From Nitrospira sp. (GTDB taxonomy: Bacteria; Nitrospirota; Nitrospiria; Nitrospirales; Nitrospiraceae), in NCBI GenBank assembly GCA_024998625.1, contig JACOEL010000011.1:62001-126000 (forward strand): DNA of 64,000 nt. Reading direction: 5' to 3'. Position numbers and translations under genes: made by a program. The notes under the pieces were generated by a model that made no database searches, had not been told where the DNA came from, and saw nothing but the letters and a program-made list of their open reading frames with translations. This document shows, one piece after another, positions 1-64,000 of this stretch. Numbering within the stretch: position 1 is the first letter of the stretch; the number at the start of each line of letters is the position of its first letter.

Positions 1-1169
1 CCCAGTCCCAACTCCTTCCCGTAGGCTTCCCCGACCAGCACATCCTGCATATGCTGATGGTTTGAGGCCTGGAAGTAGGACCGTCCCTCTTTCAGCCCGT
101 CAAACTCATGCCCCTCCAATGCCTTAACGAGTGCGGAGGCGTCCGTCGTTCCAGCTCGTTGAATCGCCTCAAGGATCTGCGTCATGGCGGCATACCCAAG
201 ATAACAACGCGAAGTTGGCGTGTGATTGTATTTGTCGACGACGGCCCGAATAAACTGCCTGGATCCTTCCGTGTTGACCTTTGGATCCCAGATGAGCCCC
301 CAAATGCCGGCGTTGTTGGCATACCCGAGGGGCCGCCCAATTTGTTCACCCGCAATCATCCCACCCACGCCGATCTTCTCCTTCGCAAACTCATGTTTGC
401 TGTACGCCTTCAATGCGTGGACCAAATCCCACCCATAGAGGTTGAGCACCACCAGCGTCGGATGTTTATCCTTGGCCGCCGTGAACGCCGCGGTGAAGTC
501 CGTCGCCCCGAACGGCACCAGTGTCTCCCCCACAAACTCAACGCCATGAGCCTGGCCGGCCGTCACCATGGCCTGCGCCATGGCCTTGCCGTCCAATGAG
601 CTAGTCGTCAGCATATACCAGCGCGTGCCGTAGGCCTTGAGCAAGTGGGGCGCGACGGCCTGCGCCATCATCGAAGCATTCGGCATAAAGACGAACGTGT
701 GCGAGCTGCACGCGGCTCCGGTCAGCTCGGGGAGAAGGGAGCCCGTGACCATGAACAGCTTGTTCTCCTTCTTTGCCAACTCCGAAACCACAAGCGCACA
801 ATCCGCATTAAACGTGCCCATCAGGACATCAACCCGATCATCTCGCACAAACTTGGTGGCGGCTTTGATGGCCGTCTCAGAATTCGACGCATCGTCGGCC
901 TCGAGAATCGCCACCGGCCGCCCTAACACACCGCCACGTTTATTGAACAGATCGACGGCCACATTGGCCCCATGCACATCATGAACGGAAGAGGTCTTGT
1001 ATGGGCTCGAGAGCGGATCGAGGATCCCGATCTTGATCGGCTCGGCGGCAGAGGGCACCGCTTGATCAGGCGACGCACCGAGCACACGGTCGACCAAGTC
1101 GCCACAGAGCAACGCGCCCCCGGTCATGGCTGATAGTTGCAAGAAACGTCTGCGTGAGATCCTATTCAT
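1..1169 (-). CDS. Tat-exported ABC transporter substrate-binding protein, Peripla_BP_6/LivK type (3' end outside window)
   Basis: The frame is open from the ATG at 1169 to the left edge, so the C-terminus is missing; about 389 residues are visible. A GGGGGG ribosome-binding site precedes the start. The N-terminus reads MNRISRRRFLQLSAM, a twin-arginine (Tat) signal, so the protein is exported folded. The mature part begins IKIGILDPLSSPYKTS and contains NKRGGVLGRPV and the segment VPFGATDF, as in the branched-chain amino acid/urea/amide solute-binding family. The ligand cannot be told from the sequence. The permease and ATPase genes, if linked, would lie to the left. It could be UrtA-like, but I see nothing that decides this. 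Confidence 0.8.
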   Translation of the reverse strand, partial: MNRISRRRFLQLSAMTGGALLCGDLVDRVLGASPDQAVPSAAEPIKIGILDPLSSPYKTSSVHDVHGANVAVDLFNKRGGVLGRPVAILEADDASNSETAIKAATKFVRDDRVDVLMGTFNADCALVVSELAKKENKLFMVTGSLLPELTGAACSSHTFVFMPNASMMAQAVAPHLLKAYGTRWYMLTTSSLDGKAMAQAMVTAGQAHGVEFVGETLVPFGATDFTAAFTAAKDKHPTLVVLNLYGWDLVHALKAYSKHEFAKEKIGVGGMIAGEQIGRPLGYANNAGIWGLIWDPKVNTEGSRQFIRAVVDKYNHTPTSRCYLGYAAMTQILEAIQRAGTTDASALVKALEGHEFDGLKEGRSYFQASNHQHMQDVLVGEAYGKELGL

Positions 1170-1532
1170 ACACTTGATCCCCCCTGGTTTTCATTCGCCC
1201 TCTTATGCACCACGACCCCGATGGTAAAGCCATGATCACACTGAGCGGGACTGTCTCTCTTAACAGAGTCAGCTGCGTTTTCACAGCACGAAGTTGGACC
1301 TCTGGAACGACGATCTCCTCTCACAATGGGCGAGGTAGAGCCCTCGCAAATGATGGTGGTCAAAACAACTGGGAGAGCCGGGCGAGAATCTTCCTGGAGT
1401 GCGAGGGATTCAAATAACCCTCGCTGATTGCGGTAAGAGGACAAAGCGGGATTGAGAACACACATCTCAGCCTCCATCCCGGCCACCGCCGCTGGAACGG
1501 CAAGAAAGAAACGGGAGGGTGTGACTCATGGG
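1170..1532. other. Intergenic region with a 7-bp hairpin
   Basis: No convincing gene; the open frames here have no ribosome-binding site and no family resemblance. It probably holds the promoter and leader of the leftward solute-binding protein gene. A perfect inverted repeat, GCGAGGG at 1401-1407 and CCCTCGC at 1418-1424, could form a hairpin. It has no T-tract on either strand, so it is not a classical terminator. Confidence 0.4.
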
Positions 1533-2618
1533 TTAGCTGTACTGGTCTTCGGTGTACACCTGCTTAATCGACCAGAACACTGCCTCCTTTAGCTTCTTGA
1601 TCTGAGGATCTGGGGGATCGTTACGGATCTTCTGCAGTTTCCTATCGAGTGCAAACAGCGGCTCAACCGATCGCCGGTCGGGAACCCGCCCCAACGCCCA
1701 GGCAATCTCCGTTTGAACAGCGATGTCAATGCCGGGTGCGTCCAACATCTCAAGAAGCGGCGGAACCACTCTCGGGTCACTATGGATATTCCCAAGATCA
1801 CCCAACCCCTTAGCCGCCGCGGCCTGCAAATCTGGCTGTTTGGAGTGCTTCAGAATATCGATGAGCACTGGGATTCCCTCCTTCCCCATATTGCCCAACG
1901 CCACCGCCGCTTGCTTTGCCAAGTCTTTATCCTTCAGCGCCTCTGTCAGATGAGGCAACGCTTCATCTGCTACCATCTCTCCCAGGAGGGAAATAATATT
2001 CAATTTCCTGAGCTGGCTGGTGTCCGGAGAATCCATCAACTTCAGCAGTCGATCCGCCTGCCCCCATTCGGCCGTCAAAAAGAGCGGGAATTCATACTTC
2101 TCTAACTCGCCCTGGAGCGCGGTCAGGGCATAGGCACCTGGCGCGCCTCCTTGAGCCGATTGAGCGGCCTGATTGGCATCTTCAAATTCCGTCCGAACCT
2201 CCTTCTGCCATTTGATCTTCATCCCTCCCAAAGCATATGTCACCTGACACGCCGGTCCCTTCCAGAGGCGAGAAGGGGCATCCGGTAAATCATTGTCTCC
2301 ACCGGCCGCCGCGGTACCTTCCCACGTCTTACGTTGCTCGCACTTTACCCGGATGACGACATCGTGCGGAAGGGCCGGATCTGCAATGACTACATAGCCC
2401 ATTTCCTTCATGCGTCGCATCACAACTTCTCTGATTCCATCGGGGCTACCAGCGCCCGTATCAGTAAGCGCGACCACCTCAACGAGCACCGTCTGAATAT
2501 GTGCCAGTTGAGCCTTTTGCGTTTCACTAAAGTAGTCTCGATAGGCCCATGCTGAAGAGCCGATGCCAAGGAGCAGCAGAAGGAAGATAGCTGCGGCAAA
2601 GGAAGTGCTCCGCGTCAT
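1533..2618 (-). CDS. Exported HEAT-repeat protein
   Basis: 361 residues. Residues 1-25 form a signal peptide (hydrophobic AAIFLLLLLGIGSSAWA). Residues 26-180 form an unrecognised N-terminal domain with two cysteines (VKCEQR and PACQVTY). From about residue 190 there are HEAT/PBS-lyase-like repeats, such as LPHLTEALKDKDLAKQAAVA and GIPVLIDILKHSKQPDLQAA, ending in a repeat with RSVEPLFALDRKLQ. Such superhelical repeats are protein-binding scaffolds. The partner is unknown. The gene stands alone between the solute-binding protein gene and tRNA-Leu, and a second, unrelated HEAT protein lies at 7737-8528. Confidence 0.75.
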   Translation of the reverse strand: MTRSTSFAAAIFLLLLLGIGSSAWAYRDYFSETQKAQLAHIQTVLVEVVALTDTGAGSPDGIREVVMRRMKEMGYVVIADPALPHDVVIRVKCEQRKTWEGTAAAGGDNDLPDAPSRLWKGPACQVTYALGGMKIKWQKEVRTEFEDANQAAQSAQGGAPGAYALTALQGELEKYEFPLFLTAEWGQADRLLKLMDSPDTSQLRKLNIISLLGEMVADEALPHLTEALKDKDLAKQAAVALGNMGKEGIPVLIDILKHSKQPDLQAAAAKGLGDLGNIHSDPRVVPPLLEMLDAPGIDIAVQTEIAWALGRVPDRRSVEPLFALDRKLQKIRNDPPDPQIKKLKEAVFWSIKQVYTEDQYS

Positions 2619-2834
2619 ATGGACTTCCTCCCTTTCAATAGGGTCTTAAATGAAGGTCAATGCAACAAAGAATCGACGCTTCATTATACGCTCCACGGTC
2701 TCCCGACTCTATGAGAGAGCGCCAAGCATCGAACTGAACCGATAACGCACAGCCCCCGCCCAGCCGACTTATCATCAGCATCCTTTTTCCACTTCGACCG
2801 ACCCGCCAGCACACTGGCCCCACCTGCGTATGGG
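2619..2834. other. Intergenic region upstream of tRNA-Leu
   Basis: No gene is supported between the HEAT protein start and the tRNA promoter. The open frames on the minus strand lack ribosome-binding sites and protein-family features. Confidence 0.35.
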
Positions 2835-2864
2835 TTGACAGGCAGACTCGATCGACGGTACAAA
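2835..2864 (+). promoter_or_regulatory. Probable sigma-70 promoter of tRNA-Leu(UAG)
   Basis: A consensus -35 box TTGACA (2835-2840) is followed after 18 bases by TACAAA (2859-2864) as a weak -10. The predicted start near 2872 lies about 75 bases before the tRNA. The -35 is perfect; the -10 matches four of six positions. Confidence 0.5.
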
Positions 2865-2945
2865 ATGTCATTATTCATCGTGCCTTTCCACGCGCAGGCA
2901 CATTTTATATGTAGCATCGGTGAGCAACCTAGTACTCAGCGTCGC

Positions 2946-3028
2946 GCGAGAGTGGCGGAACTGGCAGACGCGCGAGACTTAGGATCTCGTGGGTAACCGT
3001 GGGGGTTCAAGTCCCCCCTCTCGCACCA
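2946..3028 (+). tRNA. tRNA-Leu, anticodon UAG
   Basis: Seven-pair acceptor stem GCGAGAG (2946-2952) with CTCTCGC (3018-3024), discriminator A and an encoded CCA (3026-3028). The anticodon stem CGAGA/TCTCG encloses the loop CTTAGGA, giving anticodon TAG (reads CUN, mainly CUA). The T-arm contains GTTCAAGTC. The long variable arm is typical of a class II tRNA. It lies 60 bases upstream of the trigger factor gene and may be co-transcribed with it. Confidence 0.95.
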
Positions 3029-3088
3029 CCTCTCATAGATCCGCATGGCGCAACTAACTTTTCGGACCCGGAGGACGTGAACAGCTTT

Positions 3089-4414
3089 ATGAAAATGGAA
3101 ATGACCGAACTCGGCCCCATGAAGCGAGCCCTCAAAATTGAAGTCCCGGCAGATGAAGTGAACCTGCGCTTTGTTCAGGCCTACTCTGAATTGAACCGGC
3201 AGGTTCGCATTCCAGGGTTCAGACCTGGGAAGGCTCCGCTCCAGTTACTTGAGAAGCGATATGCAAAGACGGTCGAAGAGGACGTGATTCGCAGCCTGGT
3301 TCCGGATTATTATGATCGAGCCATCCGCCAGGCCGGCATCGTTCCGGTTCTCGTAGAAATTCCGCCACTGGAACGGGTCAAAGTCAAAAAAGACACACCC
3401 TTTAGCTTTACCGCAACCGTTGAAATCAAGCCGACCATCGAGCTTCGAGATTACAAAGCTCCGAATCCTATCTCCCTCAAACAGGACCAGAGAACCGTCA
3501 CGGATGAACAGGTCGAAAAAGCCCTCGACGTTCTCCGCGAGCAAATGGCCCAATTACACCCTGCTCCCGCCGGAACAACATTGGCCGATGGCGACTATGC
3601 GGTCCTAGATATTGAGGGAACCTTGGATGGCAAACCGCTCGAAGGAACGACCAAAGAAGGGCACCTTCACAAAATGGGCTCACATGCCTCCGTGCTTGGC
3701 ATCGACATTGAAACTCACCTCCCAGGCAAAAAGGAAGGTGAGTCGATAACTATTCCACAAGCCTATCCCACGACACACCCTGATACTCGCGTCGCGGGCA
3801 AGACCGTGAACTTTTGTTGTACCATCAAGTCCGTAAAACAGAAACAGCTCCCCGCGCTAGACGACGAGTTCGCAAAGGATTGCGGCCCCTACCAATCATT
3901 GCAGGAAATCCGGGAAAAGCTTCGCACCGAAATGGAACGAGCCCTGAAGAAGGATATCGAGGACAGCTACAAGGACACCATCTTAAAGCGACTGGCTGAA
4001 ACCCATCATTTTGAACTTCCCGGAACACTGGTTGAGCGAGAGCTATCCGCCATGGTCCGGCAACAATTGCAATCCCGCCAGCGGAAATCCAGCGACAATT
4101 CCGGCACTTCACCTGCCGCGCCTCAAACAGAGGATGCCAAGAAACTCCAGGATGAACTGCGCCCAGAAGCCGAACGGCGCGTCAAGGTTGGACTAATCCT
4201 TGAGGCACTGGCGACGAAGGAAAGCATCACCGTCACAAATGAGGATCTTAGTAACGAAATCACGAGGCTTGCTGCGGAGGTCAAACTCTCGGTCGAAGAA
4301 GTCACCCGGATGATTCAGGCCGGTGGGCAGGATACCCTAGACGACCTTCGATCTCGGATTTTGGCCGATAAAGCCTTAGATTTTGTCTACAAGCACGCAA
4401 TGATCCAGGGGTAA
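3089..4414 (+). CDS. tig: Trigger factor (ribosome-associated chaperone and prolyl isomerase)
   Basis: 441 residues. It binds the ribosome and shields nascent chains. The N-terminal ribosome-binding domain holds the signature region RQVRIPGFRPGKAPLQLLEK. A FKBP-type isomerase domain follows near residues 160-240, with DGDYAVLDIEGTLDGK, then the helical C-terminal domain. I chose ATG 3089 because a GGAGG lies at 3070-3074; in-frame ATGs also follow at 3095 and 3101. A longer open frame runs back into the tRNA and cannot be real coding there. The C-terminal domain has a short Ser/Pro/Thr-rich insertion (SSDNSGTSPAAPQTED). The order tig-clpP-clpX is a classic protein quality-control cluster. Confidence 0.95.
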   Translation: MKMEMTELGPMKRALKIEVPADEVNLRFVQAYSELNRQVRIPGFRPGKAPLQLLEKRYAKTVEEDVIRSLVPDYYDRAIRQAGIVPVLVEIPPLERVKVKKDTPFSFTATVEIKPTIELRDYKAPNPISLKQDQRTVTDEQVEKALDVLREQMAQLHPAPAGTTLADGDYAVLDIEGTLDGKPLEGTTKEGHLHKMGSHASVLGIDIETHLPGKKEGESITIPQAYPTTHPDTRVAGKTVNFCCTIKSVKQKQLPALDDEFAKDCGPYQSLQEIREKLRTEMERALKKDIEDSYKDTILKRLAETHHFELPGTLVERELSAMVRQQLQSRQRKSSDNSGTSPAAPQTEDAKKLQDELRPEAERRVKVGLILEALATKESITVTNEDLSNEITRLAAEVKLSVEEVTRMIQAGGQDTLDDLRSRILADKALDFVYKHAMIQG

Positions 4415-4541
4415 CATAGTTTGTTGCCATGAGTCGCAGCACTGCATAGCCGGGCAGGGATCACCAAAATCCAAGTTAAATGAGTATGGTAGACTGAAGA
4501 GTTTCCACCTGTCAGGCCTCTAGCGGAAAGGATTCAGCTGA

Positions 4542-5177
4542 ATGCTAGTTCCGATTGTCATCGAACAGACGAACCGCGGCGAACGTGCCTATGACATTTA
4601 CTCGCGCCTGCTTAAAGACCGCATCATCTTTCTCGGCGCACCGATCGATGACGTCTTTGCAAACCTGATTATCGCTCAATTGCTGTTCCTGGAGGCCGAA
4701 GACCCTGAAAAGGATATCAATCTGTACATCAATTCACCCGGGGGTAGTGTCACGGCTGGACTTGGCATCTACGATACGATGCAATACGTCAAACCTGCCA
4801 TCAATACGATCTGCTTAGGCCAGGCTGCCAGCATGGGAGCCTTCCTCCTGACAGCCGGCACAAAGGGCAAACGCTACGCCTTGCCGAATGCCCGAGTCAT
4901 GATCCATCAGCCGATGGGAGGATTTCAGGGCCAAGCCACCGAGATCGATATTCACGCGCGCGAGATCCTGAAGATTCGCGAACGCCTGAACGAAATCATG
5001 GCTAAGCACACCGGGCAGCCACTTGACAAAATTTCGCAGGACACCGAGCGAGACTATTTCATGTCGAGCGAAGAAGCAAAGCGATATGGATTGATCGATG
5101 AAGTCATCACACGCCCCCTGAAGAGCCTCAAGCCCGTAGGGTCCACAGACTCAGGGAAGGACGGCGGCAAGAGCTAG
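4542..5177 (+). CDS. clpP: ATP-dependent Clp protease proteolytic subunit
   Basis: 211 residues, the usual ClpP length. This serine peptidase (S14) forms a double heptameric barrel and degrades substrates unfolded by ClpX or ClpA. The catalytic Ser is in [11 protein letters not shown] and the His in [11 protein letters not shown]; the acidic residue lies in the DTERDYFM region. The start [20 protein letters not shown] is typical of mature ClpP with almost no propeptide. The ATG follows GGAAAGGA. The next gene, 26 bases downstream, is clpX. Confidence 0.97.
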
Positions 5178-5203
5178 TTGACCTTTGGTGTACAGGAGGC
5201 AGC

Positions 5204-6460
5204 ATGGCTAAGCAAGAAAAGATTGATCGGCACCTGCGATGCTCGTTTTGCGGGAAAAGCCGTGACGAAGTGCGTAAGCTCATCGCCGGCCCCACCGTCT
5301 ACATCTGCGATGAATGTGTCAACCTCTGCAACGACATCATTGCGGAGGATTGGGAAGAGGCGAAGGAAGAAATATCTTCGAAGCTGAAGAAACCAGCCGA
5401 AATCAAACACCACCTTGATCAATATGTGGTCGGCCAGGATCGTGCCAAGCGAATCCTCTCCGTTGCCGTACACAACCACTACAAGCGCATCTCCGCCAAG
5501 GAGAAAGACGTCGACGATGTCGAACTCCAAAAAGGCAATATTCTGGTCATCGGCCCAACCGGCACCGGGAAAACACTCCTTGCTCAAACCCTGGCCAAGT
5601 TCCTTGACGTGCCGTTCACCCTTGCGGATGCCACCACGCTCACAGAAGCAGGCTATGTCGGTGAAGACGTTGAGAACATAATCCTAAAACTGCTACAGGC
5701 CGCTGACTACGATGTCGAACGCGCCGAGCGCGGAATTGTGTACATCGACGAAATAGACAAGATTAGCAGGAAAAGCGATAGCCCTTCCATCACGAGAGAT
5801 GTCTCCGGTGAAGGGGTTCAGCAGGCACTGCTGAAACTTATTGAAGGAACCGTCGCGAACGTGCCGCCGCAAGGTGGGCGCAAGCACCCGCACCAAGAGT
5901 TCATTCAAGTCAACACCTCAAACATCTTGTTCATCTGCGGCGGAGCATTCGTCGGGCTTGAGCATATCATCGAACAACGCATGAACAGAAAATCGATGGG
6001 GTTCGGAGCGGAAGTCCGAGGCCGCAACGACATCCGATTGGGTGAATTGCTGCCGCACGTCCAACCGGAAGATCTCCTGAAGTATGGATTGATCCCGGAA
6101 TTCATCGGCCGCTTGCCGGTCGTCGCCACCCTGGATGAGCTCGACGAGCAGGCATTGATTCGCATCCTTACCGAGCCCCGAAATGCGCTTACCAAGCAAT
6201 ATGAAAAGTTGCTTTCCTTCGAGAAGGTCAAGCTCCGTTTTACGGAGGGCGCCCTGAGCGCCGTTGCACGGAAAGCCTTCACACAAAAGACCGGTGCACG
6301 CGGGTTACGCTCAATTCTAGAAGAGGCCATGCTCGACGTGATGTACGATGCGCCTTCGCAGAAACAAATTAAGGAAGTCGTCATAACCGAAGACGCCATC
6401 AGCGGAAAACACGCTCCGATCCGCATCTTTGAGCAGGATAAGGACGTGAAAAGCGCATAA
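5204..6460 (+). CDS. clpX: Clp protease ATP-binding subunit ClpX
   Basis: 418 residues, full length. AAA+ unfoldase that recognises tagged substrates and threads them into ClpP. The N-terminal zinc-binding domain has four cysteines (CSFCGKS and ICDECVNLC). Walker A is GPTGTGKT and Walker B is [10 protein letters not shown]. The pore loop GYVGEDVE and the ClpP-contact IGF-type loop region follow. ATG 5204 is preceded by AGGAGGC. A strong terminator follows at 6504-6530. Confidence 0.97.
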
Positions 6461-6503
6461 ATTACACCTGGCAGTTTATTCTCACCACTAACGTTACTCC
6501 TCC

Positions 6504-6530
6504 AGAGGGGGCCTCGCGCCCCCTCTTTTT
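6504..6530 (+). terminator. Rho-independent terminator of the tig-clpP-clpX operon
   Basis: A nine-pair GC-rich stem, AGAGGGGGC (6504-6512) with GCCCCCTCT (6518-6526), has a CTCGC loop and continues into TTTT (6527-6530). It begins 43 bases after the clpX stop. Confidence 0.9.
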
Positions 6531-6593
6531 AAGCTTCCCCTGATCAACACTTCAGGCATACCCTCACCAATCCACTTCCCCAAATCTTAGTTT

Positions 6594-6624
6594 TTGTCGA
6601 CAAGGCCATTCCGTGCGGTATACT
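6594..6624 (+). promoter_or_regulatory. Possible promoter of the first PilZ-like gene
   Basis: A near-consensus -10 TATACT (6619-6624) lies 53 bases before the coding start. The -35 is poor (TTGTCG, 6594-6599, 19-base spacer). It sits just after the clpX terminator, where a new promoter is expected. Confidence 0.4.
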
Positions 6625-6676
6625 TGCGGAAAGATGGATATCTCCCCACTGGTGCCTTATCCGAAGGGCGGCGCAG

Positions 6677-7201
6677 GTGAAATTCCCAGTCGTATCGAGC
6701 AATAGACATAAGGGCAAGACGCTTGAGATTGATTCCTCCAAAGAGGTGATCACCTTGGTGGGCATCAACGGCGAACCAATGGGAAGCATGGCCTGGGACT
6801 TTCTCGTCGATCAAATTCTGACCTACCGGAAAGCACAGCAGTCCCGTGAGGCGCGGTCTGAGCCCCGCATTTCGCTCTCCATACGGGTCAAATACCACAC
6901 TCCCGAGGGTACTCAATTCGAAAGTCGAGCGGGCGGGATCGGCGGAGGAGGCTTATTTATCGAGAGCTTCACACCCTTAGCCGTGGGAACTAAGCTCGCC
7001 ATGGAGTTTACACTGCCGGAAAGTCCGAGCGAGTGGCTGTCGGCCAAAGGCGTGATCGCATGGGTGTGTCCGAAGGCCGACCAATATACATTTAGCCCGG
7101 GAATGGGCGTCCGCTTCAGCGACATCGCGGCGGAAACGCGGAATCGAGTGCTCAGCCTGGTTCATTCGGTCAAGGGCTTCCCCCGGGACGAGCCAAAGTA
7201 A
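6677..7201 (+). CDS. PilZ-like domain protein, first of a tandem pair
   Basis: 174 residues, starting at GTG. Residues 1-55 form a short N-terminal domain (MKFPVVSSNRHKGKTLEIDS). A PilZ-type beta-barrel follows from about residue 56. The first PilZ motif, RxxxR, is present (RSEPR). The second, normally D/N-x-S-x-x-G, is replaced by GGIGGGGLFIES, so the acidic or amide residue and the Ser are both Gly. Family members bind cyclic di-GMP; whether this one does is doubtful. The form resembles the GGLFI-type PilZ proteins common in Myxococcus and relatives. It is a clear paralogue of the next gene, with similar length and shared motifs. Confidence 0.75.
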   Translation: MKFPVVSSNRHKGKTLEIDSSKEVITLVGINGEPMGSMAWDFLVDQILTYRKAQQSREARSEPRISLSIRVKYHTPEGTQFESRAGGIGGGGLFIESFTPLAVGTKLAMEFTLPESPSEWLSAKGVIAWVCPKADQYTFSPGMGVRFSDIAAETRNRVLSLVHSVKGFPRDEPK

Positions 7202-7264
7202 CCAACTCCTGGACAACACCGCAATCCCAACCTCCCCAATGCACACACGAAATCTGAGCCAAGG

Positions 7265-7783
7265 ATGAAGTTTCCCGTTACCGCCACTCGCGAACACCAA
7301 GGGAAGACGCTCAGCATTGACTGTGACCAAGAAACCCTGTCTTTATTCGATGACACCGGGCAACGCCTCTGCATACTTACCTGGGGCACCTTGATCGAAC
7401 ATATGCTCTCAGTCGACGAAGACGGACGCTTCGCCCATAGCCGTGCGCATCCCCGAGCGCCGCTCGCAATCAAGGTACACTGCACCACCGCCGATGGAAA
7501 GCACTTCGACAGTCTGACCGGCGGGATCGGCGGAGGGGGACTGTTTATCGAAAGTAGTGCGCCGTTAGCACCCGGCACTGAATTGAAGGTTGAATTTGCC
7601 TTGCCTGACCGGCCAAGTCAGAAATTCGAAACGCACGCGAAAGTGGCATGGACGCGTTCAAAACCCGAACGATACTTGTTATTTCCCGGAATGGGCATTC
7701 AGTTCACTGATATCGACCCGGAAGCCCAAGCACGGCTCATTGACTTGGTTGCCTCTCTGAACCGAACTCGTGCGACAGCGTAA
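7265..7783 (+). CDS. PilZ-like domain protein, second of a tandem pair
   Basis: 172 residues. It has the same layout as its upstream neighbour: MKFPVTATREHQGKTLSIDC at the start, RxxxR as RAHPR, and the identical altered second motif GGIGGGGLFIESS. C-terminal segments correspond closely (YLLFPGMGIQFTDID here, YTFSPGMGVRFSDIA there), so the pair arose by tandem duplication. Its 3' end overlaps the convergent HEAT lipoprotein gene by 47 bases. The role is probably regulatory, by analogy with PilZ proteins; the target is unknown. Confidence 0.75.
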   Translation: MKFPVTATREHQGKTLSIDCDQETLSLFDDTGQRLCILTWGTLIEHMLSVDEDGRFAHSRAHPRAPLAIKVHCTTADGKHFDSLTGGIGGGGLFIESSAPLAPGTELKVEFALPDRPSQKFETHAKVAWTRSKPERYLLFPGMGIQFTDIDPEAQARLIDLVASLNRTRATA

Positions 7784-8528
7784 TCTGTTGCACAGCCCAT
7801 CGAGCCCATCCACGGACCCTCATATCTGGGTCCGCTTCAGCCGCCCTCGACAGCTCTGCCAAGACCCCATTATCACCTATTTTTCCTAACCGAAACGCCG
7901 CCTCTGCGCGAACACTTGCAACCATATCTGTCTCGAGAAGTGAGCGAAGGTAAGAAACGGCACCAGGATTCCCGGTCTCCCCTAGTGCGGCCGCGACCCC
8001 CTGACGCACGCGCGCATCCGGATCTCGAAGCGCATTGATTAAATCCGTGGAGAGCGACACGGCATCCAGACTGAGCAACGCCCGAGTTGCGGCAATACGA
8101 GCAGAACCCTGCGGATGCCGAAGAACCGCAAGAGTCTGAGCCTCACGATCCGCAGAAAACTCAATTTCGCCGAGAGCCTGCGCCGATGCCATTCGAACCG
8201 GCTCAGCAGAATCGGCCAGATGCCCTGCGAGCGCCATCCCACTCTTCCCGTCACCCAGTCGACCCAGTGCGAGAGCCGCAGCTTCTCGGACCTGAGCGTC
8301 CGGATCATCGAGCGCCACGGTCAGACCGGAATTGGAAGACTTATGGCCGATCTTCCCCAAAGCCTCCGCGGCAGTGCGCCGGACGTCCGGGTCTGGGTCG
8401 GCAAGCAACTCAACAAGGCGTCGAGATACCGTCTCCGGTTCCCCCGATGGAGCATCGACGTAACACCCGTACACCACGGAGCACAGCAGCAGCCAGAAGA
8501 GGAATTGGAGTCGAAAATAAGAACCCAT
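7737..8528 (-). CDS. HEAT-repeat lipoprotein
   Basis: 263 residues from ATG 8528; the frame is open further upstream, but this start gives a proper lipoprotein signal (MGSYFRLQFLFWLLLCSVVYGC, lipobox VYGC). The rest is an array of about six HEAT/PBS-lyase repeats, for example DPDPDVRRTAAEALGKIG and DPDARVRQGVAAALGETG. The A-x-A-L-G-x-[IL]-G signature recurs throughout. It should be membrane-anchored and scaffold-like. Its last 47 bases overlap the convergent PilZ-like gene. Confidence 0.75.
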   Translation of the reverse strand: MGSYFRLQFLFWLLLCSVVYGCYVDAPSGEPETVSRRLVELLADPDPDVRRTAAEALGKIGHKSSNSGLTVALDDPDAQVREAAALALGRLGDGKSGMALAGHLADSAEPVRMASAQALGEIEFSADREAQTLAVLRHPQGSARIAATRALLSLDAVSLSTDLINALRDPDARVRQGVAAALGETGNPGAVSYLRSLLETDMVASVRAEAAFRLGKIGDNGVLAELSRAAEADPDMRVRGWARWAVQQITLSHEFGSERQPSQ

Positions 8529-8770
8529 CGGAGAAACAGACTGTATATGGGTGAGGAAATTCAACGGAATTGAAACGTTCATCCTAGCAGGCGTAGGAGA
8601 ACCCACGCCCCTGCGTAACTACGAAATTGAAGCCGGTTCGCGATGAAACACTTTGGGTGCATTGCCCAAGACGCCAACTAACGAGACACCGGTAAAACAA
8701 ATGGGTCGGAGGCCTAACTGGCTAGGACTCGGAATTACCTGTGCAAGGGTAGAGACTTTTCCAGCGTCTT

Positions 8771-9625
8771 CTAGACCGATTTTGAGGAGGCATCATCGTC
8801 CGGCACAGGTGCTTGCTTGGCTGCTTCGATGGACTGCTCCAGTTCCTTTTGCGCCGAATCCATCTCGGCTCGGATTGTTCGCATTTCGGGATCGACTGAA
8901 CTCCGCACATCCGCAACCGCCTGACGGAAGGTACGCACGGCATCCCCCAATCCCTCCCCCAATCCCTGCATGTCTTGGGCGGACAAGCCCGACGGTTGAG
9001 CCTGAGCCGCTTTTGCTCGCATGGCTGCCTGAGCCGCCTGCACCCGAGCCACGGCGTCCTTGTTCACAATCGCCGACGGACGCTTGGCCACCGGTTTGCT
9101 CTGGGCGCCTGGCGGAAGGGGTGGATATTGCGCCCGCATCACAGGTGCGGGAGCCGCCATACGGTCTTCCATCGTGGGAGGCTGGTGACTTTGCGCAACC
9201 ACCGATCCCGCTGCCGCTTGCCCCGGCGTGACTGTCGCGACCCGCGGCTTCGCTGGTTGAGTCGCTTGCGGACCCTGGGGCCCAGCCGCAGCCATCAGCG
9301 CCGCTGTGGTACCTGGAGTCAGCTCAGGCCCCGGCGTGTATGGAGAGGTGGCTTTAGGAACAGCGGCTGCCGGCGCTACGGTGACGGGTTGCACGACCTG
9401 CGCAATGTCTGTCGCTGGTTGAGCCTGGATCGGAGCAGGCGTTGCAGCGATCTCGTTCTGTTCGGTAGCGTTCTCAGGAGGTGGAATATCATTCACCTCC
9501 TTCTTAAACCCTTTGAGCGCCTTGCCAACCCCCTCGCCGATTTGCGGAAGCTTCCCGGCCCCAAAAATGATCAACACAATGACCAGGATGATAATCAACT
9601 CGGAAAATCCCATAGTGCCAAACAT
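8771..9625 (-). CDS. tatA: Twin-arginine translocase subunit TatA with a long C-terminal extension
   Basis: 284 residues from ATG 9625, preceded by GAGGAAGGA. Residues 1-50 are a standard TatA: MFGTMGFSELIIILVIVLII (one membrane helix), then the FGAGKLPQIGEGVGKALKGF hinge and amphipathic helix. TatA oligomers form the pore for folded Tat substrates. About 230 residues follow that are rich in Ala, Pro and Gln, ending in an acidic-basic helical segment (RAEMDSAQKELEQSIEAAKQ). Ordinary TatA proteins are about 60-100 residues. At least one Tat substrate is encoded in this window (1-1169). Confidence 0.9.
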   Translation of the reverse strand: MFGTMGFSELIIILVIVLIIFGAGKLPQIGEGVGKALKGFKKEVNDIPPPENATEQNEIAATPAPIQAQPATDIAQVVQPVTVAPAAAVPKATSPYTPGPELTPGTTAALMAAAGPQGPQATQPAKPRVATVTPGQAAAGSVVAQSHQPPTMEDRMAAPAPVMRAQYPPLPPGAQSKPVAKRPSAIVNKDAVARVQAAQAAMRAKAAQAQPSGLSAQDMQGLGEGLGDAVRTFRQAVADVRSSVDPEMRTIRAEMDSAQKELEQSIEAAKQAPVPDDDASSKSV

Positions 9626-9770
9626 GTTCGTATCCTTCCTCGGCAGATAGGAGTCAATCCAGCACCAGAGGGCCTCTTCGGCCATCTAAACTCTCACGAT
9701 AGCTGCCCGATGCAAAGGGTGTCAAGAAAGGTGAGCAGCCACAGCCGACCTGGGAATAGACCCGAAGAAC

Positions 9771-11000
9771 CTAGCTCGCAGAGACGGGAATCGGAACAAG
9801 GTCAGCCTGAACCGGCTGGCCATACACCACCGCGTCGCGGGCGGAGAGATACACATCCAGTTCACTCCGAATACCGAAGTCATCCGGCAGGTAGATCCCA
9901 GGCTCAATCGAAAAGCAGGTGCCCGGCAACAACCGACGCGCATCCTGCGTCTCCAGATTGTCGATATTCGCACCGTTGCCATGCACTTCCTCACCGATGG
10001 AATGGCCGGTTCGGTGCACGAAATACTGCCCATACCCCGCCTCCTGAATCACCTGGCGGCAGACATCATCCACTTCCCACCCATAGGGAAATTCACCGGC
10101 TCGCACACGACCCTGCACAAAGGTGACGGCCGCATCCCGGGCCCGTCGAACAATCTGAAAAATGTCCTGGTGCCGGGCAGGTACAGTCGCCCCGACGAAC
10201 CCCGTCCAGGTGATATCCGCATAGACCGACCCTGGTCCAGGCTGTCTAGCCCACAGGTCGATCAGTACCAAGTCGCCCTGCCGGATAGGTGCTGATCCTT
10301 GGGAGGCCGGCGCGTAGTGAGGATCGGCGCTATGCGCATTCACCGCAGCAATCGGCGGACTCGAGGTCACCAATCCACGCGCCTGCATGCGGGAAAGAAT
10401 GTACTGCTGTAATCCGTATTCCGTCAGGCTGGACCGAGCAGCCAACGAGGTTCCGACAAATCCAAACGCCTCGTCGACAATTGCGCGGAGTCCTTCGGCG
10501 GCCACCTGATGCGACGCCAATTGAGCAGCATCCCACACCGCCTCAAATTGCTGAACCAGATCAGCAGAGGACACCACCTCCGCGCCGAGACTACGCACCA
10601 GATCAATCGTGCCAGCATCCACGCGTGACAGATAGGGAATCGCGTTCATCGGCGAATACTGCATCGCGATCCGCTTGGCAGAGTGCAGCAGAGACCCGAG
10701 AGCCGCCTGCTGATCGCGCCAGGAGACGTACTCGCGCGCATCCCCGGGCAGCCCGTCCAGCACATGAGGCTCAATGCGGTGCTGGAGTTTCAGCGGCGTA
10801 CCCTGCGCGGGAACCCAATAGTACCAACGCCGCGTGACATGGAGCGAGGGGTCTAACAACAGGACGCGATATGCGAGAGGGTCGAGGTGGCGAAAGTCGT
10901 AAAATAGCCACCCATCAAGCCCCGACTGCTCCCGAATAGCCTGCTGAATCCGAAGCACCCGTGCGTGAGACCGATCCGCCGCGTTCATGGTTGCCATCAT
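9771..11000 (-). CDS. M24-family metallopeptidase (Xaa-Pro aminopeptidase-like)
   Basis: About 409 residues from ATG 11000, which has GGAA seven bases upstream; other ATGs follow at 10997 and 10988. The N-terminal third is a creatinase/prolidase-type domain. The C-terminal pita-bread domain carries the dinuclear metal ligands: Asp in LVLIDLWA, Asp in VYADITW, His in HRTGHSIGEEVHGNG, Glu in SIEPGIYLP and Glu in IRSELDVY. This matches M24 enzymes that cleave an N-terminal residue before proline. No signal peptide is seen, so it is probably cytoplasmic. Exact substrate unknown. Confidence 0.85.
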   Translation of the reverse strand: MMATMNAADRSHARVLRIQQAIREQSGLDGWLFYDFRHLDPLAYRVLLLDPSLHVTRRWYYWVPAQGTPLKLQHRIEPHVLDGLPGDAREYVSWRDQQAALGSLLHSAKRIAMQYSPMNAIPYLSRVDAGTIDLVRSLGAEVVSSADLVQQFEAVWDAAQLASHQVAAEGLRAIVDEAFGFVGTSLAARSSLTEYGLQQYILSRMQARGLVTSSPPIAAVNAHSADPHYAPASQGSAPIRQGDLVLIDLWARQPGPGSVYADITWTGFVGATVPARHQDIFQIVRRARDAAVTFVQGRVRAGEFPYGWEVDDVCRQVIQEAGYGQYFVHRTGHSIGEEVHGNGANIDNLETQDARRLLPGTCFSIEPGIYLPDDFGIRSELDVYLSARDAVVYGQPVQADLVPIPVSAS

Positions 11001-11082
11001 AGCGTCATTCCGCAATCGATACCACTAGGCAATCACGCTGTTTTCTGCCATCCACGCAATGCTAGAATAAGCCGAACCCGCT

Positions 11083-11580
11083 ATGGCTATCGCTCCCTCA
11101 TCCGATCCCGCTCAGTACCGCGTCACCTTCTTCTTCGGCCCTGACGCTGTTGAAGAACGACCGGATCATCTGCGATGCATCTTCAATGTGAAGAAACGGA
11201 GCTGGAAAGGCGGCGTGCAAGTGGCAGTGGATGTGGCCCGGCATCATCTTGACCGGGCGCGCGAGCGAATTGGGTATCTCTCCTGGCTGGCAGAACTCTT
11301 ACCCGGCGGCAACCACGAGGAGCGAGAGGAACTGACCAGCCGCGCCGATGACCTCTTCGTTCAATCTCTCTGTACCAGTACACTCAACCTGGCCCTTCAG
11401 GCGGGAATTGAACAGGTGAATCAACAGATCGACGCCGACACATTCGCCGACGAACTGCGCCAACTCCTCGACGAACAACCGGAACAGGTGACCGATCGAA
11501 TTCGCCTCGCACTGGACTTGGGGGGAGAATTCCGAAATCTAACGAGCGACGGTGCGACAGCAAATCCGGAAGGGGTTTGA
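11083..11580 (+). CDS. Conserved-looking hypothetical protein
   Basis: 165 residues, no recognised family. Soluble, mixed charge, without signal peptide or membrane helix. The N-terminal part has a predicted beta stretch (YRVTFFFGPDAVEERPDHLRC). The rest looks alpha-helical and acidic (ADTFADELRQLLDEQPEQ). It is divergent from the M24 peptidase gene and precedes an exported-protein gene with its own promoter. Codon use matches its neighbours, which supports real coding. Confidence 0.6.
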   Translation: MAIAPSSDPAQYRVTFFFGPDAVEERPDHLRCIFNVKKRSWKGGVQVAVDVARHHLDRARERIGYLSWLAELLPGGNHEEREELTSRADDLFVQSLCTSTLNLALQAGIEQVNQQIDADTFADELRQLLDEQPEQVTDRIRLALDLGGEFRNLTSDGATANPEGV

Positions 11581-11605
11581 AAACGGGGGGGAATTTGTTA
11601 TAACG
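11577..11605 (+). promoter_or_regulatory. Sigma-70-like promoter upstream of the exported protein gene at 11676
   Basis: TTGAAA (11577-11582) and TATAAC (11600-11605) are separated by 17 bases. The predicted start near 11612 leaves a leader of about 64 bases before the GTG start. The -35 overlaps the stop codon of the upstream gene. Confidence 0.55.
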
Positions 11606-11675
11606 ACAACGGACTCATCAGCATTCATTTTTCTTTCCACCGCATCAGAACTTCAGCACGAAGGAGGCACCCAAC

Positions 11676-12149
11676 GTGAACGTCTCTGTCTATTCGCCCC
11701 TTAAAAGACGACGCAGCCTCTGGGCCCAAGTCCTCGTCTTCAGTCTGGTCACAGTTTGTTCTCTGGCCTTACTCATCGCCCCCGTCTCCGCTCAGGAATC
11801 GGGAGGCGCTTCCAATGTGCCGGTCTCGTCGAACGATGCCAGTCCGTCAGGTGTCGGCATTCAAGCGGGCTCCGCGTTGGCCACCATCGTCTATTTCCCG
11901 CTCAAACTGGCCTTCGCGATCGGCGGCGGGGTCGTCGGCGGATTGGCCTATGGCTTCTCAGGAGGCAGTGAGCAGACCGCCAAGAACATCTGGATCCCTA
12001 GCATGTACGGCACCTACATCATCACGCCGGACCATCTGAAAGGCGATAAACCCATCCGCTTCCTCGGCGTCTCAGGGGAACCTGCGCGGGAGGCCGGCGA
12101 TTACGCCCCGCAAGAACCAGCGCCGCTGCCATTGGAACCGATCCGCTAG
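11676..12149 (+). CDS. Exported or membrane-associated hypothetical protein
   Basis: 157 residues, GTG start preceded by AAGGAGG with ideal spacing. Residues 1-40 form a long signal peptide (basic start, VFSLVTVCSLALLIAPVSAQ). A second hydrophobic, glycine-rich stretch near residues 75-95 (LAFAIGGGVVGGLAYGFSGG) resembles a glycine zipper and may sit in a membrane. The C-terminus is proline-rich. The family is unknown. The stop is one base from the start of the amidotransferase gene, so the two are co-transcribed. Confidence 0.65.
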   Translation: MNVSVYSPLKRRRSLWAQVLVFSLVTVCSLALLIAPVSAQESGGASNVPVSSNDASPSGVGIQAGSALATIVYFPLKLAFAIGGGVVGGLAYGFSGGSEQTAKNIWIPSMYGTYIITPDHLKGDKPIRFLGVSGEPAREAGDYAPQEPAPLPLEPIR

Positions 12150-12150
12150 T

Positions 12151-12927
12151 ATGAAACCCGTCATCGGAGTCACCCCCGACTTCAATGCCGGTGATCGTCA
12201 AGAATGGGGCGGCAAGGAGCCCACATATTTTTTGCGGGCCCGGTATGTCCGCGCTATTGAGGAACTCGGCGGCGTGCCGGTCATTCTGCCACTCGTGGCG
12301 GACCGATCCGCACGCCGGCGCCTGCTGGAAGGGATCGACGGGCTGCTCCTGACAGGAAGCGGCCCGGACTTAGACCCGACCCTCTACCGAGAACGAAAGC
12401 AATTCGCGTTTCCAGTCGTCGCTGAACGCCGTTCCAGCTTTGAGCTGGACCTGGTCCGCCTCGCCATCCGCGAGCACATTCCAACCCTGGCCATCTGTGG
12501 AGGCATGCAAACCATGAATGTCGCCTGCGGAGGGAGTCTCTACCAGGATATCCCTGCCCAGATCGACCACGTGTTACAGCACCGACAGACGACACCGGCG
12601 GTTCGACTCTCCCATAGCATCTCCATCGTACCCGGCAGCCTGCTCAATCGCATCGTCAAGCGCGCCCGCATGCAGGTCAACAGTTCGCACCACCAATCGG
12701 TGAAAACGGTCGGGCGCGCCCTTATGGCCAGCGCAACCGCGCCCGATGGCATCATTGAAGCGATCGAACGTCCGACGCATCCATTCTTTCTTGGCCTGCA
12801 ATGGCACCCCGAATTTTTGTTCGAACGCCACCTCTTGCACCGGCGACTCTTTCAGACATTCTTGCGGGCGGCCTCGCGCCGCCCGTCACGCCAACCTTCG
12901 CCTGCGAGACGCAGGAACAACTCATGA
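12151..12927 (+). CDS. Gamma-glutamyl-gamma-aminobutyrate hydrolase-like class I glutamine amidotransferase (peptidase C26)
   Basis: 258 residues. The nucleophile Cys is in LAICGGMQTMNVACGGSLYQ and the catalytic His/Glu pair in LQWHPEF. The start MKPVIGVTPDFNA and the internal GIDGLLLTGSGPDLDPTLY match the PuuD/C26 family, which hydrolyses gamma-glutamyl bonds. The exact substrate is not evident, and no putrescine pathway genes are adjacent. It begins one base after the upstream stop. An amino acid permease follows, which may link the two to amino acid handling. Confidence 0.8.
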   Translation: MKPVIGVTPDFNAGDRQEWGGKEPTYFLRARYVRAIEELGGVPVILPLVADRSARRRLLEGIDGLLLTGSGPDLDPTLYRERKQFAFPVVAERRSSFELDLVRLAIREHIPTLAICGGMQTMNVACGGSLYQDIPAQIDHVLQHRQTTPAVRLSHSISIVPGSLLNRIVKRARMQVNSSHHQSVKTVGRALMASATAPDGIIEAIERPTHPFFLGLQWHPEFLFERHLLHRRLFQTFLRAASRRPSRQPSPARRRNNS

Positions 12928-12990
12928 CACGGTGCTCCTTCCGCCATGGCAGCAGACATGGACGTGGCGCCGCCGGAGAGAGGACACTGC

Positions 12991-14436
12991 GTGGGCAATC
13001 CGCTGTTTCGCACCAAATCTATCGAACGAATCCTCGCTGATTCCGACGCCCCCGAACATCGCCTGAAACGGACCCTGACGGCCTGGGATCTGACCGGACT
13101 CGGCATCGGCGCGATTATCGGCACCGGCATCTTCGTGCTGATCGGCACCGCTATTGTCGGTGATGCGCACCGGCCAGGCGCGGGGCCCGGCATCATGCTG
13201 TCGTTCATTCTTTCAGGCATTACCTGCGCGCTCGCCGCCCTCTGTTATGCCGAATTTGCCGCCATGATCCCGGTGGCCGGCAGCGCCTATACCTATTCCT
13301 ACGCAACTCTGGGAGAATTTCTGGCCTGGCTAACAGGCTGGAATCTGATTCTGGAATATGGTGTGGCCTGCGTGGCCGTCGCAATCGGGTGGTCCGGATA
13401 CTTTAACAACATTCTCAAACTCTGCGGCCTTGAACTCCCGTACTGGGCCACTCATCCTCCCGGCGCGGACGGCGGCATCGCGAACATTCCAGCCGCGATC
13501 ATCGTGCTACTCGTCACCGGCATCCTGATCGTCGGAGTCAAAGAGAGCGCGCGCGCCACCTGCGGCATTGTCCTCGTGAAACTGACAGTGATCGTCTTTT
13601 TCATTGCGGTCGGCACATCCTCCGTCGACACGACCAATTGGTCCCCCTTCATGCCGTTCGGATTTACAGGCGTCGGCGCCGCCGCAGCCATCGTGTTCTT
13701 CGCCTATATCGGATTCGACGCTGTGTCCACCACCGCCGAAGAAGCCAAGAATCCCCAACGGGATTTACCCATCGGCATCTTTGCCTCCCTGGCCATCTGC
13801 ACCGTGCTCTATATTTCTGTGGCCGCGGTCCTGACCGGGTTAGTGCCCTATTCGCAAATCGACGTCCATGCTCCGGTGGCTGAAGGGCTTCGCATGGTGG
13901 GATTCAAGTGGGGGGCCGCCATCGTGGCGACCGGGGCAGTAGCGGGAATTACCAGTGTCCTGGTGGTGATGATGTTAGGCCAGATTCGGGTCTTTTTTGC
14001 CATGTCGCGGGACGGCCTCCTCGGGCCCTGGCTCTCAGGCGTCCATCCGAAGTTTCGCACGCCCCACCACGCGACCTATTTGACCGGCGTGGCCGTCGCC
14101 ATCATGGCCGCGCTGATTCCTATCGGCGAGGCGGCGGATATGACCAACATCGGGACCCTGTTCGCTTTCGTCCTGGTCTGTATCGGTATCATGGTGCTTC
14201 GCTACACCAAGCCGGACCATCACCGGCCCTTCCGCATGCCCTTGATGCCGATCGTTCCGATCCTCGGAGTCCTGGCCTGCCTGGGCCTAATGTATTTCCT
14301 CCCCTGGATGACTTGGGTCCGGTTCTTTGTGTGGACCATCATCGGTATCCTGGTCTACGCTACGTATGGGATGCGTCATAGTAAGCTGGCCACAAGGCCT
14401 TCGACCGAACAGGCCGAGGCACCTCGACCGGCATAG
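12991..14436 (+). CDS. Cationic amino acid/APC-family permease
   Basis: 481 residues from GTG 12991. I prefer this start over an upstream in-frame ATG (12946) because GGAGAGAGG lies seven bases before it, and MGNPLFRTKSIERILADSDA is the usual beginning of CAT-type permeases. About 12 membrane helices are evident. The first has the substrate-site signature GIGAIIGTGIFVL, and a later helix has FFAYIGFDAVSTTAEEAKNP, the APC consensus. It is a secondary transporter of amino acids in the inner membrane; the substrate is not determined. Confidence 0.88.
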   Translation: MGNPLFRTKSIERILADSDAPEHRLKRTLTAWDLTGLGIGAIIGTGIFVLIGTAIVGDAHRPGAGPGIMLSFILSGITCALAALCYAEFAAMIPVAGSAYTYSYATLGEFLAWLTGWNLILEYGVACVAVAIGWSGYFNNILKLCGLELPYWATHPPGADGGIANIPAAIIVLLVTGILIVGVKESARATCGIVLVKLTVIVFFIAVGTSSVDTTNWSPFMPFGFTGVGAAAAIVFFAYIGFDAVSTTAEEAKNPQRDLPIGIFASLAICTVLYISVAAVLTGLVPYSQIDVHAPVAEGLRMVGFKWGAAIVATGAVAGITSVLVVMMLGQIRVFFAMSRDGLLGPWLSGVHPKFRTPHHATYLTGVAVAIMAALIPIGEAADMTNIGTLFAFVLVCIGIMVLRYTKPDHHRPFRMPLMPIVPILGVLACLGLMYFLPWMTWVRFFVWTIIGILVYATYGMRHSKLATRPSTEQAEAPRPA

Positions 14437-14473
14437 TCGAATCACGAGCCAAGATAACGGGTGACGGGAAAAA

Positions 14474-14881
14474 CTAGGACGACGCTTCGGTTGGAGCAGC
14501 AGGAGCGGGAGCCGTCGGCTTTGTGACAACCGCCGCGGGAGAAGAAGAGCCGGACGCCACAGTCGCGACGCCGGCTGCTGCCGGAGCGGCAGCACCGACG
14601 GCCTGGGCAGCCGGTGGCTTTGGCGGAGCTGGGGGCTTCGGCGGAGCCGGCCGCTCTGGTTTAATCCCGCCTTCCCAGGAAGGACCTGAATACATATCGG
14701 CGGCCAGCCCTTTGCCTTTCCACTTTTCTTCGAAATCTGCAGCTGCTTTGTTCGGGGTTTCTCCCGCACCCACCACATCATTCCATGGATAGGCCCGGGG
14801 ACCAATCTGGCACCCGGTCTCCGTGCGCCTCAAATAGAGGGCAATCGGGTTCCCCCGGTATGGCCCGAGATAGATATGCAC
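14474..14881 (-). CDS. Hypothetical protein with Ala/Pro-rich tail
   Basis: About 135 residues if the GTG at 14881 is used, which has GTGGGGT upstream; an ATG at 14986 would add 35 residues without a visible ribosome-binding site. Residues 1-60 look folded (VHIYLGPYRGNPIALYLRR, with a Cys in TGCQIGPRAYPW). The rest is a low-complexity Ala/Pro/Lys tail (PPKPPAPPKPPAAQAVGAAA). No family recognised. It converges with the permease gene. Confidence 0.5.
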   Translation of the reverse strand: MHIYLGPYRGNPIALYLRRTETGCQIGPRAYPWNDVVGAGETPNKAAADFEEKWKGKGLAADMYSGPSWEGGIKPERPAPPKPPAPPKPPAAQAVGAAAPAAAGVATVASGSSSPAAVVTKPTAPAPAAPTEASS

Positions 14882-15011
14882 TGACCCCACATATTCGAGC
14901 AATGTGGCCACCGCGCCTCCAAGAAGAGGTGCATGATGCCATAAGAGGCGGGAAGAGGGCAAGATGGACCTATCACCCCCCGTCACCCCCCGCTATTTGG
15001 TCCAGAATCGA

Positions 15012-15536
15012 TTAGGTCGTAGCGGGGTGCTCTCTCGTCGGGCGCATGCGCAGCAGGTATACACCCAGGATGAGGACAATGATAACGGTCACGTTGAGAC
15101 TAACATCCATCACATACTGCTGGAAGAGTTCCTGCCGAGCCTCTCTCGTCACCACCTCCAACTGATGGGATAATTCCGCGCTGGCCGTCAACACCCGTCG
15201 CGTGCAGGCGATGATGCCGACCGCCAGATAGGGCTCCAATTCCAGCACCTCGGTCTGAAGAAACCGCACCACCGTACGAAACAATTCCAGCAGGATGATG
15301 ACCAGCAGCAGATCATTCAACAACTTGAGTCCGGCAGGCAGCAACGGGACATCGGCGGAGCGCAAGAAAAAGGCATACCAGGCATGCACAAAAATCACCA
15401 TGCCTAAGGCCAGTAAGCTGAACCCCGCTGCGACATAGCCCAACCGATCTAAATGGTCCATGAATCCGAGCAACCACTGCATGGTTGCCCGGCGGGACTT
15501 CTCAAGAGGCCCGGGAGGGGACACCGGCGGGGTCAT
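15012..15536 (-). CDS. PsiE-like membrane protein
   Basis: 174 residues with four predicted membrane helices (for example LLALGMVIFVHAWYAFFL and LLNDLLLVIILLELFRTVVR). The segment LEPYLAVGIIACTRRVLT is typical of the phosphate-starvation-inducible PsiE family (PF06146), whose biochemical role is unknown. The start codon overlaps the stop of the upstream gene as ATGA (15533-15536), so translation is coupled to the Cys/His protein. Confidence 0.75.
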   Translation of the reverse strand: MTPPVSPPGPLEKSRRATMQWLLGFMDHLDRLGYVAAGFSLLALGMVIFVHAWYAFFLRSADVPLLPAGLKLLNDLLLVIILLELFRTVVRFLQTEVLELEPYLAVGIIACTRRVLTASAELSHQLEVVTREARQELFQQYVMDVSLNVTVIIVLILGVYLLRMRPTREHPATT

Positions 15537-15919
15537 GCGATACCTGCCGGACCAGTCTGCATGGGGAAGTCCTCACGTGGTTGACCGAATTTCAAGCCGT
15601 TGACCGCCTTGGCTGTGAAGGTGTGGCCACAACAGTTGACCCCCTGAAAGCCGGCTCCTCCGTCGATCACAATGACGCGAAGGCCGCATGAGTCGGGAAA
15701 CTGTCGCTTTTCTTCCAACATCGCTCCGGGGAGCAAGGAACCTTTCTTCCGACCCCTCGACGGGATAACATCCGGCACCAGATCTTCTTCCGTCAGCTCA
15801 TGCCCGCAACAGAGAATCTTCTGGAAGCCCTCACCAGCCCCGGCCACCTTGACCACCAACCCGCACGAATCTGGAAAGCGTTTTCGCTCGTCGAGAATGT
15901 CACCTTTTTTGATCGCCAT
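15533..15919 (-). CDS. Small protein made of two Cys/His-rich repeats
   Basis: 128 residues. Two homologous copies of about 40 residues are visible: the first has FPDSCGLVVKVAGAGEGFQ then CCGHEL, the second FPDSCGLRVIVIDGGAGFQ then CCGHTF. Each copy therefore has Cys-Gly-Leu, a GFQ turn and Cys-Cys-Gly-His, which suggests a metal site (zinc or iron) per copy. I do not recognise the family with certainty. There is no signal peptide. It overlaps the PsiE-like gene by four bases and probably acts with it. Confidence 0.7.
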   Translation of the reverse strand: MAIKKGDILDERKRFPDSCGLVVKVAGAGEGFQKILCCGHELTEEDLVPDVIPSRGRKKGSLLPGAMLEEKRQFPDSCGLRVIVIDGGAGFQGVNCCGHTFTAKAVNGLKFGQPREDFPMQTGPAGIA

Positions 15920-16140
15920 AGCGCCTCGATATGAAAAGGAAACAGGAACCGGTCACATGAGTTGATAGTGAATCAGATCGTCTGGCGAAAAGCCAGCACA
16001 GGGTCTACCAACTTCGGTGTTGTCCGGCCAGCTTAAGGGGCCGGGCAGGCAAGAGTACAGACCCCTCGTATCCATGGGGGTGAGGATTTGCCATGCGATG
16101 GACATCGAGCGGTAAGCGACGGCGGTCGCATACTAGCCAG

Positions 16141-17292
16141 TCACATGTGCGTCACCGGAGAATCATGAGAGGGTGAGACCTGTGCCGTCTCCCATTGCTT
16201 GGGTTGAGGTATGCGTGCATAGGCGTTATGCCACGAATCGAGCAGCACCTTGTGCGACCGGCACCCGACCACCAAGCGCGCATCGGAGATGGTAACCGGC
16301 TTATAGGGATGAAGATACCGTGCCTTGAGCCTTGCCACACGCGCCAGCGACTGGTCCAGTCGCTCCTGAGTGATCCTGCCATCTTCCACCGCACGCTCCA
16401 TGGCTTGCATGGCGGTCATGACGCGGTCCTGATCCTTGCAGATCAACAGAACATCGCATCCGGCCACAAACGACCGAACGGCCGCCTCACCGATCCCGTC
16501 GTGATCGATAATGGCATGCATCTCCAGATCGTCGGTAAAGACCACGCCATCATACCGAAACTCCTCGCGCAGCAAGCGCTGGATCACCGCCGAGGACAGG
16601 GTCGCCGGCGCCTCCGGATCCAAGGCCCGATACAGCACATGGGCGGTCATCAAGCTGGCTACGCCATAACGAATGGCCTGTTGAAAGGGAGGAAACTCCG
16701 TGTCGCGCAACCGCTGGAGCCCCGCATCCACGACGGGAAGCTCTTTGTGCGAATCCGTCGCCGTGTCTCCATGGCCGGGGAAGTGCTTCCCGCATGCAAC
16801 CACCATATTGTCCTGCAGCCCTCCGATGGTCGCTAACCCCATCTCGCCGACAAGCTCGGGAGACGCGCCGAACGCTCGATCACCGATGACGGGATTGTCC
16901 GGATTGCTGTTCACATCCAGAACCGGAGCCATGTTCATATTAATCCCCACCGCCCGCAGCTCTTTGGCAATGGTTGCGGCAGCGGAGTAGGCCAGCTCAC
17001 TGGAGTTGCACTGCCCCAGCTGTCCGCAGGGAGGGAAAATCGTAAATTCGGAGGGCAGCCGGGATACCCGGCCGCCCTCCTGGTCAATCGCGATCAGCAG
17101 CGGCTGAACGGGCAACAGTTTCTGCAGCCCGTTGGTGAGATCGACGATCTGCTGAACCGACTCGAGATTGCGGCGGAAAAAGATGACGCCGCCCGGCTTG
17201 TAAGCTGTCAGAAACGAGGCCAGGTCTTTGGTGACCCTGGTCCCGGCGAAGCCCATCATAAACAGCTGACCGATCTGCTCGCGTAATGTCAT
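16141..17292 (-). CDS. nagZ: Beta-N-acetylhexosaminidase, glycoside hydrolase family 3
   Basis: 383 residues from ATG 17292; a GTG directly before it is equally possible. NagZ removes N-acetylglucosamine from muropeptides during peptidoglycan recycling. The GH3 signature KHFPGHGDTATDSHKELPVV holds the catalytic His of NagZ enzymes (GDTATDSH). The nucleophile Asp lies in GVVFTDDLEM. LIAIDQEGGRVSRL is the substrate-loop motif. No signal peptide, so it is cytoplasmic. It is the last gene of a leftward run, 36 bases after pepA. Confidence 0.92.
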   Translation of the reverse strand: MTLREQIGQLFMMGFAGTRVTKDLASFLTAYKPGGVIFFRRNLESVQQIVDLTNGLQKLLPVQPLLIAIDQEGGRVSRLPSEFTIFPPCGQLGQCNSSELAYSAAATIAKELRAVGINMNMAPVLDVNSNPDNPVIGDRAFGASPELVGEMGLATIGGLQDNMVVACGKHFPGHGDTATDSHKELPVVDAGLQRLRDTEFPPFQQAIRYGVASLMTAHVLYRALDPEAPATLSSAVIQRLLREEFRYDGVVFTDDLEMHAIIDHDGIGEAAVRSFVAGCDVLLICKDQDRVMTAMQAMERAVEDGRITQERLDQSLARVARLKARYLHPYKPVTISDARLVVGCRSHKVLLDSWHNAYARIPQPKQWETAQVSPSHDSPVTHM

Positions 17293-17328
17293 CACTCGCT
17301 ACTCCGACGATCTGGTGAGAAGCAGGCC

Positions 17329-18849
17329 CTACGGCAACGTGCGGTCCAGGAGGAACTGAATGAGCAGGCGTGTGCCGATCCCGGTCGGACCCTTCGGCAG
17401 ATACGCTCGCTCACGTTCGCTCCAGTCGGTGCTCGCAATGTCCAGATGGATCCATGGGCAATCGCCGACAAATTTACTCAGAAACAAGGCGGCAGTGATC
17501 ATCCCTCCGCCCCGGCCGCCGATATTCCGCATATCCGCCACATCGCTGCGGAGCTGCTCGAAATACTCCTCCCACAACGGCATTTCCCACACGCGCTCGC
17601 CTGCGCGTTGACCGGCGTTCCGGACCTGTTCTTTCACCTGATCGTTGTTGCCGAACATCCCGATGGCAAATTGGCCGAGCGCCACCACGCAGGCGCCGGT
17701 CAGGGTCGCGATATCAATCAACACGGCCGGTTTGTACCGGGTGGCGTATGCCAAAGCGTCCGATAGGATCAGCCGGCCTTCGGCATCAGTATTCTGCACT
17801 TCGACGGTCTTGCCGGAGAGGGTCGTCACGATATCTCCTGGCCGCATCGCGCGCCCGCCCGGCATATTTTCGGCCACAGGCAGAATGCTGACGAGGTGGA
17901 GAGGAAGCTTGAGTCGCGCGGCGGCCCGCATCGTCGCCAGGACTTCAGCGCCGCCCGTCATATCGGCCTTCATATGTTCCATATTTTCGGCCGGCTTCAG
18001 CGAAATGCCGCCGGTATCAAAGGTGATGGTCTTTCCCACCAACACCACTGGCGGATCTCCCTTCTTCGCTTTGGCGCCCTTGTATTCCAGGATGATGAAC
18101 TTCGGCGGTTCGTGGCTGCCACGCGCCACACCCAGCAAGGCACCCATGCCGAGTTGTTCCATGTCCTTCTGTTCGAGCACCTTCAGCCGCACACCGGATT
18201 CTTTGGCCACCGCCTTGGCCTCGCGTACGATGCGCGTCGGCGTCATCACATTGGCCGGATGGTTGCACAGGTCGCGAACCAGCACCGTCGCTTCCGCAGT
18301 CGCCACACCGCGCCGGATTCCCTCGGTCATTTGGGGAAGCAGCGGGGCTTGCGACGTGTAGATGGTCAGACGTTCGACGTCGATCGGCTTGCTTCCATTG
18401 GGGCTACGATAGGCGGTGAATTGATAGTTGCCGAGAATGGCGCCCTCCGCCAAGGCTTGCGCCACATCCTGGACGGGAATCTCCTCCAGCATGGCGGCCG
18501 GCATCACCACGGCGAAGGACGTCACCTTGGTTTGACGGACACGTTTGACGGCGGATCCCAAGGCCTGGCGAAACGCATCCACACGTAGATCTTTTTCCTT
18601 GCCCAATCCTTCCAATAACAGCCGTTTTGCCCTGGCCTTGCCCTGGGTATGGACCAGCAAGCCTTCGCCGAGCTTCCCTTCGAATTCTCCGCGCTGCATC
18701 AAGGCGGCAAGCTGTCCCCCGAGTTGAGCATCGATGGCGGCAGCCTCTTGCGTGAGATCGGAACCACCCTCGCAATGGAGCAATACCAGAACCTCGACCG
18801 CCTCGTTTTCTGCCCGTCCGACCTGTGCGTGAACTTGGATCTTCTTCAT
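17329..18849 (-). CDS. pepA: Leucyl aminopeptidase (M17 family)
   Basis: 506 residues from ATG 18849, preceded by GGGGGGG. This two-metal hexameric enzyme removes N-terminal residues from peptides. The M17 signature NTDAEGRLILSDALAYA is present. Metal and active-site residues lie in VGKTITFDTGGISLKP and NMEHMKADMTGGAEVL. The N-terminal macro-like domain precedes residue 170. The gene lies between queE and nagZ on the same strand. Cytoplasmic; possible DNA-binding roles, known for some PepA proteins, cannot be judged here. Confidence 0.95.
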   Translation of the reverse strand: MKKIQVHAQVGRAENEAVEVLVLLHCEGGSDLTQEAAAIDAQLGGQLAALMQRGEFEGKLGEGLLVHTQGKARAKRLLLEGLGKEKDLRVDAFRQALGSAVKRVRQTKVTSFAVVMPAAMLEEIPVQDVAQALAEGAILGNYQFTAYRSPNGSKPIDVERLTIYTSQAPLLPQMTEGIRRGVATAEATVLVRDLCNHPANVMTPTRIVREAKAVAKESGVRLKVLEQKDMEQLGMGALLGVARGSHEPPKFIILEYKGAKAKKGDPPVVLVGKTITFDTGGISLKPAENMEHMKADMTGGAEVLATMRAAARLKLPLHLVSILPVAENMPGGRAMRPGDIVTTLSGKTVEVQNTDAEGRLILSDALAYATRYKPAVLIDIATLTGACVVALGQFAIGMFGNNDQVKEQVRNAGQRAGERVWEMPLWEEYFEQLRSDVADMRNIGGRGGGMITAALFLSKFVGDCPWIHLDIASTDWSERERAYLPKGPTGIGTRLLIQFLLDRTLP

Positions 18850-18929
18850 CAATCCCCCCCGGTTCTTGCCGTTCAGCGTTCATCATCAGCCGCTCACAGA
18901 CCGCCCCGTCCTTAACACTCACGCCCCTC

Positions 18930-19568
18930 TCAAACGCCGCGCATATCCGGCGCCCAAATGTATTTGTGCATTTGGAGCTGGAACCGCACCGGCAGCCTAT
19001 CGGCCAGTATCCACTCCGCCAGATGCCGCACATCCACTTCGCCGAACACCGGACTCATGAGCACGGTGCACCGCGTCGGGAGCTCGTGACGATGGAGCAC
19101 CTCCCGCGCCCATTCATAGTCCGTCCGGTCCTTGATCACAAATTTCACTTCATCCTGAGGCGCAAGCCGGTCGAGGTTCGGCCAATGCATGCGATCGATC
19201 ATTCCGCTCCCGGGACATTTGACATCAAGAATCACGTGGACGCGTTGATCAACGCCAGTCGTATCGATGGCCCCGCTGGTTTCCACCAGCACCTCGAACC
19301 CCTCGTCACACAGGCGACTCAGCAAGGGCAGCGACTCCGTCTGGCTCAACGGTTCCCCCCCGGTCACTTCCACAAGATCACAAGCGAAGGCGCGAACCTG
19401 ATTGACGATGTCGTCGATCGTCATATCCCGACCCCCGTAAAAGGCATAGGCCGTGTCGCACCAGGAGCAACGGAGCGGACAGCCGGTCAACCGGACGAAT
19501 ACGCAGGGACGGCCGGCATAGGTGGACTCTCCTTGGATGCTGTGGAAAATTTCGGTAATCTTGACCAT
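18930..19568 (-). CDS. queE: 7-carboxy-7-deazaguanine synthase (radical SAM)
   Basis: 212 residues. QueE converts 6-carboxytetrahydropterin to 7-carboxy-7-deazaguanine in queuosine biosynthesis. The 4Fe-4S/SAM motif is CxxxCxxC in GCPLRCSWCDTAYAF. EIFHSIQGESTYAGRPCVFV and the VTGGEPL motif are both typical of QueE. No other queuosine gene is in the window. It sits between the HAD hydrolase and pepA on the same strand. Confidence 0.93.
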   Translation of the reverse strand: MVKITEIFHSIQGESTYAGRPCVFVRLTGCPLRCSWCDTAYAFYGGRDMTIDDIVNQVRAFACDLVEVTGGEPLSQTESLPLLSRLCDEGFEVLVETSGAIDTTGVDQRVHVILDVKCPGSGMIDRMHWPNLDRLAPQDEVKFVIKDRTDYEWAREVLHRHELPTRCTVLMSPVFGEVDVRHLAEWILADRLPVRFQLQMHKYIWAPDMRGV

Positions 19569-19619
19569 CGCCGATTGACTCAGCGGCTCAGCGTCGCACC
19601 GATGGATGAACCGGGGGAC

Positions 19620-20312
19620 TTATTTCCATCTCGTCACAGGCCATCCATTGCGTCGCGCAATACGATCCATTCCGCGAATCGGATTCACAACCAATGGATG
19701 CCCCACCATTTCCAGCAACTCAACATCGCCGGGACTATCGCCATAGGCAAACGACTGCGTCAGATCAATGCGTGACTCCTGTGTCAGCCGGGCGATCAAG
19801 GCACGCTTGCCGGGCCCATAGGGAAGGGGGGCGCGAACATGGCCGGTAAAACGACGCTGTTGCCGTTCCAGTTTCGCGGCCAGCAAGGTGGAGACCTCCA
19901 GCAAGGTGGCCAACGGAGCAATGAGGAAGTCGAGGGATCCCGTCACCAACGCGATATGGTGCCCGGCCCGGCGATGTTCATCCATGCGAGCGAGCCCCTG
20001 CGCCGAGAGACGCGGAAACAGCTCGGCACGACAGAACTCCTCAGCCAGTGACTCCACCTCTGTCTCAGCCTTCCCGGCCAGATAAAGCTTCCGTTCCCGC
20101 AGGGGGTGCAATGACACCGGGGGCGCATTGCGAAGCACCCAGCCGACACTGTCCCGCAGCTCGCGCCACCCGACAAGACCCCGCTTCCAGAGAAAGCGAA
20201 AAAAACGAACTTCGCTCGCCTGACCGGGAAGCAAGGTATTGTCGACATCAAACAACGCGGCAATGTCAGTCTGCCGACCGGTGCTCGAAATATGTGAGAG
20301 TGAGAGAGGCGT
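19620..20312 (-). CDS. HAD-IB family hydrolase (SerB-like phosphatase fold)
   Basis: 230 residues from the ATG at 20312 (MTPLSLSH); a longer open frame begins 63 bases upstream. Motif I is DVDNTLLPGQ with both aspartates, motif II VTGS, and motif IV GDSPGDVELL. The cap-domain helices fit the subclass IB phosphatases that include phosphoserine phosphatase and several lipid-phosphate enzymes. The substrate is unknown. It is the first gene of the leftward queE-pepA-nagZ run. Confidence 0.8.
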   Translation of the reverse strand, partial: TPLSLSHISSTGRQTDIAALFDVDNTLLPGQASEVRFFRFLWKRGLVGWRELRDSVGWVLRNAPPVSLHPLRERKLYLAGKAETEVESLAEEFCRAELFPRLSAQGLARMDEHRRAGHHIALVTGSLDFLIAPLATLLEVSTLLAAKLERQQRRFTGHVRAPLPYGPGKRALIARLTQESRIDLTQSFAYGDSPGDVELLEMVGHPLVVNPIRGMDRIARRNGWPVTRWK

Positions 20313-20403
20313 CATCTCGATTGTTGGCCTGTTGATCGCTGTGATGGAAGGATCTGCGCCAGGTCCGCGCAGCACGCATGAATTCTACTGGACAACTAGT
20401 TGA

Positions 20404-20433
20404 TTGACAAGCATTTTGGACCACTTCTATAAT
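20404..20433 (+). promoter_or_regulatory. Consensus sigma-70 promoter of tRNA-Leu(GAG)
   Basis: TTGACA (20404-20409) and TATAAT (20428-20433) both match the consensus perfectly, with an 18-base spacer. The predicted start near 20440 leaves about 98 bases of leader before the tRNA. It is the strongest promoter match found in the window. Confidence 0.8.
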
Positions 20434-20537
20434 GCGCTTCCTCTGAAGTCTGGCACCTGCATAGTGAGAATGCGCGTTTCGCCGCCGTCTCGCTGGTGTG
20501 TACCGCGCTTCACGTTTCGACGGAGAGACTCTCGGTT

Positions 20538-20621
20538 GCCGAAGTGGTGGAATGGCAGACACGCACGTTTGAGGGGCGTGTGGCGCAAGCCGTGCGGGTT
20601 CAAGTCCCGCCTTCGGCACCA
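20538..20621 (+). tRNA. tRNA-Leu, anticodon GAG
   Basis: Acceptor stem GCCGAAG (20538-20544) pairs with CTTCGGC (20611-20617), followed by A and an encoded CCA. The anticodon stem CACGT/GCGTG (one G-T pair) encloses TTGAGGG, giving anticodon GAG (reads CUC and CUU). The T-arm contains GTTCAAGTC, and a long class II variable arm is present. An open frame running across this gene is not coding. Confidence 0.95.
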
Positions 20622-21016
20622 ACCTCAACTGCCATCTGACGAACTCACGGCCCATCAGCGACTCGCCGCAAGTACGGCACGTTCCCTTCAGCACCATCCC
20701 CCTACAGGCTCCTTTTCTCTCCGACAGGGTGAACCCCGCACGAGCTCCTACGCTATCCGACTCGTTGTGCAGCCTCCAGCCAGGATCGACGGTGCTGCGA
20801 TGACTCCTCTGCTACAGATAAACGGCCCTACTCCACTAGGGCCCAATTACATTCCCAATTGTTAATCATCTCTAACCGCCTACTACGGCTTGGTGCTATG
20901 ATGTGCGGCGTGCAACCTATTCACTGGATGGTGAGTGCGACAATTCAGGCCAAATGAGCGTTCCGCCGCCGCAGCCCCCCAACCCTCTCGCGTCCACGCT
21001 TGGTAAGGAGGCACCT
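20622..21016. other. Intergenic region with a hairpin, upstream of the PAS kinase
   Basis: I see no supported gene. A perfect hairpin, GGCCCTA (20824-20830), loop CTCCAC, TAGGGCC (20837-20843), is the only clear structure. It lacks a T-tract, so it may be a processing or rho-independent-like end for the tRNA transcript, or part of the kinase leader. Confidence 0.4.
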
Positions 21017-22615
21017 GTGGCTGCGCAAGACCTGACAACGGCCCTCCCGCTACTGAGAGATTCCAGCACTGTTGAAGCCCTTGTCCGAACCCTGTCCGGT
21101 CAAGCATCCATCGGCATCTTTCTGTCGGACCCCGAAGGCCACACACTGTACCTTAACGAGCGGCTGCGCCGCATCGCCGGACTTCCCGTCACACCGACGC
21201 CCGGGGAATGCTGGCGCAATGCGCTGGCACCCGAAGACCATGACCCGATCTGCAGCGAATGGTCTGGCGCCACCAGCGCCGAGCGCAGTTTTTCACGTGA
21301 GTTTCGCTTCCGGCGGCCGGACGGCTCGCTGCGCTGGGTCATGGCGGAAGCCTTCCCATTGCGCAGCAGCGGAAGACCCTCCGGCGGTTACGTCGGTATC
21401 GTGCGCGACATTACCCCCAGACAACTGGCACTGGAAGCCCTGCACGCAAGCGAGGAGCGCTACCGGATGCTGGCACAACAATCGCCCCATGCGATCCTTG
21501 TCTATGCGGACAATGCCATCCTATTCATCAATGAAGCCGGTGCCCGGCTCTTCGGACTCGAGACCGCACACCCCATCGAGGGACACCCGTTGTGGGATTT
21601 CTTCCCGAAAGAATTCCTCCACGATCTCCCCTTGGCGGAAGCCGCGCCCATCCCGCCGGTCGAGCGACAATTGGTACGACCCGATGGAACGGTCATTGAT
21701 GTCGAATTGTCAGCGGCCCCGGTCATGTTCGATGGACATCCGGCCATCCAAATTCTAGGCACCGATATCACCGAACAAAAGGTCATCGCCGGGCAACTGC
21801 ACCGGGCAAAAAAAATGGCGACCGTGGCGACGCTGGCCGGCGGCATCGCCCATGAATTTAACAATTGCCTGACCGCCATCATGGGGTTCTCGGACTTGGC
21901 GCTGCCGTCACTCGCACCGGACAGTCGCGTCCATGGCCACATCCAGCAGGTAGTCCTCGCGTCGAAACGGGCTCGCGATCTCGTCACACAAATGCTCATG
22001 GTCGGTCGACAGACGGACGGCGCGAAACAGCCGCTCTCCCTGGATATCCTCCTCAAAGAAACGCTGCGAGTTCTGAAAATGAAATTGCCGGAGTCCATCA
22101 GCCTCCGCGAATGGATTCCCGGCGCAACCAACCCCGTGCTTGCCGACCCTACCCAGATCCATGAACTCTGCCTGAACCTGCTGGCACGGGCCCAACAGGC
22201 CATGACGATCGGCGGCGGGGTCTTGGAAGTCCGCCTCGACAATATGGGTCTTGACGTTTCGATGACCGGTCGCGATCTTCCGCTCCCACCAGGTCAGTAT
22301 GTGCGCCTCATGATCTCGGATACCGGTGAAGGCAGTCCCGCTGAAATCCAGGCGCCGATCATCCATCCGCTTTTCGCACCTCCCCCGACGGGAAGCAAAG
22401 CAGGAGCGGGGCTCGCGGAGTTGCAGCGAATCGTGAGCGAGCATGGCGGAACAATCCGCGCCACCAGCACGGCCGGCCAAGGTACCACCATCGAGGTCTA
22501 TCTGCCCGCAATGCTTCAGCCCCATCGGACAGTGGCTCAGGAACCGAGCCGCGAGCGCGCAGCACCCCTCACGGAAGCGAAGGAATTTCTTGCTGAGCGT
22601 GACAAAGAGCGGTAA
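21017..22615 (+). CDS. PAS-domain histidine kinase with a degenerate ATP-binding domain
   Basis: 532 residues from GTG 21017. That start has AAGGAGG (21005-21011) five bases upstream, whereas the further upstream GTG and ATG have no ribosome-binding site. There are two PAS domains, about residues 15-140 (ASIGIFLSDPEGHTLYLNER) and 150-270 (HAILVYADNAILFINEAG). The phosphoacceptor helix GGIAHEFNNCLTAIMGFSDL follows. In the catalytic domain the N-box Asn is Arg (LLARAQQAM, codon 22187-22189), the F-box is IHPLFAPPP, and the G2 box is GAGLAELQ. DTGEG of the G1 box is kept. No membrane helix is seen. It may be a weak kinase, a phosphatase or a sensor without ATPase activity. A receiver protein follows 108 bases later. 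Confidence 0.85.
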   Translation: MAAQDLTTALPLLRDSSTVEALVRTLSGQASIGIFLSDPEGHTLYLNERLRRIAGLPVTPTPGECWRNALAPEDHDPICSEWSGATSAERSFSREFRFRRPDGSLRWVMAEAFPLRSSGRPSGGYVGIVRDITPRQLALEALHASEERYRMLAQQSPHAILVYADNAILFINEAGARLFGLETAHPIEGHPLWDFFPKEFLHDLPLAEAAPIPPVERQLVRPDGTVIDVELSAAPVMFDGHPAIQILGTDITEQKVIAGQLHRAKKMATVATLAGGIAHEFNNCLTAIMGFSDLALPSLAPDSRVHGHIQQVVLASKRARDLVTQMLMVGRQTDGAKQPLSLDILLKETLRVLKMKLPESISLREWIPGATNPVLADPTQIHELCLNLLARAQQAMTIGGGVLEVRLDNMGLDVSMTGRDLPLPPGQYVRLMISDTGEGSPAEIQAPIIHPLFAPPPTGSKAGAGLAELQRIVSEHGGTIRATSTAGQGTTIEVYLPAMLQPHRTVAQEPSRERAAPLTEAKEFLAERDKER

Positions 22616-22723
22616 ATTCACCGTGGTGGTTAAACGGTGTCGAACGGCCGCCACCGGCCGTCTCCTGAGAGCCGCAACCCAATACGCAGACACTCAAACA
22701 CGAATACTCCTGTGAGGAATGTT

Positions 22724-23095
22724 ATGCCCTCGGTCCTGATCGTGGATGATGAAGAAGCGATTCGCCGACTGATTCGCAGCACGCTGGAACAGGCAGGTTA
22801 TCATGTCCGCGAAGCGGCCGACGGCAAGGCAGGGTTGTCCCACTATCGCCAATCCCCGGCTGATCTCGTGATCATGGATATCCTGATGCCTGACCAGGAC
22901 GGCCTCGAGAGTATTTTGACCCTCCGTCGTGAATTTCCCGAGGCCAGGATTATGGCGATCACCGGCGGAAGCGACATGATCGGCATCTTAAACTTCCTCG
23001 ATGTGGCTCGTATGCTGGGCGCGCGCCGAACGCTCCAGAAACCCTTCGAAATGCAGCAGCTCCTGGATGCGGTTCAAGCTGAGATCGCCGGCTGA
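22724..23095 (+). CDS. CheY-like response regulator (single receiver domain)
   Basis: 123 residues from ATG 22724, preceded by GAGGAA. It has the acidic pair in LIVDDEEAIRR, the phosphoacceptor Asp in LVIMDILMPDQDG, Thr in MAITGGS and Lys in RTLQKPFEM. No output domain. Position suggests it is the partner of the PAS kinase just upstream. Confidence 0.88.
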   Translation: MPSVLIVDDEEAIRRLIRSTLEQAGYHVREAADGKAGLSHYRQSPADLVIMDILMPDQDGLESILTLRREFPEARIMAITGGSDMIGILNFLDVARMLGARRTLQKPFEMQQLLDAVQAEIAG

Positions 23096-23220
23096 CCGAC
23101 GCCTGCCTCATCTGGTCCGTTCGTCATACTGCCCCACTGTCACATTGACTTCCGGCACATCGATCCGCACACTAGCGCCCGCTTTCCAGTCTCCTTCATA
23201 CATACAAGAAAGATGTGATC

Positions 23221-23658
23221 ATGAGGACCTGGTGGACTCCGCAGCTGCATGCGCTATTCGGCGGCATCGTCGTCGCGATCGGGATTTCCGTCATGTGGGA
23301 ACAGGCGGCGACCACCTGGGCCCTGCTCGCCGCCGCCGTATCGACGGCCTTTCTCTGGTGGCAGGGACGCAGCATCGCAGCCGTCTGGGCCTGGACCACC
23401 ATGGGGCTCGGCATCGAAAGTATGACCTGGCCGATCGTGACGATGATTCGAATGAGGACGGGAGAAAATCAGCCGACCGAGGAGCAGATGGAAACGATTC
23501 TGAACGCCGTGCTGTTCGGATTGTTCACATCGGTGTTCTGGATCACCTTCGCCTTCGGTCTGTTCAAGCGTATACGCGAACAGAACGCCCCGCCGGTACC
23601 ACCCCCAGGAACCCAGCTGGTCACCACACGGAGCAAGAAGAAACGGGCCAGGCGTTGA
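23221..23658 (+). CDS. Small integral membrane protein
   Basis: 145 residues from ATG 23221; a GTG two codons earlier is possible. Four predicted membrane helices (LFGGIVVAIGISVMWE, ALLAAAVSTAFLWW, VWAWTTMGLGIESMTWPIV, FTSVFWITFAFGLF). It ends in a basic tail (TTRSKKKRARR). No family recognised. It converges with priA, with six bases between the stops. Confidence 0.65.
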   Translation: MRTWWTPQLHALFGGIVVAIGISVMWEQAATTWALLAAAVSTAFLWWQGRSIAAVWAWTTMGLGIESMTWPIVTMIRMRTGENQPTEEQMETILNAVLFGLFTSVFWITFAFGLFKRIREQNAPPVPPPGTQLVTTRSKKKRARR

Positions 23659-23664
23659 CTCTCG

Positions 23665-26040
23665 TCACGCCATGGCAACCGGATCGACATCGATATCGAA
23701 CCGGAGGCCCCCTCGTCGTGATTCCCGATCGAGCACGTCACGGGTCCGTACCACTATTTCCTTGCCTGCCTCAAGAGGCTGGGACTTGACCAGAATCTGC
23801 CAACAATAGCGACCTCGCGCCATGGCGTGCGGTGCCGGAGACGGCCCCAGGATAACGATGCTGCTCGTCTCCCCACCAAAACCAGTGGAACGCTGCGGCA
23901 GAGGCGAACCGTCGCCGGCATTTGTCCCCCGACTTCCTGCACTCACCACCTCCGCCCGGAGCAACGCCGCCCAGCGACCGGCGGCTTGGGCAACCACCGG
24001 TTCGAGCGTCCCGGACACATCCAACCTCACAAGCGACGTCAGAGGCGGATACTGAAGCATCTGTCGAAAAGCCTGCTCCTGCTGAAAAAACAAGGAATCG
24101 TCCCCAGCGGCCACCGCCATCATCGCATGATGATCCGTTAACCGGGTCTGGATCATCACCACGCCTCCGGCATGAGCGGGGAGAGCTAACTCCACGGCAT
24201 CCACCAGGCCATGGTACATCCGTTCCGCCGAGCGAAAGTCCGGCACGTGAAGACCGGCATCCGCATCCGGAACCCCGACAAACGCCGCCTGTGCCTGCAG
24301 GCCAAACCGGAACAGCATCTGGGTACCGATCACAATGTCTAATTCGCCGGCCGCAAGCAGCCGACTGAACGCCCGTGCATCAGCTGCGCGGCGAATCGTC
24401 TCACCATCCACACGGCCCACGCGCGCCAGAGGGAACTTCCGCCGTACGACCTCCTCGAGACGCTCCGTACCTGACCCAACCGGCTCCAACTTGAGCGATT
24501 GGCACCGAGTGCAATGATCCGGCACGGGTTTCGTTCGCCCGCAGTAATGGCAGCGCACATGATTACTACGCCGGAAAAACGTCAATGCAACGCTGCACGC
24601 ATCGCACTGCGGCATCGCGCCACAATCCCCGCAGTGCAAGACGCTGGCAAATCCTTTGCGGTTCAGATAGAGAATTGCCAGTGCGTTCTGCCGCAGGGCT
24701 TCCTGAATGCCCTCATAGAGCGGTGGCGATAACAAGGTTCCCGTCGGGGTCTCCCTGACGTACTCCCTCACATCGATGACCTGCACCCTCGGAGAACAGG
24801 TCGAGTCTCGGTAGACACAGGCCGTCATCTCCCCTTGCTGAACCGCTGACCAAGTCTCAAGCGACGGATGGCTTGAGGCCAGCACCAACAGGGCTCGATC
24901 GCAGCAGGCGCGTCGCCGTGCCACCTCCCGCGCATGGTACCGGGGCGATTGCTCCTCCTTTAGTGACGCGTCGTCCTCACCTTCAACCCATAGCAATCCC
25001 AATCGATCGATGGGCGCAAACACCGCCATGCGGGTGCCGACCAGGATCGTGGCCGACGAATCCTGTACCGATTGCCACACTGCTGCACGTTTCCTTGCCG
25101 AAAGACCACTGTGCAGGAGCAACGGCCGCTCTCCCGCTGCCGCCAGGGCTTCAGCCAATCGACCGGCATTCTCGACGTCACCCGTGACGACCAACACACG
25201 ACGCCCACGACGGATAGCGGCACGGGCTGCCTGCACAAGACACCAGAGTCTGGTGGCCCGAGCCCCCAGAACCAGAAACGAGCCATATGCGTCCTGCGAA
25301 AGCGCCCGACCAACGGTATCAGGCCACGCTGCCGCCTCCGGTGGTGGCGGCGGGTCATCAAGCGTCAATCTCACGAACACCGCATGCTCCGTCCCCGGAG
25401 TGGGGGTTTTTTTTGCTCGAGCCGCCCTCGGGACAACCGCATCATCGCAGCGCACAACGAGCCCTCTTCGAATCAGTATCTGCAACGCACGCATGACACG
25501 AGACTTGTCGCCCTGTGTCAAGGTATTCTCCGTAATGCCCTTGGAACGACGACGAAGGCGCGAGAGCACCTGAGTTTCAACTTCTCCCAACCCCTCAGAC
25601 AACGACGAATTGTCCGTGCCCTGTTCCGTCGGCCAATACCGAAATTGCCGCCGATCGGCCTGATCGACAAAAGGCGCCACAAGCTTAATGCATTGCCCCC
25701 ACGGTGCGGCGTACCGGTCGGCCACCCACCGGCTCAGATCGATTTGACTGGAGGTGAGCAAGTGGTCTGGAGATGTTGGGGCAAGGGAGCGGACGGCTTT
25801 TAGCCCCTGCGCGGGAGCGCCGAGCGGAAGGCGGTCATGCACCGCCGTGACGAGACCGTGAAGGTGCTGGGACCCGAACGGCACAATCACTGATTGCCCG
25901 ATTGCGACCTGCCCCTTGAGTGAAGACGGGATCACATAGGTGAAGGGCCGGTGAAGGCGGCGCGGCAACACCACATCGGCATAGGTAAGGGGAGGCGCAG
26001 GAACCACCGGTGGAGTTGCAGGCGAACGGTGATCGAACAT
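23665..26040 (-). CDS. priA: PriA-like primosomal protein N' lacking helicase motifs
   Basis: 791 residues from ATG 26040; the frame extends 23 codons upstream without support. PriA reloads DnaB at stalled forks. The N-terminal 3'-DNA-binding domain (VVLPRRLHRPFTYVI), the eight zinc-binding cysteines between residues 470 and 513 (CGDCGAMPQCDACS, CHYCG, CTRCQS), RYHARE, and the C-terminal domain ending in DVDPVAM are kept. The Walker A site is missing (LVLGARATRLW near residue 256), DEEH is VEGED (near 352), SAT is ASSH, the motif V region reads MLFRFGLQAQ, and the QxxGRxGR motif VI reads DAVELALPAHAG. ATP hydrolysis is therefore unlikely. The gene is open and full length, so it is not a pseudogene. 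Confidence 0.88.
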   Translation of the reverse strand: MFDHRSPATPPVVPAPPLTYADVVLPRRLHRPFTYVIPSSLKGQVAIGQSVIVPFGSQHLHGLVTAVHDRLPLGAPAQGLKAVRSLAPTSPDHLLTSSQIDLSRWVADRYAAPWGQCIKLVAPFVDQADRRQFRYWPTEQGTDNSSLSEGLGEVETQVLSRLRRRSKGITENTLTQGDKSRVMRALQILIRRGLVVRCDDAVVPRAARAKKTPTPGTEHAVFVRLTLDDPPPPPEAAAWPDTVGRALSQDAYGSFLVLGARATRLWCLVQAARAAIRRGRRVLVVTGDVENAGRLAEALAAAGERPLLLHSGLSARKRAAVWQSVQDSSATILVGTRMAVFAPIDRLGLLWVEGEDDASLKEEQSPRYHAREVARRRACCDRALLVLASSHPSLETWSAVQQGEMTACVYRDSTCSPRVQVIDVREYVRETPTGTLLSPPLYEGIQEALRQNALAILYLNRKGFASVLHCGDCGAMPQCDACSVALTFFRRSNHVRCHYCGRTKPVPDHCTRCQSLKLEPVGSGTERLEEVVRRKFPLARVGRVDGETIRRAADARAFSRLLAAGELDIVIGTQMLFRFGLQAQAAFVGVPDADAGLHVPDFRSAERMYHGLVDAVELALPAHAGGVVMIQTRLTDHHAMMAVAAGDDSLFFQQEQAFRQMLQYPPLTSLVRLDVSGTLEPVVAQAAGRWAALLRAEVVSAGSRGTNAGDGSPLPQRSTGFGGETSSIVILGPSPAPHAMARGRYCWQILVKSQPLEAGKEIVVRTRDVLDRESRRGGLRFDIDVDPVAMA

Positions 26041-26201
26041 GCGGCATTCTAACAACACCGGATGAGCGCAACAATCACGGTCCTTGCGAGAAGGGCGCTG
26101 ACGGGGCACCGTATTGGAAGCGGGGGGGCAATCTACCGAGAGGGAGGATCAACACATCTGGGCAACCGGCCTCCTCGGAAGAGACCGGTCGCCGTCACTC
26201 A

Positions 26202-27737
26202 TTATGAACCGGGCGGAGGCGAGGCCGTCTCACCGCCGACAGGCGAAACCGGCACTGCGACATCCGAAGGAACGGGAGCGATCGGTGCGTCTACCGACGC
26301 CGATCCTACCTGGGTTGCTGAGGCGGGTGGCACAACTGAGGTGGATGCCGGCGCCGCGTCCAGTTGGTTATACGTAAACTGCGCAGGGATCGGGTCTTTC
26401 TCCCTCAACGACGCCTTCGTAGTCTGGGGCCCCTCCTCCGGCGAATCGAGCACAACCTCGATGCGGCGGTTCTTTTTGCGGCCTTCCTCGGTCCCATTAC
26501 TGGCGACAGGACGGCTCGCTCCATACCCCACAGCAGACAACTTCGCTGAATCCATGCCGCCCTTCTCGATCAGATACCGCACGATCTCGGCGGCACGAGC
26601 CTTGGACAGCTCCCAATTGGTCGGGAATACTCCTTTGAGCGACGGCCCTATCTCCCTATTGTCGGAGTGACCTTCCACCCGCACCTGCTGAGAGACCGCA
26701 ACAGTCCTCAAATACTCCACCAGTTGTTCCAGAATGGGGACACCGGCAGGCTTCACTTTCACCTCACCGGATTCATATTCCAACTGCTCTGCAAGATCAT
26801 CAAGATTGATCCTGGCACTTCCATGAGCGCGCTCAACCCTGGGCTTGCTCATGGAGCGGGACGCGCTCGGCATCGCGGCAGCGCTGTCCGTCCTGGCATT
26901 CATCACCGGTTGAACCGTTGCAGCAGGAACATCCGAGTCCCCGTTCTCATATTGCATGACCTCAACAGGCGAGGCGTGTTTGGAGCGAACACGGTCGCCG
27001 ATCAGCGCACGGGCCGTGGCCTTGGACAACAGCGCAGTAGCCGTGTGGGGTTCGGTAGAGAGAATCTTCACTTCCCCGATTTTCCGCTCAGGAAGCCCGC
27101 CGCCGGTACGGAAGACTTCCAGATACTCGCCGGAACGGAGGCCTTCGTCTTGTCCCTTGTCGAGATAGACCAGGTTTCCCTGCGACACGAGCGACATGTG
27201 TTTATCGGCCTGCAGTTCAACAATCATGGCTTCGATCTCGACATGCGCCGATGCGGTCTCGCCCACTTCTTCCGCTGAAGGCGGTGTAAACCGCATGACC
27301 GGATCGCCGGGGGAGAGGGGAGCGTAGGACCGAACAACCTGGACGCCAACCAGCGCCGCGTCTATCTGAATGACTTTCACCACCCCCACTCTATTGATGA
27401 TATAGCCCATGTACTGCTTGGTCGTGGGGTGAAACACTTTGCGCGAGCGCCGGTATACGGTGTAGAGATCACCGAGCGCCGCATCACCGGGATTCTTCAA
27501 TTTGAGATAGAGGGTATCAGTCCCGGACCAGCCCAACATCATCCGGTTCCCGGAGAGTTGGTTGTCCCCGGTAATCACATTGATAACCCCGTCGATCGGC
27601 ATCTCCTGTCGAATCGAGCCGGCGGCATACGTGAGGGCGGCTTCCCCCAAGCGAACACTTTGAGCGTTCTGAGCATGAACAGGGATGGCCGTCACAGCTG
27701 CGAGACTGCAAGACAGGATGATCAGGCTGGCGCGCAT
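26202..27737 (-). CDS. OmpA-domain outer-membrane/peptidoglycan-binding protein
   Basis: 511 residues from ATG 27737, chosen because GAGGAC lies eight bases upstream and the signal peptide (MRASLIILSCSLAAVTAIPVHAQ) then starts properly. Residues 30-290 form an exported domain of unknown family, with phrases such as LGDLYTVYRRSRKVFHP and YLDKGQDEGLRSGEYLEVFR that resemble LysM-associated or FlgT-like beta domains. An OmpA-like domain follows (RVEGHSDNREIG, NWELSKARAAEIVRYLIEKG, GYGASRPVASNGTEEGRKKN), which binds peptidoglycan. A tail of about 70 residues rich in Pro, Ala and Val follows. Confidence 0.85.
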   Translation of the reverse strand: MRASLIILSCSLAAVTAIPVHAQNAQSVRLGEAALTYAAGSIRQEMPIDGVINVITGDNQLSGNRMMLGWSGTDTLYLKLKNPGDAALGDLYTVYRRSRKVFHPTTKQYMGYIINRVGVVKVIQIDAALVGVQVVRSYAPLSPGDPVMRFTPPSAEEVGETASAHVEIEAMIVELQADKHMSLVSQGNLVYLDKGQDEGLRSGEYLEVFRTGGGLPERKIGEVKILSTEPHTATALLSKATARALIGDRVRSKHASPVEVMQYENGDSDVPAATVQPVMNARTDSAAAMPSASRSMSKPRVERAHGSARINLDDLAEQLEYESGEVKVKPAGVPILEQLVEYLRTVAVSQQVRVEGHSDNREIGPSLKGVFPTNWELSKARAAEIVRYLIEKGGMDSAKLSAVGYGASRPVASNGTEEGRKKNRRIEVVLDSPEEGPQTTKASLREKDPIPAQFTYNQLDAAPASTSVVPPASATQVGSASVDAPIAPVPSDVAVPVSPVGGETASPPPGS

Positions 27738-28321
27738 GGGTAATGTCCTCATATTGATCACACCAAGGAGGGTTATCTGTAGCAACCTTAGCAAAGAGCA
27801 GGGGCTTGTCAAGAAACGGGACGGCACTGGACGGTTTGCTTCAGGTCTCCACGGGTGCTATCGTGAGCCTCGCACCGGAGTGACAATTCGGCAGGCATCG
27901 AGGGCACGGCGTCTGAATAGCTGAGGTATGGCGTGGGAACAGAGAAGCGTCGCATCAATACTCAAATGCCCCGCAGGTTGAAGGTTCGAACCGCCACGCC
28001 CATGGATTCCGAATGGGACATCAGCACCGGATCTCCACCGAGTGGTCTAAGAACCCCGGCCGACAAGATGAGGACGGGATCTTCGAATAACCAAGCTGCC
28101 CCCGATACCTCGCGGACACTTCCCAAGAAGAACGCAAGCACCCCCGGCTCATAGCAACAACCATCCGTGCCAGCTAACTGCTGGACAGTATTCAGTTTCT
28201 AGGACTTTCGGGACTAAAGACCTAGGTCCTTTGTGCGCTTGCTATTAAAAATAAGCAGGGGCTAAGATTCCGACCTCCTAATTAGCCCTATAAGCCCTCA
28301 AACCCATTGAGGTTCGAGCCA
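27738..28321. other. Intergenic region upstream of the nuo operon
   Basis: No supported gene in 584 bases between the OmpA-type gene and nuoA, which diverge. It should hold promoters for both. A DosR-like palindrome near 28201-28226 is described separately. Short open frames here lack ribosome-binding sites. Confidence 0.5.
28201..28226 (+). promoter_or_regulatory. DosR/NarL-type palindromic operator upstream of nuoA
   Basis: TTCGGGACTAAAGACCTAGG (28207-28226) matches 15 of 20 positions of the DosR consensus TTSGGGACTWWAGTCCCSAA. It also lies in an imperfect inverted repeat, AGGACTTT (28201-28208) with AAAGACCT (28216-28223), seven of eight pairing. The right edge is 96 bases before the nuoA start. 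The regulator is not identified in the window. Confidence 0.45.
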
Positions 28322-28705
28322 ATGGCCGGTTCAGAGCTCCTCTTAGAGTACCTAAGTCGATATTTTCCGATCCTGGTATTTGTGTTCGTCGCACTAGCGT
28401 TCGGCGCGGGCACATTGCTCATCAGCTACTTTGTCCAGCCGAAGTACCCGGAACCGGAAAAGCTCTCCACTTATGAATGCGGGTCTGAACCGTTTTCCGA
28501 TGCCAGGATGCCGTTTCCTGTTCGCTACTACATCTTTGCCATGCTGTTCGTCATTTTCGATGTGGAAGTCATCTTTCTGTATCCCTGGGCTATTGTTTTC
28601 AACAAGATCGGCCTGATCGGACTTATAGAGATGCTGATCTTCATCGGACTCTTCCTCGTCGCCTATGTCTACGCGTGGCGAAAAGGAGCTTTGGAATGGG
28701 ATTAA
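28322..28705 (+). CDS. nuoA: NADH-quinone oxidoreductase subunit A
   Basis: 127 residues from ATG 28322, with TTGAGG about ten bases upstream. Three membrane helices. The segment [20 protein letters not shown] is the conserved NuoA loop with its Cys, next to the quinone cavity, and [13 protein letters not shown] is the second hallmark. First gene of the nuo operon; its last ten bases overlap nuoB. Confidence 0.95.
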
Positions 28706-29223
28706 TTCAACTGGGAGGCCACGACAAAGACGGGACTCCCGACGTCATCACTCTTACAGTGGAGAAGGCCGTGAATTGGGCCCGGAAGGGGTCCTTGTGG
28801 CCGATGACCTTCGGGCTCGCTTGCTGTGCCATTGAAATGATTGCCGCCGTCTCGTCCCGTTACGACATGGATCGATATGGTGCGGGGGTCTTCCGGGCCT
28901 CCCCCCGCCAGTCAGACCTCATGATCGTGGCCGGAACCGTCTGCCGTCGTATGGCCCCGGTTATTCGTAAGATTTACGACCAGATGCCGGAACCGAAGTA
29001 CGTGATTGCCATGGGATCGTGCGCAACATCCGGAAACATTTACGACAGTTACAGCGTCGTGCAGGGAGTGGATCGATTTGTACCGGTCGATATTTATGTG
29101 CCGGGGTGCCCCCCGACTCCGGAGGCCTTATTCGATGGCATTCTGAAACTGCAAGAGCGCATCATGCAAAAGCGTGTGTTCCTCGCCCAACCGAAAGAAG
29201 TGAAAGACGCCCTAAAGGTCTGA
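28696..29223 (+). CDS. nuoB: NADH-quinone oxidoreductase subunit B (cluster N2)
   Basis: 175 residues from ATG 28696, chosen because AAGGAG precedes it by ten bases; an upstream GTG at 28675 would overlap nuoA more. It carries the cysteine ligands of 4Fe-4S cluster N2: the tandem pair in LACCAIEM, then GSCATSG and [11 protein letters not shown]. It hands electrons to quinone in the peripheral arm. Full length. Confidence 0.95.
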
Positions 29224-29240
29224 CGCACGGAAACTGACGA

Positions 29241-29738
29241 ATGAGTCAACTGGCCAAACATATCCAGGATACCTTTCCAGGTACCTGCACCAAGGTGGTG
29301 GAGTGGCGCGGGGATGTGTCCGTCACCGTCAAACGTGAGGCCTTGCACGACATCGGCAAGTTTTTACGCGACGACCCGGCCCTGAGGTTCGACTACATTG
29401 TTCATGTGAGCTCGGTCGATTGGCCGGATGACGAGGAACGTTTCGAAGTGGTCTATGAGGTGTATTCGATTCGAACCAGACAGCGCATTCGCCTGAAAAC
29501 TCGGGTTCCGGAGTCGGATTGTATTGTGGACTCCCTGACCGACATCTGGAAGGGTGCTGATTTCATGGAACGCGAAGTGTACGACATGATGGGCATCCGG
29601 TTCCGGAACCATCCAGACCTTCGCCGCATTCTGATGCCGGACGAGTATGAAGAAGGCTACCCCCTCCGCAAAGATTTTCCGCTCCGCGGCAAAGGATGGC
29701 GCGATACGTTTGAATTTTTGGACGAGCCGACCCGGTAG
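29241..29738 (+). CDS. nuoC: NADH-quinone oxidoreductase subunit C
   Basis: 165 residues. The family signature is visible in ERFEVVYEVYSIRTRQRIRL and in the end segment YEEGYPLRKDFPLRGKGW. It is a peripheral-arm scaffold subunit next to NuoD. NuoC and NuoD are separate genes here, unlike the fused NuoCD of Escherichia coli. Confidence 0.93.
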   Translation: MSQLAKHIQDTFPGTCTKVVEWRGDVSVTVKREALHDIGKFLRDDPALRFDYIVHVSSVDWPDDEERFEVVYEVYSIRTRQRIRLKTRVPESDCIVDSLTDIWKGADFMEREVYDMMGIRFRNHPDLRRILMPDEYEEGYPLRKDFPLRGKGWRDTFEFLDEPTR

Positions 29739-29766
29739 GGCGGTGATTTTGGACGACTAACCGATC

Positions 29767-31014
29767 ATGGCACAGTTCGAAGATCAACGAACTACAGTCT
29801 ATAAAGTCGACCCGGAACATCCGGAAGACGCGACGCTTCCAACCCTGCGAACGGAAGAGCTGCTCCTCAATATGGGGCCGCAGCACCCCAGCACGCACGG
29901 CGTGCTGAAAGTCATCCTCGAGCTGGAAGGCGAGCGGTTGGTCAAGTCCACCCCGGTGATGGGTTTTCTCCACCGCGGTGTCGAAAAGCTGGCTGAAGAA
30001 GGCACGTATCATCAGTTCATTCCGCACACCGACCGCCTCGATTATGTGTGTGCGATGTACAACAACTTCGCCTATTGCCGCGCCGTCGAAAAGCTGATGA
30101 ACATCACCGTGCCGGACCGCGCCGAGTACCTGCGCACCATCGTCGCGGAAATCCAGCGCATTATCGGCCACCAGTTCTGGCTCGGTACGCAGGCCCTCGA
30201 CATCGGGGCGATGACGGTCTTCTTCTATTGTTTCCGGGACCGTGAAATTCTGCTCGATTGGTTCGATGAGCTCTGCGGCGCTCGCCTCACGACGAGCTGG
30301 TACCGTATCGGCGGCGTCGAGCGCGATTTCACACCGTCCCTGTTCGCCAAGCTGAAACAATTCCTCGACTATTTCCCTCCAAAGATCGATGAGTACGTGA
30401 TCTTCCTGGAAAAGAACCGCATCTGGCTGGCGCGCACCAAAGGCGTGGCCGTAATTTCGGCCGAAGATGCACTGAGCTTTGGCTTGAGCGGACCGACGTT
30501 ACGAGGCTCAGGCGTTGATTACGATCTTCGCAAATACGAGCCTTACTCCGCCTATCCCAAGTGTGAATTCAGCGTCCCGGTCGGTAAGAACGGCGACACC
30601 TATGACCGGTACTGGATTCGCGTGCAAGAGCTCTACGAAAGCGTCAAGATCATCCGCCAGTGTCTTGAGCAAATACAGGACGGCCCGATCATGGCGGACG
30701 TGCCGAGCGTGACCTTGCCTCCGAAAGAACGCGTGTTCACGAACCTGGAGTCCATGATTCAGCAGTTCAAACTCTTCTCGCAAGGGTTTAACGCGCCTCC
30801 CGGAGAAATCTACTGCGGGACTGAAGCGCATAAAGGCGAATTGGGTTTCTACATCGTCAGTACGGGCGGCGGGAAGCCGTACCGGCTGAAAATACGCGCC
30901 CCGTCGTTTATCCATATGGGTGCGTTCGATCATATGTCGAAAGGCTACATGATCGCAGACGCCGTGACGATCTTCGGCACCTACGATATCGTCATGGGAG
31001 AATGTGATCGATGA
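29767..31014 (+). CDS. nuoD: NADH-quinone oxidoreductase subunit D (49-kDa type)
   Basis: 415 residues. NMGPQHPSTHGVL near residue 37 is the hallmark with the His of the quinone site, and GFLHRGVEKLAE follows. The C-terminus, IFGTYDIVMGECDR, has the family-typical ending. It forms the quinone-binding chamber with NuoB and, normally, NuoH. No hydrogenase-type nickel cysteines are present, so it is complex I rather than a membrane hydrogenase. Confidence 0.95.
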   Translation: MAQFEDQRTTVYKVDPEHPEDATLPTLRTEELLLNMGPQHPSTHGVLKVILELEGERLVKSTPVMGFLHRGVEKLAEEGTYHQFIPHTDRLDYVCAMYNNFAYCRAVEKLMNITVPDRAEYLRTIVAEIQRIIGHQFWLGTQALDIGAMTVFFYCFRDREILLDWFDELCGARLTTSWYRIGGVERDFTPSLFAKLKQFLDYFPPKIDEYVIFLEKNRIWLARTKGVAVISAEDALSFGLSGPTLRGSGVDYDLRKYEPYSAYPKCEFSVPVGKNGDTYDRYWIRVQELYESVKIIRQCLEQIQDGPIMADVPSVTLPPKERVFTNLESMIQQFKLFSQGFNAPPGEIYCGTEAHKGELGFYIVSTGGGKPYRLKIRAPSFIHMGAFDHMSKGYMIADAVTIFGTYDIVMGECDR

Positions 31015-31094
31015 AGACCGATACAGCACGAAGGAGAAAGTGAGCGGCGCTGATTCATTCTTTCGCCCCATCGCTTTTGACTTGAGGTAACTCC

Positions 31095-33803
31095 ATGGGT
31101 TTGAAACCAGCAACCAATCCAGACGTCGAAGCGGCCACGATCGAACTGTCGATCGACGGACGGACGGTATCGGCCAAAGACGGCGTCTCGCTGTACGATG
31201 TCATTGCCAGCACGGGGAAGATTATTCCTGCCATGTGCTACCACTACACGTTTGATCCCTTCGGATCCTGCGGTATGTGCCTGGTCATGCAGGAAGGCAA
31301 GAAGGCCCCGGTCCGTTCCTGCACTGCCAAGGCGGCAGCGGGCATGGTGATCCGCACAGACGGCGACGACCTCTTTGCGGCACGAAAGAAGGCCGTTGAA
31401 AAACATCTCTCGGTTCACCCGCTGGACTGCCCGGTCTGCGACGCAGACGGACATTGCGAGCTCCAGGACATGGCGTTCCAGCATGGCGTGACCAATCTCG
31501 CCAATGCGAAGCAAAAGTTCATTCCCGAAGACACGCGGAGCCTCGTACTCGACTTCAACATGAATCGCTGCATCGCTTGCGCCGAATGCATCAACGTCTG
31601 CAAAGACGTGCTGATGATCGACGCGTTGCAATTCATGAAGAAGGGCGGATTCAATCAGGTCGTGGCCAAAGGGGACCAACCCCTTGCCTGTGAATTCTGC
31701 GGAGACTGTCTGGCCGTCTGTCCGGTCGGCGCCATCACGAACAAATATTCCAAGTACCTCTACAAGCCTTGGCAGATGAAGAAAACCACCACCACCTGTA
31801 ACTATTGCGGCGATGGCTGCCAGATGCATCTCGAAACCAAAGACACCGAAGTCGTCCGCGTGACTTCTCCACTCTCCTGGAAAAATAAGTGGGGCGACCG
31901 GACTGAAACTGCCAAGGGACACGGTGGACTCTGCGTTCGCGGCCGATTCGGATTCCAGTACATCGACAGTGAACAGCGGCTTCGGCAGCCGCTCGTCCGC
32001 ACAGGCGAGACGCTGACGGAAACACCGTGGCTCGATACAATGCAGACTGTGATCGATCGGTTGTCCGACATTCATCGGAAGCACGGACCGGAGTCGATCG
32101 CCGGGCTGATTACCGCGCGCTGCACGAACGAAGAATTGTATCTCTTCCAGAAACTCATGCGCGCCGGCCTGAGAACCAACCAGCTCGATAGCAGTGCGCG
32201 CTACGGCCACCTGAACTATGTTCATGCCGTACGTCATGCGGTCGGTGTCGGTCGTCCACTCAATGATTGGGAAGATTTGACCAAAGCCAAGGCCATCCTG
32301 GTCATCGGCTCGAATATCACGGAGACCAACCCGCTGACGGCTGTCCGCATCAAGGAAGCCATTCGCGTGTATCGTTCGCAAGTCATCGTCGTGGACTCGG
32401 CCAATACGAACATTGCGCAACTAGCCTCGCATCCGCTCTTGGTCAAGCCAGGCAGCGAATCGTTCTTGATCGACGGGTTGGTGAAGTCGGTGATTGAGCA
32501 GGACCTCGTCGAGGAAGCGAGCACCACCCGGCATCCGCAGGCCTTTGCCGCATTGAAACAAGCCATGGTCCAGGTCTCCCTCGAACAGGTCTCCGCACAG
32601 ACCGGCATCGCAGTCGAGCAGATCCGAGAAATCGCCGCGATTTTTGCAGAAGCCCCGCGCGCCATTGCGTTGTGTGCCGAAGGCATTGTCCGACAGCCGA
32701 ACGGTTACCAGAATGTTCTCAAGCTGATTGATCTCGCCTGGGTGACAGGCAAGTTAGGTCAACCCGGGTGCGGCGTGACCACGGTCACAGAAGAAATCAA
32801 TGAACAGGGCGCAGTGGATATGGGCGTCGCACCGGAATTCCTCCCCGGCCAGGCACGATTCGATGACCCGAGCGCAAGGGAACGCTTCGGGAAAGCCTGG
32901 GACGTGACCCTTCCTGCCAGCGGGAGCGGCGCCAACTTTATGGAGATTCTCGCCCGTATTCGAAACGGCCAGATCAAGGCGTTGTATGTGATCGGAGAGA
33001 ATCCTCTGGCCACCTTGCCCGCCTCCATGGATGTGAAGGGGACGCTCGAAAAGCTCCAACTGCTCATCGTCCAGGACCCCTTCCTCACAGAAACAGGGCG
33101 AATGGCGCACGTCGTCCTCCCGGCTGCCACCTACGCGGAAAAGGACGGCACCTTCACCAATCTGGAGGGCAAGGTGCTCCGTGTGCGTCAGGCCGTTGAT
33201 CAGGTCGGAGAAAGCCTGCCGGACTGGCATATCATGACCGCACTGGCTAACGGTTTGGGATACGATTGGACCTATGAATCGCCGCAAGACGTGCAGAATG
33301 AAATCATGAAGCTGCTGCCGGGCTATTACAATCTCGGCCAACCTCGCCGCGTCTCGCCATCCGCCGACGCGTATTTGTCGAACGGCTACGCAGCTGAAGT
33401 TACGGGCCGGTATCGCAGTCAGATGGCACAATCGACGTCGAACGACAACACGCAACCCTTTACCTTACTGACCGGACAAGTGCTCTACCACTCCGGGAAA
33501 ATGTCCACGCGTGCATCGGGACTCATCAATATCGAACCGAACAGCGGGCGTATACGAATGAATCCGGCTGATGTGGAACGGCTCGGACTGAACGATCAAT
33601 CCACCATTCGCCTCACCTCGCGGCAGGGTTCCATACAAGCCGGCGTAAGAACCGATCCCGATATCCAGCCCGGATCGTGTTTCTTCCCCGAGCATTTTAA
33701 TGAGCCGGCTGTGAAAGACCTGATGGCCGTGGAGGTGGATGCAGTGACGGGAGTGCCGTACTTCAAATCTACGCGTGTCGTGATTGAAAAGGTTGGTGCG
33801 TAA
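31095..33803 (+). CDS. nuoG: NADH-quinone oxidoreductase subunit G with an extra 4Fe-4S site
   Basis: 902 residues, ATG preceded by GAGG. Cluster ligands in order: 2Fe-2S (Cys48, 59, 62, 76); HxxxCxxCxxxxxC (His108, Cys112, 115, 121); two four-Cys ferredoxin motifs, CIACAECINVC (159-169) and CEFCGDCLAVC (199-209); then CNYCGDGC with Cys280, as in cluster N7. Canonical NuoG has only one cluster where two are found here. A molybdopterin-oxidoreductase-like domain and a C-terminal molydopterin-binding-like domain follow. The Cys/Sec site of formate dehydrogenase (CHxP type) reads GHLNY, so it is not an active formate dehydrogenase. nuoE and nuoF, its usual partners, are absent nearby. Confidence 0.9.
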   Translation: MGLKPATNPDVEAATIELSIDGRTVSAKDGVSLYDVIASTGKIIPAMCYHYTFDPFGSCGMCLVMQEGKKAPVRSCTAKAAAGMVIRTDGDDLFAARKKAVEKHLSVHPLDCPVCDADGHCELQDMAFQHGVTNLANAKQKFIPEDTRSLVLDFNMNRCIACAECINVCKDVLMIDALQFMKKGGFNQVVAKGDQPLACEFCGDCLAVCPVGAITNKYSKYLYKPWQMKKTTTTCNYCGDGCQMHLETKDTEVVRVTSPLSWKNKWGDRTETAKGHGGLCVRGRFGFQYIDSEQRLRQPLVRTGETLTETPWLDTMQTVIDRLSDIHRKHGPESIAGLITARCTNEELYLFQKLMRAGLRTNQLDSSARYGHLNYVHAVRHAVGVGRPLNDWEDLTKAKAILVIGSNITETNPLTAVRIKEAIRVYRSQVIVVDSANTNIAQLASHPLLVKPGSESFLIDGLVKSVIEQDLVEEASTTRHPQAFAALKQAMVQVSLEQVSAQTGIAVEQIREIAAIFAEAPRAIALCAEGIVRQPNGYQNVLKLIDLAWVTGKLGQPGCGVTTVTEEINEQGAVDMGVAPEFLPGQARFDDPSARERFGKAWDVTLPASGSGANFMEILARIRNGQIKALYVIGENPLATLPASMDVKGTLEKLQLLIVQDPFLTETGRMAHVVLPAATYAEKDGTFTNLEGKVLRVRQAVDQVGESLPDWHIMTALANGLGYDWTYESPQDVQNEIMKLLPGYYNLGQPRRVSPSADAYLSNGYAAEVTGRYRSQMAQSTSNDNTQPFTLLTGQVLYHSGKMSTRASGLINIEPNSGRIRMNPADVERLGLNDQSTIRLTSRQGSIQAGVRTDPDIQPGSCFFPEHFNEPAVKDLMAVEVDAVTGVPYFKSTRVVIEKVGA

Positions 33804-33847
33804 GAGTAAGCTCGTCCGTCTTTTGGATGTCGTCAGAGGTGGTAGGA

Positions 33848-34435
33848 ATGAGTGTCGGGGCTTTGACCAAGAAAATTCTGCAGGCGGCGTTGTTCTATGA
33901 AATTTGGGATGCCATGAAGGTGACCTTCAAGCACATGTTCCATCGTCCCATCACCTTCCAATACCCCCGCGAACAACGCACCATCCCCGACGGTCACCGC
34001 GGTGCATTAGGATTGCTTCGTTATGAAGACGGCCGGGACCGCTGCGTGGGCTGCGACCTCTGTGAAGCGGCATGTCCGTCCCGTTGTATCAAAGTCATCA
34101 GTCAAGAAGACCCAGAGCGTCCCTTGCAACGTTTTGCCAGTGAGTTCTATATCGACATCACCAAATGCGTGTTTTGCGGCTACTGCGTCGAGGCATGCCC
34201 CGTCAACGCGCTTGCGATGACCAAGATGTACGAATACTCGACCCACGACAAGCGCACCCTCCTCTTCGACAAGAAAAGGCTCTACGAGGTCGGCGAACGT
34301 CACCTTGAGGACGCCAAAAAATATCTGTACGCCCATAACCAAGAAAAGAATTCTGACGAGAGCCGGGAATATCGTTACTACTTTCCGCAGTCGGTTCTCA
34401 AACCCACACAGTCACAACCCAAACATTTAAGCTGA
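33848..34435 (+). CDS. nuoI: NADH-quinone oxidoreductase subunit I (two 4Fe-4S clusters)
   Basis: 195 residues from ATG 33848, preceded by GAGGTGG at good spacing; an in-frame ATG at 33827 is less well placed. It has the two ferredoxin motifs CVGCDLCEAACP and CVFCGYCVEACP for clusters N6a and N6b. The N-terminal amphipathic helix attaches it to the membrane arm. Its immediate upstream neighbour is nuoG, not nuoH as in most operons. Confidence 0.95.
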   Translation: MSVGALTKKILQAALFYEIWDAMKVTFKHMFHRPITFQYPREQRTIPDGHRGALGLLRYEDGRDRCVGCDLCEAACPSRCIKVISQEDPERPLQRFASEFYIDITKCVFCGYCVEACPVNALAMTKMYEYSTHDKRTLLFDKKRLYEVGERHLEDAKKYLYAHNQEKNSDESREYRYYFPQSVLKPTQSQPKHLS

Positions 34436-34445
34436 TCGTATCGTT

Positions 34446-34970
34446 ATGGCCTTCGTGTTTTTCGCGTATTTCGCAGTGGTAAGTATTGTCGCCGGTATTC
34501 TGACCGTCGCGCTGAAGAATCCGGTGCAATGCGGTCTGGCGCTCCTGGCCCTGCTCCTTCACGTCTCAGGCCTCTTCGTCATGCTGAACGCGGAATTTTT
34601 GTGGGCGGTTCAAGTGATCGTCTACGCCGGCGCCATTTTGGTCCTCTATTTGTTCGTCCTGATGTTGCTGAACCTCAAAACCGACGACCGCTATTTCCAT
34701 GCCAAGGCCCCCTATCTCCTCGCCCCGGCGGTAATCGGTTTGGCCTATCTCCTGTTCCTGTTGGTGCGATCCCCCTTCGGCGGCTCCAGGGGCGATGCCT
34801 CACCGGCAGCTATTCTGCTGAACGGAGACGCCCATGCCATCGGTATCAAAATGTTCAGCGACTATTTACTGCAATTTGAAATCATCGGGGTGTTCCTGAC
34901 AGGAGCCATCGTCGGCGCGATCGTCCTCGCAAAGACCCCCAAGTCGATCGAAACGAGGCGTGACGCATGA
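34446..34970 (+). CDS. nuoJ: NADH-quinone oxidoreductase subunit J
   Basis: 174 residues with five membrane helices. The third helix has the conserved QVIVYAGAILVLYLFVLML, in which Tyr and Gly form the pi-bulge near the E-channel. The stop overlaps the start of nuoK as ATGA (34967-34970). Confidence 0.93.
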   Translation: MAFVFFAYFAVVSIVAGILTVALKNPVQCGLALLALLLHVSGLFVMLNAEFLWAVQVIVYAGAILVLYLFVLMLLNLKTDDRYFHAKAPYLLAPAVIGLAYLLFLLVRSPFGGSRGDASPAAILLNGDAHAIGIKMFSDYLLQFEIIGVFLTGAIVGAIVLAKTPKSIETRRDA

Positions 34971-35269
34971 TTCCTTTGTCCGCCTACGTGGCTGTCAGTG
35001 CGGTGCTGTTTGCGACCGGGTTGCTCGGCGTCCTGATCCGTCGCAATTTTATTATTGTGCTGATGTCCGTCGAAATCATGCTGAACGCGGCCACCATCAA
35101 CCTGGTCGCCTTCTCCCATTACCTGGAAGCCATGCAGGGCCAAATCGTGGCGCTCTTCATTATCGCCATTGCAGCGGGGGAAGCGGCCATCGGACTCGCC
35201 ATCATCATCGTGGTGTTCCGCGGCAAGATTTCAACCAACGTCGACGAAATGAATTTGTTGAAGTGGTAA
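34967..35269 (+). CDS. nuoK: NADH-quinone oxidoreductase subunit K
   Basis: 100 residues, three membrane helices, standard length. The two conserved glutamates are in VLMSVEIMLNAATIN and AAGEAAIGLAI, the buried acids of the proton path. Overlaps nuoJ by four bases and is one base from nuoL. Confidence 0.95.
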   Translation: MIPLSAYVAVSAVLFATGLLGVLIRRNFIIVLMSVEIMLNAATINLVAFSHYLEAMQGQIVALFIIAIAAGEAAIGLAIIIVVFRGKISTNVDEMNLLKW

Positions 35270-35270
35270 C

Positions 35271-37274
35271 GTGTCCGACTCTATTGATCTGATCGTCAAA
35301 CTGATTCCCCTGTTCCCGCTGATGGCCGTCATTGTGAACGGCCTCTTCGGGCATCGGTATTCCCATGACCTGGCTCACCGGTTTGCGTGGGGATCGGTAC
35401 TGATGTCCTTCCTCTGTGTGCTGGCCGTCTTCACGGAGACCCTGCGAACAGGCGCGGCTCGTGAAGTGGTCGCCTACAAGTGGATTTTCGGCGGCGATCT
35501 CACAATCAATCTCGCCTATTTGATCGATCCGTTGACCTGCATCATGTTGCTGGTCATCACGGGAGTGGGATTCCTGATCCACGTCTACTCCGTGGGGTAC
35601 ATGCACGGAGAATCCGGCTTCACGCGATTCTTTGTGTACATGAATCTGTTTATGGTTTCGATGCTCCTGCTGGTGATGGGCAATAACTATGTTGTCCTCT
35701 TTATCGGCTGGGAAGGCGTCGGACTCTGCTCCTATCTGTTGATCGGGTACTACTACGACAAGGTCTCCGCCGCCAAAGCGGCCACCAAAGCCTTTGTGGT
35801 CAATCGAATCGGTGATGCCGGATTCCTCCTAGCAATCTTCCTGGTGTTCGTGAACTTCCGAACTCTCGACTACACCCAGGTGATGCAGAACGCCGCACAG
35901 CTCTCGCCTGAAATGGCCACCGCCATCGCGCTCTGCCTGTTGGTTGGGGCCGTCGGAAAATCCGCGCAACTTCCGCTCTATACCTGGCTGCCCGACGCGA
36001 TGGAAGGGCCGACCCCGGTCAGTGCGCTCATCCATGCGGCCACTATGGTCACGGCAGGCGTTTATATGATCGTCCGGAATCACGCCATCTTCGATCTGTC
36101 GCCCACCGCCATGACGACCGTCGCCTGGATCGGCGGACTCACCGCGCTCTTCGCCGCTACGATCGGCCTAGTACAGACCGACATCAAGCGCGTCCTGGCC
36201 TATTCAACCGTCAGCCAGCTCGGGTATATGTTCCTCGGCTGCGGTCTCGGAGCGTATACTGCCGCCGTCTTCCATCTGATGACCCATGCGTTCTTTAAAG
36301 CGCTCTTGTTCTTGTCCGCCGGTTCCGTCATCCACGCATTGTCCGGCGAGCAGGATATCCGCAAGATGGGCGCGTTGAAGTCGAAGATCCCCTGGACTCA
36401 CACGCTCTTCCTGATCGGCACGATAGCGATTGCCGGAATTCCGCCGTTAGCGGGCTTCTGGAGCAAAGACGAAATCATGGGCCATGCCTTCGTGCATCAT
36501 CACTATGTACTCTATGGCATGGCAGCAGTCGGCGCATTCCTGACCTCGTTCTACATGTTCCGCCTGACCTATCTCACGTTCTATGGCACCTCGCGGCTGG
36601 ATCACCACACCGCCGAGCACGTGCACGAATCCCCGATGGTGATGATCGGTCCCCTCGTCGTGTTGGCCACCCTCTCCGTCATCGGTGGCTTCCCCGGTGT
36701 TCCACCTGAAAACGGCTGGTTCCACCACTTCCTGCACTCAGTGGCAGGCGTGGCTGGGGAGGAGCACGCCACCGCGCCAGCGCTGATGCTCGGGCTGATG
36801 GGCACGGCCACCGCCATTGCGCTCCTGGGCTGGGGACTGGCGCATTACTTTTACAGCGGGCCTTCCTCCGCAGCAGATGCGCTCGCCGCACGGATGCCGG
36901 GCGTGTATACGACCCTGCTGAACAAATACTTTGTCGACGAACTGTACGACCGGCTGTTCGTGGAGCCGACCAAGCAGATCGGAAGACTCTGCGACTGGTT
37001 TGATCGCACGATCATCGACGGCCTGGTCCGATCTATCGATCGTGGGACAGACGTCAGTTCAGCGGCCATCACCTGGACCGAAAAACATGTGGTCTATGCC
37101 GGCTTGAACATCATCGGCTATGCGAACCACCTCCTCGCCCGCTCGTGGCGGCGGCTTCAGACCGGCATGGTGCATCAGTACGCGGCCATCATCGTGGCGG
37201 GACTCTTTATTCTCGTGCACCTCATTCTCTTGATTTGGACCGGAAGCGGTACCAACGGGTATTTATTACGCTGA
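35271..37274 (+). CDS. nuoL: NADH-quinone oxidoreductase subunit L (long form)
   Basis: 667 residues, GTG start; about 50 longer than E. coli NuoL. It is a Mrp-type antiporter-like proton channel. Conserved parts include FIGWEGVGLCSYLLIGYYY (helix 5 Glu), GKSAQLPLYTWLPDAMEGPT (helix 7 Lys) and VSQLGYMFLGCGLGAY. The C-terminal lateral helix follows residue 500, and its region (DELYDRLFVEPTKQIGRLCD onward) is longer than usual. That fits a complex with an added antiporter subunit for the lateral helix to span. Confidence 0.95.
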   Translation: MSDSIDLIVKLIPLFPLMAVIVNGLFGHRYSHDLAHRFAWGSVLMSFLCVLAVFTETLRTGAAREVVAYKWIFGGDLTINLAYLIDPLTCIMLLVITGVGFLIHVYSVGYMHGESGFTRFFVYMNLFMVSMLLLVMGNNYVVLFIGWEGVGLCSYLLIGYYYDKVSAAKAATKAFVVNRIGDAGFLLAIFLVFVNFRTLDYTQVMQNAAQLSPEMATAIALCLLVGAVGKSAQLPLYTWLPDAMEGPTPVSALIHAATMVTAGVYMIVRNHAIFDLSPTAMTTVAWIGGLTALFAATIGLVQTDIKRVLAYSTVSQLGYMFLGCGLGAYTAAVFHLMTHAFFKALLFLSAGSVIHALSGEQDIRKMGALKSKIPWTHTLFLIGTIAIAGIPPLAGFWSKDEIMGHAFVHHHYVLYGMAAVGAFLTSFYMFRLTYLTFYGTSRLDHHTAEHVHESPMVMIGPLVVLATLSVIGGFPGVPPENGWFHHFLHSVAGVAGEEHATAPALMLGLMGTATAIALLGWGLAHYFYSGPSSAADALAARMPGVYTTLLNKYFVDELYDRLFVEPTKQIGRLCDWFDRTIIDGLVRSIDRGTDVSSAAITWTEKHVVYAGLNIIGYANHLLARSWRRLQTGMVHQYAAIIVAGLFILVHLILLIWTGSGTNGYLLR

Positions 37275-37298
37275 TGCAGCAGAATTTCTGGACACACG

Positions 37299-38858
37299 AT
37301 GCTTGAAGAGTTCAGTTTTGGATTCCCGATCCTCTCGTACCTGATCTTCCTCCCGCTCGCGGGCGCGGCGGTGCTTTGGTTGATCGAAGACGAAGATCTT
37401 CTCAAGACGACGACATTGGGCATCACCCTGGTGGAACTGGCCCTGGCCTGCCTCGTGCTGGTGCGCTTCGTACCGGATTCCGCTGCCATGCAATTCGCCG
37501 AGCATGCGCGCTGGATGCCGGCGCTCGGCATCGGCTACCATCTCGCCGTCGACGGCATCAGCGTGCTCTTTGTAGGGCTGACTGCATTTCTCACCGTACT
37601 GGTCGTCATCTACTCATGGGACACCGTGCGCAATCAGGTTCGCCTCTACTTCATGGCACTCTTGGCCCTAGAGACCACCACCATGGGCATCTTTGCGTCG
37701 ATCGACCTGATTCTGTTCTTTGTTTTTTGGGAACTCATGCTCATCCCCAGCTACTTCCTGATCAAATTGTGGGGCGGAGGAGCAGAGCGCCACTACGCAG
37801 CCCTCAAATATGTGCTCTACACACTCCTCGGCAGCGTCTTTATGCTGGTCGGCATCGCCTTGCTGGACATCAACTATCACCAGTGGGCCGTGACGCATCA
37901 CCTCGACCACGTCTACTCGTTCGATCTGCTGGAGTTGCTCTCGGTCCCGATCCCGCTCTCCCAGCAAATTTTGATCTTCTGGCTCATGTTCATGGGATTC
38001 GCCTTCAAGGCACCGGTGTTCCCATTTCACACCTGGCTCCCTGACGCTCTCGTAGAAGGCCCCATCGGTATGGCCGTCATGTTAGCCGGGATGAAATTGG
38101 GCACCTATGGGTTCCTTCGTTTTACCTTCCCCTTGCTGCCCGATGCATCAAAAAGCGAAGGCGTCGTCTCGATCGTCATGGTCCTGGCTCTCGCGGCAAT
38201 TTTGTACGGAGCGGTGGTGGCCCTCATTCAATCGGACTTCAAGCGCCTCCTCGCATTCAGCAGCATCAGCCACCTCGGGTTTGTGGTGGTCGGGCTCTTT
38301 GCCCTGAATTTTCAGGGCTTGCAGGGGAGCCTCCTGACCATGATCAACCTCGGCTTCAGCACCGCCGGTCTCTTCTTCATGGCAGGCTTCTTATCAAGCA
38401 GACAACAGAGTTCCCAATTGTCCGCCTTCGGAGGATTCGCGAAACAGGTGCCGCTCCTGGCCTCGTTCCTCCTGTTGATCGGTATGGCCTCCATCGGACT
38501 GCCTGGGACCAATGGTTTTGTGGGTGAATTTCTGATCCTCCTCGGCGCCTTCAAAGCCAAATGGTGGTATGGAGCCGTGGCGGTCACCGGCGTCATCTTT
38601 GGAGCGGCCTATTTCTTGTGGTATTACGAGCGAGCCATGCTCGGCCCGCTTAGCAAGAATATCTCTGCCACGATCAAGGACCTGCACATGCGGGAAGTCA
38701 CCATCGCACTCTCACTCTCGGTGATGATCTTGTGGATCGGCCTGTACCCGTCACCCTTCCTGAGAATGATGAATGGATCGATTCAAGCCCTCGTCGATCG
38801 TTTGGATCGTGCCAAAGTGGCTTCGGTAGACACTGTCATCCACGTGCCGGCTAAGTAG
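37299..38858 (+). CDS. nuoM: NADH-quinone oxidoreductase subunit M, canonical copy
   Basis: 519 residues, about 14 membrane helices. All expected channel residues are present: Glu in FFVFWELMLIPSYFL (helix 5), Lys in GFAFKAPVFPFHTWLPDA (helix 7), Lys in MLAGMKLGTYGFLR (helix 8) and Glu in LPGTNGFVGEFLIL (helix 12). It is one of the proton-pumping subunits. A second, divergent copy follows after four bases. Confidence 0.95.
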   Translation: MLEEFSFGFPILSYLIFLPLAGAAVLWLIEDEDLLKTTTLGITLVELALACLVLVRFVPDSAAMQFAEHARWMPALGIGYHLAVDGISVLFVGLTAFLTVLVVIYSWDTVRNQVRLYFMALLALETTTMGIFASIDLILFFVFWELMLIPSYFLIKLWGGGAERHYAALKYVLYTLLGSVFMLVGIALLDINYHQWAVTHHLDHVYSFDLLELLSVPIPLSQQILIFWLMFMGFAFKAPVFPFHTWLPDALVEGPIGMAVMLAGMKLGTYGFLRFTFPLLPDASKSEGVVSIVMVLALAAILYGAVVALIQSDFKRLLAFSSISHLGFVVVGLFALNFQGLQGSLLTMINLGFSTAGLFFMAGFLSSRQQSSQLSAFGGFAKQVPLLASFLLLIGMASIGLPGTNGFVGEFLILLGAFKAKWWYGAVAVTGVIFGAAYFLWYYERAMLGPLSKNISATIKDLHMREVTIALSLSVMILWIGLYPSPFLRMMNGSIQALVDRLDRAKVASVDTVIHVPAK

Positions 38859-38862
38859 GACC

Positions 38863-40518
38863 ATGGTTGAATACACGCTGCTCATTATTCTGTTCGCGCC
38901 GTTTGTCGGAGCCCTGGCTCTGATCTTCGTCTCCAACCGCCAGCTCTCGCTGGTCCGCGGCATTGCAGCCGGCTCGGCCTTTGTCTCATTGATCGCCTCA
39001 GTCTATCTTTTCTATGCCTACGATCCGTTGAAGGGCGGCTACCAATTTATCCAACGGATCGAATGGTCGCGACAGCTGGGGATCTCGCTTCATCTCGGGG
39101 TGGATGGAATCGGCACCCCGCTGGTCCTGGCCTCCAGCATCCTCCTCTTCGCCGGTATTTTCGTCTCCTGGCATATCAAAGACCGGGTCAAAGAGTTTTA
39201 CATCTGGCTTCTGATTCTTGCCGCAGCGACCATCGGCGTATTCATGTCGCTGGATTTGTTCTTTCTGTATTTCTTCTACGAAATGTCCGTGATTCCCATG
39301 TATCTCCTCTTAGGCATGTGGGGGAGTCACACGAAAAAGTATCTCGAAATGACGGACGCCGAAGGCCTCAAGCAGCGGGATTCCGTTGGTTTTATCTTTA
39401 ATTTCGGCGCGAACAGCAAAGAATATGCGGCCATGAAGTTGGTCCTGTTTCTGTCCGCATTCGCCGTCGCGGCATTAATGGGCATTCTCCTGATTTACAA
39501 GTTCTCAGGACTCAACACCTTCGATATTCTGGTTTTGCGCGAACAGGCCCATTTCTCGGGTCCCCTGGCCACGCTGATCTGGCTGTTGATCTTTTTCGGC
39601 TTTGCATCGATCGCACCGATCTGGCCGCTGCACTCCTGGTCTCCGGTCGGCCACGCGGCCGCCCCGGCTGCAACCAGTATGTTGCACGCGGGCGTGCTGA
39701 TGAAATTGGGACATTTCTCGATTATCCGGGTCGCTTTCGAAATTCTGCCCGAGACCACCCGCGAACTCATGCCCATTGCCGCGGTGCTGTGCATCTTTAG
39801 TATCATCTACGGAGGACTCGTCGCCTATTACGCAAAGGACACCAAGTACGTCATCGGCTATTCCAGCTCCAGCCATATGGGCTACGTGTTCCTGGGAATG
39901 GCCGCTCTCGACTATATCAGCCTGAGCGGAGCCGTCATCTATATGTTCGCTCACGCCATGGCCACCGGGATGCTCTTCGCCATGGCCGGCTGGGTCTACG
40001 ATCAAACCCATACCCGCGACATTCCCTCGCTGGGAGGCCTCTCCAACCGGATGCCGTTTATTTCCGCCGCTTTCGTCATCGGCTGTATGGCTTCGATCGG
40101 AATGCCCGGCACCGTGAACTTTATCGCTGAAGTCATGATCATCGTCGGCAGTTGGAATAAGTACCCCTTCCAGGTCGTCGTTGCCGTTCTGGGTATCGTG
40201 CTGACCATGGCCTATCTCTTCAAGATGATGCGCGGCCTGTTCTACGGATCCATGGCGGAGAAATACAGCCACTCACACGATGCCGTGACCGTCGTTGATC
40301 GCATGCCGCTGCTGATCATGATCACCGTCAGCATCAGTTTTGGAATTTTCCCGGGCCACCTCTACTCAGTCGTCCGATCCGGGGTCGATCCCTTGATCGC
40401 TCGTATCACCAAGGTCGTCCCGGTTGCGGAGCACCCTATGAACCTTCCACATGCCACCTCGCCAACCGTACCCACATCCGCTTCCCGTGAAGCACTTGCC
40501 AAGGTGACCCCGCGATGA
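38863..40518 (+). CDS. nuoM: NADH-quinone oxidoreductase subunit M, second divergent copy
   Basis: 551 residues. It is homologous to NuoM throughout but differs at the pump site. The helix 7 segment reads GFASIAPIWPLHSWSPVGH, so the key Lys is Ile250 (codon 39610-39612) and the usual LPDAH is SPVGH. Helix 5 Glu140 (FFYEMSVIPMY), helix 8 Lys281 (GVLMKLGHFS) and helix 12 Glu (TVNFIAEVMII) are kept. A longer hydrophilic loop follows helix 5 (residues about 155-187). Double-NuoM complexes are known for Nitrospira. Its stop overlaps nuoN as ATGA (40515-40518). Confidence 0.92.
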   Translation: MVEYTLLIILFAPFVGALALIFVSNRQLSLVRGIAAGSAFVSLIASVYLFYAYDPLKGGYQFIQRIEWSRQLGISLHLGVDGIGTPLVLASSILLFAGIFVSWHIKDRVKEFYIWLLILAAATIGVFMSLDLFFLYFFYEMSVIPMYLLLGMWGSHTKKYLEMTDAEGLKQRDSVGFIFNFGANSKEYAAMKLVLFLSAFAVAALMGILLIYKFSGLNTFDILVLREQAHFSGPLATLIWLLIFFGFASIAPIWPLHSWSPVGHAAAPAATSMLHAGVLMKLGHFSIIRVAFEILPETTRELMPIAAVLCIFSIIYGGLVAYYAKDTKYVIGYSSSSHMGYVFLGMAALDYISLSGAVIYMFAHAMATGMLFAMAGWVYDQTHTRDIPSLGGLSNRMPFISAAFVIGCMASIGMPGTVNFIAEVMIIVGSWNKYPFQVVVAVLGIVLTMAYLFKMMRGLFYGSMAEKYSHSHDAVTVVDRMPLLIMITVSISFGIFPGHLYSVVRSGVDPLIARITKVVPVAEHPMNLPHATSPTVPTSASREALAKVTPR

Positions 40519-42011
40519 CTTTTTCCCTTACCCTGTCGGTCAGCGATCTCCTGCTCCTGCTACCGGAGCTGTTCCTCACTGCCTGGCTCTGCGTTGTCCT
40601 GATTGTCGATTTTTCGTTCAAGCGGATCGTTCAGGAACAGCTCGCGTACCTGAGCATTCTTGGATTGGTGATCACGCTGGCCTGCCTGGCCTGGTTTGAT
40701 ATGACCGGCATCACCGGCACCCTTTTCGGCAAGATGTTCGTTCTGGACCGGATGGCGATCTTCTTCAAAGTGATGATCCTCCTCGCCACGATCCTGGTCA
40801 TTCTCTTGTCGATCGATTATGTCCATCGCTTTTCTTTCTTCCGGGGGGAGTACTATTTCCTCGTCGTCATGTCGGCATTAGGCATGATGTTCATGACCTC
40901 GGCCAACGACTTGCTGTCGCTCTTCGTCACCCTGGAATTCGCGACCTTCGGCTTTTATGTCCTGGTGTCCTATCTCCGTGACGATATGGCATCCAACGAG
41001 GCAGGACTCAAGTTCTTCATCCTGGGAGTCTTTGCGGCGGGGCTGCTCGCCTATGGCATTAGCCTCGTCTATGGGGAGACAGGCAAGCTCGTCTTCTCGG
41101 AGATGATTGGCGCAGCCCCGACTACCGGCCTCGTTATTGGCTTCCTCCTCATTTTTGCCGCCTTGGGGTTTAAAATCGGCGCGGTCCCGTTCCATTCATG
41201 GATCCCCGATACGTATCACGGCGCACCGACGCCGGTCACCGCATTCCTGTCGATCGCGCCAAAAGTAGCCGCCTTTGCGATTCTGCTCCGCCTCTTCTTA
41301 GTGGCATTGGCCACCTTCAAGCCGGCCTGGGCATTGCTCATCGTGGCGACCTCCATCCTTTCGATGACCTACGGCAACATCGTGGCAATCGCACAACGAA
41401 ATGTGAAGCGGCTGTTAGCCTATTCCGGTATCGCGCAAGTCGGCAACGTGCTCATCGGCCTGGCGGCCGGGACCAAGATGGGGACCGATTCCATTTTGTT
41501 CTACCTCCTGACCTATCTCTTTGCAAACCTCGGAGCCTTCGCCGTTATCATGGCGATCAGCAATGCAGTAGGCAGCGATGAAATTGAGGATTACAGCGGA
41601 CTCAACCGGCGCTCGCCGTTTCTGGCCTTTGCCATGCTGATTTTCCTGCTGTCGCTGGCCGGAGTTCCTCCGCTCGCCGGCTTCATCGGCAAGTTGTATA
41701 TTTTTGTCGCAGCGATCAAGGAGGGGCTCTACATCCTGATCACGGTCGGCCTCGTCAACATCGTCGTGTCGATGTACTACTACCTGATCGTCGTCAAGAA
41801 GATGTACATCAACGAACCACTCGATTCTTCTCCCATCAAGACGACGGGTCCGTTGCGGGCGGTCATCTATGTCGGATTGGCCGGCACACTCGTGATCGGC
41901 ATCTACCCACAGCCGTTCCTCGATTGGGCCGTGGCCGCCACACTGATGTTTTCCAATCTGCTGGGCCCTGCCGCTTCCATTCCCGTATCAGTCGCGCCGT
42001 TCGGCGGATAA
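40515..42011 (+). CDS. nuoN: NADH-quinone oxidoreductase subunit N
   Basis: 498 residues, about 14 membrane helices; antiporter-like proton channel next to NuoK in the assembled arm. Conserved features are FVTLEFATFGFYVLVSY (helix 5 Glu), GFKIGAVPFHSWIPDTYHGA (helix 7 Lys) and GVPPLAGFIGKLYIF (helix 12 Lys). It is the last nuo gene; no clear terminator follows. Confidence 0.95.
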   Translation: MTFSLTLSVSDLLLLLPELFLTAWLCVVLIVDFSFKRIVQEQLAYLSILGLVITLACLAWFDMTGITGTLFGKMFVLDRMAIFFKVMILLATILVILLSIDYVHRFSFFRGEYYFLVVMSALGMMFMTSANDLLSLFVTLEFATFGFYVLVSYLRDDMASNEAGLKFFILGVFAAGLLAYGISLVYGETGKLVFSEMIGAAPTTGLVIGFLLIFAALGFKIGAVPFHSWIPDTYHGAPTPVTAFLSIAPKVAAFAILLRLFLVALATFKPAWALLIVATSILSMTYGNIVAIAQRNVKRLLAYSGIAQVGNVLIGLAAGTKMGTDSILFYLLTYLFANLGAFAVIMAISNAVGSDEIEDYSGLNRRSPFLAFAMLIFLLSLAGVPPLAGFIGKLYIFVAAIKEGLYILITVGLVNIVVSMYYYLIVVKKMYINEPLDSSPIKTTGPLRAVIYVGLAGTLVIGIYPQPFLDWAVAATLMFSNLLGPAASIPVSVAPFGG

Positions 42012-42160
42012 GGGCCAGCCCGGATACGCCTTACGATTTCCACAAATCCCTTCGCTTATCAATAGCTTCTGCTACAATACAATCTCCTGATCTCTGGGCG
42101 GTTCACCGAGGCTCTGCAACCTTGCTCGGACGCTTCCCAATACCTCCGCCTGGATCTCGC

Positions 42161-43660
42161 ATGGGTATGGACGAACCGAAACCCCAACAGGCCGTCAACA
42201 CAGACGTCGAATCCGTCCTTCCTGCCCTTCCTTGGGGCGCACGTATACTTTCGCGCCTTTCTGTTCTTGGGCCGTTGGTCCTGGCATTTCAGAAACGCTC
42301 CATCGAACAACGCGTGCTCGCGGGATTCGGCCTCGTGTTCGCCGGCATCCTGGTCATTTCCGCCATTTCCTATCGCAATATGACCGTCCTCATACGCAAT
42401 GGGCATCACGACCAGCGAAGTCATGAGTTCATCCAATCCCTGGCCGCAACCGGCGAGGCCATCGACGATGCGGAGAATGGTCATCGACGATTCCTGGTCA
42501 CCGGAGACGAGAGTTATCTCGCCGCCTACAACACCCTGCGAGAACGTGCACCGGAGTACCTCGGCTACCTGCGTGAACTCACTGAACCTGACAGCATCCA
42601 GCGCGAGCGCGTTACACAACTCGAACAATTGATCACACAGCAACTTCGCGAAGAGCGGGCCGCGATCGACCTGCGAAACGAAACGGGGTTCGAGTCCGTG
42701 CGGACGATGGCCCTGGCCGGTGTGGCCAAAACCGCGCTCGATTCCGCCCGTCGCCTGCAAGCGCAGATGGAACAGGATGAAACCAAGGCCCTCGCGCAAC
42801 GCGTCGTCGAATCCACCACGACCACGCGCTCCAGCATTATCCTCCTGATCATCGGCGCCCTGCTGCTGTTCGTGCTGCTGGCTGCCGTATACTACCTGAT
42901 TCGGCATGACATCACGGCACGGCGGCGGATCGCCGATGAACTCCAACGCCGCGGCGAACTGCTGGAGGCCGCCAATAAAGAGCTGGAGGCGTTCAGCTAT
43001 TCCGTCTCCCACGACTTACGAGCCCCGTTGCGGCATATCGACGGCTATGCCTCGCTGCTGGCCAAGGCCGCCTCGATCTCGCTTGACGAGAAAACCAAGC
43101 GGTACTTACAGACGATTTCTGAATCCGCCACCAGGATGGGACAACTCATCGACGATCTGTTGGTGTTTTCACGAATGGGTCGGCAGGAAATGTTACGTGG
43201 AACAGTCAACCTGAACCAATTGATCGCCTCCGTGCTGCACGATCTGCGACATGACTTGCAAGATCGGACAATCTCGTGGACAATCGCTCAACTCCCGGAT
43301 GTCACAGGTGACGCAGCGATGTTGCGGCAAGTGTTTATGAATCTCGTGGCCAACGCAATCAAATTTACCGGTACGCGGCCGCAGGCCACCATCGAGATCG
43401 GAAGCCGTGACAACGGGCAGGAGGAAGCGGTGTTATTCGTACGCGACAATGGGGTAGGATTTGATATGCGCTACGCGAACAAGCTGTTCGGCGTCTTTCA
43501 GCGGCTTCACCGAGCGGATGAGTTCGAGGGGACGGGTATCGGACTGGCCAATGTCAGACGGATTATTCACCGGCATGGCGGGAAAACCTGGGCAGAAGGG
43601 GCGCTCGGCGAGGGCGCAACCTTTTACGTCAGCCTCCCGTTGGCGAGGACATCGGCATGA
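42161..43660 (+). CDS. Membrane-bound CHASE3-domain sensor histidine kinase
   Basis: About 499 residues from ATG 42161; the frame is open further upstream but unsupported. A first membrane helix (VLAGFGLVFAGILVISAIS) is followed by a CHASE3-type extracytoplasmic domain of about 140 residues (TGEAIDDAENGHRRFLVTGD). A second helix (IILLIIGALLLFVLLAAVYYLI) follows, then a HisKA domain with His in SYSVSHDLRAPLRHIDGYAS. The HATPase has NLVANAIKF, DNGVGFDM and GTGIGLANV. All catalytic boxes look intact. Translation is coupled to the next gene by an ATGA overlap. Confidence 0.9.
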   Translation: MGMDEPKPQQAVNTDVESVLPALPWGARILSRLSVLGPLVLAFQKRSIEQRVLAGFGLVFAGILVISAISYRNMTVLIRNGHHDQRSHEFIQSLAATGEAIDDAENGHRRFLVTGDESYLAAYNTLRERAPEYLGYLRELTEPDSIQRERVTQLEQLITQQLREERAAIDLRNETGFESVRTMALAGVAKTALDSARRLQAQMEQDETKALAQRVVESTTTTRSSIILLIIGALLLFVLLAAVYYLIRHDITARRRIADELQRRGELLEAANKELEAFSYSVSHDLRAPLRHIDGYASLLAKAASISLDEKTKRYLQTISESATRMGQLIDDLLVFSRMGRQEMLRGTVNLNQLIASVLHDLRHDLQDRTISWTIAQLPDVTGDAAMLRQVFMNLVANAIKFTGTRPQATIEIGSRDNGQEEAVLFVRDNGVGFDMRYANKLFGVFQRLHRADEFEGTGIGLANVRRIIHRHGGKTWAEGALGEGATFYVSLPLARTSA

Positions 43661-44118
43661 CTCTGACCAAACCCATATTACTGGCGGAAGACAATCCACG
43701 CGATGCCGAGCTCGCTCTGGCGGCGATGGAAGAGCATCATCTTGCGGATAAGGTCATCCTCTGTCACGACGGCGCCGAAGTACTGGATTACCTCTACTGC
43801 CGTGGCCACTTCAAAGCCCGCCTCCAGGGTAATCCCGCGGTCGTACTCCTCGACTTGAAGATGCCGAAAGTCGACGGCCTCGAGGTACTGCGCACCATCA
43901 AGGGCGACGCCGCCCTGAAACCCATCCCCGTGGTGATGCTGACATCATCCAGGGAAGAGCGGGACCTGGTTGAAAGTTATGCGTTGGGCGCCAACGCCTA
44001 TGTGGTCAAGCCGGTCGAGTTTCATCAGTTTCTCAAGGCCGTCAAAGAGCTCGGTGTGTTCTGGGGGATGATCAACGAACCGCCTCCTGAGGGGGCGAGC
44101 CGCGCAACCAGCCGGTGA
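43657..44118 (+). CDS. Single-domain response regulator (Rcp1-like)
   Basis: 153 residues. Receiver domain with the acidic residues in LLAEDNPRDAELAL, phosphoacceptor Asp in VVLLDLKMPKVDG, Thr/Ser in VVMLTSSREERD and Lys in YVVKPVEFHQF. The loop with LDYLYCRGHF is typical of Rcp1-type regulators that pair with HisKA kinases. It overlaps the CHASE3 kinase by four bases and so is probably its partner. Confidence 0.9.
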   Translation: MTLTKPILLAEDNPRDAELALAAMEEHHLADKVILCHDGAEVLDYLYCRGHFKARLQGNPAVVLLDLKMPKVDGLEVLRTIKGDAALKPIPVVMLTSSREERDLVESYALGANAYVVKPVEFHQFLKAVKELGVFWGMINEPPPEGASRATSR

Positions 44119-44151
44119 ACCCCCGTTCAGGACTCTGTCCCGATACACACG

Positions 44152-45789
44152 ATGACTCAGCCGTTGCGCTTCATCCATCTTGAGAGCAACCCCGCCGACG
44201 CGGCGCTGATTGCCACGACCCTCCGGGACGCCGGCATTCAGTGCCAGATGAAACAGGCGCAGACACGTGAGGAATTTCTGGCCGCACTTCGCCAGGAGGG
44301 GTTCAGTCTCATCCTTGCCGATACCGCCGTCCCCGGCTTCGATGGAGCCGCCGCCCTCTCACTCGCGCGCACCCTGCATCCCGACGTGCCGTTGCTGTTT
44401 GTCTCCGGCATGCAAGGAGAAGAGTTTGCCATCGACATGATGCAGCACGGAGCCACCGATTACATTTCCAAGCAGCGCTTGGGGCGTCTCGTTCCCTCCA
44501 TCAAACGAACCTTGCGGGAACTGGACGAGCGGCTGGAACGGAGACGGGCGGAGGACGCCCTGCGGGTGAGCGAAAAGCAGTTTCGTCAGGCCCAGAAGAT
44601 GGAAGCCGTCGGGCGTCTCGCGGGAGGACTCGCCCATGATTTCAACAATCTGTTGACCGTCATCATGGGACACAGCCAGGTGCTCTTGGGGGAACTGCCC
44701 TCAAGTAATCCCATCCGCGCTAAGATCGAAGAGATGCAGAAGGCCGGAGATCGAGCGGCGAGCTTGATTCGCCAACTCATGGCCTTCAGTCGGAAGCAGC
44801 CGTTGGAACCGAAAATCCTGCCCTTGAATTCGGTCGTCGGCAATGTAGAAAGCATGCTCCGGCGACTCATCGGTGAAGACATCCAACTCGTGATCCGCCC
44901 TGATCCTTATAACGGCCATGTGAGGGCGGACCCCGGGCAACTGGAACAGGTCCTCATGAATCTGGTCGTGAATGCCCGGGATGCCATGCCCAATGGCGGC
45001 CTACTGGCGATCGAAACGTCGCAAACGGAACTGGCACGTACCCCGATGCATCATCTCCACCCGCTGCCATTGGGACAGTATGTGAAACTCACTGTCACCG
45101 ATACCGGATGCGGCATGAATGCCGACGTGCTTGCCCATTTATTTGAACCGTTTTTTACGACGAAGGAGGAGCACAAGGGGACCGGACTGGGTCTGTCGAC
45201 GGTCTTCGGCATCGTGACCACCAGCGGAGGCGGGATCGATGTATGGAGCCAGGTCGGGCATGGCACCACCTTCGACCTGTATTTCCCGCGCGTCAACCCG
45301 CAGACCACGACTGCGGATACCACCGCACCGCAAGACCGCCTGCGCCAGGGATCGGAAACCATTCTTCTCGTCGAGGACGATAGCGGGGTACGCAACCTGG
45401 TTCGTCACGAGCTGGTCAAAACCGGCTATCAGGTGATCGAGGCCAAGAACGGCGTCGAAGCCTGTCTCACGGCCACACAGCAGAGTTACCATGTGGACCT
45501 TCTACTCACCGACGTGGTGATGCCGGGGATGAACGGTCGCGAACTGGCACAACATCTCTCCGTCATCAAGCCGAACCTCAGGGTCCTGTTCATGTCGGGC
45601 TATTTGGACGATATCTCCGTGAACAGCGGTATGGACCCGCATCGAACGACGTTCCTCCAAAAACCTTTTACCCCCGACCTCCTCTTGCGCACGGTACGCG
45701 CGTTGCTTGATTCCTCCGCTCCCGCAACGGGGAACGCACCGCACCACGTTCCACCAGACCAGGCACCGCGCACTGCGCGGGCCTCCTGA
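44152..45789 (+). CDS. Hybrid sensor kinase: receiver, HisKA, HATPase, receiver
   Basis: 545 residues, no membrane helix. An N-terminal receiver-like domain (about 1-125) keeps the phosphoacceptor Asp in LILADTAVPGFDG. The kinase core follows: His in GGLAHDFNNLLTVIMGHSQ, N-box NLVVNARDAMPNGG, G1 DTGCGMN, F-box LFEPFFTTK, G2 GTGLGLSTV, all intact. A C-terminal receiver (about 405-525) has LLVEDD, Asp in LLLTDVVMPGMNG and Lys in TFLQKPFTPDLL. It lies 33 bases after the Rcp1-like gene and likely belongs to the same phosphorelay. Confidence 0.9.
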   Translation: MTQPLRFIHLESNPADAALIATTLRDAGIQCQMKQAQTREEFLAALRQEGFSLILADTAVPGFDGAAALSLARTLHPDVPLLFVSGMQGEEFAIDMMQHGATDYISKQRLGRLVPSIKRTLRELDERLERRRAEDALRVSEKQFRQAQKMEAVGRLAGGLAHDFNNLLTVIMGHSQVLLGELPSSNPIRAKIEEMQKAGDRAASLIRQLMAFSRKQPLEPKILPLNSVVGNVESMLRRLIGEDIQLVIRPDPYNGHVRADPGQLEQVLMNLVVNARDAMPNGGLLAIETSQTELARTPMHHLHPLPLGQYVKLTVTDTGCGMNADVLAHLFEPFFTTKEEHKGTGLGLSTVFGIVTTSGGGIDVWSQVGHGTTFDLYFPRVNPQTTTADTTAPQDRLRQGSETILLVEDDSGVRNLVRHELVKTGYQVIEAKNGVEACLTATQQSYHVDLLLTDVVMPGMNGRELAQHLSVIKPNLRVLFMSGYLDDISVNSGMDPHRTTFLQKPFTPDLLLRTVRALLDSSAPATGNAPHHVPPDQAPRTARAS

Positions 45790-45920
45790 CGCCGCGCCGG
45801 CGCACACCGCAGACACCACCGGAAATTTGACCCTTTTGCGCATCCTTTTTATACTGAGGTCGCGCGAGACCGGGAATGCACACTCACGAAGGTGGACAGG
45901 AGGAAGGAGAGACGCTCGTC

Positions 45921-46847
45921 ATGCGTGGCCGCTGCCTGAAAGACCGACGATCCCTTTGCCGGCTGACGCTCCTGTGCGGGTGCCTGCTCACACTCTGCCT
46001 CAGTAGCGGACCCCAAGCCCATGCGACGCCTCCCGCCGGGGTGCCATGGGAGCGCTTGACCACCGGGATGCAGGTGGCGCTCTGGAGCCCCATCGAAGCC
46101 TGCCCCCAGGTTCCGTCCCTGCTCATGCTGCACATCGATCCGGAACGCTTTCGGTTCTCCATCTATCAATATCGCGACGAGGGTCTCCGCGCCCCGCTCT
46201 CGATCCACGACTGGCAACAACGGACCGATGCATACGTTCTATTCAATGCGGGCTTGTTTCGAGAGGACTATTCGTACTTGGGTGTCTTATTGAAAGAAGG
46301 GCGGTCACTCGGCACGAAAAAACATCACTCATGGCAGGGACTATTCGCAGCCGAACCGACAGACGGCAGGCTCCGGAAGGCCCGTGTGCTGGACCTCGCC
46401 TTCGAGGGATTCACAGAAGAAGCCCCTCTCTACCGGGAGGCCGCGCAATCGCTGATGCTGTTCGACCGGACGGGAAAACTCCGGGTCCGGGACAGCGGGA
46501 AACGAGCGTTTCAAACCGTGGTTGCCGAAGAAGGGGAAGGCGCCATTCTTGTGATCAAGACGGTGGATGTCGTCTCGCTCCACCACCTGGCCGATTGTCT
46601 CCATCGACAGATCCCGTCGATCCAACAGGCCATGGCCATGGACGGGGGCGCCTCTTCGGATGTGATCGCCAGTCCGGATCTTCTCCATGCCGCCCAGGAG
46701 ACCACGTCGCAAGCCACCTGGCGATCACTTCTGGCCGGCAATATCGGCGTGCACATTCCACTGCCGACCGTCATCGGCATCAGCCCCCGAACACATCCGC
46801 GCAGCATGCCCGCCCCGGATGCCTCACCATTATCACACAGCCGATGA
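45921..46847 (+). CDS. Exported phosphodiester glycosidase (NAGPA) family protein
   Basis: 308 residues from ATG 45921, with GGAAGGAG about 12 bases upstream. Residues 1-36 are a signal peptide. The NAGPA-type core shows YVLFNAGLFREDYSYLGVL and the characteristic IQQAMAMDGGASSDVIASP with the DGG-x-S motif. Family members in bacteria act on sugar phosphodiesters in the envelope; the substrate here is unknown. Confidence 0.75.
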   Translation: MRGRCLKDRRSLCRLTLLCGCLLTLCLSSGPQAHATPPAGVPWERLTTGMQVALWSPIEACPQVPSLLMLHIDPERFRFSIYQYRDEGLRAPLSIHDWQQRTDAYVLFNAGLFREDYSYLGVLLKEGRSLGTKKHHSWQGLFAAEPTDGRLRKARVLDLAFEGFTEEAPLYREAAQSLMLFDRTGKLRVRDSGKRAFQTVVAEEGEGAILVIKTVDVVSLHHLADCLHRQIPSIQQAMAMDGGASSDVIASPDLLHAAQETTSQATWRSLLAGNIGVHIPLPTVIGISPRTHPRSMPAPDASPLSHSR

Positions 46848-46858
46848 CCAACGCCGAT

Positions 46859-47284
46859 CTACCGTCCAGGCGAGACGGGAAAGCCAGCCTCGGTCCAGGC
46901 ATTCATGCTGCCCACGACATTGTAGACATGCGTATAGCCTAAATCGGCCAACGCCTCGGCGGCAATGTTGCTGCGATGACCGGACTGGCAATACACCACG
47001 ATATGGTCGGTCAAGGCCGCGCCGAGCTCCCGATGCCGCGTCTTAATCTCGCGAAAGTCGATATTTCGATCGGTCCCCGGAATCATGCCGGACGCATGCT
47101 CCTCGGGCGAACGCACATCGACCAACAGGAACCCCTTCGCCCCGGTCGATGGTGCCTTGAGCAGACCGGCTCGCAACTGCTGAACCGTCAAGGTATAGGA
47201 ATGATAGGCGAAGGTGAACTGCGGCCACTCCAAGAGGAGACCGCACAGCAGGCCCACGCAGAGAAGACCACTCAGATATCTCAT
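46859..47284 (-). CDS. Exported rhodanese-domain protein
   Basis: 141 residues from ATG 47284, preceded by AAGGAG at eight bases; the ATG at 47305 has no such site. An N-terminal hydrophobic segment (YLSGLLCVGLLCGLLLEW) is a signal peptide or anchor. The rhodanese fold follows with the active-site loop CQSGHRSN and the end motif VVGSMNAWTEAGFP. It is a single-domain sulfur-transferase-like protein, probably in the periplasm. Confidence 0.85.
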   Translation of the reverse strand: MRYLSGLLCVGLLCGLLLEWPQFTFAYHSYTLTVQQLRAGLLKAPSTGAKGFLLVDVRSPEEHASGMIPGTDRNIDFREIKTRHRELGAALTDHIVVYCQSGHRSNIAAEALADLGYTHVYNVVGSMNAWTEAGFPVSPGR

Positions 47285-47343
47285 GGTCGCCGCTCCTTGG
47301 TTCATACCGGGAAGGTTGACGAACGTCCTATGATAGGAGCCTT

Positions 47344-47655
47344 ATGAAAAGCTGGTCAAGAGTGGTTGCCGTTTCCATGCTTCTGGGTGTCTACGGATGC
47401 GGGGAAGGGGCCATCATGGTCAAAGAAGTCGACAACGGCGGCGTAGTCGTCTACCCCTATCGCGCCGAACAGGGCAACTTACTCTCGTCCTTTCGGAAGG
47501 AAGCCGTGCGACTCATGGAGCGGAAATGCCCAGAGGGATGGGTGACGGTGCGCGAAGGGGAAACAAAGGGACGGCTGCGTCAAGCTAGCCCCATCGCGGG
47601 CTCGAACGATATCGTCGAGGAACGCCGTTGGGGCATTCAGTTCCAGTGCAAATGA
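47344..47655 (+). CDS. Small lipoprotein, unknown function
   Basis: 103 residues. MKSWSRVVAVSMLLGVYGC is a lipoprotein signal with the lipidated Cys at residue 19. The mature part has two further cysteines (RKCPEGWVTV and the C-terminal FQCK), which may form a disulfide. No family recognised. It diverges from the rhodanese gene and is convergent with pyrE, one base apart. Confidence 0.65.
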   Translation: MKSWSRVVAVSMLLGVYGCGEGAIMVKEVDNGGVVVYPYRAEQGNLLSSFRKEAVRLMERKCPEGWVTVREGETKGRLRQASPIAGSNDIVEERRWGIQFQCK

Positions 47656-47656
47656 G

Positions 47657-48247
47657 CTAGGAAGAACTGTTGCGCCCCTGCATGAGATCATCGATCGTCA
47701 GGAGGCTCACGACCTTCACTCCGGTGGACTCCAGGCGGGCACGGCCGTCCTGCTCTTTTCGATCGACAATGACCAATGCATCGGTCACCTTCAACCCCGC
47801 CTCCCGCGCGGCCGTGATAGCCTTCAGCACGGACCCCCCGCTGGTCAACACATCATCGACGATGAGGGCCCGATCTCCCGCTTGCACGACACCTTCAACC
47901 AACCTGCCCAACCCATGGTCCTTCGGCTGCTTCCGGACAAAAAATGTCCGCCACTCCCGACGAGGCGTCGCCAAATAAGCGAAGTCTGAAATCGTCGTCG
48001 CAATCGAAATCGCTCCGATCTCCAATCCTCCCAGACAATCGATCTCGAGCGCCTTGGTCACTTCCCACGCCCGTTGTGCCATCAGGTGACGCGCGTGAGG
48101 AAAGGCCATCAAGGTCCGGCAATCGACATAAAACGGGCTCGTCAGACCCGAGGCGAGTTTGAAGCCACCCTTCGGATCCCACTTGAACGACTGAGTCTTG
48201 TGAAACGCGGCGATCAGATCATCGTGCAGCATAACCGTTCTTTCCAT
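47657..48247 (-). CDS. pyrE: Orotate phosphoribosyltransferase
   Basis: 196 residues; ATG 48247 or ATG 48232 may be the start. It transfers ribose phosphate from PRPP to orotate in pyrimidine synthesis. The PRPP motif is RALIVDDVLTSGGSVLKAI, and the N-terminal substrate loop KGGFKLASGLTSPFYVDCR and the flexible loop VRKQPKDHGLGRLVEG are standard. Cytoplasmic and stand-alone; no other pyr gene is nearby. Confidence 0.94.
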   Translation of the reverse strand: MERTVMLHDDLIAAFHKTQSFKWDPKGGFKLASGLTSPFYVDCRTLMAFPHARHLMAQRAWEVTKALEIDCLGGLEIGAISIATTISDFAYLATPRREWRTFFVRKQPKDHGLGRLVEGVVQAGDRALIVDDVLTSGGSVLKAITAAREAGLKVTDALVIVDRKEQDGRARLESTGVKVVSLLTIDDLMQGRNSSS

Positions 48248-48351
48248 GCAGTAATGACATCATACGTATCCACGTCGAATGAGTTCAACGTCACGAAAAC
48301 ATGAATACAGATGGACCTCGCCCCCCTTCAGGGCACGATCGAAGGCCCCAT

Positions 48352-48573
48352 TCAATAGCACCGTCCCTGCGCGGCAGACACGTAGCAGGATCTTCTCATC
48401 GCAGGCGGGCACGTGGTCGTCGGCCGCTTCGGTGCTGCTGTTTGTTCGATCGCGGGAGGAGGCCCCGCTTCGTCGTCAACCGGACGAGGGCTTGACTCAG
48501 CGAAATGGTCCGAAGGACTCGCGCAGCCTGACCACATCCCAATCACGCGCAGAAGCAGCAACCACTTCAACAC
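48352..48573 (-). CDS. Candidate small lipoprotein
   Basis: 73 residues from GTG 48573, with GAGG about seven bases upstream. It reads as a lipoprotein: hydrophobic VLKWLLLLRVIGMWSGC, then an acidic, proline-rich mature part and a Cys-containing end (CPPAMRRSCYVSAAQGRCY). The open frame extends further upstream without these features. No homology is evident. It could be a chance frame in the space between pyrE and the adhesin remnant. Confidence 0.35.
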   Translation of the reverse strand: MLKWLLLLRVIGMWSGCASPSDHFAESSPRPVDDEAGPPPAIEQTAAPKRPTTTCPPAMRRSCYVSAAQGRCY

Positions 48574-48668
48574 ACCACCGCCTCGCGGTGAACCATTGAC
48601 GGGCTCGATGTCGTGGCATTCTGACATAGCCCGACGGCAAAGTGAAGCAAGGGCAGATGCGCCACACG

Positions 48669-49675
48669 ATGCGTCGACTTCTTTCGCGACTCGGCCGGGC
48701 TCTCCTGATCGTGACCTGTTTATGGACGATCTCCACGACGCCCGCAGCCGAACAAACGAACGCTCCCACTGCTGTGCCCGTAAACGGCTTTTCATTCAGC
48801 GGGACGGGGCACAGCACCGACCGCAACCACGCCCCTCGCGCCGACCGAGCAGCCATCTCGGCAGACGCCCTCACCCAAGGTTCCGGTGGCACAATCATTA
48901 TCTGGGCAGACGGCCACACTCAGTACGCAGGAACCATTTCGGCGAAAGGCGGAACCTCTGGGGGCCACGGCGGCTTCGTGGAGGTCTCGGGCAAGCAGGC
49001 TCTTGATTTCACCGGACGCGTGGACACAACCGCACCGGCCGGGAACACGGGAACGCTCCTGTTGGACCCGAGCAACATCATCATCTCATCGGCGGCCAAC
49101 GCCAATATCAGCGCCGCTCCGACATTCACAGGCACAACCGCCACATCGACGCTGAATGTGACCACACTGCAAACCGCTCTCGCGACCAACAACGTAATCG
49201 TCGACACGACGAGCCCCTTCGCGAACGCAGGCCACATCACGGTCTCGAATGCCGTGACCTGGTCCAGCGCCAATTCACTCGGCCGGCGCGCCCACAACAC
49301 AATCACGGTCAATGCAGGATCCTCCACCGGATTGGGCAGCCTCCGCCTTAATCGGAGACCAGGATGGAATCGGAGGAGGCAACGTCGCGCAATGCCGCGA
49401 TCTCATCCCGACTCGGCGGCATTGAGATTTCCGTCGCCGGGATCACCAGCGGCACCAGCCGGGAGGATCACCACTACCGGGCCAACCCCTTGTGGTACAG
49501 CATTCTCTCGACCTATTTACCGGAAGACGTGGTCGAGGGAACGCGCATGGATGTCTTCAGGGCGAAGACCAAGTTGCGCGCGAAATCCCTCCTTGCACCC
49601 CGACCGGCGCCGAAGACGCCACGGCCGATTGACCGGTCACTCGTCCGCCCCTATCATCAGCGAGCGGCGGACTGA
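48669..49675 (+). pseudogene. Remnant of a filamentous-haemagglutinin-type (two-partner secretion) adhesin
   Basis: A signal peptide (MRRLLSRLGRALLIVTCLW) is followed almost at once by internal repeats typical of such adhesins: GTIIIWADGHTQYAGTISAK, then GGHGGFVEVSGKQALDFTGR, GNTGTLLLDPSNIIIS and NAVTWSSANSL. The N-terminal secretion domain (haemagg_act) is missing. Near 49330-49365 the reading shifts: adhesin-like sequence (ALIGDQDGIGGGNVAQC) continues in another frame and meets a stop. A third segment, from 49364, contains ISVAGITSGTSREDHHY and PLWYSILSTYLPEDVVEG and ends at 49675. Internal deletion and frameshifts make an active product unlikely. No TpsB transporter gene is adjacent. Confidence 0.65.
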
Positions 49676-50190
49676 TCCGCGCTTTTCCGCCCCACAACCC
49701 AGTGCATCAACAGAGGTAGCAGGACCGCCCACAGGATGGACAACAGCATCAACGAGCGTATCTCATGGTGGCCAAGCCGAAGCGCCCCGAGTTGTTGTCC
49801 CGCGTAATAACTCAACGGACCGCAGATCCCTCCGACAAGCGCCGCCGGCCGATCGCGCCCAGCTAACCAACGAAGAGATCCGTTCAATGTCGTCGCGAAG
49901 AGGCACCAGAGCGCGATCAACCAAGGCGGGCACAGCCAGGGAGCGAAGGGGTTCTCGATAAACAGGAGGAGACCGGCGAAGCTAAGGACGCTGTCCAGCA
50001 GCGATCCGGACAATCCGACCACGATGACGATTCGAGCGGTGGCGTGGGGATGGGCCGAGGAGCAGACATTCACGCAGACCAGACAGGCGACCAAGAGCGG
50101 GCCGATCCAGTGATATGCCCAGCCCGCGCCGAGGACAGCGATCCACCACCCGACCTGAAAGACCACCGCATTGGCGATGACGCCGCTCAT
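49657..50190 (-). CDS. DUF2878-family membrane protein
   Basis: 177 residues from ATG 50190, whose start overlaps the stop of the Cfa-like gene (ATGA). Five or more membrane helices (VIANAVVFQVGWWIAVLGAG, WLIALWCLFATTLNGSL, LLSILWAVLLPLLMHWVV). The repeated Trp-rich helices and gene position match DUF2878 proteins, which accompany cfa and DUF1365 genes in many bacteria. Its last 19 bases overlap the adhesin remnant. It is the final gene of the leftward lipid-modification operon. Confidence 0.75.
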   Translation of the reverse strand: MSGVIANAVVFQVGWWIAVLGAGWAYHWIGPLLVACLVCVNVCSSAHPHATARIVIVVGLSGSLLDSVLSFAGLLLFIENPFAPWLCPPWLIALWCLFATTLNGSLRWLAGRDRPAALVGGICGPLSYYAGQQLGALRLGHHEIRSLMLLSILWAVLLPLLMHWVVGRKSADQSAAR

Positions 50191-51494
50191 CCTGCCAGGG
50201 GGTCTTGGCGCCAGCCAGATTTTGCGAACAAGAGATGGGCTGTCGAAATCGACCGTTCGAGAAATCCGCCTTCGCAATAGGACAAATAAAACTCCCACAG
50301 TCGCAGGAACTCAGCACGAAAGCCGAGCCGCCCCACATGCTCGAGATTTGCCCGGAGATTGTCGCGCCATCCTCGCAAGGTCGGGGGATAATGCGCGCCG
50401 ATATCTTGCAGGTGCAACAGACTGAAATCCGAGGCCTGCGCCATGGCCCTACACAAAGCCGTCACGGAGGGAATGCAACTACCGGGAAAGATGAACCGTT
50501 GGATAAAATCGACCGACCGCTTCGCCCGTTCATAGTACCGCTCATCGATGGTGATCGCCTGGAGTAGCATCAGCCCGTCGGGCTTCAGCAGGCGGCTGCA
50601 GACATCGAAGAACGTGGGGTAGTATTCATGGCCCACGGCTTCGATCATCTCCACCGAGACCAGCTTGTCGAACCGCATGCCGAGCGCGGGCAAATCTCGA
50701 TAATCGGTGAGCAGCACCCGCACGCGATCGGACAGGCCGTCCTCACGCACCCGGCGCACCGCCAGTTCGTACTGCGCGCGGGAAATCGTGGTCGTCGTCA
50801 CTCGACAACCATAGGTCTTCGCGGCATGACAGGCCAGGCCGCCCCAGCCGGATCCGATTTCCACCAGGTCGTCGTCTTCCGTCAGATGGAGCTTGCGGCA
50901 AATCAAATCGAGCTTGGCGCGTGAAGCCTCCTCCAGCGTGCTGTCGGGACGTTGGAAATAGGCGCAGGAGTACATCATAGTCCGGTCCAGCATCTGCGCA
51001 AAGAATTCATTGCTCAGATCGTAATGGGCCGCAATGTTCCGTCGGCTTCCCGTTTTGGTATTCCGCCTAAGCCGGTGGGCGACCTTGAGCAACGCTACGG
51101 ACAAGCGCGCCATCCCCCCCTCCATGCCGTCCACGAGCGGTCGATTCAAGGCGAAAATGCGGACCAGCGCCGTGAGGTCGTCGCAATGCCAATCGCCACG
51201 GGCATAACTTTCTCCCGCGCCCACCGTCCCGCTCCACGCGATGTCGAGATAACAGTCGGGCGCGAGAACGGTAATCGTCGCCTTGAGCGTTGAGACGGAG
51301 AAGGGCTTGCCGAAGACCGTGCGGCGCGGCCCCTCAATCACCGTAATGGTTCCCTGGACGAGCCGTCGCAGACGGGCACGGACGATGCGCCTGGCGATCC
51401 GGATCAGCAGGCCGGAGGAAGGATCAGACTCTGCGGCATGCGCTGGCTGCCGGTCCACGGCGGGTGAACAGCCGGTCGGCACGAGGTCATTCAT
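50187..51494 (-). CDS. cfa: Cyclopropane-fatty-acyl-phospholipid synthase-like methyltransferase
   Basis: 435 residues from ATG 51494, preceded by AAGGAGG. SAM-dependent methyltransferase on membrane lipid acyl chains. The SAM motif is LVEIGSGWGGLACHAA, the family signature YDLSNEFFAQMLDRTMMYSC is present, and VSVEMIEAVGHEYYPTFFDV follows. In furan-fatty-acid and related clusters such proteins methylate unsaturated chains rather than forming a cyclopropane ring; which applies here is open. Start and stop overlap its neighbours by four bases each. Confidence 0.88.
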   Translation of the reverse strand: MNDLVPTGCSPAVDRQPAHAAESDPSSGLLIRIARRIVRARLRRLVQGTITVIEGPRRTVFGKPFSVSTLKATITVLAPDCYLDIAWSGTVGAGESYARGDWHCDDLTALVRIFALNRPLVDGMEGGMARLSVALLKVAHRLRRNTKTGSRRNIAAHYDLSNEFFAQMLDRTMMYSCAYFQRPDSTLEEASRAKLDLICRKLHLTEDDDLVEIGSGWGGLACHAAKTYGCRVTTTTISRAQYELAVRRVREDGLSDRVRVLLTDYRDLPALGMRFDKLVSVEMIEAVGHEYYPTFFDVCSRLLKPDGLMLLQAITIDERYYERAKRSVDFIQRFIFPGSCIPSVTALCRAMAQASDFSLLHLQDIGAHYPPTLRGWRDNLRANLEHVGRLGFRAEFLRLWEFYLSYCEGGFLERSISTAHLLFAKSGWRQDPLAG

Positions 51495-52276
51495 CCGGAT
51501 ATCCTCCTTGCATCGATGGAATGCCTGGACCTGTCGGGATGGGGCATGACGGGACAACGTTTCACCCACAGGCGCAACGCCTGCCAATGGATCGCTCCGA
51601 TGACCTGCGTCGTCATCAGCGGATACCGCAGCAACACACGGGCCAGGGACCTCCCGGTCATCTCCTCCCGGCGCAGAACCATCGTGGCATCGAAGAACCG
51701 TTCTCCACCGCGGAAATTCTCCATGTGCACGGAGAGACCGGCGCCGGGAGTGCCGAACCGCCAATCGTAGTCCACACCCAGGTCCATGAACGGGGAGACA
51801 TGAAATTCCTTGCCGAAGCGATACCGGTGTCGGCGACCGATCCCCTCATCCAGGGAATCACCGAGCACATAACAATGCTGTTCTCCCCAAGGCGTGTTCG
51901 TCACTTCAGCCACGACGGTGTCGACCTGTCGATCGGCAGGGTCGAAACAAAAATAAAAACTGACCGGGTTGAAGCCGTACCCGAAATACCGCAGGTGCGT
52001 GAGCAGCCTGATCGGACCGGCCGGCCGACGACCCGTCTTCGATTCGACGAGACCGCGCACATTTTGATCCAGAGGTATCTTTGGATCACCCAAGTGGTCA
52101 CTCTGTCTGAACCAGGCCAGATTGGGGGTCCCGTGAGACCAGAACCAGCGCTTACGGAAGAGGTCCGGCAGTTCGGCCAGATCCAGATACATCATGAAGA
52201 TCGAGTAGCGGAACGAATGGCGGACCGGCGCATAGCGTCGATGCCTGACCGTTCCTTCATAGACGCAGCTCTTCAT
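51491..52276 (-). CDS. DUF1365-family protein
   Basis: 261 residues. It has the family pattern CVYEGTVRHRRYAPVRHSFR at the N-terminus, then LLTHLRYFGYGFNPVSFYFC and EVTNTPWGEQHCYVL. Members lie next to cfa and FAD-oxidoreductase genes and are thought to act in lipid modification; the reaction is not settled. It overlaps cfa and the FAD-oxidoreductase gene by four bases each. Confidence 0.88.
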   Translation of the reverse strand: MKSCVYEGTVRHRRYAPVRHSFRYSIFMMYLDLAELPDLFRKRWFWSHGTPNLAWFRQSDHLGDPKIPLDQNVRGLVESKTGRRPAGPIRLLTHLRYFGYGFNPVSFYFCFDPADRQVDTVVAEVTNTPWGEQHCYVLGDSLDEGIGRRHRYRFGKEFHVSPFMDLGVDYDWRFGTPGAGLSVHMENFRGGERFFDATMVLRREEMTGRSLARVLLRYPLMTTQVIGAIHWQALRLWVKRCPVMPHPDRSRHSIDARRISG

Positions 52277-53532
52277 GCCTGCCCCGCCGTCAGCGCCCAG
52301 CAGGCCGTCATGGCGCTCTTCACGCCGTCTTCATGGAAACCGAATCCCCAGTAGGCCCCGCAATACCACGTCCGCCGACGTCCGTTGATCTCCCCATGCC
52401 GTTGCTGCGCGGCGATCGCTTCCGTGGAAAACACCGGATGGTGGTAGGTGATGCGCGTGAGGATCGTCGCCGGATCGATCGCCTCCGTATGGTTCAACGT
52501 CACACAGAAATCGACGGGCGCACTCAGCCCCTGAAGGCGATTCATGTGATAGGTCACCAAGGCATGGTCCGGTGGGTTCGGCACCAGATGATAGTTCCAG
52601 GCCGCCCAGGCCAGGCGGCGTCTCGGAAGGAGCGACCGGTCCACATGCAACACCGCTTCATTCGGTTGATAACGGATCGCCCCGAGAATCTCCTTCTCCA
52701 GGGGAGACGGGTCCGCTAACAGCGCCAACGCCTGATCGCTATGGCAGGCGAGAAGGATTCCGTCGAATGACTCGGTCCGCTGGATCCCGCTGGGGTCGCA
52801 TCCCCGCACCTCGACACGGTCTGCGTAACGAGTGACCGACTCCACCGGAGACTGAAGCCGGATGCGGTCACGGAAGGGCCGCACCAGGCGCTCGACATAT
52901 TGCCGGGCGCCTCCGGTAACCACCCTCCAGGTCGGACGCGCATCGACCGACAACATGCCGTGGTTCTTGAAAAACTGAACGAGGTACCGCGCCGGAAACT
53001 CCTGCATTGTGGCGCGGCCGGCCGACCAGATTGCCCCCGCCATGGGAACGATGTAGTTCCGAATAAACGTCGGCGAGTAACGGTTTTGCTCCAGATACGC
53101 GCCCAGCGAAGGGCCAGGGCCCGGTTCATCCAACAGTTCCAGCGACTCCCGATTGAAGCGGAGAATGTCCCGGATCATACGATAGAACGAAGGCCGCAGC
53201 AGATTGCGCCGCTGGGCGAAGAGACTGTTCAACGAGGTGCCGTTGTACTCCAACCCGGTCTCCTCACAACGCACACTGAAGCTCATGTCGCTCGGCTGCG
53301 AGGCCACACCCAAGCGATCCAGCAGGGCGATAAAATTCGGGTAGGTCCAATCGTTGAATACGATAAAACCGGTATCGATCGCATAGGTCGTCCCTTGCAG
53401 GTCCACATCGACCGTGTTGGTATGACCCCCGATGTACGCACCGGCCTCGAAGATGGTGAGGTCATGATCCCGGTGGAGCACATGCGCCGCCGTCATTCCC
53501 GCAATGCCCGTTCCGACAATGGCAAGCTTCAC
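52273..53532 (-). CDS. FAD-dependent oxidoreductase (amine-oxidase/desaturase fold)
   Basis: 419 residues from GTG 53532; a longer frame upstream overlaps the SDR gene and is unlikely. The start VKLAIVGTGIAGMTAAHVL is the dinucleotide-binding motif, followed by FEAGAYIGGHTNTVDV. C-terminal AYWGFGFHEDGVKSA is typical of the NAD/FAD-binding proteins found with DUF1365 and Cfa. In furan-fatty-acid pathways a related protein introduces a double bond. The start overlaps the SDR stop (GTGA). Confidence 0.88.
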   Translation of the reverse strand: MKLAIVGTGIAGMTAAHVLHRDHDLTIFEAGAYIGGHTNTVDVDLQGTTYAIDTGFIVFNDWTYPNFIALLDRLGVASQPSDMSFSVRCEETGLEYNGTSLNSLFAQRRNLLRPSFYRMIRDILRFNRESLELLDEPGPGPSLGAYLEQNRYSPTFIRNYIVPMAGAIWSAGRATMQEFPARYLVQFFKNHGMLSVDARPTWRVVTGGARQYVERLVRPFRDRIRLQSPVESVTRYADRVEVRGCDPSGIQRTESFDGILLACHSDQALALLADPSPLEKEILGAIRYQPNEAVLHVDRSLLPRRRLAWAAWNYHLVPNPPDHALVTYHMNRLQGLSAPVDFCVTLNHTEAIDPATILTRITYHHPVFSTEAIAAQQRHGEINGRRRTWYCGAYWGFGFHEDGVKSAMTACWALTAGQA

Positions 53533-54299
53533 GGCTGCTTCACCATCCTGGCGCAAAGGCCGATGTACCACCGGCTCGGGAGCAGGGTCAGGCACTTGAA
53601 GAGCAGACTGAATCGCCGCGGGAAATGAATCTCCGGCTTCCGGGCCTCGATCCCGTCGACGATGCGTCGGGCTGCGTCCTCGGCTTCGATCCGAAACGGC
53701 ATCGGGAAATCGTTCCGGTCGGTCAACGGTGTCCGTACGAACCCCGGACACACGACCGACACGCTGATACCCTCGCGCGCGAGATCGACTTGCAGCGATT
53801 CGAAGAGGTTTTTGATCGCCGCCTTCGACGCCCCGTAGGCTTCGGAGCGAGGCAACCCGCGATAGGCCACCGTACTGCTCATCCCCACGAGCTGCGGCGC
53901 CGGTGACTGCCGCAGCAGCGGGAGCGCCGCTTCAATCCCATAGACCATGCTCAGGAAGTTGGTGCGGATCGTCCGCTCGAACAGCGCACCGTCGAATGCC
54001 GCTACATCCACGTACTCGCAGGCGCCGGCGTTGAGAAAGGCAATGTCCAGGCCCCCTGCACGGAGGTGCATGTCGTTGACCGCGCGGTGATTGGCGGTCC
54101 GGTCGGTCACATCGAACGGAAGCGCCGTGACATGATCGTCTCCGCATTCACGGACGAGCTCGTTGAGCGCCGATTCGTTCCGCGCCGAGGCAAAGACGGT
54201 GGCCCCACGACGAACGAGCTCCAGCGTGACCGCCCGGCCGATACCGGTCGAGGCGCCGGTCACCCACACCCGTCGCGCATTGAGGCTGGGTCGGCTCAT
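53529..54299 (-). CDS. Short-chain dehydrogenase/reductase
   Basis: 256 residues, classical SDR. Cofactor motif VTGASTGIGRAV at the N-terminus, NAGACEY, then Ser in GMSSTVAYRG and the catalytic YGASKAAIKN (YxxxK). NAD(P) binding is clear, the substrate is not. It lies in the lipid-modification operon between the NTF2-like and FAD-oxidoreductase genes. Confidence 0.9.
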   Translation of the reverse strand: MSRPSLNARRVWVTGASTGIGRAVTLELVRRGATVFASARNESALNELVRECGDDHVTALPFDVTDRTANHRAVNDMHLRAGGLDIAFLNAGACEYVDVAAFDGALFERTIRTNFLSMVYGIEAALPLLRQSPAPQLVGMSSTVAYRGLPRSEAYGASKAAIKNLFESLQVDLAREGISVSVVCPGFVRTPLTDRNDFPMPFRIEAEDAARRIVDGIEARKPEIHFPRRFSLLFKCLTLLPSRWYIGLCARMVKQP

Positions 54300-54302
54300 G
54301 AA

Positions 54303-54719
54303 TCACACTCGGCCTTTGATCGTCCGTATGAGCATGCCGATCAGCGGAAGCTGCTCGTACACCATCGCACCGGCATCGAAGTAATCGCGGTGGTAGAACA
54401 CCTTGTCTCGAAAACGAATGAGCGTCGAACCGGGAACCGTCACCACCGCGCCGGCATTCAGCCTCGGGTGATTCAGCTGCATGGTCCAGGTCAACACGGC
54501 GCAATTGCCTTGCCGGACATCGTCCTCGAACCGGAATGAACAGGCCTCCACCTGCGCATAAAGCACAGCCAGATAGTGGCGCAGGGCGGGGAGTCCGGCG
54601 ATCCGGTGAAAGGGGTCTTGAAATTCGACGTCGTCGCTGTACAATTCGTTCAGCAGTCCCAACGAGCGAACCGTCAGTCCGCTGTAGATCTGCTTGAATC
54701 GTTCGACCACCGGTTGCAC
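54303..54719 (-). CDS. NTF2-like (SnoaL-type) protein
   Basis: 138 residues. The cone-shaped NTF2 fold is suggested by YSDDVEFQDPFHRIAGLPAL near the N-terminus and the pattern of alternating strands. It may be an isomerase or a carrier of a hydrophobic ligand. Such a gene occupies the same place, beside the SDR gene, in proteobacterial photo-oxidative-stress clusters. Only three bases separate its stop from the SDR start. Confidence 0.8.
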   Translation of the reverse strand: MQPVVERFKQIYSGLTVRSLGLLNELYSDDVEFQDPFHRIAGLPALRHYLAVLYAQVEACSFRFEDDVRQGNCAVLTWTMQLNHPRLNAGAVVTVPGSTLIRFRDKVFYHRDYFDAGAMVYEQLPLIGMLIRTIKGRV

Positions 54720-54799
54720 GACAGCGGATTCCTCTCCTGCTCTTCTACGAAGGAACCTGACGGACGGATTCTTTCAGCGCTCTCCGTCGATCACCGGCG

Positions 54800-55396
54800 T
54801 TAGCCCCCCTCCCGCCGGTGCATGAGCCCCTCTTTCAACGCTTCATTGATCGGATCCGGGCCGAGCCAGATGGCGAAGTAAGCGGCGGCGAAGTCGGCCC
54901 CCTCCACAATGCCCTTCCGCTCGCCGTTGAAGGCGAGTTCGGTTCCGACTCCGGGGAGATAGGTCAGCCCGTACCGGTCCCCCGGCTTCACGTCCTGATA
55001 GAGCCGATGGAGCTGCTCGATGCGAGGCTTCAGGCGCGTGATCGCGGCTGGCGACACATTGTCGGCCAGCACCTTCATCGCCGCCCGCCCGAAGTCCCCG
55101 GCCTGGATGGCTCTGAAGTAAGACAACTCCAAACGCTTCGGCACATCATCCAACACGCGCTCAGGTTTCGTCCCCGGCGCGAGATACAGTGCCCCGACAT
55201 ATACCGTGATCGTGCGCAGAAACTTCGCTACCCCCACCCCCTGAAGCGGCATCGGCAGGGGACCGGCGTGGAACGTCTCGGCAAACGTCACGCCTTCGAT
55301 TTCAACCGCTCCGCCGACAACGGGCGAGGACACGAGCCCCGAAACCGCCAGCCCGATGACGACGAGCCACTCTGACATGTTCCCTGGTCCGTGCAT
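54800..55396 (-). CDS. Chalcone-isomerase-like exported protein
   Basis: 198 residues from ATG 55396 (GGGAG seven bases upstream; an ATG directly before is possible). Residues 1-30 form a signal peptide. The rest has the bacterial chalcone-isomerase-like pattern: IEGVTFAETFHAGPLPMPLQ, LRTITVYVGALYLAPG, and a C-terminal ADFAAAYFAIWLGPDPINE. The plant enzyme activity is not implied; bacterial members are probably fatty-acid-binding or lipid-related. First gene of the lipid-modification operon. Confidence 0.82.
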   Translation of the reverse strand: MHGPGNMSEWLVVIGLAVSGLVSSPVVGGAVEIEGVTFAETFHAGPLPMPLQGVGVAKFLRTITVYVGALYLAPGTKPERVLDDVPKRLELSYFRAIQAGDFGRAAMKVLADNVSPAAITRLKPRIEQLHRLYQDVKPGDRYGLTYLPGVGTELAFNGERKGIVEGADFAAAYFAIWLGPDPINEALKEGLMHRREGG

Positions 55397-55462
55397 CATC
55401 CGACTCCCAGGTCACCCCTGACCGGCATCCCGGCCGCGCCTCTCCGTACCCAGGAACTCCGG

Positions 55463-55972
55463 TCAGGAGAATCGCCGCACCTGCTCGGCCAGCGTCCCGG
55501 CAACCAGGCTCAAATCAAACGGCCAGGCATAGCGTAACTCGACCCCGGGATACTGCGGTCGAAGATGCTCGAGGATTTCAGGAATCTCGACTTCCGAATG
55601 CGAACCGCCCGGCGTGAACATCGTAGTCGCCACCGTAATGTGAGTTGCCCCCTGCTTGACGAGTTGCTCGACCGACTCTTCCAGTGTGGGGGCGCAAAAC
55701 TCGTTATAGGCCACGGCGAACAACACATCGCCCAGGTTCGCGCGCAATTGCGCCGCCACCGCTTCAAGCCCGGCCTGATACGGATCCGTCTCGGCGTTCC
55801 TCGGCCACTGACGGATTTTGGCATCCAATTCCAGTTCTTCGGCCGAGGCCGGTTGTTTCGCCGCGCGCCGCTGCCCCTCCAGCCGTTTCAATTTCGTCAC
55901 CAAGTCCTGCGGGCATCCTCTGGGGATACCGCCATGCCCGACGAGAATCACACCCTGTCGCACTGTTGCCAT
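55463..55972 (-). CDS. CbiX/SirB-type chelatase
   Basis: 169 residues from ATG 55972, with AGAGGAG upstream. The start GVILVGHGGIPRG has one conserved His and FTPGGSHSEVEIPEIL the other; both are metal ligands in sirohydrochlorin cobalt- or ferrochelatases. EFCAPTLEESVEQLVKQGAT is also typical. No cobalamin or siroheme gene is adjacent, so the tetrapyrrole substrate is not determined. The upstream region contains an unusual insertion rich in charged residues (about residues 25-60). Confidence 0.82.
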   Translation of the reverse strand: MATVRQGVILVGHGGIPRGCPQDLVTKLKRLEGQRRAAKQPASAEELELDAKIRQWPRNAETDPYQAGLEAVAAQLRANLGDVLFAVAYNEFCAPTLEESVEQLVKQGATHITVATTMFTPGGSHSEVEIPEILEHLRPQYPGVELRYAWPFDLSLVAGTLAEQVRRFS

Positions 55973-56011
55973 GTCATCGCTCCTCTGATTGAAATTCACA
56001 CCTGCTTGCAC

Positions 56012-56379
56012 TCACATCGACATCGGGAAATCCAGATACTCCTGGAGATTGGTCTTGCCGTAGCGGCTCGCCGGGTACACCTTCCGGATGAGTCCGGCCA
56101 CCAACGCCATTGCCTTTTTGACGGCCGGCGCCTTCTCGGGGTCGGTGGCAGGAAGAAGGCGGACAGTGATGGTCGTCTCGTGCCGTTTGAGCTGAATGAA
56201 AAACTGCGCGCCGTACCCGGCTCGATCACGACCGCATCCAGCAGCACTTCTCGTCCGCTTCTCGCCAGGTAGCACTCCTGAACCTTCACAATCTCCCCCT
56301 CCGCTCGCTGCGACATCGGAGCGAAAGCCTGGTACACATCCTGGAGTTCACCGGTCGATTCGATAACCGCGTGCGGCAT
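56012..56379 (-). pseudogene. Conserved-looking small gene split by an apparent frameshift
   Basis: The frame from ATG 56379 reads MPHAVIESTGELQDVYQAFA and remains protein-like to about residue 54 (VVIEP). It then turns into Ser/Arg-rich shadow sequence. A second frame continues as GYGAQFFIQLKRHETTITVR and ends DFPMSM at 56012. A single added base in the GGG near 56215-56218 would join them into about 122 residues. It is therefore a true frameshift mutation, programmed slippage or a sequence error. The family is not recognised. It lies between the DUF523 protein and CbiX. Confidence 0.6.
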
Positions 56380-56391
56380 GGCCGCTCCTTT

Positions 56392-57345
56392 CTAGACATG
56401 ATTACGGAGCATCAACTCCTTCGGATGCGGATTCAGATACACCTGTTCGCGAATGTACTCGACATCGAGGAATTGTACGTAGTGTTTGATCAATGTCACC
56501 GGAACAATCAGGGGCGTGAGTCCCTGGTGATAGTCCGCGATCACACTCAACAACTCGGCCTTTTCCTGCGCATTCAGCCGTTCCTTGAAATGGCCAAGGA
56601 TGTGTTGGAGCACGTTGACATGTTTTCGCACCGTCGCCTTCGCCGCGAGAGCCTGCATAAACAGTTCGCCGTACCGGATGGCCAGATCCTTCGGGCGATA
56701 CTCCTTCACCTGCGCAGCAAGGCGCCCAAGCTGGCGATAATGCGGAGCGCTATGGGCCAGGAGCAGATATTTGTGGATCGTATGAAACCGCACCAACGCC
56801 TGCCTCGTGACGCCGCTCTGCATCAGATCCTGCCAACGACGGTAACAGAACACCCGCTCGATGAAGTTTTCCCGCAGGAGCGGATCGCAGAGCCGCCCCT
56901 CCTCCTCCACCGGAATGAGCGGAAACCGATCGAGAAAGGCGCGTGCAAATAATCCCACACCCTTTCTACCCGGCATGCCATGCTCGTTGTATGTACGAAC
57001 CCGCTCCACCCCGCAACTCGGCGAGTCTTTCTTGAATACAAACCCGGACAAGTCCAGCTCCTCAAGATCACTCAGGCGCTTCATGGCCATCGTCTCCAAC
57101 GCCAGCGTGTGGTCTCGCCCGCTTTTGATGGCGACCAGCCGCGGCTGTTGGGGATTGCCGATGAGTCGCATCGCGTCACGCGGGATGCCGAGCCCGGCCT
57201 CGACCTCCGGACAGACCGGCACCCACTCCACGTAGCGGCCCAGAACATCGGTCAGAAACACGTCCCGCTTGTGGCCTCCATCGAAACGGACCTCCTCGCC
57301 AAGTAGACACCGGCTGATGCCAAGGCGAAGCGGAGTGGTCACCAT
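56392..57345 (-). CDS. DUF523 and DUF1722 (YbgA-like) fusion protein
   Basis: 317 residues from ATG 57345. Residues 1-150 are DUF523, with LGISRCLLGEEVRFDGGHKR, VPVCPEVEAGLGIPRDAMRL and KKDSPSCGV; conserved cysteines may bind a metal cluster. Residues 180-310 are DUF1722 (FHTIHKYLLLAHSAPHYRQLG). This fusion is often adjacent to photolyase genes. Start overlaps the photolyase stop by seven bases, so the two are translationally coupled. Confidence 0.88.
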   Translation of the reverse strand: MVTTPLRLGISRCLLGEEVRFDGGHKRDVFLTDVLGRYVEWVPVCPEVEAGLGIPRDAMRLIGNPQQPRLVAIKSGRDHTLALETMAMKRLSDLEELDLSGFVFKKDSPSCGVERVRTYNEHGMPGRKGVGLFARAFLDRFPLIPVEEEGRLCDPLLRENFIERVFCYRRWQDLMQSGVTRQALVRFHTIHKYLLLAHSAPHYRQLGRLAAQVKEYRPKDLAIRYGELFMQALAAKATVRKHVNVLQHILGHFKERLNAQEKAELLSVIADYHQGLTPLIVPVTLIKHYVQFLDVEYIREQVYLNPHPKELMLRNHV

Positions 57346-58787
57346 GGCTTCACCTGCCCCTTTCCGAGATCCAAATATTCTTGGCGCGCTTGCCGATGGT
57401 CCACGATCGGCTCCGGATAATCCGATCCGATGCGGCATCCGGCCCGCACTTGTTCCACCGGCGGCATCAGGCTCGGCTCATGAATCCATTTCGTCGGCAC
57501 GCGCTTGAGTTCCGGGATGTAGCGGCGAAGATATTCCCCCTCGGCGTCGAACTTTTCGCTCTGGATCCTCGGATTAAAAATCCTGTAACCCTGCATGGCA
57601 TCCGTCCCCGTCGAGGCGCACCATTGCCAGTTGCCGTTGTTGGCCGCCAGATCGCCGTCTACGAGCCGCGCCATGAAATAACGCTCTCCGCTCTGCCAAT
57701 CGATCCGGAGGTCCTTCAGCAGAAACGAGGCGACCACCATCCGCACGCGATTGTGCATCCATCCCGTCTGGTTCAATTGGCGCATGCCGGCATCCACAAT
57801 CGGGTAGCCAGTGCGGCCCTGAGACCAGGCCGCAAACAACCGGTCACGCTCAGGTCCCGCGGGTCTGGACTCGGGAAGTCCCGGCTTCACTTTGAACGGC
57901 CCATGCGCCACGTGGGGAAACGCCGTGAGGACTTGCTGAAAAAATTCCCGCCAGACCAGTTCATCGATCCAGGCGAAGACGTCCGCGCGCGACACCGCGC
58001 CGCCTTTTGCGAGCGCGTTCAGCGCCGCATGCACCAACGTGCGCGCGGAGACCGTCCCGAAGCGCAGATGGGGTGACAACTTCGAGGTGCCGTCGGTCGC
58101 CGGAAGATTTCTGCCGGTCACATACTGATGGACCGGGCCTCCCAGGAACCACTGCAGCCTGGCATGCGCAGCCTGTTCACCCGGCTCGATCCACATCGGC
58201 ACCGACTCATATCCCAGATCCGTCACCGAAGGCCATTCTCGCGAGTCCGGAGCCGATGCCTTGCCGATCGGCGGAAACGAGGGAATGTCGAGCAGAGGCG
58301 GGGCAGCGGCTCGCCACTTCGCCCACCAGCGGTCGCGATACGCGCTGTAGCGCTGAAACGGATCTCCGCTCAGCCCGCGCACTTCCTCTGCTTCGAACGC
58401 GACATGGTCCTTGAACGTCTTGACCGTCCGGCCCTGCTGCGCCAACCGCTGCTGAATCGTACGATCCCGCTCCAGCGCCGCCGGTTCATAGTCCCGATTC
58501 CAATACACCGCATCGACCTTGAAATCAGCCGCCGCCTGCATGACCGATTCAACCGGATCGCCCGACCGCCAGGCGAGGGACGCACCGTGCTCGGCGAGTG
58601 ACCGGCACAACTCCTCCAGACACCCCAACATGAACCCGACGCAGGTGGAACCGAACGCGTGGGAACGCAGCAGCGGTTCATCGAACACGAACAGCGGCAC
58701 GATCTCCCGACATTCCTGACAGGCCGCCGACAGGGCGGGATTGTCACGGAGCCGGAGATCTCGACGAAACCAGACCAGACCCTTCAT
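57339..58787 (-). CDS. phrB: Deoxyribodipyrimidine photolyase
   Basis: 482 residues from ATG 58787 (MKGLVWFRRDLRLRDNPALS). It uses light and FADH to split pyrimidine dimers. The N-terminal antenna-binding domain (about 1-130) is followed by the helical FAD domain. FAD-contact and electron-transfer regions are visible in LSPHLRFGTVS, VWREFFQQVL, GYPIVDAGMRQLNQTGWMHN and WQWCASTGTDAMQGYRIFNP. The start overlaps the upstream gene as ATGA. A light-dependent repair gene suggests exposure to light. Confidence 0.94.
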   Translation of the reverse strand: MKGLVWFRRDLRLRDNPALSAACQECREIVPLFVFDEPLLRSHAFGSTCVGFMLGCLEELCRSLAEHGASLAWRSGDPVESVMQAAADFKVDAVYWNRDYEPAALERDRTIQQRLAQQGRTVKTFKDHVAFEAEEVRGLSGDPFQRYSAYRDRWWAKWRAAAPPLLDIPSFPPIGKASAPDSREWPSVTDLGYESVPMWIEPGEQAAHARLQWFLGGPVHQYVTGRNLPATDGTSKLSPHLRFGTVSARTLVHAALNALAKGGAVSRADVFAWIDELVWREFFQQVLTAFPHVAHGPFKVKPGLPESRPAGPERDRLFAAWSQGRTGYPIVDAGMRQLNQTGWMHNRVRMVVASFLLKDLRIDWQSGERYFMARLVDGDLAANNGNWQWCASTGTDAMQGYRIFNPRIQSEKFDAEGEYLRRYIPELKRVPTKWIHEPSLMPPVEQVRAGCRIGSDYPEPIVDHRQARQEYLDLGKGQVKPW

Positions 58788-59215
58788 AGGGGAACCTCGG
58801 GGGAGGAGGAGGCCAGCCGCTGCGCCGGAGGGACAGGATCGGCGAACAGAATTCGCCGCCAGGCCACATAACAGAGAAACAGGGCCGTGGTAGCCATGAA
58901 GCCCGTGCGCAACTGATGGAAACCGAATTGAAACTGGTTCATCAATTCGCTGATGAGGCCGAAGCCCCCATAGGCCATGGCCAACCCCCAGGCCCACGGG
59001 CGCAGAAACAGAAACCCGTAACCGATCAGAAAATGGACGGCCGGCGAATGCAACTTGACCACATAGGCCAACGGACCGGTGATCGTGACGCCGAACAGTT
59101 TCAGCGCGTAGGCGGGAAAAAATTCGATGATCAGCACATCGATCAATCCCACCAGTAGAAAGAGCGCCCCGAACAGTTTGATATCGATGCCCCGTGAAGT
59201 CGTTTGCCCGGTCAT
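58784..59215 (-). CDS. Membrane protein upstream of photolyase
   Basis: 143 residues from ATG 59215, with AAGGAG upstream. Four predicted membrane helices (LFGALFLLVGLIDVLIIEFF, LIGYGFLFLRPWAWGLAM, FGLISELMNQFQFGF, FMATTALFLCYVAW). Family not recognised. Its coding end overlaps the photolyase start, so it is translated together with it. Confidence 0.7.
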   Translation of the reverse strand: MTGQTTSRGIDIKLFGALFLLVGLIDVLIIEFFPAYALKLFGVTITGPLAYVVKLHSPAVHFLIGYGFLFLRPWAWGLAMAYGGFGLISELMNQFQFGFHQLRTGFMATTALFLCYVAWRRILFADPVPPAQRLASSSPEVPL

Positions 59216-59263
59216 GTTCTCATGCTCCTTCCCCGCGGACGGACTCCCTGGCTCCGTGCTCAT

Positions 59264-59788
59264 TCATCGACCCCAGGAATCCGGGAATGCCCGCCACCAT
59301 TCGGTGGGATGTGTCTGCCGCCACTGCGCCTGCTCCTGCCAGAGCCGGTCGGCCGTGGCCTTGCTCAATCGCACCGCCATCGCGGCGCTGACATCGGATT
59401 GCTGGCGCACGCTGGTTTGAATCATTTCCTTCGCCATGCGAGCCAAGCCGCCCGCTGGATCAACGAGATCCTCCGTGTGCCGATAGGCGAGGTTCAGATA
59501 CAACTGTTCCACGGCCGTCCAACTCTCATCCTTGGAGAGCTGTTCCAGGTAGGCATCGATCGCCTGGTAGACATAGGTGAGCTGCAGGTAGGCTTCTGCT
59601 GACGGCCGTTCATAAATGGCCTGTTCACAGGCCTCCAGCGCCCGGCGATAGTCGCCCGCCATCAGGAATAACTCGGTTCTCTCGATGATCGAGGTCCGTG
59701 AGACGGGCACCGTCTGTCCCTGCGCCTCGGCTGTGAACTGTCCGGCCACGATGATCGACAATCCGAGCGCCGCGAACATCCGCTTCAC
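59264..59788 (-). CDS. Exported TPR-like protein
   Basis: About 174 residues from GTG 59788, with AGGTGG four bases upstream; ATG 59779 is also possible. Residues 1-25 form a signal peptide. A TPR-like helical pair follows (TELFLMAGDYRRALEACEQA, IYERPSAEAYLQLTYVYQAI). The C-terminus is Trp- and Arg-rich (TPEWW-like end, FPDSWGR). Unknown function. It lies 8 bases from the PDZ gene. Confidence 0.65.
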   Translation of the reverse strand: MKRMFAALGLSIIVAGQFTAEAQGQTVPVSRTSIIERTELFLMAGDYRRALEACEQAIYERPSAEAYLQLTYVYQAIDAYLEQLSKDESWTAVEQLYLNLAYRHTEDLVDPAGGLARMAKEMIQTSVRQQSDVSAAMAVRLSKATADRLWQEQAQWRQTHPTEWWRAFPDSWGR

Positions 59789-59795
59789 ATGCCAC

Positions 59796-60278
59796 CTATC
59801 GGCCTGTCCCGCCGTGTGATCCCATTTGTCCTTTGTACAGAGTCTGGCCAGAAACACGGGTCACGGAGACCTCCCGCGAACCGCCCTCGCCTTTCACCCC
59901 CAACTTCACCGCGGACCCGGGCTCGCCTCGGACCATGAGCGCCACTTGTTCGTACGTCTTCCCGGTCACGGCAACACCGTCTACGGTCGTCAGCTCATCC
60001 CCTTGCTTCAGGCCGGCCTTCTCCGCCGGTCCATCGGGCAACACCTGCGCCACATAGAGCACCGCAATCTCACCCACACGCTCCGCCCCGACATGTAGCG
60101 ACACTCCGATCACGCCATCCGGAATCGTGGCTTCCAAACTGAACGTGGGTGCCGGAGCCCCTGCCTTCTCATGCCCGTCGCTCGCCCGAGCTGTGCCGGT
60201 TGCGGCAGGCGAGTGGCTCAGGCAGATGCTCAAGAATCCTACGACCAAGTAGACGGAGGTATTGTTCTGCTTCTTCAT
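59796..60278 (-). CDS. Exported PDZ-domain protein
   Basis: 160 residues with a signal peptide (MKKQNNTSVYLVVGFLSICL). A single PDZ domain spans about residues 50-145, with VAQVLPDGPAEKAGLKQGDE and the ligand loop GVSLHV. No protease domain is attached. It may bind C-termini of envelope proteins. Neighbours on both sides are also exported or membrane proteins on the same strand. Confidence 0.8.
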   Translation of the reverse strand: MKKQNNTSVYLVVGFLSICLSHSPAATGTARASDGHEKAGAPAPTFSLEATIPDGVIGVSLHVGAERVGEIAVLYVAQVLPDGPAEKAGLKQGDELTTVDGVAVTGKTYEQVALMVRGEPGSAVKLGVKGEGGSREVSVTRVSGQTLYKGQMGSHGGTGR

Positions 60279-60300
60279 CGTCCATCTCCCTTCGTGACAA

Positions 60301-60783
60301 TCAGAATTGACGCGTAACGCCCACCAAACACAAGCCTGCCACCAACACCAGCGAGTTCAGATATAGAGACCGTTGATGCAATCGATCCCAGGCCTGCTTC
60401 AACGTCGCATCGACGACCCCGTGCTGTTCCTGTTCCTTCAGTCGATCGCGCATCGCGTTACTCTGCGGAGTGAGAGGCGACCGGCAATAGGATTCTGCCG
60501 CGAGAATGAGCAGCCAGATCCCGCCTGCGATCAGCACCGGCAGATTCCACCCACGCGTAGTCCCCAGCACAGCGACCGACAACAGCCCGGCCGCTGCGGC
60601 TCCCATGCCAAGTACATAGTAGGCAGGAAAGAGCCGGCGGACGACTTTCCCAAACGCTTCCTGGTCCAGATTCTTGGCCAGAATCGGCGCCACCACAAAC
60701 GACAGCAACACGACCTTGCCAATCAAGACCGCAACAGCCAGGGCCTGCAGGTACTGCATCACCGGGTCGAGGAAGGCAGACAT
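60301..60783 (-). CDS. DUF4149-like membrane protein
   Basis: 160 residues, four predicted helices (ALAVAVLIGKVVLLSFVVAP, YYVLGMGAAAAGLLSVAVLG, LPVLIAGGIWLLILAAES, LYLNSLVLVAGLCLVGVT). The middle loop has NAMRDRLKEQEQ and a following WDRLHQRSLYLNSL. This is the layout of DUF4149/TMEM205-like proteins, whose function is not known. Its first 25 bases overlap the end of the SDR39U1-type gene. Confidence 0.7.
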   Translation of the reverse strand: MSAFLDPVMQYLQALAVAVLIGKVVLLSFVVAPILAKNLDQEAFGKVVRRLFPAYYVLGMGAAAAGLLSVAVLGTTRGWNLPVLIAGGIWLLILAAESYCRSPLTPQSNAMRDRLKEQEQHGVVDATLKQAWDRLHQRSLYLNSLVLVAGLCLVGVTRQF

Positions 60784-61697
60784 GTCTGGTCCTCCTTGTT
60801 GACGATCGCCCGCAAGGCCGGCTCCAGGGTCGGATAATGGAAGGGATACCCCCCGGCTCTCGCCTTCGCCGGATCGACACGTTGTCCGGTGGTCATCAAC
60901 GTCCCCAACTCACCTAGCCCCAACTGTAATGCGAAGCCGGGAACCGGAAGCCAAGAAGGACGGTGGAGCACCTTGCCGACTGTGGTACAGAACGTCTTCA
61001 TCGTGACCGCCTCCGGCGCCACTGCGTTCACAGGGCCGGAGACGGTCGGCGTGGCGATGGCCCATTGGATCAGGCTCAGGAGATCCGCCCGGTGAATCCA
61101 TGACACCCATTGCGTGCCGGGGAGCACCGGCCCTCCGGCAAAGAGCTGAAACGGCCACAACATCTTCGGCAAGGCGCCACCGCCCAATTCGAGCACCATC
61201 CCGGCCCTCAGCAGTACGACACGTGTTCCGAATTGATCGGCTCGCAAGGCCTCCGTTTCCCAGGCGGCAGAAAGCTCGGCGAGGAAGCCTTGACCGAGCG
61301 GCGAACGCTCATCCAGAAGCCGATCATCGCTCGGGCCGTAGTAGCCGATCCCCGATGCGCTGATCAACAGGGGAAGGGGGACGGACCGGGCGGCCACTGC
61401 GTCCACCAGCAGTCTGGTCGACACAATCCGGCTCTCCGTCAGGAGCCGCTTGCGGGCCTCCGTCCATCGCCGTTCGGCGATCGGCGCACCGGTCAGATTG
61501 ATCACGACGTCCGCAGACTCCACCTCAGACTGCCACGGCCCAGAAGAACGAGCATCCCATTCGACACACCGGACGGAAGCCTGTGGCGCGTGACCGGTCT
61601 TGCGGCTCAGCACCACCACTTCATGCCCCTGGCGCGCTAACTCTTCGACCAACGCATGGCCGATGAATCCTGTTCCGCCGGTGACGATGATCTTCAT
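60759..61697 (-). CDS. TIGR01777-family NAD(P)-binding epimerase-like protein
   Basis: 312 residues from ATG 61697 (MKIIVTGGTGFIGHALVEEL). The extended SDR fold shows the cofactor motif and the family segments VINLTGAPIAERRWTEARKR, SASGIGYYG and WVSWIHRADLLSLIQW. The Tyr of the SDR YxxxK motif is not evident, as is usual in this family. It corresponds to YfcH/SDR39U1 proteins. Substrate unknown; often found near photolyase genes. Confidence 0.88.
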   Translation of the reverse strand: MKIIVTGGTGFIGHALVEELARQGHEVVVLSRKTGHAPQASVRCVEWDARSSGPWQSEVESADVVINLTGAPIAERRWTEARKRLLTESRIVSTRLLVDAVAARSVPLPLLISASGIGYYGPSDDRLLDERSPLGQGFLAELSAAWETEALRADQFGTRVVLLRAGMVLELGGGALPKMLWPFQLFAGGPVLPGTQWVSWIHRADLLSLIQWAIATPTVSGPVNAVAPEAVTMKTFCTTVGKVLHRPSWLPVPGFALQLGLGELGTLMTTGQRVDPAKARAGGYPFHYPTLEPALRAIVNKEDQTCLPSSTR

Positions 61698-61729
61698 TTG
61701 TCTGCCCTCCCGTCTGACGCAGTCCACGA

Positions 61730-62089
61730 CTACGGTGCCCCGTCCTGGTCAGCCTCATCATTCGACTCCTTCACACTCTCGTCCGAAGCTCGATCGTCCG
61801 ATGACTGCCTCACAGGCCTGCTGTCGGAAACGGCCGTCACGCGCTGGCTGAACTTTCTCTGCTTTGTACCATACAGCAGGTTTGGCGGCGGGCTCCGGCG
61901 ATTCTTCAGGATGACCGGGTCGAGCACCTCGCCGCACATCGTGCAATGCCATGCCGTAATATCGATCTGACCGGTATCATCAAGCAAATCGATGTAGTGC
62001 TGTGTCAACAACAATCCTCCGCAACGCGGACAGATGTGATGCCCGGGCTGCGGAGTGGAGAGAGATTCTGGTGTCCCATGTGTTTCCAT
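61730..62089 (-). CDS. Small zinc-ribbon protein
   Basis: 119 residues from ATG 62089, with GGGGGTT upstream; a longer frame exists but lacks features. Two Cys pairs, CPRCGG and CTMCGE, about 30 residues apart, form a probable zinc ribbon. The rest is hydrophilic and acidic (SDDRASDESVKESNDEADQD). No enzymatic motif. It may be a nucleic-acid- or protein-binding factor. Confidence 0.6.
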   Translation of the reverse strand: METHGTPESLSTPQPGHHICPRCGGLLLTQHYIDLLDDTGQIDITAWHCTMCGEVLDPVILKNRRSPPPNLLYGTKQRKFSQRVTAVSDSRPVRQSSDDRASDESVKESNDEADQDGAP

Positions 62090-62180
62090 TGGAACCCCCG
62101 ACTGGGAAAAAAATGGACGACCACGAACTGAACCGTGCCCACTGCATGCGACTGCTCCCGTTCCGGTGCCCACCCATGCC

Positions 62181-62312
62181 CTATCGCACCCGTGACCTTG
62201 CCGGCCGAGCCGGCCGTACCACCGCATAGGCAGCGCGCCGCTGCCTGGCGAACAGGGCCGTTCCGATGCTCACCACTATTGCCGCGATACCATATACGAA
62301 CATCTGCGTCAT
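62181..62312 (-). CDS. Possible single-span membrane microprotein
   Basis: 43 residues from ATG 62312, with AGGGGG a few bases upstream. MTQMFVYGIAAIVVSIGTAL is a clean membrane helix, followed by a basic tail (FARQRRAAYAVVRPARPARS). It is an unusually good ribosome-binding site for a short frame, and it lies in the otherwise empty space between the zinc-ribbon and SUMF1 genes. Such small proteins often serve as subunits of membrane complexes; none is identified here. Confidence 0.4.
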   Translation of the reverse strand: MTQMFVYGIAAIVVSIGTALFARQRRAAYAVVRPARPARSRVR

Positions 62313-62501
62313 GAATGCCCCCTGATCGTGGCGCGTGGGGGGCGCCGTACTCTCTCCGTGTTATCAGCTGGTTCGCTGAGGGGACGGATTCCTCCGAAGG
62401 AAGAACCCGCCCTCCTCAACGGGAGGCCGCGTGCGGAGTCGCGGTACCTCCTAACGTTCACTACTTCGGACCGGCCCCGATCCCTCGTGCCCGTTCATCG
62501 C

Positions 62502-63332
62502 TCATTTCGCCGTCTCTCCACCCCGGACACACCGGAAACCGGTGCCATGCGTCTGCAGCGCGAATCCTCCTCGTCCCCGTGCCGTCGCGGTGATATCCGA
62601 CTGGGGGCTGTGCCACGACCCTCCACGAATAACCCGGACGATCCCCTTGTCGGGCCCCTGCGGGTTCTTGTCGGGAGCATTCGCGTAATAGTCAGGATCG
62701 TACCAATCCTGCACCCATTCCCGCGCGTTGCCGGACATATCCTTGATACCGTACGGCGAGTCGCCTCCGGACAACGAACCGACGGGGTGCAACGTCTTGT
62801 CGTCGACCCACTCCCGGTCGAAGTTCGCCCGGGTTGGACTCGGGATTTCATTCCCCCACGGGAACATCCGGCCATCGGTGCCGCGCGCGGCCTTCTCCCA
62901 CTCCGCTTCGGTGGGCAGCCGTTTCTTTGCCCACGCGCAATACGCTTTGGCGTCGTACCACGTGACCTGCACAACCGGCAGCTGCTCGATCCCCTTGACA
63001 GAGACCAAGACCCCGGTGCCGTAGGGGTTCGGCGGACTGCGATGACCGGTGGCAGCGACAAACGCCATATAGCGCTCATTGGTCACTTCCACCTGATCGA
63101 TGGCAAACGTATCGACACGAACCGAATGTTGCGGCCATTCGTCGGCCCGCCCCTTGGGATTCTCACTGCCCATCAGAAACGGTCCGCCCGGCACGGTGAC
63201 CATCGGAACCGGATCAAGTTCTTTGACAGGCGGCGCCGCGAGCACAGGTGTCAGGGCGACCGCACAGGTAGCCGTCACGAACAGGCTCATGCATCTCCAC
63301 CTGGTTCTTCTCCTGGTCAAACCTTGAGTCAT
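62502..63332 (-). CDS. SUMF1/formylglycine-generating-enzyme-family exported protein
   Basis: 276 residues. Residues 1-33 contain a signal peptide (MSLFVTATCAVALTPVLA). The SUMF1 fold shows MVTVPGGPFLMGSE, DQVEVTNERYMAFV, RLPTEAEWEKAARGTDGRMF, YGIKDMSGNAREWVQDWYDP, IRGGSWHSP and the end GFRCVRG. The members with true formylglycine activity have two active cysteines; here only the GFRC one is obvious, so a binding or structural role is as likely. The ATG overlaps the upstream gene by four bases. Confidence 0.85.
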   Translation of the reverse strand: MTQGLTRRRTRWRCMSLFVTATCAVALTPVLAAPPVKELDPVPMVTVPGGPFLMGSENPKGRADEWPQHSVRVDTFAIDQVEVTNERYMAFVAATGHRSPPNPYGTGVLVSVKGIEQLPVVQVTWYDAKAYCAWAKKRLPTEAEWEKAARGTDGRMFPWGNEIPSPTRANFDREWVDDKTLHPVGSLSGGDSPYGIKDMSGNAREWVQDWYDPDYYANAPDKNPQGPDKGIVRVIRGGSWHSPQSDITATARGRGGFALQTHGTGFRCVRGGETAK

Positions 63333-63697
63333 TTCTTCTGCTCCTTGCTCCCCGCGATTGCCTGGGCCGTATGAATCTTGATCTCACCGACAAGCCGTTC
63401 CACCTTGCCCGTGTCTCCCCGGTCGGCCGCCTCCTGCGCCTGTGTCACAAGGGTTCTGGCTTCATGCAGATGATGTTCGATCTGCGCCTGCAGATCAGGC
63501 GAGGCCACGGTGCCCCCCAGGGCCGCGCGGTGATACACCTCCCACGCGTGATCCACGCTGTGTTCCGCCTCATGCACCATCTGGAGTTTCTCCGGATGGG
63601 GGTGGCGGCTGGCATCAATCGGACCGGCTTGGAGATCCGCCGTCATCAAGAGCGCGCTGAATCCGCCGACCAGTGTGATCATCGTGCTGTACGTCAT
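63329..63697 (-). CDS. Small exported His-containing helical protein
   Basis: 122 residues from ATG 63697, with an N-terminal signal peptide (TMITLVGGFSALLMTADLQA). The mature part is helical with spaced histidines (HPHPEKLQMVHEAEHSVDHA, then QIEHHLHEARTLVTQAQEAA). This loosely resembles the small metal-binding protein SmbP of ammonia oxidisers, but the repeats are not regular. It overlaps the SUMF1 gene by four bases and probably shares its function. Confidence 0.6.
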   Translation of the reverse strand: MTYSTMITLVGGFSALLMTADLQAGPIDASRHPHPEKLQMVHEAEHSVDHAWEVYHRAALGGTVASPDLQAQIEHHLHEARTLVTQAQEAADRGDTGKVERLVGEIKIHTAQAIAGSKEQKK

Positions 63698-63745
63698 GCC
63701 TCTGCCTCCGTCGGGTGTATGGCGGGCCGGCCCCGCCCTGTGCAC

Positions 63746-64000
63746 TCATCGCCGCTTCATCGACTGTTCGATGAGAGGTCGCAGCTCCAACAATTCAACG
63801 TTCGCCGGATCCATGGCCAAACCCCGGCTGACTGCCTGCTGGGCCTCGCTGAAGCGTTCCCGCCCCATTTCCACCAGCGCGGTGATGTAGCTGTCCCTGA
63901 TGCGCTGCTCCCAGTCGGCCGGAGCCGCCTCGGCGCACCGGAAACCGAGACCGACGCCGTAGCTGTTATTGAGCGGATGATTCCAAAACCGGTGCGTCGA
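63746..64000 (-). CDS. C-terminal end of a second SUMF1-type protein (5' end outside window)
   Basis: 84 codons before the stop at 63746-63748. The visible part starts HRFWNHPLNNSYGVGLGFRC, which matches the C-terminal strand and GFRC end of the SUMF1 fold. A 55-residue tail follows, resembling one TPR-like helix pair (RFSEAQQAVSRGLAMDPANV). The gene continues beyond the right edge. Confidence 0.65.
   Translation of the reverse strand, partial: STHRFWNHPLNNSYGVGLGFRCAEAAPADWEQRIRDSYITALVEMGRERFSEAQQAVSRGLAMDPANVELLELRPLIEQSMKRR

Follow-up and report, generated by a model that had tools for sequence, protein, structure and literature searches.

PriA pseudohelicases are already known as a kind from Deinococcus. 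That is, the PriA of Deinococcus radiodurans is a full-length protein with defective ATPase motifs and retained DNA-binding parts (Lopper et al. 2015, PMC4504706). It has no measurable ATPase and negligible unwinding activity, binds both ssDNA and forks nearly as well as E. coli PriA does, and interacts with DnaB (PMC4504706). The motifs were reported in the same study to be well conserved in 100 PriAs from 18 phyla, with Deinococcus-Thermus as the notable exception (PMC4504706). E. coli PriA, by contrast with these proteins, is an active 3'-5' helicase which works with PriB, DnaT and PriC pathways. Its PriA-pore, 3' DNA-binding domain (3'BD) and lobe-1 residues hold DNA, and upon fork binding its cysteine-rich region swings so as to encircle lagging-strand ssDNA (PMC10175261; PMC13377028). 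The ATPase-dead K230A version of the E. coli protein has been used for DnaB-loading assays with PriB, DnaT and DnaC (PMC10175261). Helicase activity is often taken as a conserved aspect of PriA's role in restarting replication, even though E. coli can make do with a PriA that is ATPase-dead. For Caulobacter, the idea of DciA acting with PriA has been raised (PMC9825169). An actinobacterial PriA orthologue has been termed 'smaller and very divergent' (PMC1193525); the actinobacterial proteins (NCBIfam PRK14873) carry the name primosome assembly protein.

Here 'the window' refers to the whole stretch of Nitrospira sp. DNA that was analysed, 64,000 nucleotides in length. Its priA coding sequence (Table 1) is open over 791 codons, or 827 from stop to stop, with the frame remaining open 5' of the ATG and offering an alternative GTG at 26109. 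The protein is a full-length PriA. Its domain order is 3'BD, zinc-binding cysteine-rich region and PriA C-terminal domain, each above its Pfam gathering score (39.3 bits in the case of Zn_ribbon_PriA, PF18319). The TIGR00595 model matches at 354.3 bits (curated cut-off 230.35), with that match beginning at profile position 15, i.e., past the Walker A. In phmmer searches against solved structures the protein is colinear with Klebsiella and E. coli PriA through every motif (E about 1e-69), indicating no frameshift. A frameshift or assembly artefact can be set aside as well given that close relatives from independent assemblies are 70-93% identical, including a PriA (that of G001) which is 87% identical to the window's. 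On the opposite strand adjoining priA are genes for a PAS histidine kinase and then a receiver-only response regulator (20903-23095, plus strand). An OmpA-family gene lies nearby (26202-27827, minus strand), and past both it and priA is the apparent start of a nuo-type NADH dehydrogenase cluster (28675-34435, plus strand), these latter two being based on ORF translations only.

Table 1. Features of the window's priA and its product (window positions; residues are those of the window PriA unless labelled E. coli)
Feature	Position	Strand	Basis or remark
priA CDS, 791 aa + stop	23665..26040	-	ATG at 26040
3' DNA-binding domain (3'BD, PF17764), residues 22-123, kept	25672..25977	-	Pfam 70.8 bits, cut-off 22.7, profile 1-96/96
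Eroded motif I / Walker A: LVLG-ARATRLWCL vs E. coli LLAGVTGSGKTEVY, residues 256-268	25237..25275	-	motif alignment
Kept GTR (E. coli G302-T303-R304), residues 335-337	25030..25038	-	G302 and R304 retained in both motorless clades
Eroded motif II: VEGED vs E. coli IDEEH, residues 352-356	24973..24987	-	motif alignment
Kept aromatic-rich-loop region: EEQSPRYHAREVARRR vs E. coli QQEGWRYHARDLAVYR, residues 362-377	24910..24957	-	E. coli Y335, R338, A341 retained in both motorless clades
Altered motif III: ASSHP vs E. coli GSATP, residues 388-392; S and P kept, T lost	24865..24879	-	motif alignment
Cysteine-rich region, zinc cysteines 8/8 (C470, C473, C479, C482, C497, C500, C510, C513)	24502..24633	-	Pfam and motif alignment
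Altered motif V: GTQMLFRFGLQA vs E. coli GTQMLAKGHHFP, residues 572-583; GT kept, KGH lost	24292..24327	-	motif alignment
Eroded motif VI: DAVELALP vs E. coli QVAGRAGR, residues 614-621; both arginines lost	24178..24201	-	motif alignment
PriA C-terminal domain (PriA_C, PF18074), residues 727-787, kept	23680..23862	-	Pfam 41.6 bits, cut-off 26.9

An earlier note on this DNA, drawn to positions 24166-25275 (PriA residues 256-625), had described all helicase motifs as eroded, with the N-terminal DNA-binding part, eight zinc cysteines and C-terminal parts being intact. Both aspects of that description hold, the latter on the Pfam scores and cysteine count of Table 1. In terms of the former, every string which that note quoted is present in the translation: LVLGARATRLW as motif I (residues 256-266), VEGED as motif II, ASSH in motif III (residues 388-391), MLFRFGLQAQ in the motif V region, and DAVELALPAHAG as the motif VI stretch (residues 614-625). 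Affected overall are motifs I, Ia, II, III, V and VI, with residues expected of an active SF2 helicase replaced at the positions of E. coli K230, T231, D320, E321, T358, K544-G545-H546, R584 and R587; within motif II the third acidic residue (E322 in E. coli) alone survives. We infer that the window PriA would no longer bind or hydrolyse ATP, nor unwind DNA, and annotation of such PriAs as helicases is to be avoided.

Nor does an intact copy reside elsewhere. The earlier note had called for a search for a second, full-length PriA, and a profile search of this 4.42 Mb, 100% complete genome reveals only the one; other matches to the PriA profile are below 51 bits, mainly involve the profile's ends, and come from frames whose lengths are those of Mfd (1206), RecG (858) and UvrB (671). 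The same is seen more broadly, with PriA present as one copy each in all 29 of the Nitrospira genomes searched.

The resemblance to Deinococcus is to a sole PriA with lost motifs, a loss which, as considered below, is fixed by clade and found in a constrained protein. It extends to the Walker A lysine, which is an arginine in D. radiodurans PriA and likewise at the aligned Nitrospira position. The differences are that this is another phylum, that poor motifs I and II are what the earlier study stresses for Deinococcus-Thermus whereas here the damage extends over motifs I, Ia, II, III, V and VI, and that the Nitrospira case is known by sequence. With E. coli and Klebsiella PriA (8fak, 6dgd, 4nl4) the window PriA shares its arrangement of domains, its zinc region and, as predicted, its fold (Z about 26), but it is missing the motor residues, and neither DnaT nor PriC is found alongside it. 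The window PriA scores 411 bits with PRK05580 models versus 149 bits with PRK14873 models. Deinococcus, rather than the actinobacterial or mycobacterial PriA, is the closer documented precedent.

The window PriA retains the elements that hold a fork, though without a motor, and what we propose is an ATP-independent platform for fork recognition and DnaB reloading, acting with DciA. That this sole PriA would be functional as such a pseudohelicase, i.e., an ATPase-dead, fork-binding platform for reloading DnaB, is given a probability of roughly three in four. The 3'BD together with the C-terminal domain would recognize an abandoned fork, with the two dead RecA-like lobes serving as a rigid surface for the parental duplex and the lagging-strand ssDNA, and with the cysteine-rich region closing on the lagging strand in the manner of the E. 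coli protein. DnaB then would be recruited by PriA along with DciA, rather than with DnaT or PriC, and any needed unwinding would be left to separate helicases, those encoded being RecG, RecQ and UvrD-family proteins. We infer that Nitrospira PriA may both bind forks and contact DnaB and DciA. The platform idea is consistent with E. coli K230A PriA, a form that still supports the loading of DnaB (PMC10175261), and with D. radiodurans PriA, to which DnaB binds although ATPase activity is missing (PMC4504706).

Among candidate partners, DciA is encoded by the window's genome, and across the class 190 of 197 genomes have it. Genes for DnaT and for PriC, as used in the E. coli-type PriA-PriB-DnaT pathway, are found in none of 29 genomes (0/29 for each, with E. 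coli controls positive). Encoded by the window's genome as well are RecQ and UvrD-family proteins, along with a RecG-sized match. None of the partner or helicase genes tested tracks motor loss. DciA occurs with intact and motorless PriA alike, and because intact-PriA relatives also possess it, DciA does not explain, and is rejected as a cause of, the loss of the motor. Compensation by a particular helicase is rejected too, there being no simple presence/absence link: UvrD-family helicases are found in 29/29 genomes, while RecQ is found in Nitrospira and in many intact relatives but falls short of the cut-off in several genomes with a motorless PriA and in some with an intact one.

Rather than loading DnaB, PriA may have departed from replication restart for another task at forks or on DNA, e.g., fork protection or polymerase blocking, which we view as unlikely. 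The absence of a found DnaT-type partner would be in keeping with that reading, as would changes in the pocket for the SSB tail, where, with residue numbering here taken to be shifted by one to match the E. coli sequence, W83 is kept in the window PriA while Y87 is R and K371 is E. This partial change in the pocket means that SSB recruitment may differ from that of E. coli. Nevertheless, this is the only PriA, and its fork-recognition domains and cysteine-rich docking region have all been kept, which speaks against such a departure.

How far the loss extends was considered using PriA sequences from about 150 Nitrospirota genomes, with motifs tabulated on E. coli columns. GKT is missing from all 73 PriAs of the order Nitrospirales plus family f40, and from all 37 of a second Nitrospirota clade, while it is present in 67 of the 68 PriAs of the remaining families (the exception, L195, being a broken frame), a distribution which is not due to chance. 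Within Nitrospirales (families f1-f4) motifs I and VI are missing and motifs II, III and V altered, though with partial retention in some. Families f39, f40 and f41 of the same class also are motorless, while f5, f6, f7, f38 and f42-f45 are intact. The second motorless set consists of f11, f17, f19, f21-f27 and f35-f37, whereas f8-f10, f12-f16, f18, f20, f28 and f30-f34 are intact. In every tabulated row the zinc cysteines are 8/8, and the letters which replace the motifs are unrelated between genera. The possibility that relatives would have kept their motifs, making this copy a recent mutant, accordingly failed; the motifs are missing across the order, and the nucleotide-binding and hydrolysis residues had been lost by the time the Nitrospirales diversified.

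Certain cases in this survey are worth describing individually. Four PriAs of f4, in Nitrospirales (L064-L066 and L068), retain the DEEH of motif II in spite of having lost motifs I, V and VI, implying that the motifs decay at different rates. A PriA of f29 (L247, from the single MAG G245) has intact GSGKT and DEEQ but a motif VI of QLAEKVGT rather than QLAGRAGR, which possibly is an early stage of motor loss or instead a MAG error. Genome G365 of f40 has two PriA-like matches (contigs C30 and C53), one of them broken by a TGA, and this may represent a duplicate or a mixed bin. Six genomes of the order Nitrospirales (G072, G079, G102, G033, G044 and G050) lack any PriA match over 60 bits, either as a binning gap or as a true absence; G072 is 99% complete though only 2.0 Mb in size.

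In a tree made with rpoB from 62 genomes and from E. coli, intact families enclose the second motorless clade (13 rows, SH-aLRT 100), Nitrospirales with f40 and also f39 sit beside the intact f38, and f41 is found among the intact f5, f6, f7 and f42-f45. A PriA tree based on 552 columns, i.e., with motif blocks taken out, similarly separates the two large motorless clades. Both trees require four state changes. The AU test does not, however, reject a loss shared by f39 (G354) and the Nitrospirales (p-AU 0.435), so that the number of losses is at least three rather than four. The parallel loss that had been suggested earlier thus is borne out within this phylum, with the rpoB tree, PriA tree and AU tests together indicating at least three independent losses of the motor in Nitrospirota.

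A single ancestral loss, or instead horizontal transfer between lineages, would give the motorless PriAs of the two clades a shared origin, and superficially similar replaced motifs in both (HAP in motif I, NRKG in motif IV) might be viewed in that light. This is improbable. The motif-free PriA tree places each motorless clade with its own relatives, forcing the two large groups into one clade costs 56 log-likelihood units and is rejected (p-AU 0.0025), and the rpoB tree agrees.

Given independent losses, it is of interest which residues have been shed. On a family-weighted basis, 117 columns are conserved in 90% or more of the intact PriAs. Both motorless clades have lost 23 of these, chiefly within motifs I, V and VI and including (in E. 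coli numbering) T226-E232 (motif I), L257 and T258 (Ia), and further E321, T358, G545, H546, Q580, G583, R584, G586 and R587. Kept in both are 41 columns, including the eight cysteines, G302, R304, E322, the aromatic-rich-loop residues Y335 and R338, then S356 and P359, along with R427, G429, G538, T539, P566-D567-R569-E572, P631-P632, G674-P675 and P729. Loss in both clades affects 16 of 29 motif columns versus 7 of 88 others (Fisher p = 3e-7, using the five motif blocks as usually drawn; another version with hand-picked ATP-site columns is post hoc and no weight is placed on it). Per-column retention is correlated between the clades, with rho of 0.75 over the 117 columns and 0.68 outside of the ATP site. 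With the same columns lost and the same kept, independent lineages shed the nucleotide site while retaining DNA-facing, zinc and framework residues.

It is conceivable, if very improbable, that nucleotide is instead bound or hydrolysed through other residues, as a non-canonical ATPase. The retention of E322 in nearly all rows of both clades, and of the whole of DEEH in f4, is in keeping with such an activity. Nevertheless the glycines, lysine and threonine of the P-loop are gone, as are both arginines of motif VI, with unrelated letters in different genera. Lysine to arginine in Walker A, the change seen most often within the Nitrospirales clade, abolishes the ATPase of E. coli PriA (as cited in PMC4504706).

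Between the window priA and those of 12 Nitrospira relatives, pairwise dN/dS is 0.15-0.22 (Nei-Gojobori). When the gene is divided up, lobe 1 has values of 0.11-0.19, the later part of lobe 2 (2b) 0.05-0.16, the cysteine-rich region mostly 0-0.08, and the N-terminal DNA-binding part 0.17-0.34. Constraint on the dead motor thus is strong, and no looser than that on the DNA-binding domain. An AlphaFold2 model built using 23 Nitrospira sequences is of moderate confidence (mean pLDDT 68), with the first RecA-like lobe mostly over 80 and with the 3'BD and chain ends poorly modelled. It displays the PriA tertiary fold, RecA-like lobes included, and its closest PDB matches are PriAs (6dcr, 8fak, 6dgd and 4nl4; Z 25.6-26.3), well over Mfd and RecG. 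Purifying selection has kept the fold together with the domain for fork binding, the zinc region and the C-terminal domain.

That priA is dispensable and decaying, with the motifs as the earliest visible damage, is scarcely credible, as the earlier note already suspected from the open frame, and is largely refuted by dN/dS values well below 1, for although motif residues vary by genus as unconstrained sites would, and a few MAGs of the order have no PriA match, the frame is open in every examined Nitrospira genome, the lobes are as constrained as or more so than the 3'BD, the cysteines are 8/8 in all rows, the motorless state spans the order plus a second clade, and genes missing from single MAGs are probably binning gaps.

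What is new here, relative to Deinococcus, is the phylum, the near-complete erosion, the fixation across an order, and the repetition of the loss, at least three times independently, in a single phylum; no report of PriA in Nitrospirota was found in the open-licence literature, though one may exist elsewhere. More tentatively, and as a possibility that is doubtful rather than probable, motor loss might represent a recurrent adaptive switch among DciA-using bacteria, one by which PriA becomes an ATP-independent fork clamp and loading platform whose dead lobes serve as a surface for DNA and partners. The order of the steps of loss may be visible in the intermediate families f4, f39, f41 and f29. 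The motor, in any case, is missing from all Nitrospira nitrite oxidisers examined, with the rest of PriA still under selection, and motor-plus and motor-minus relatives thereby supply a natural comparison that sorts ATP-hydrolysis residues from those of fork binding and loading.
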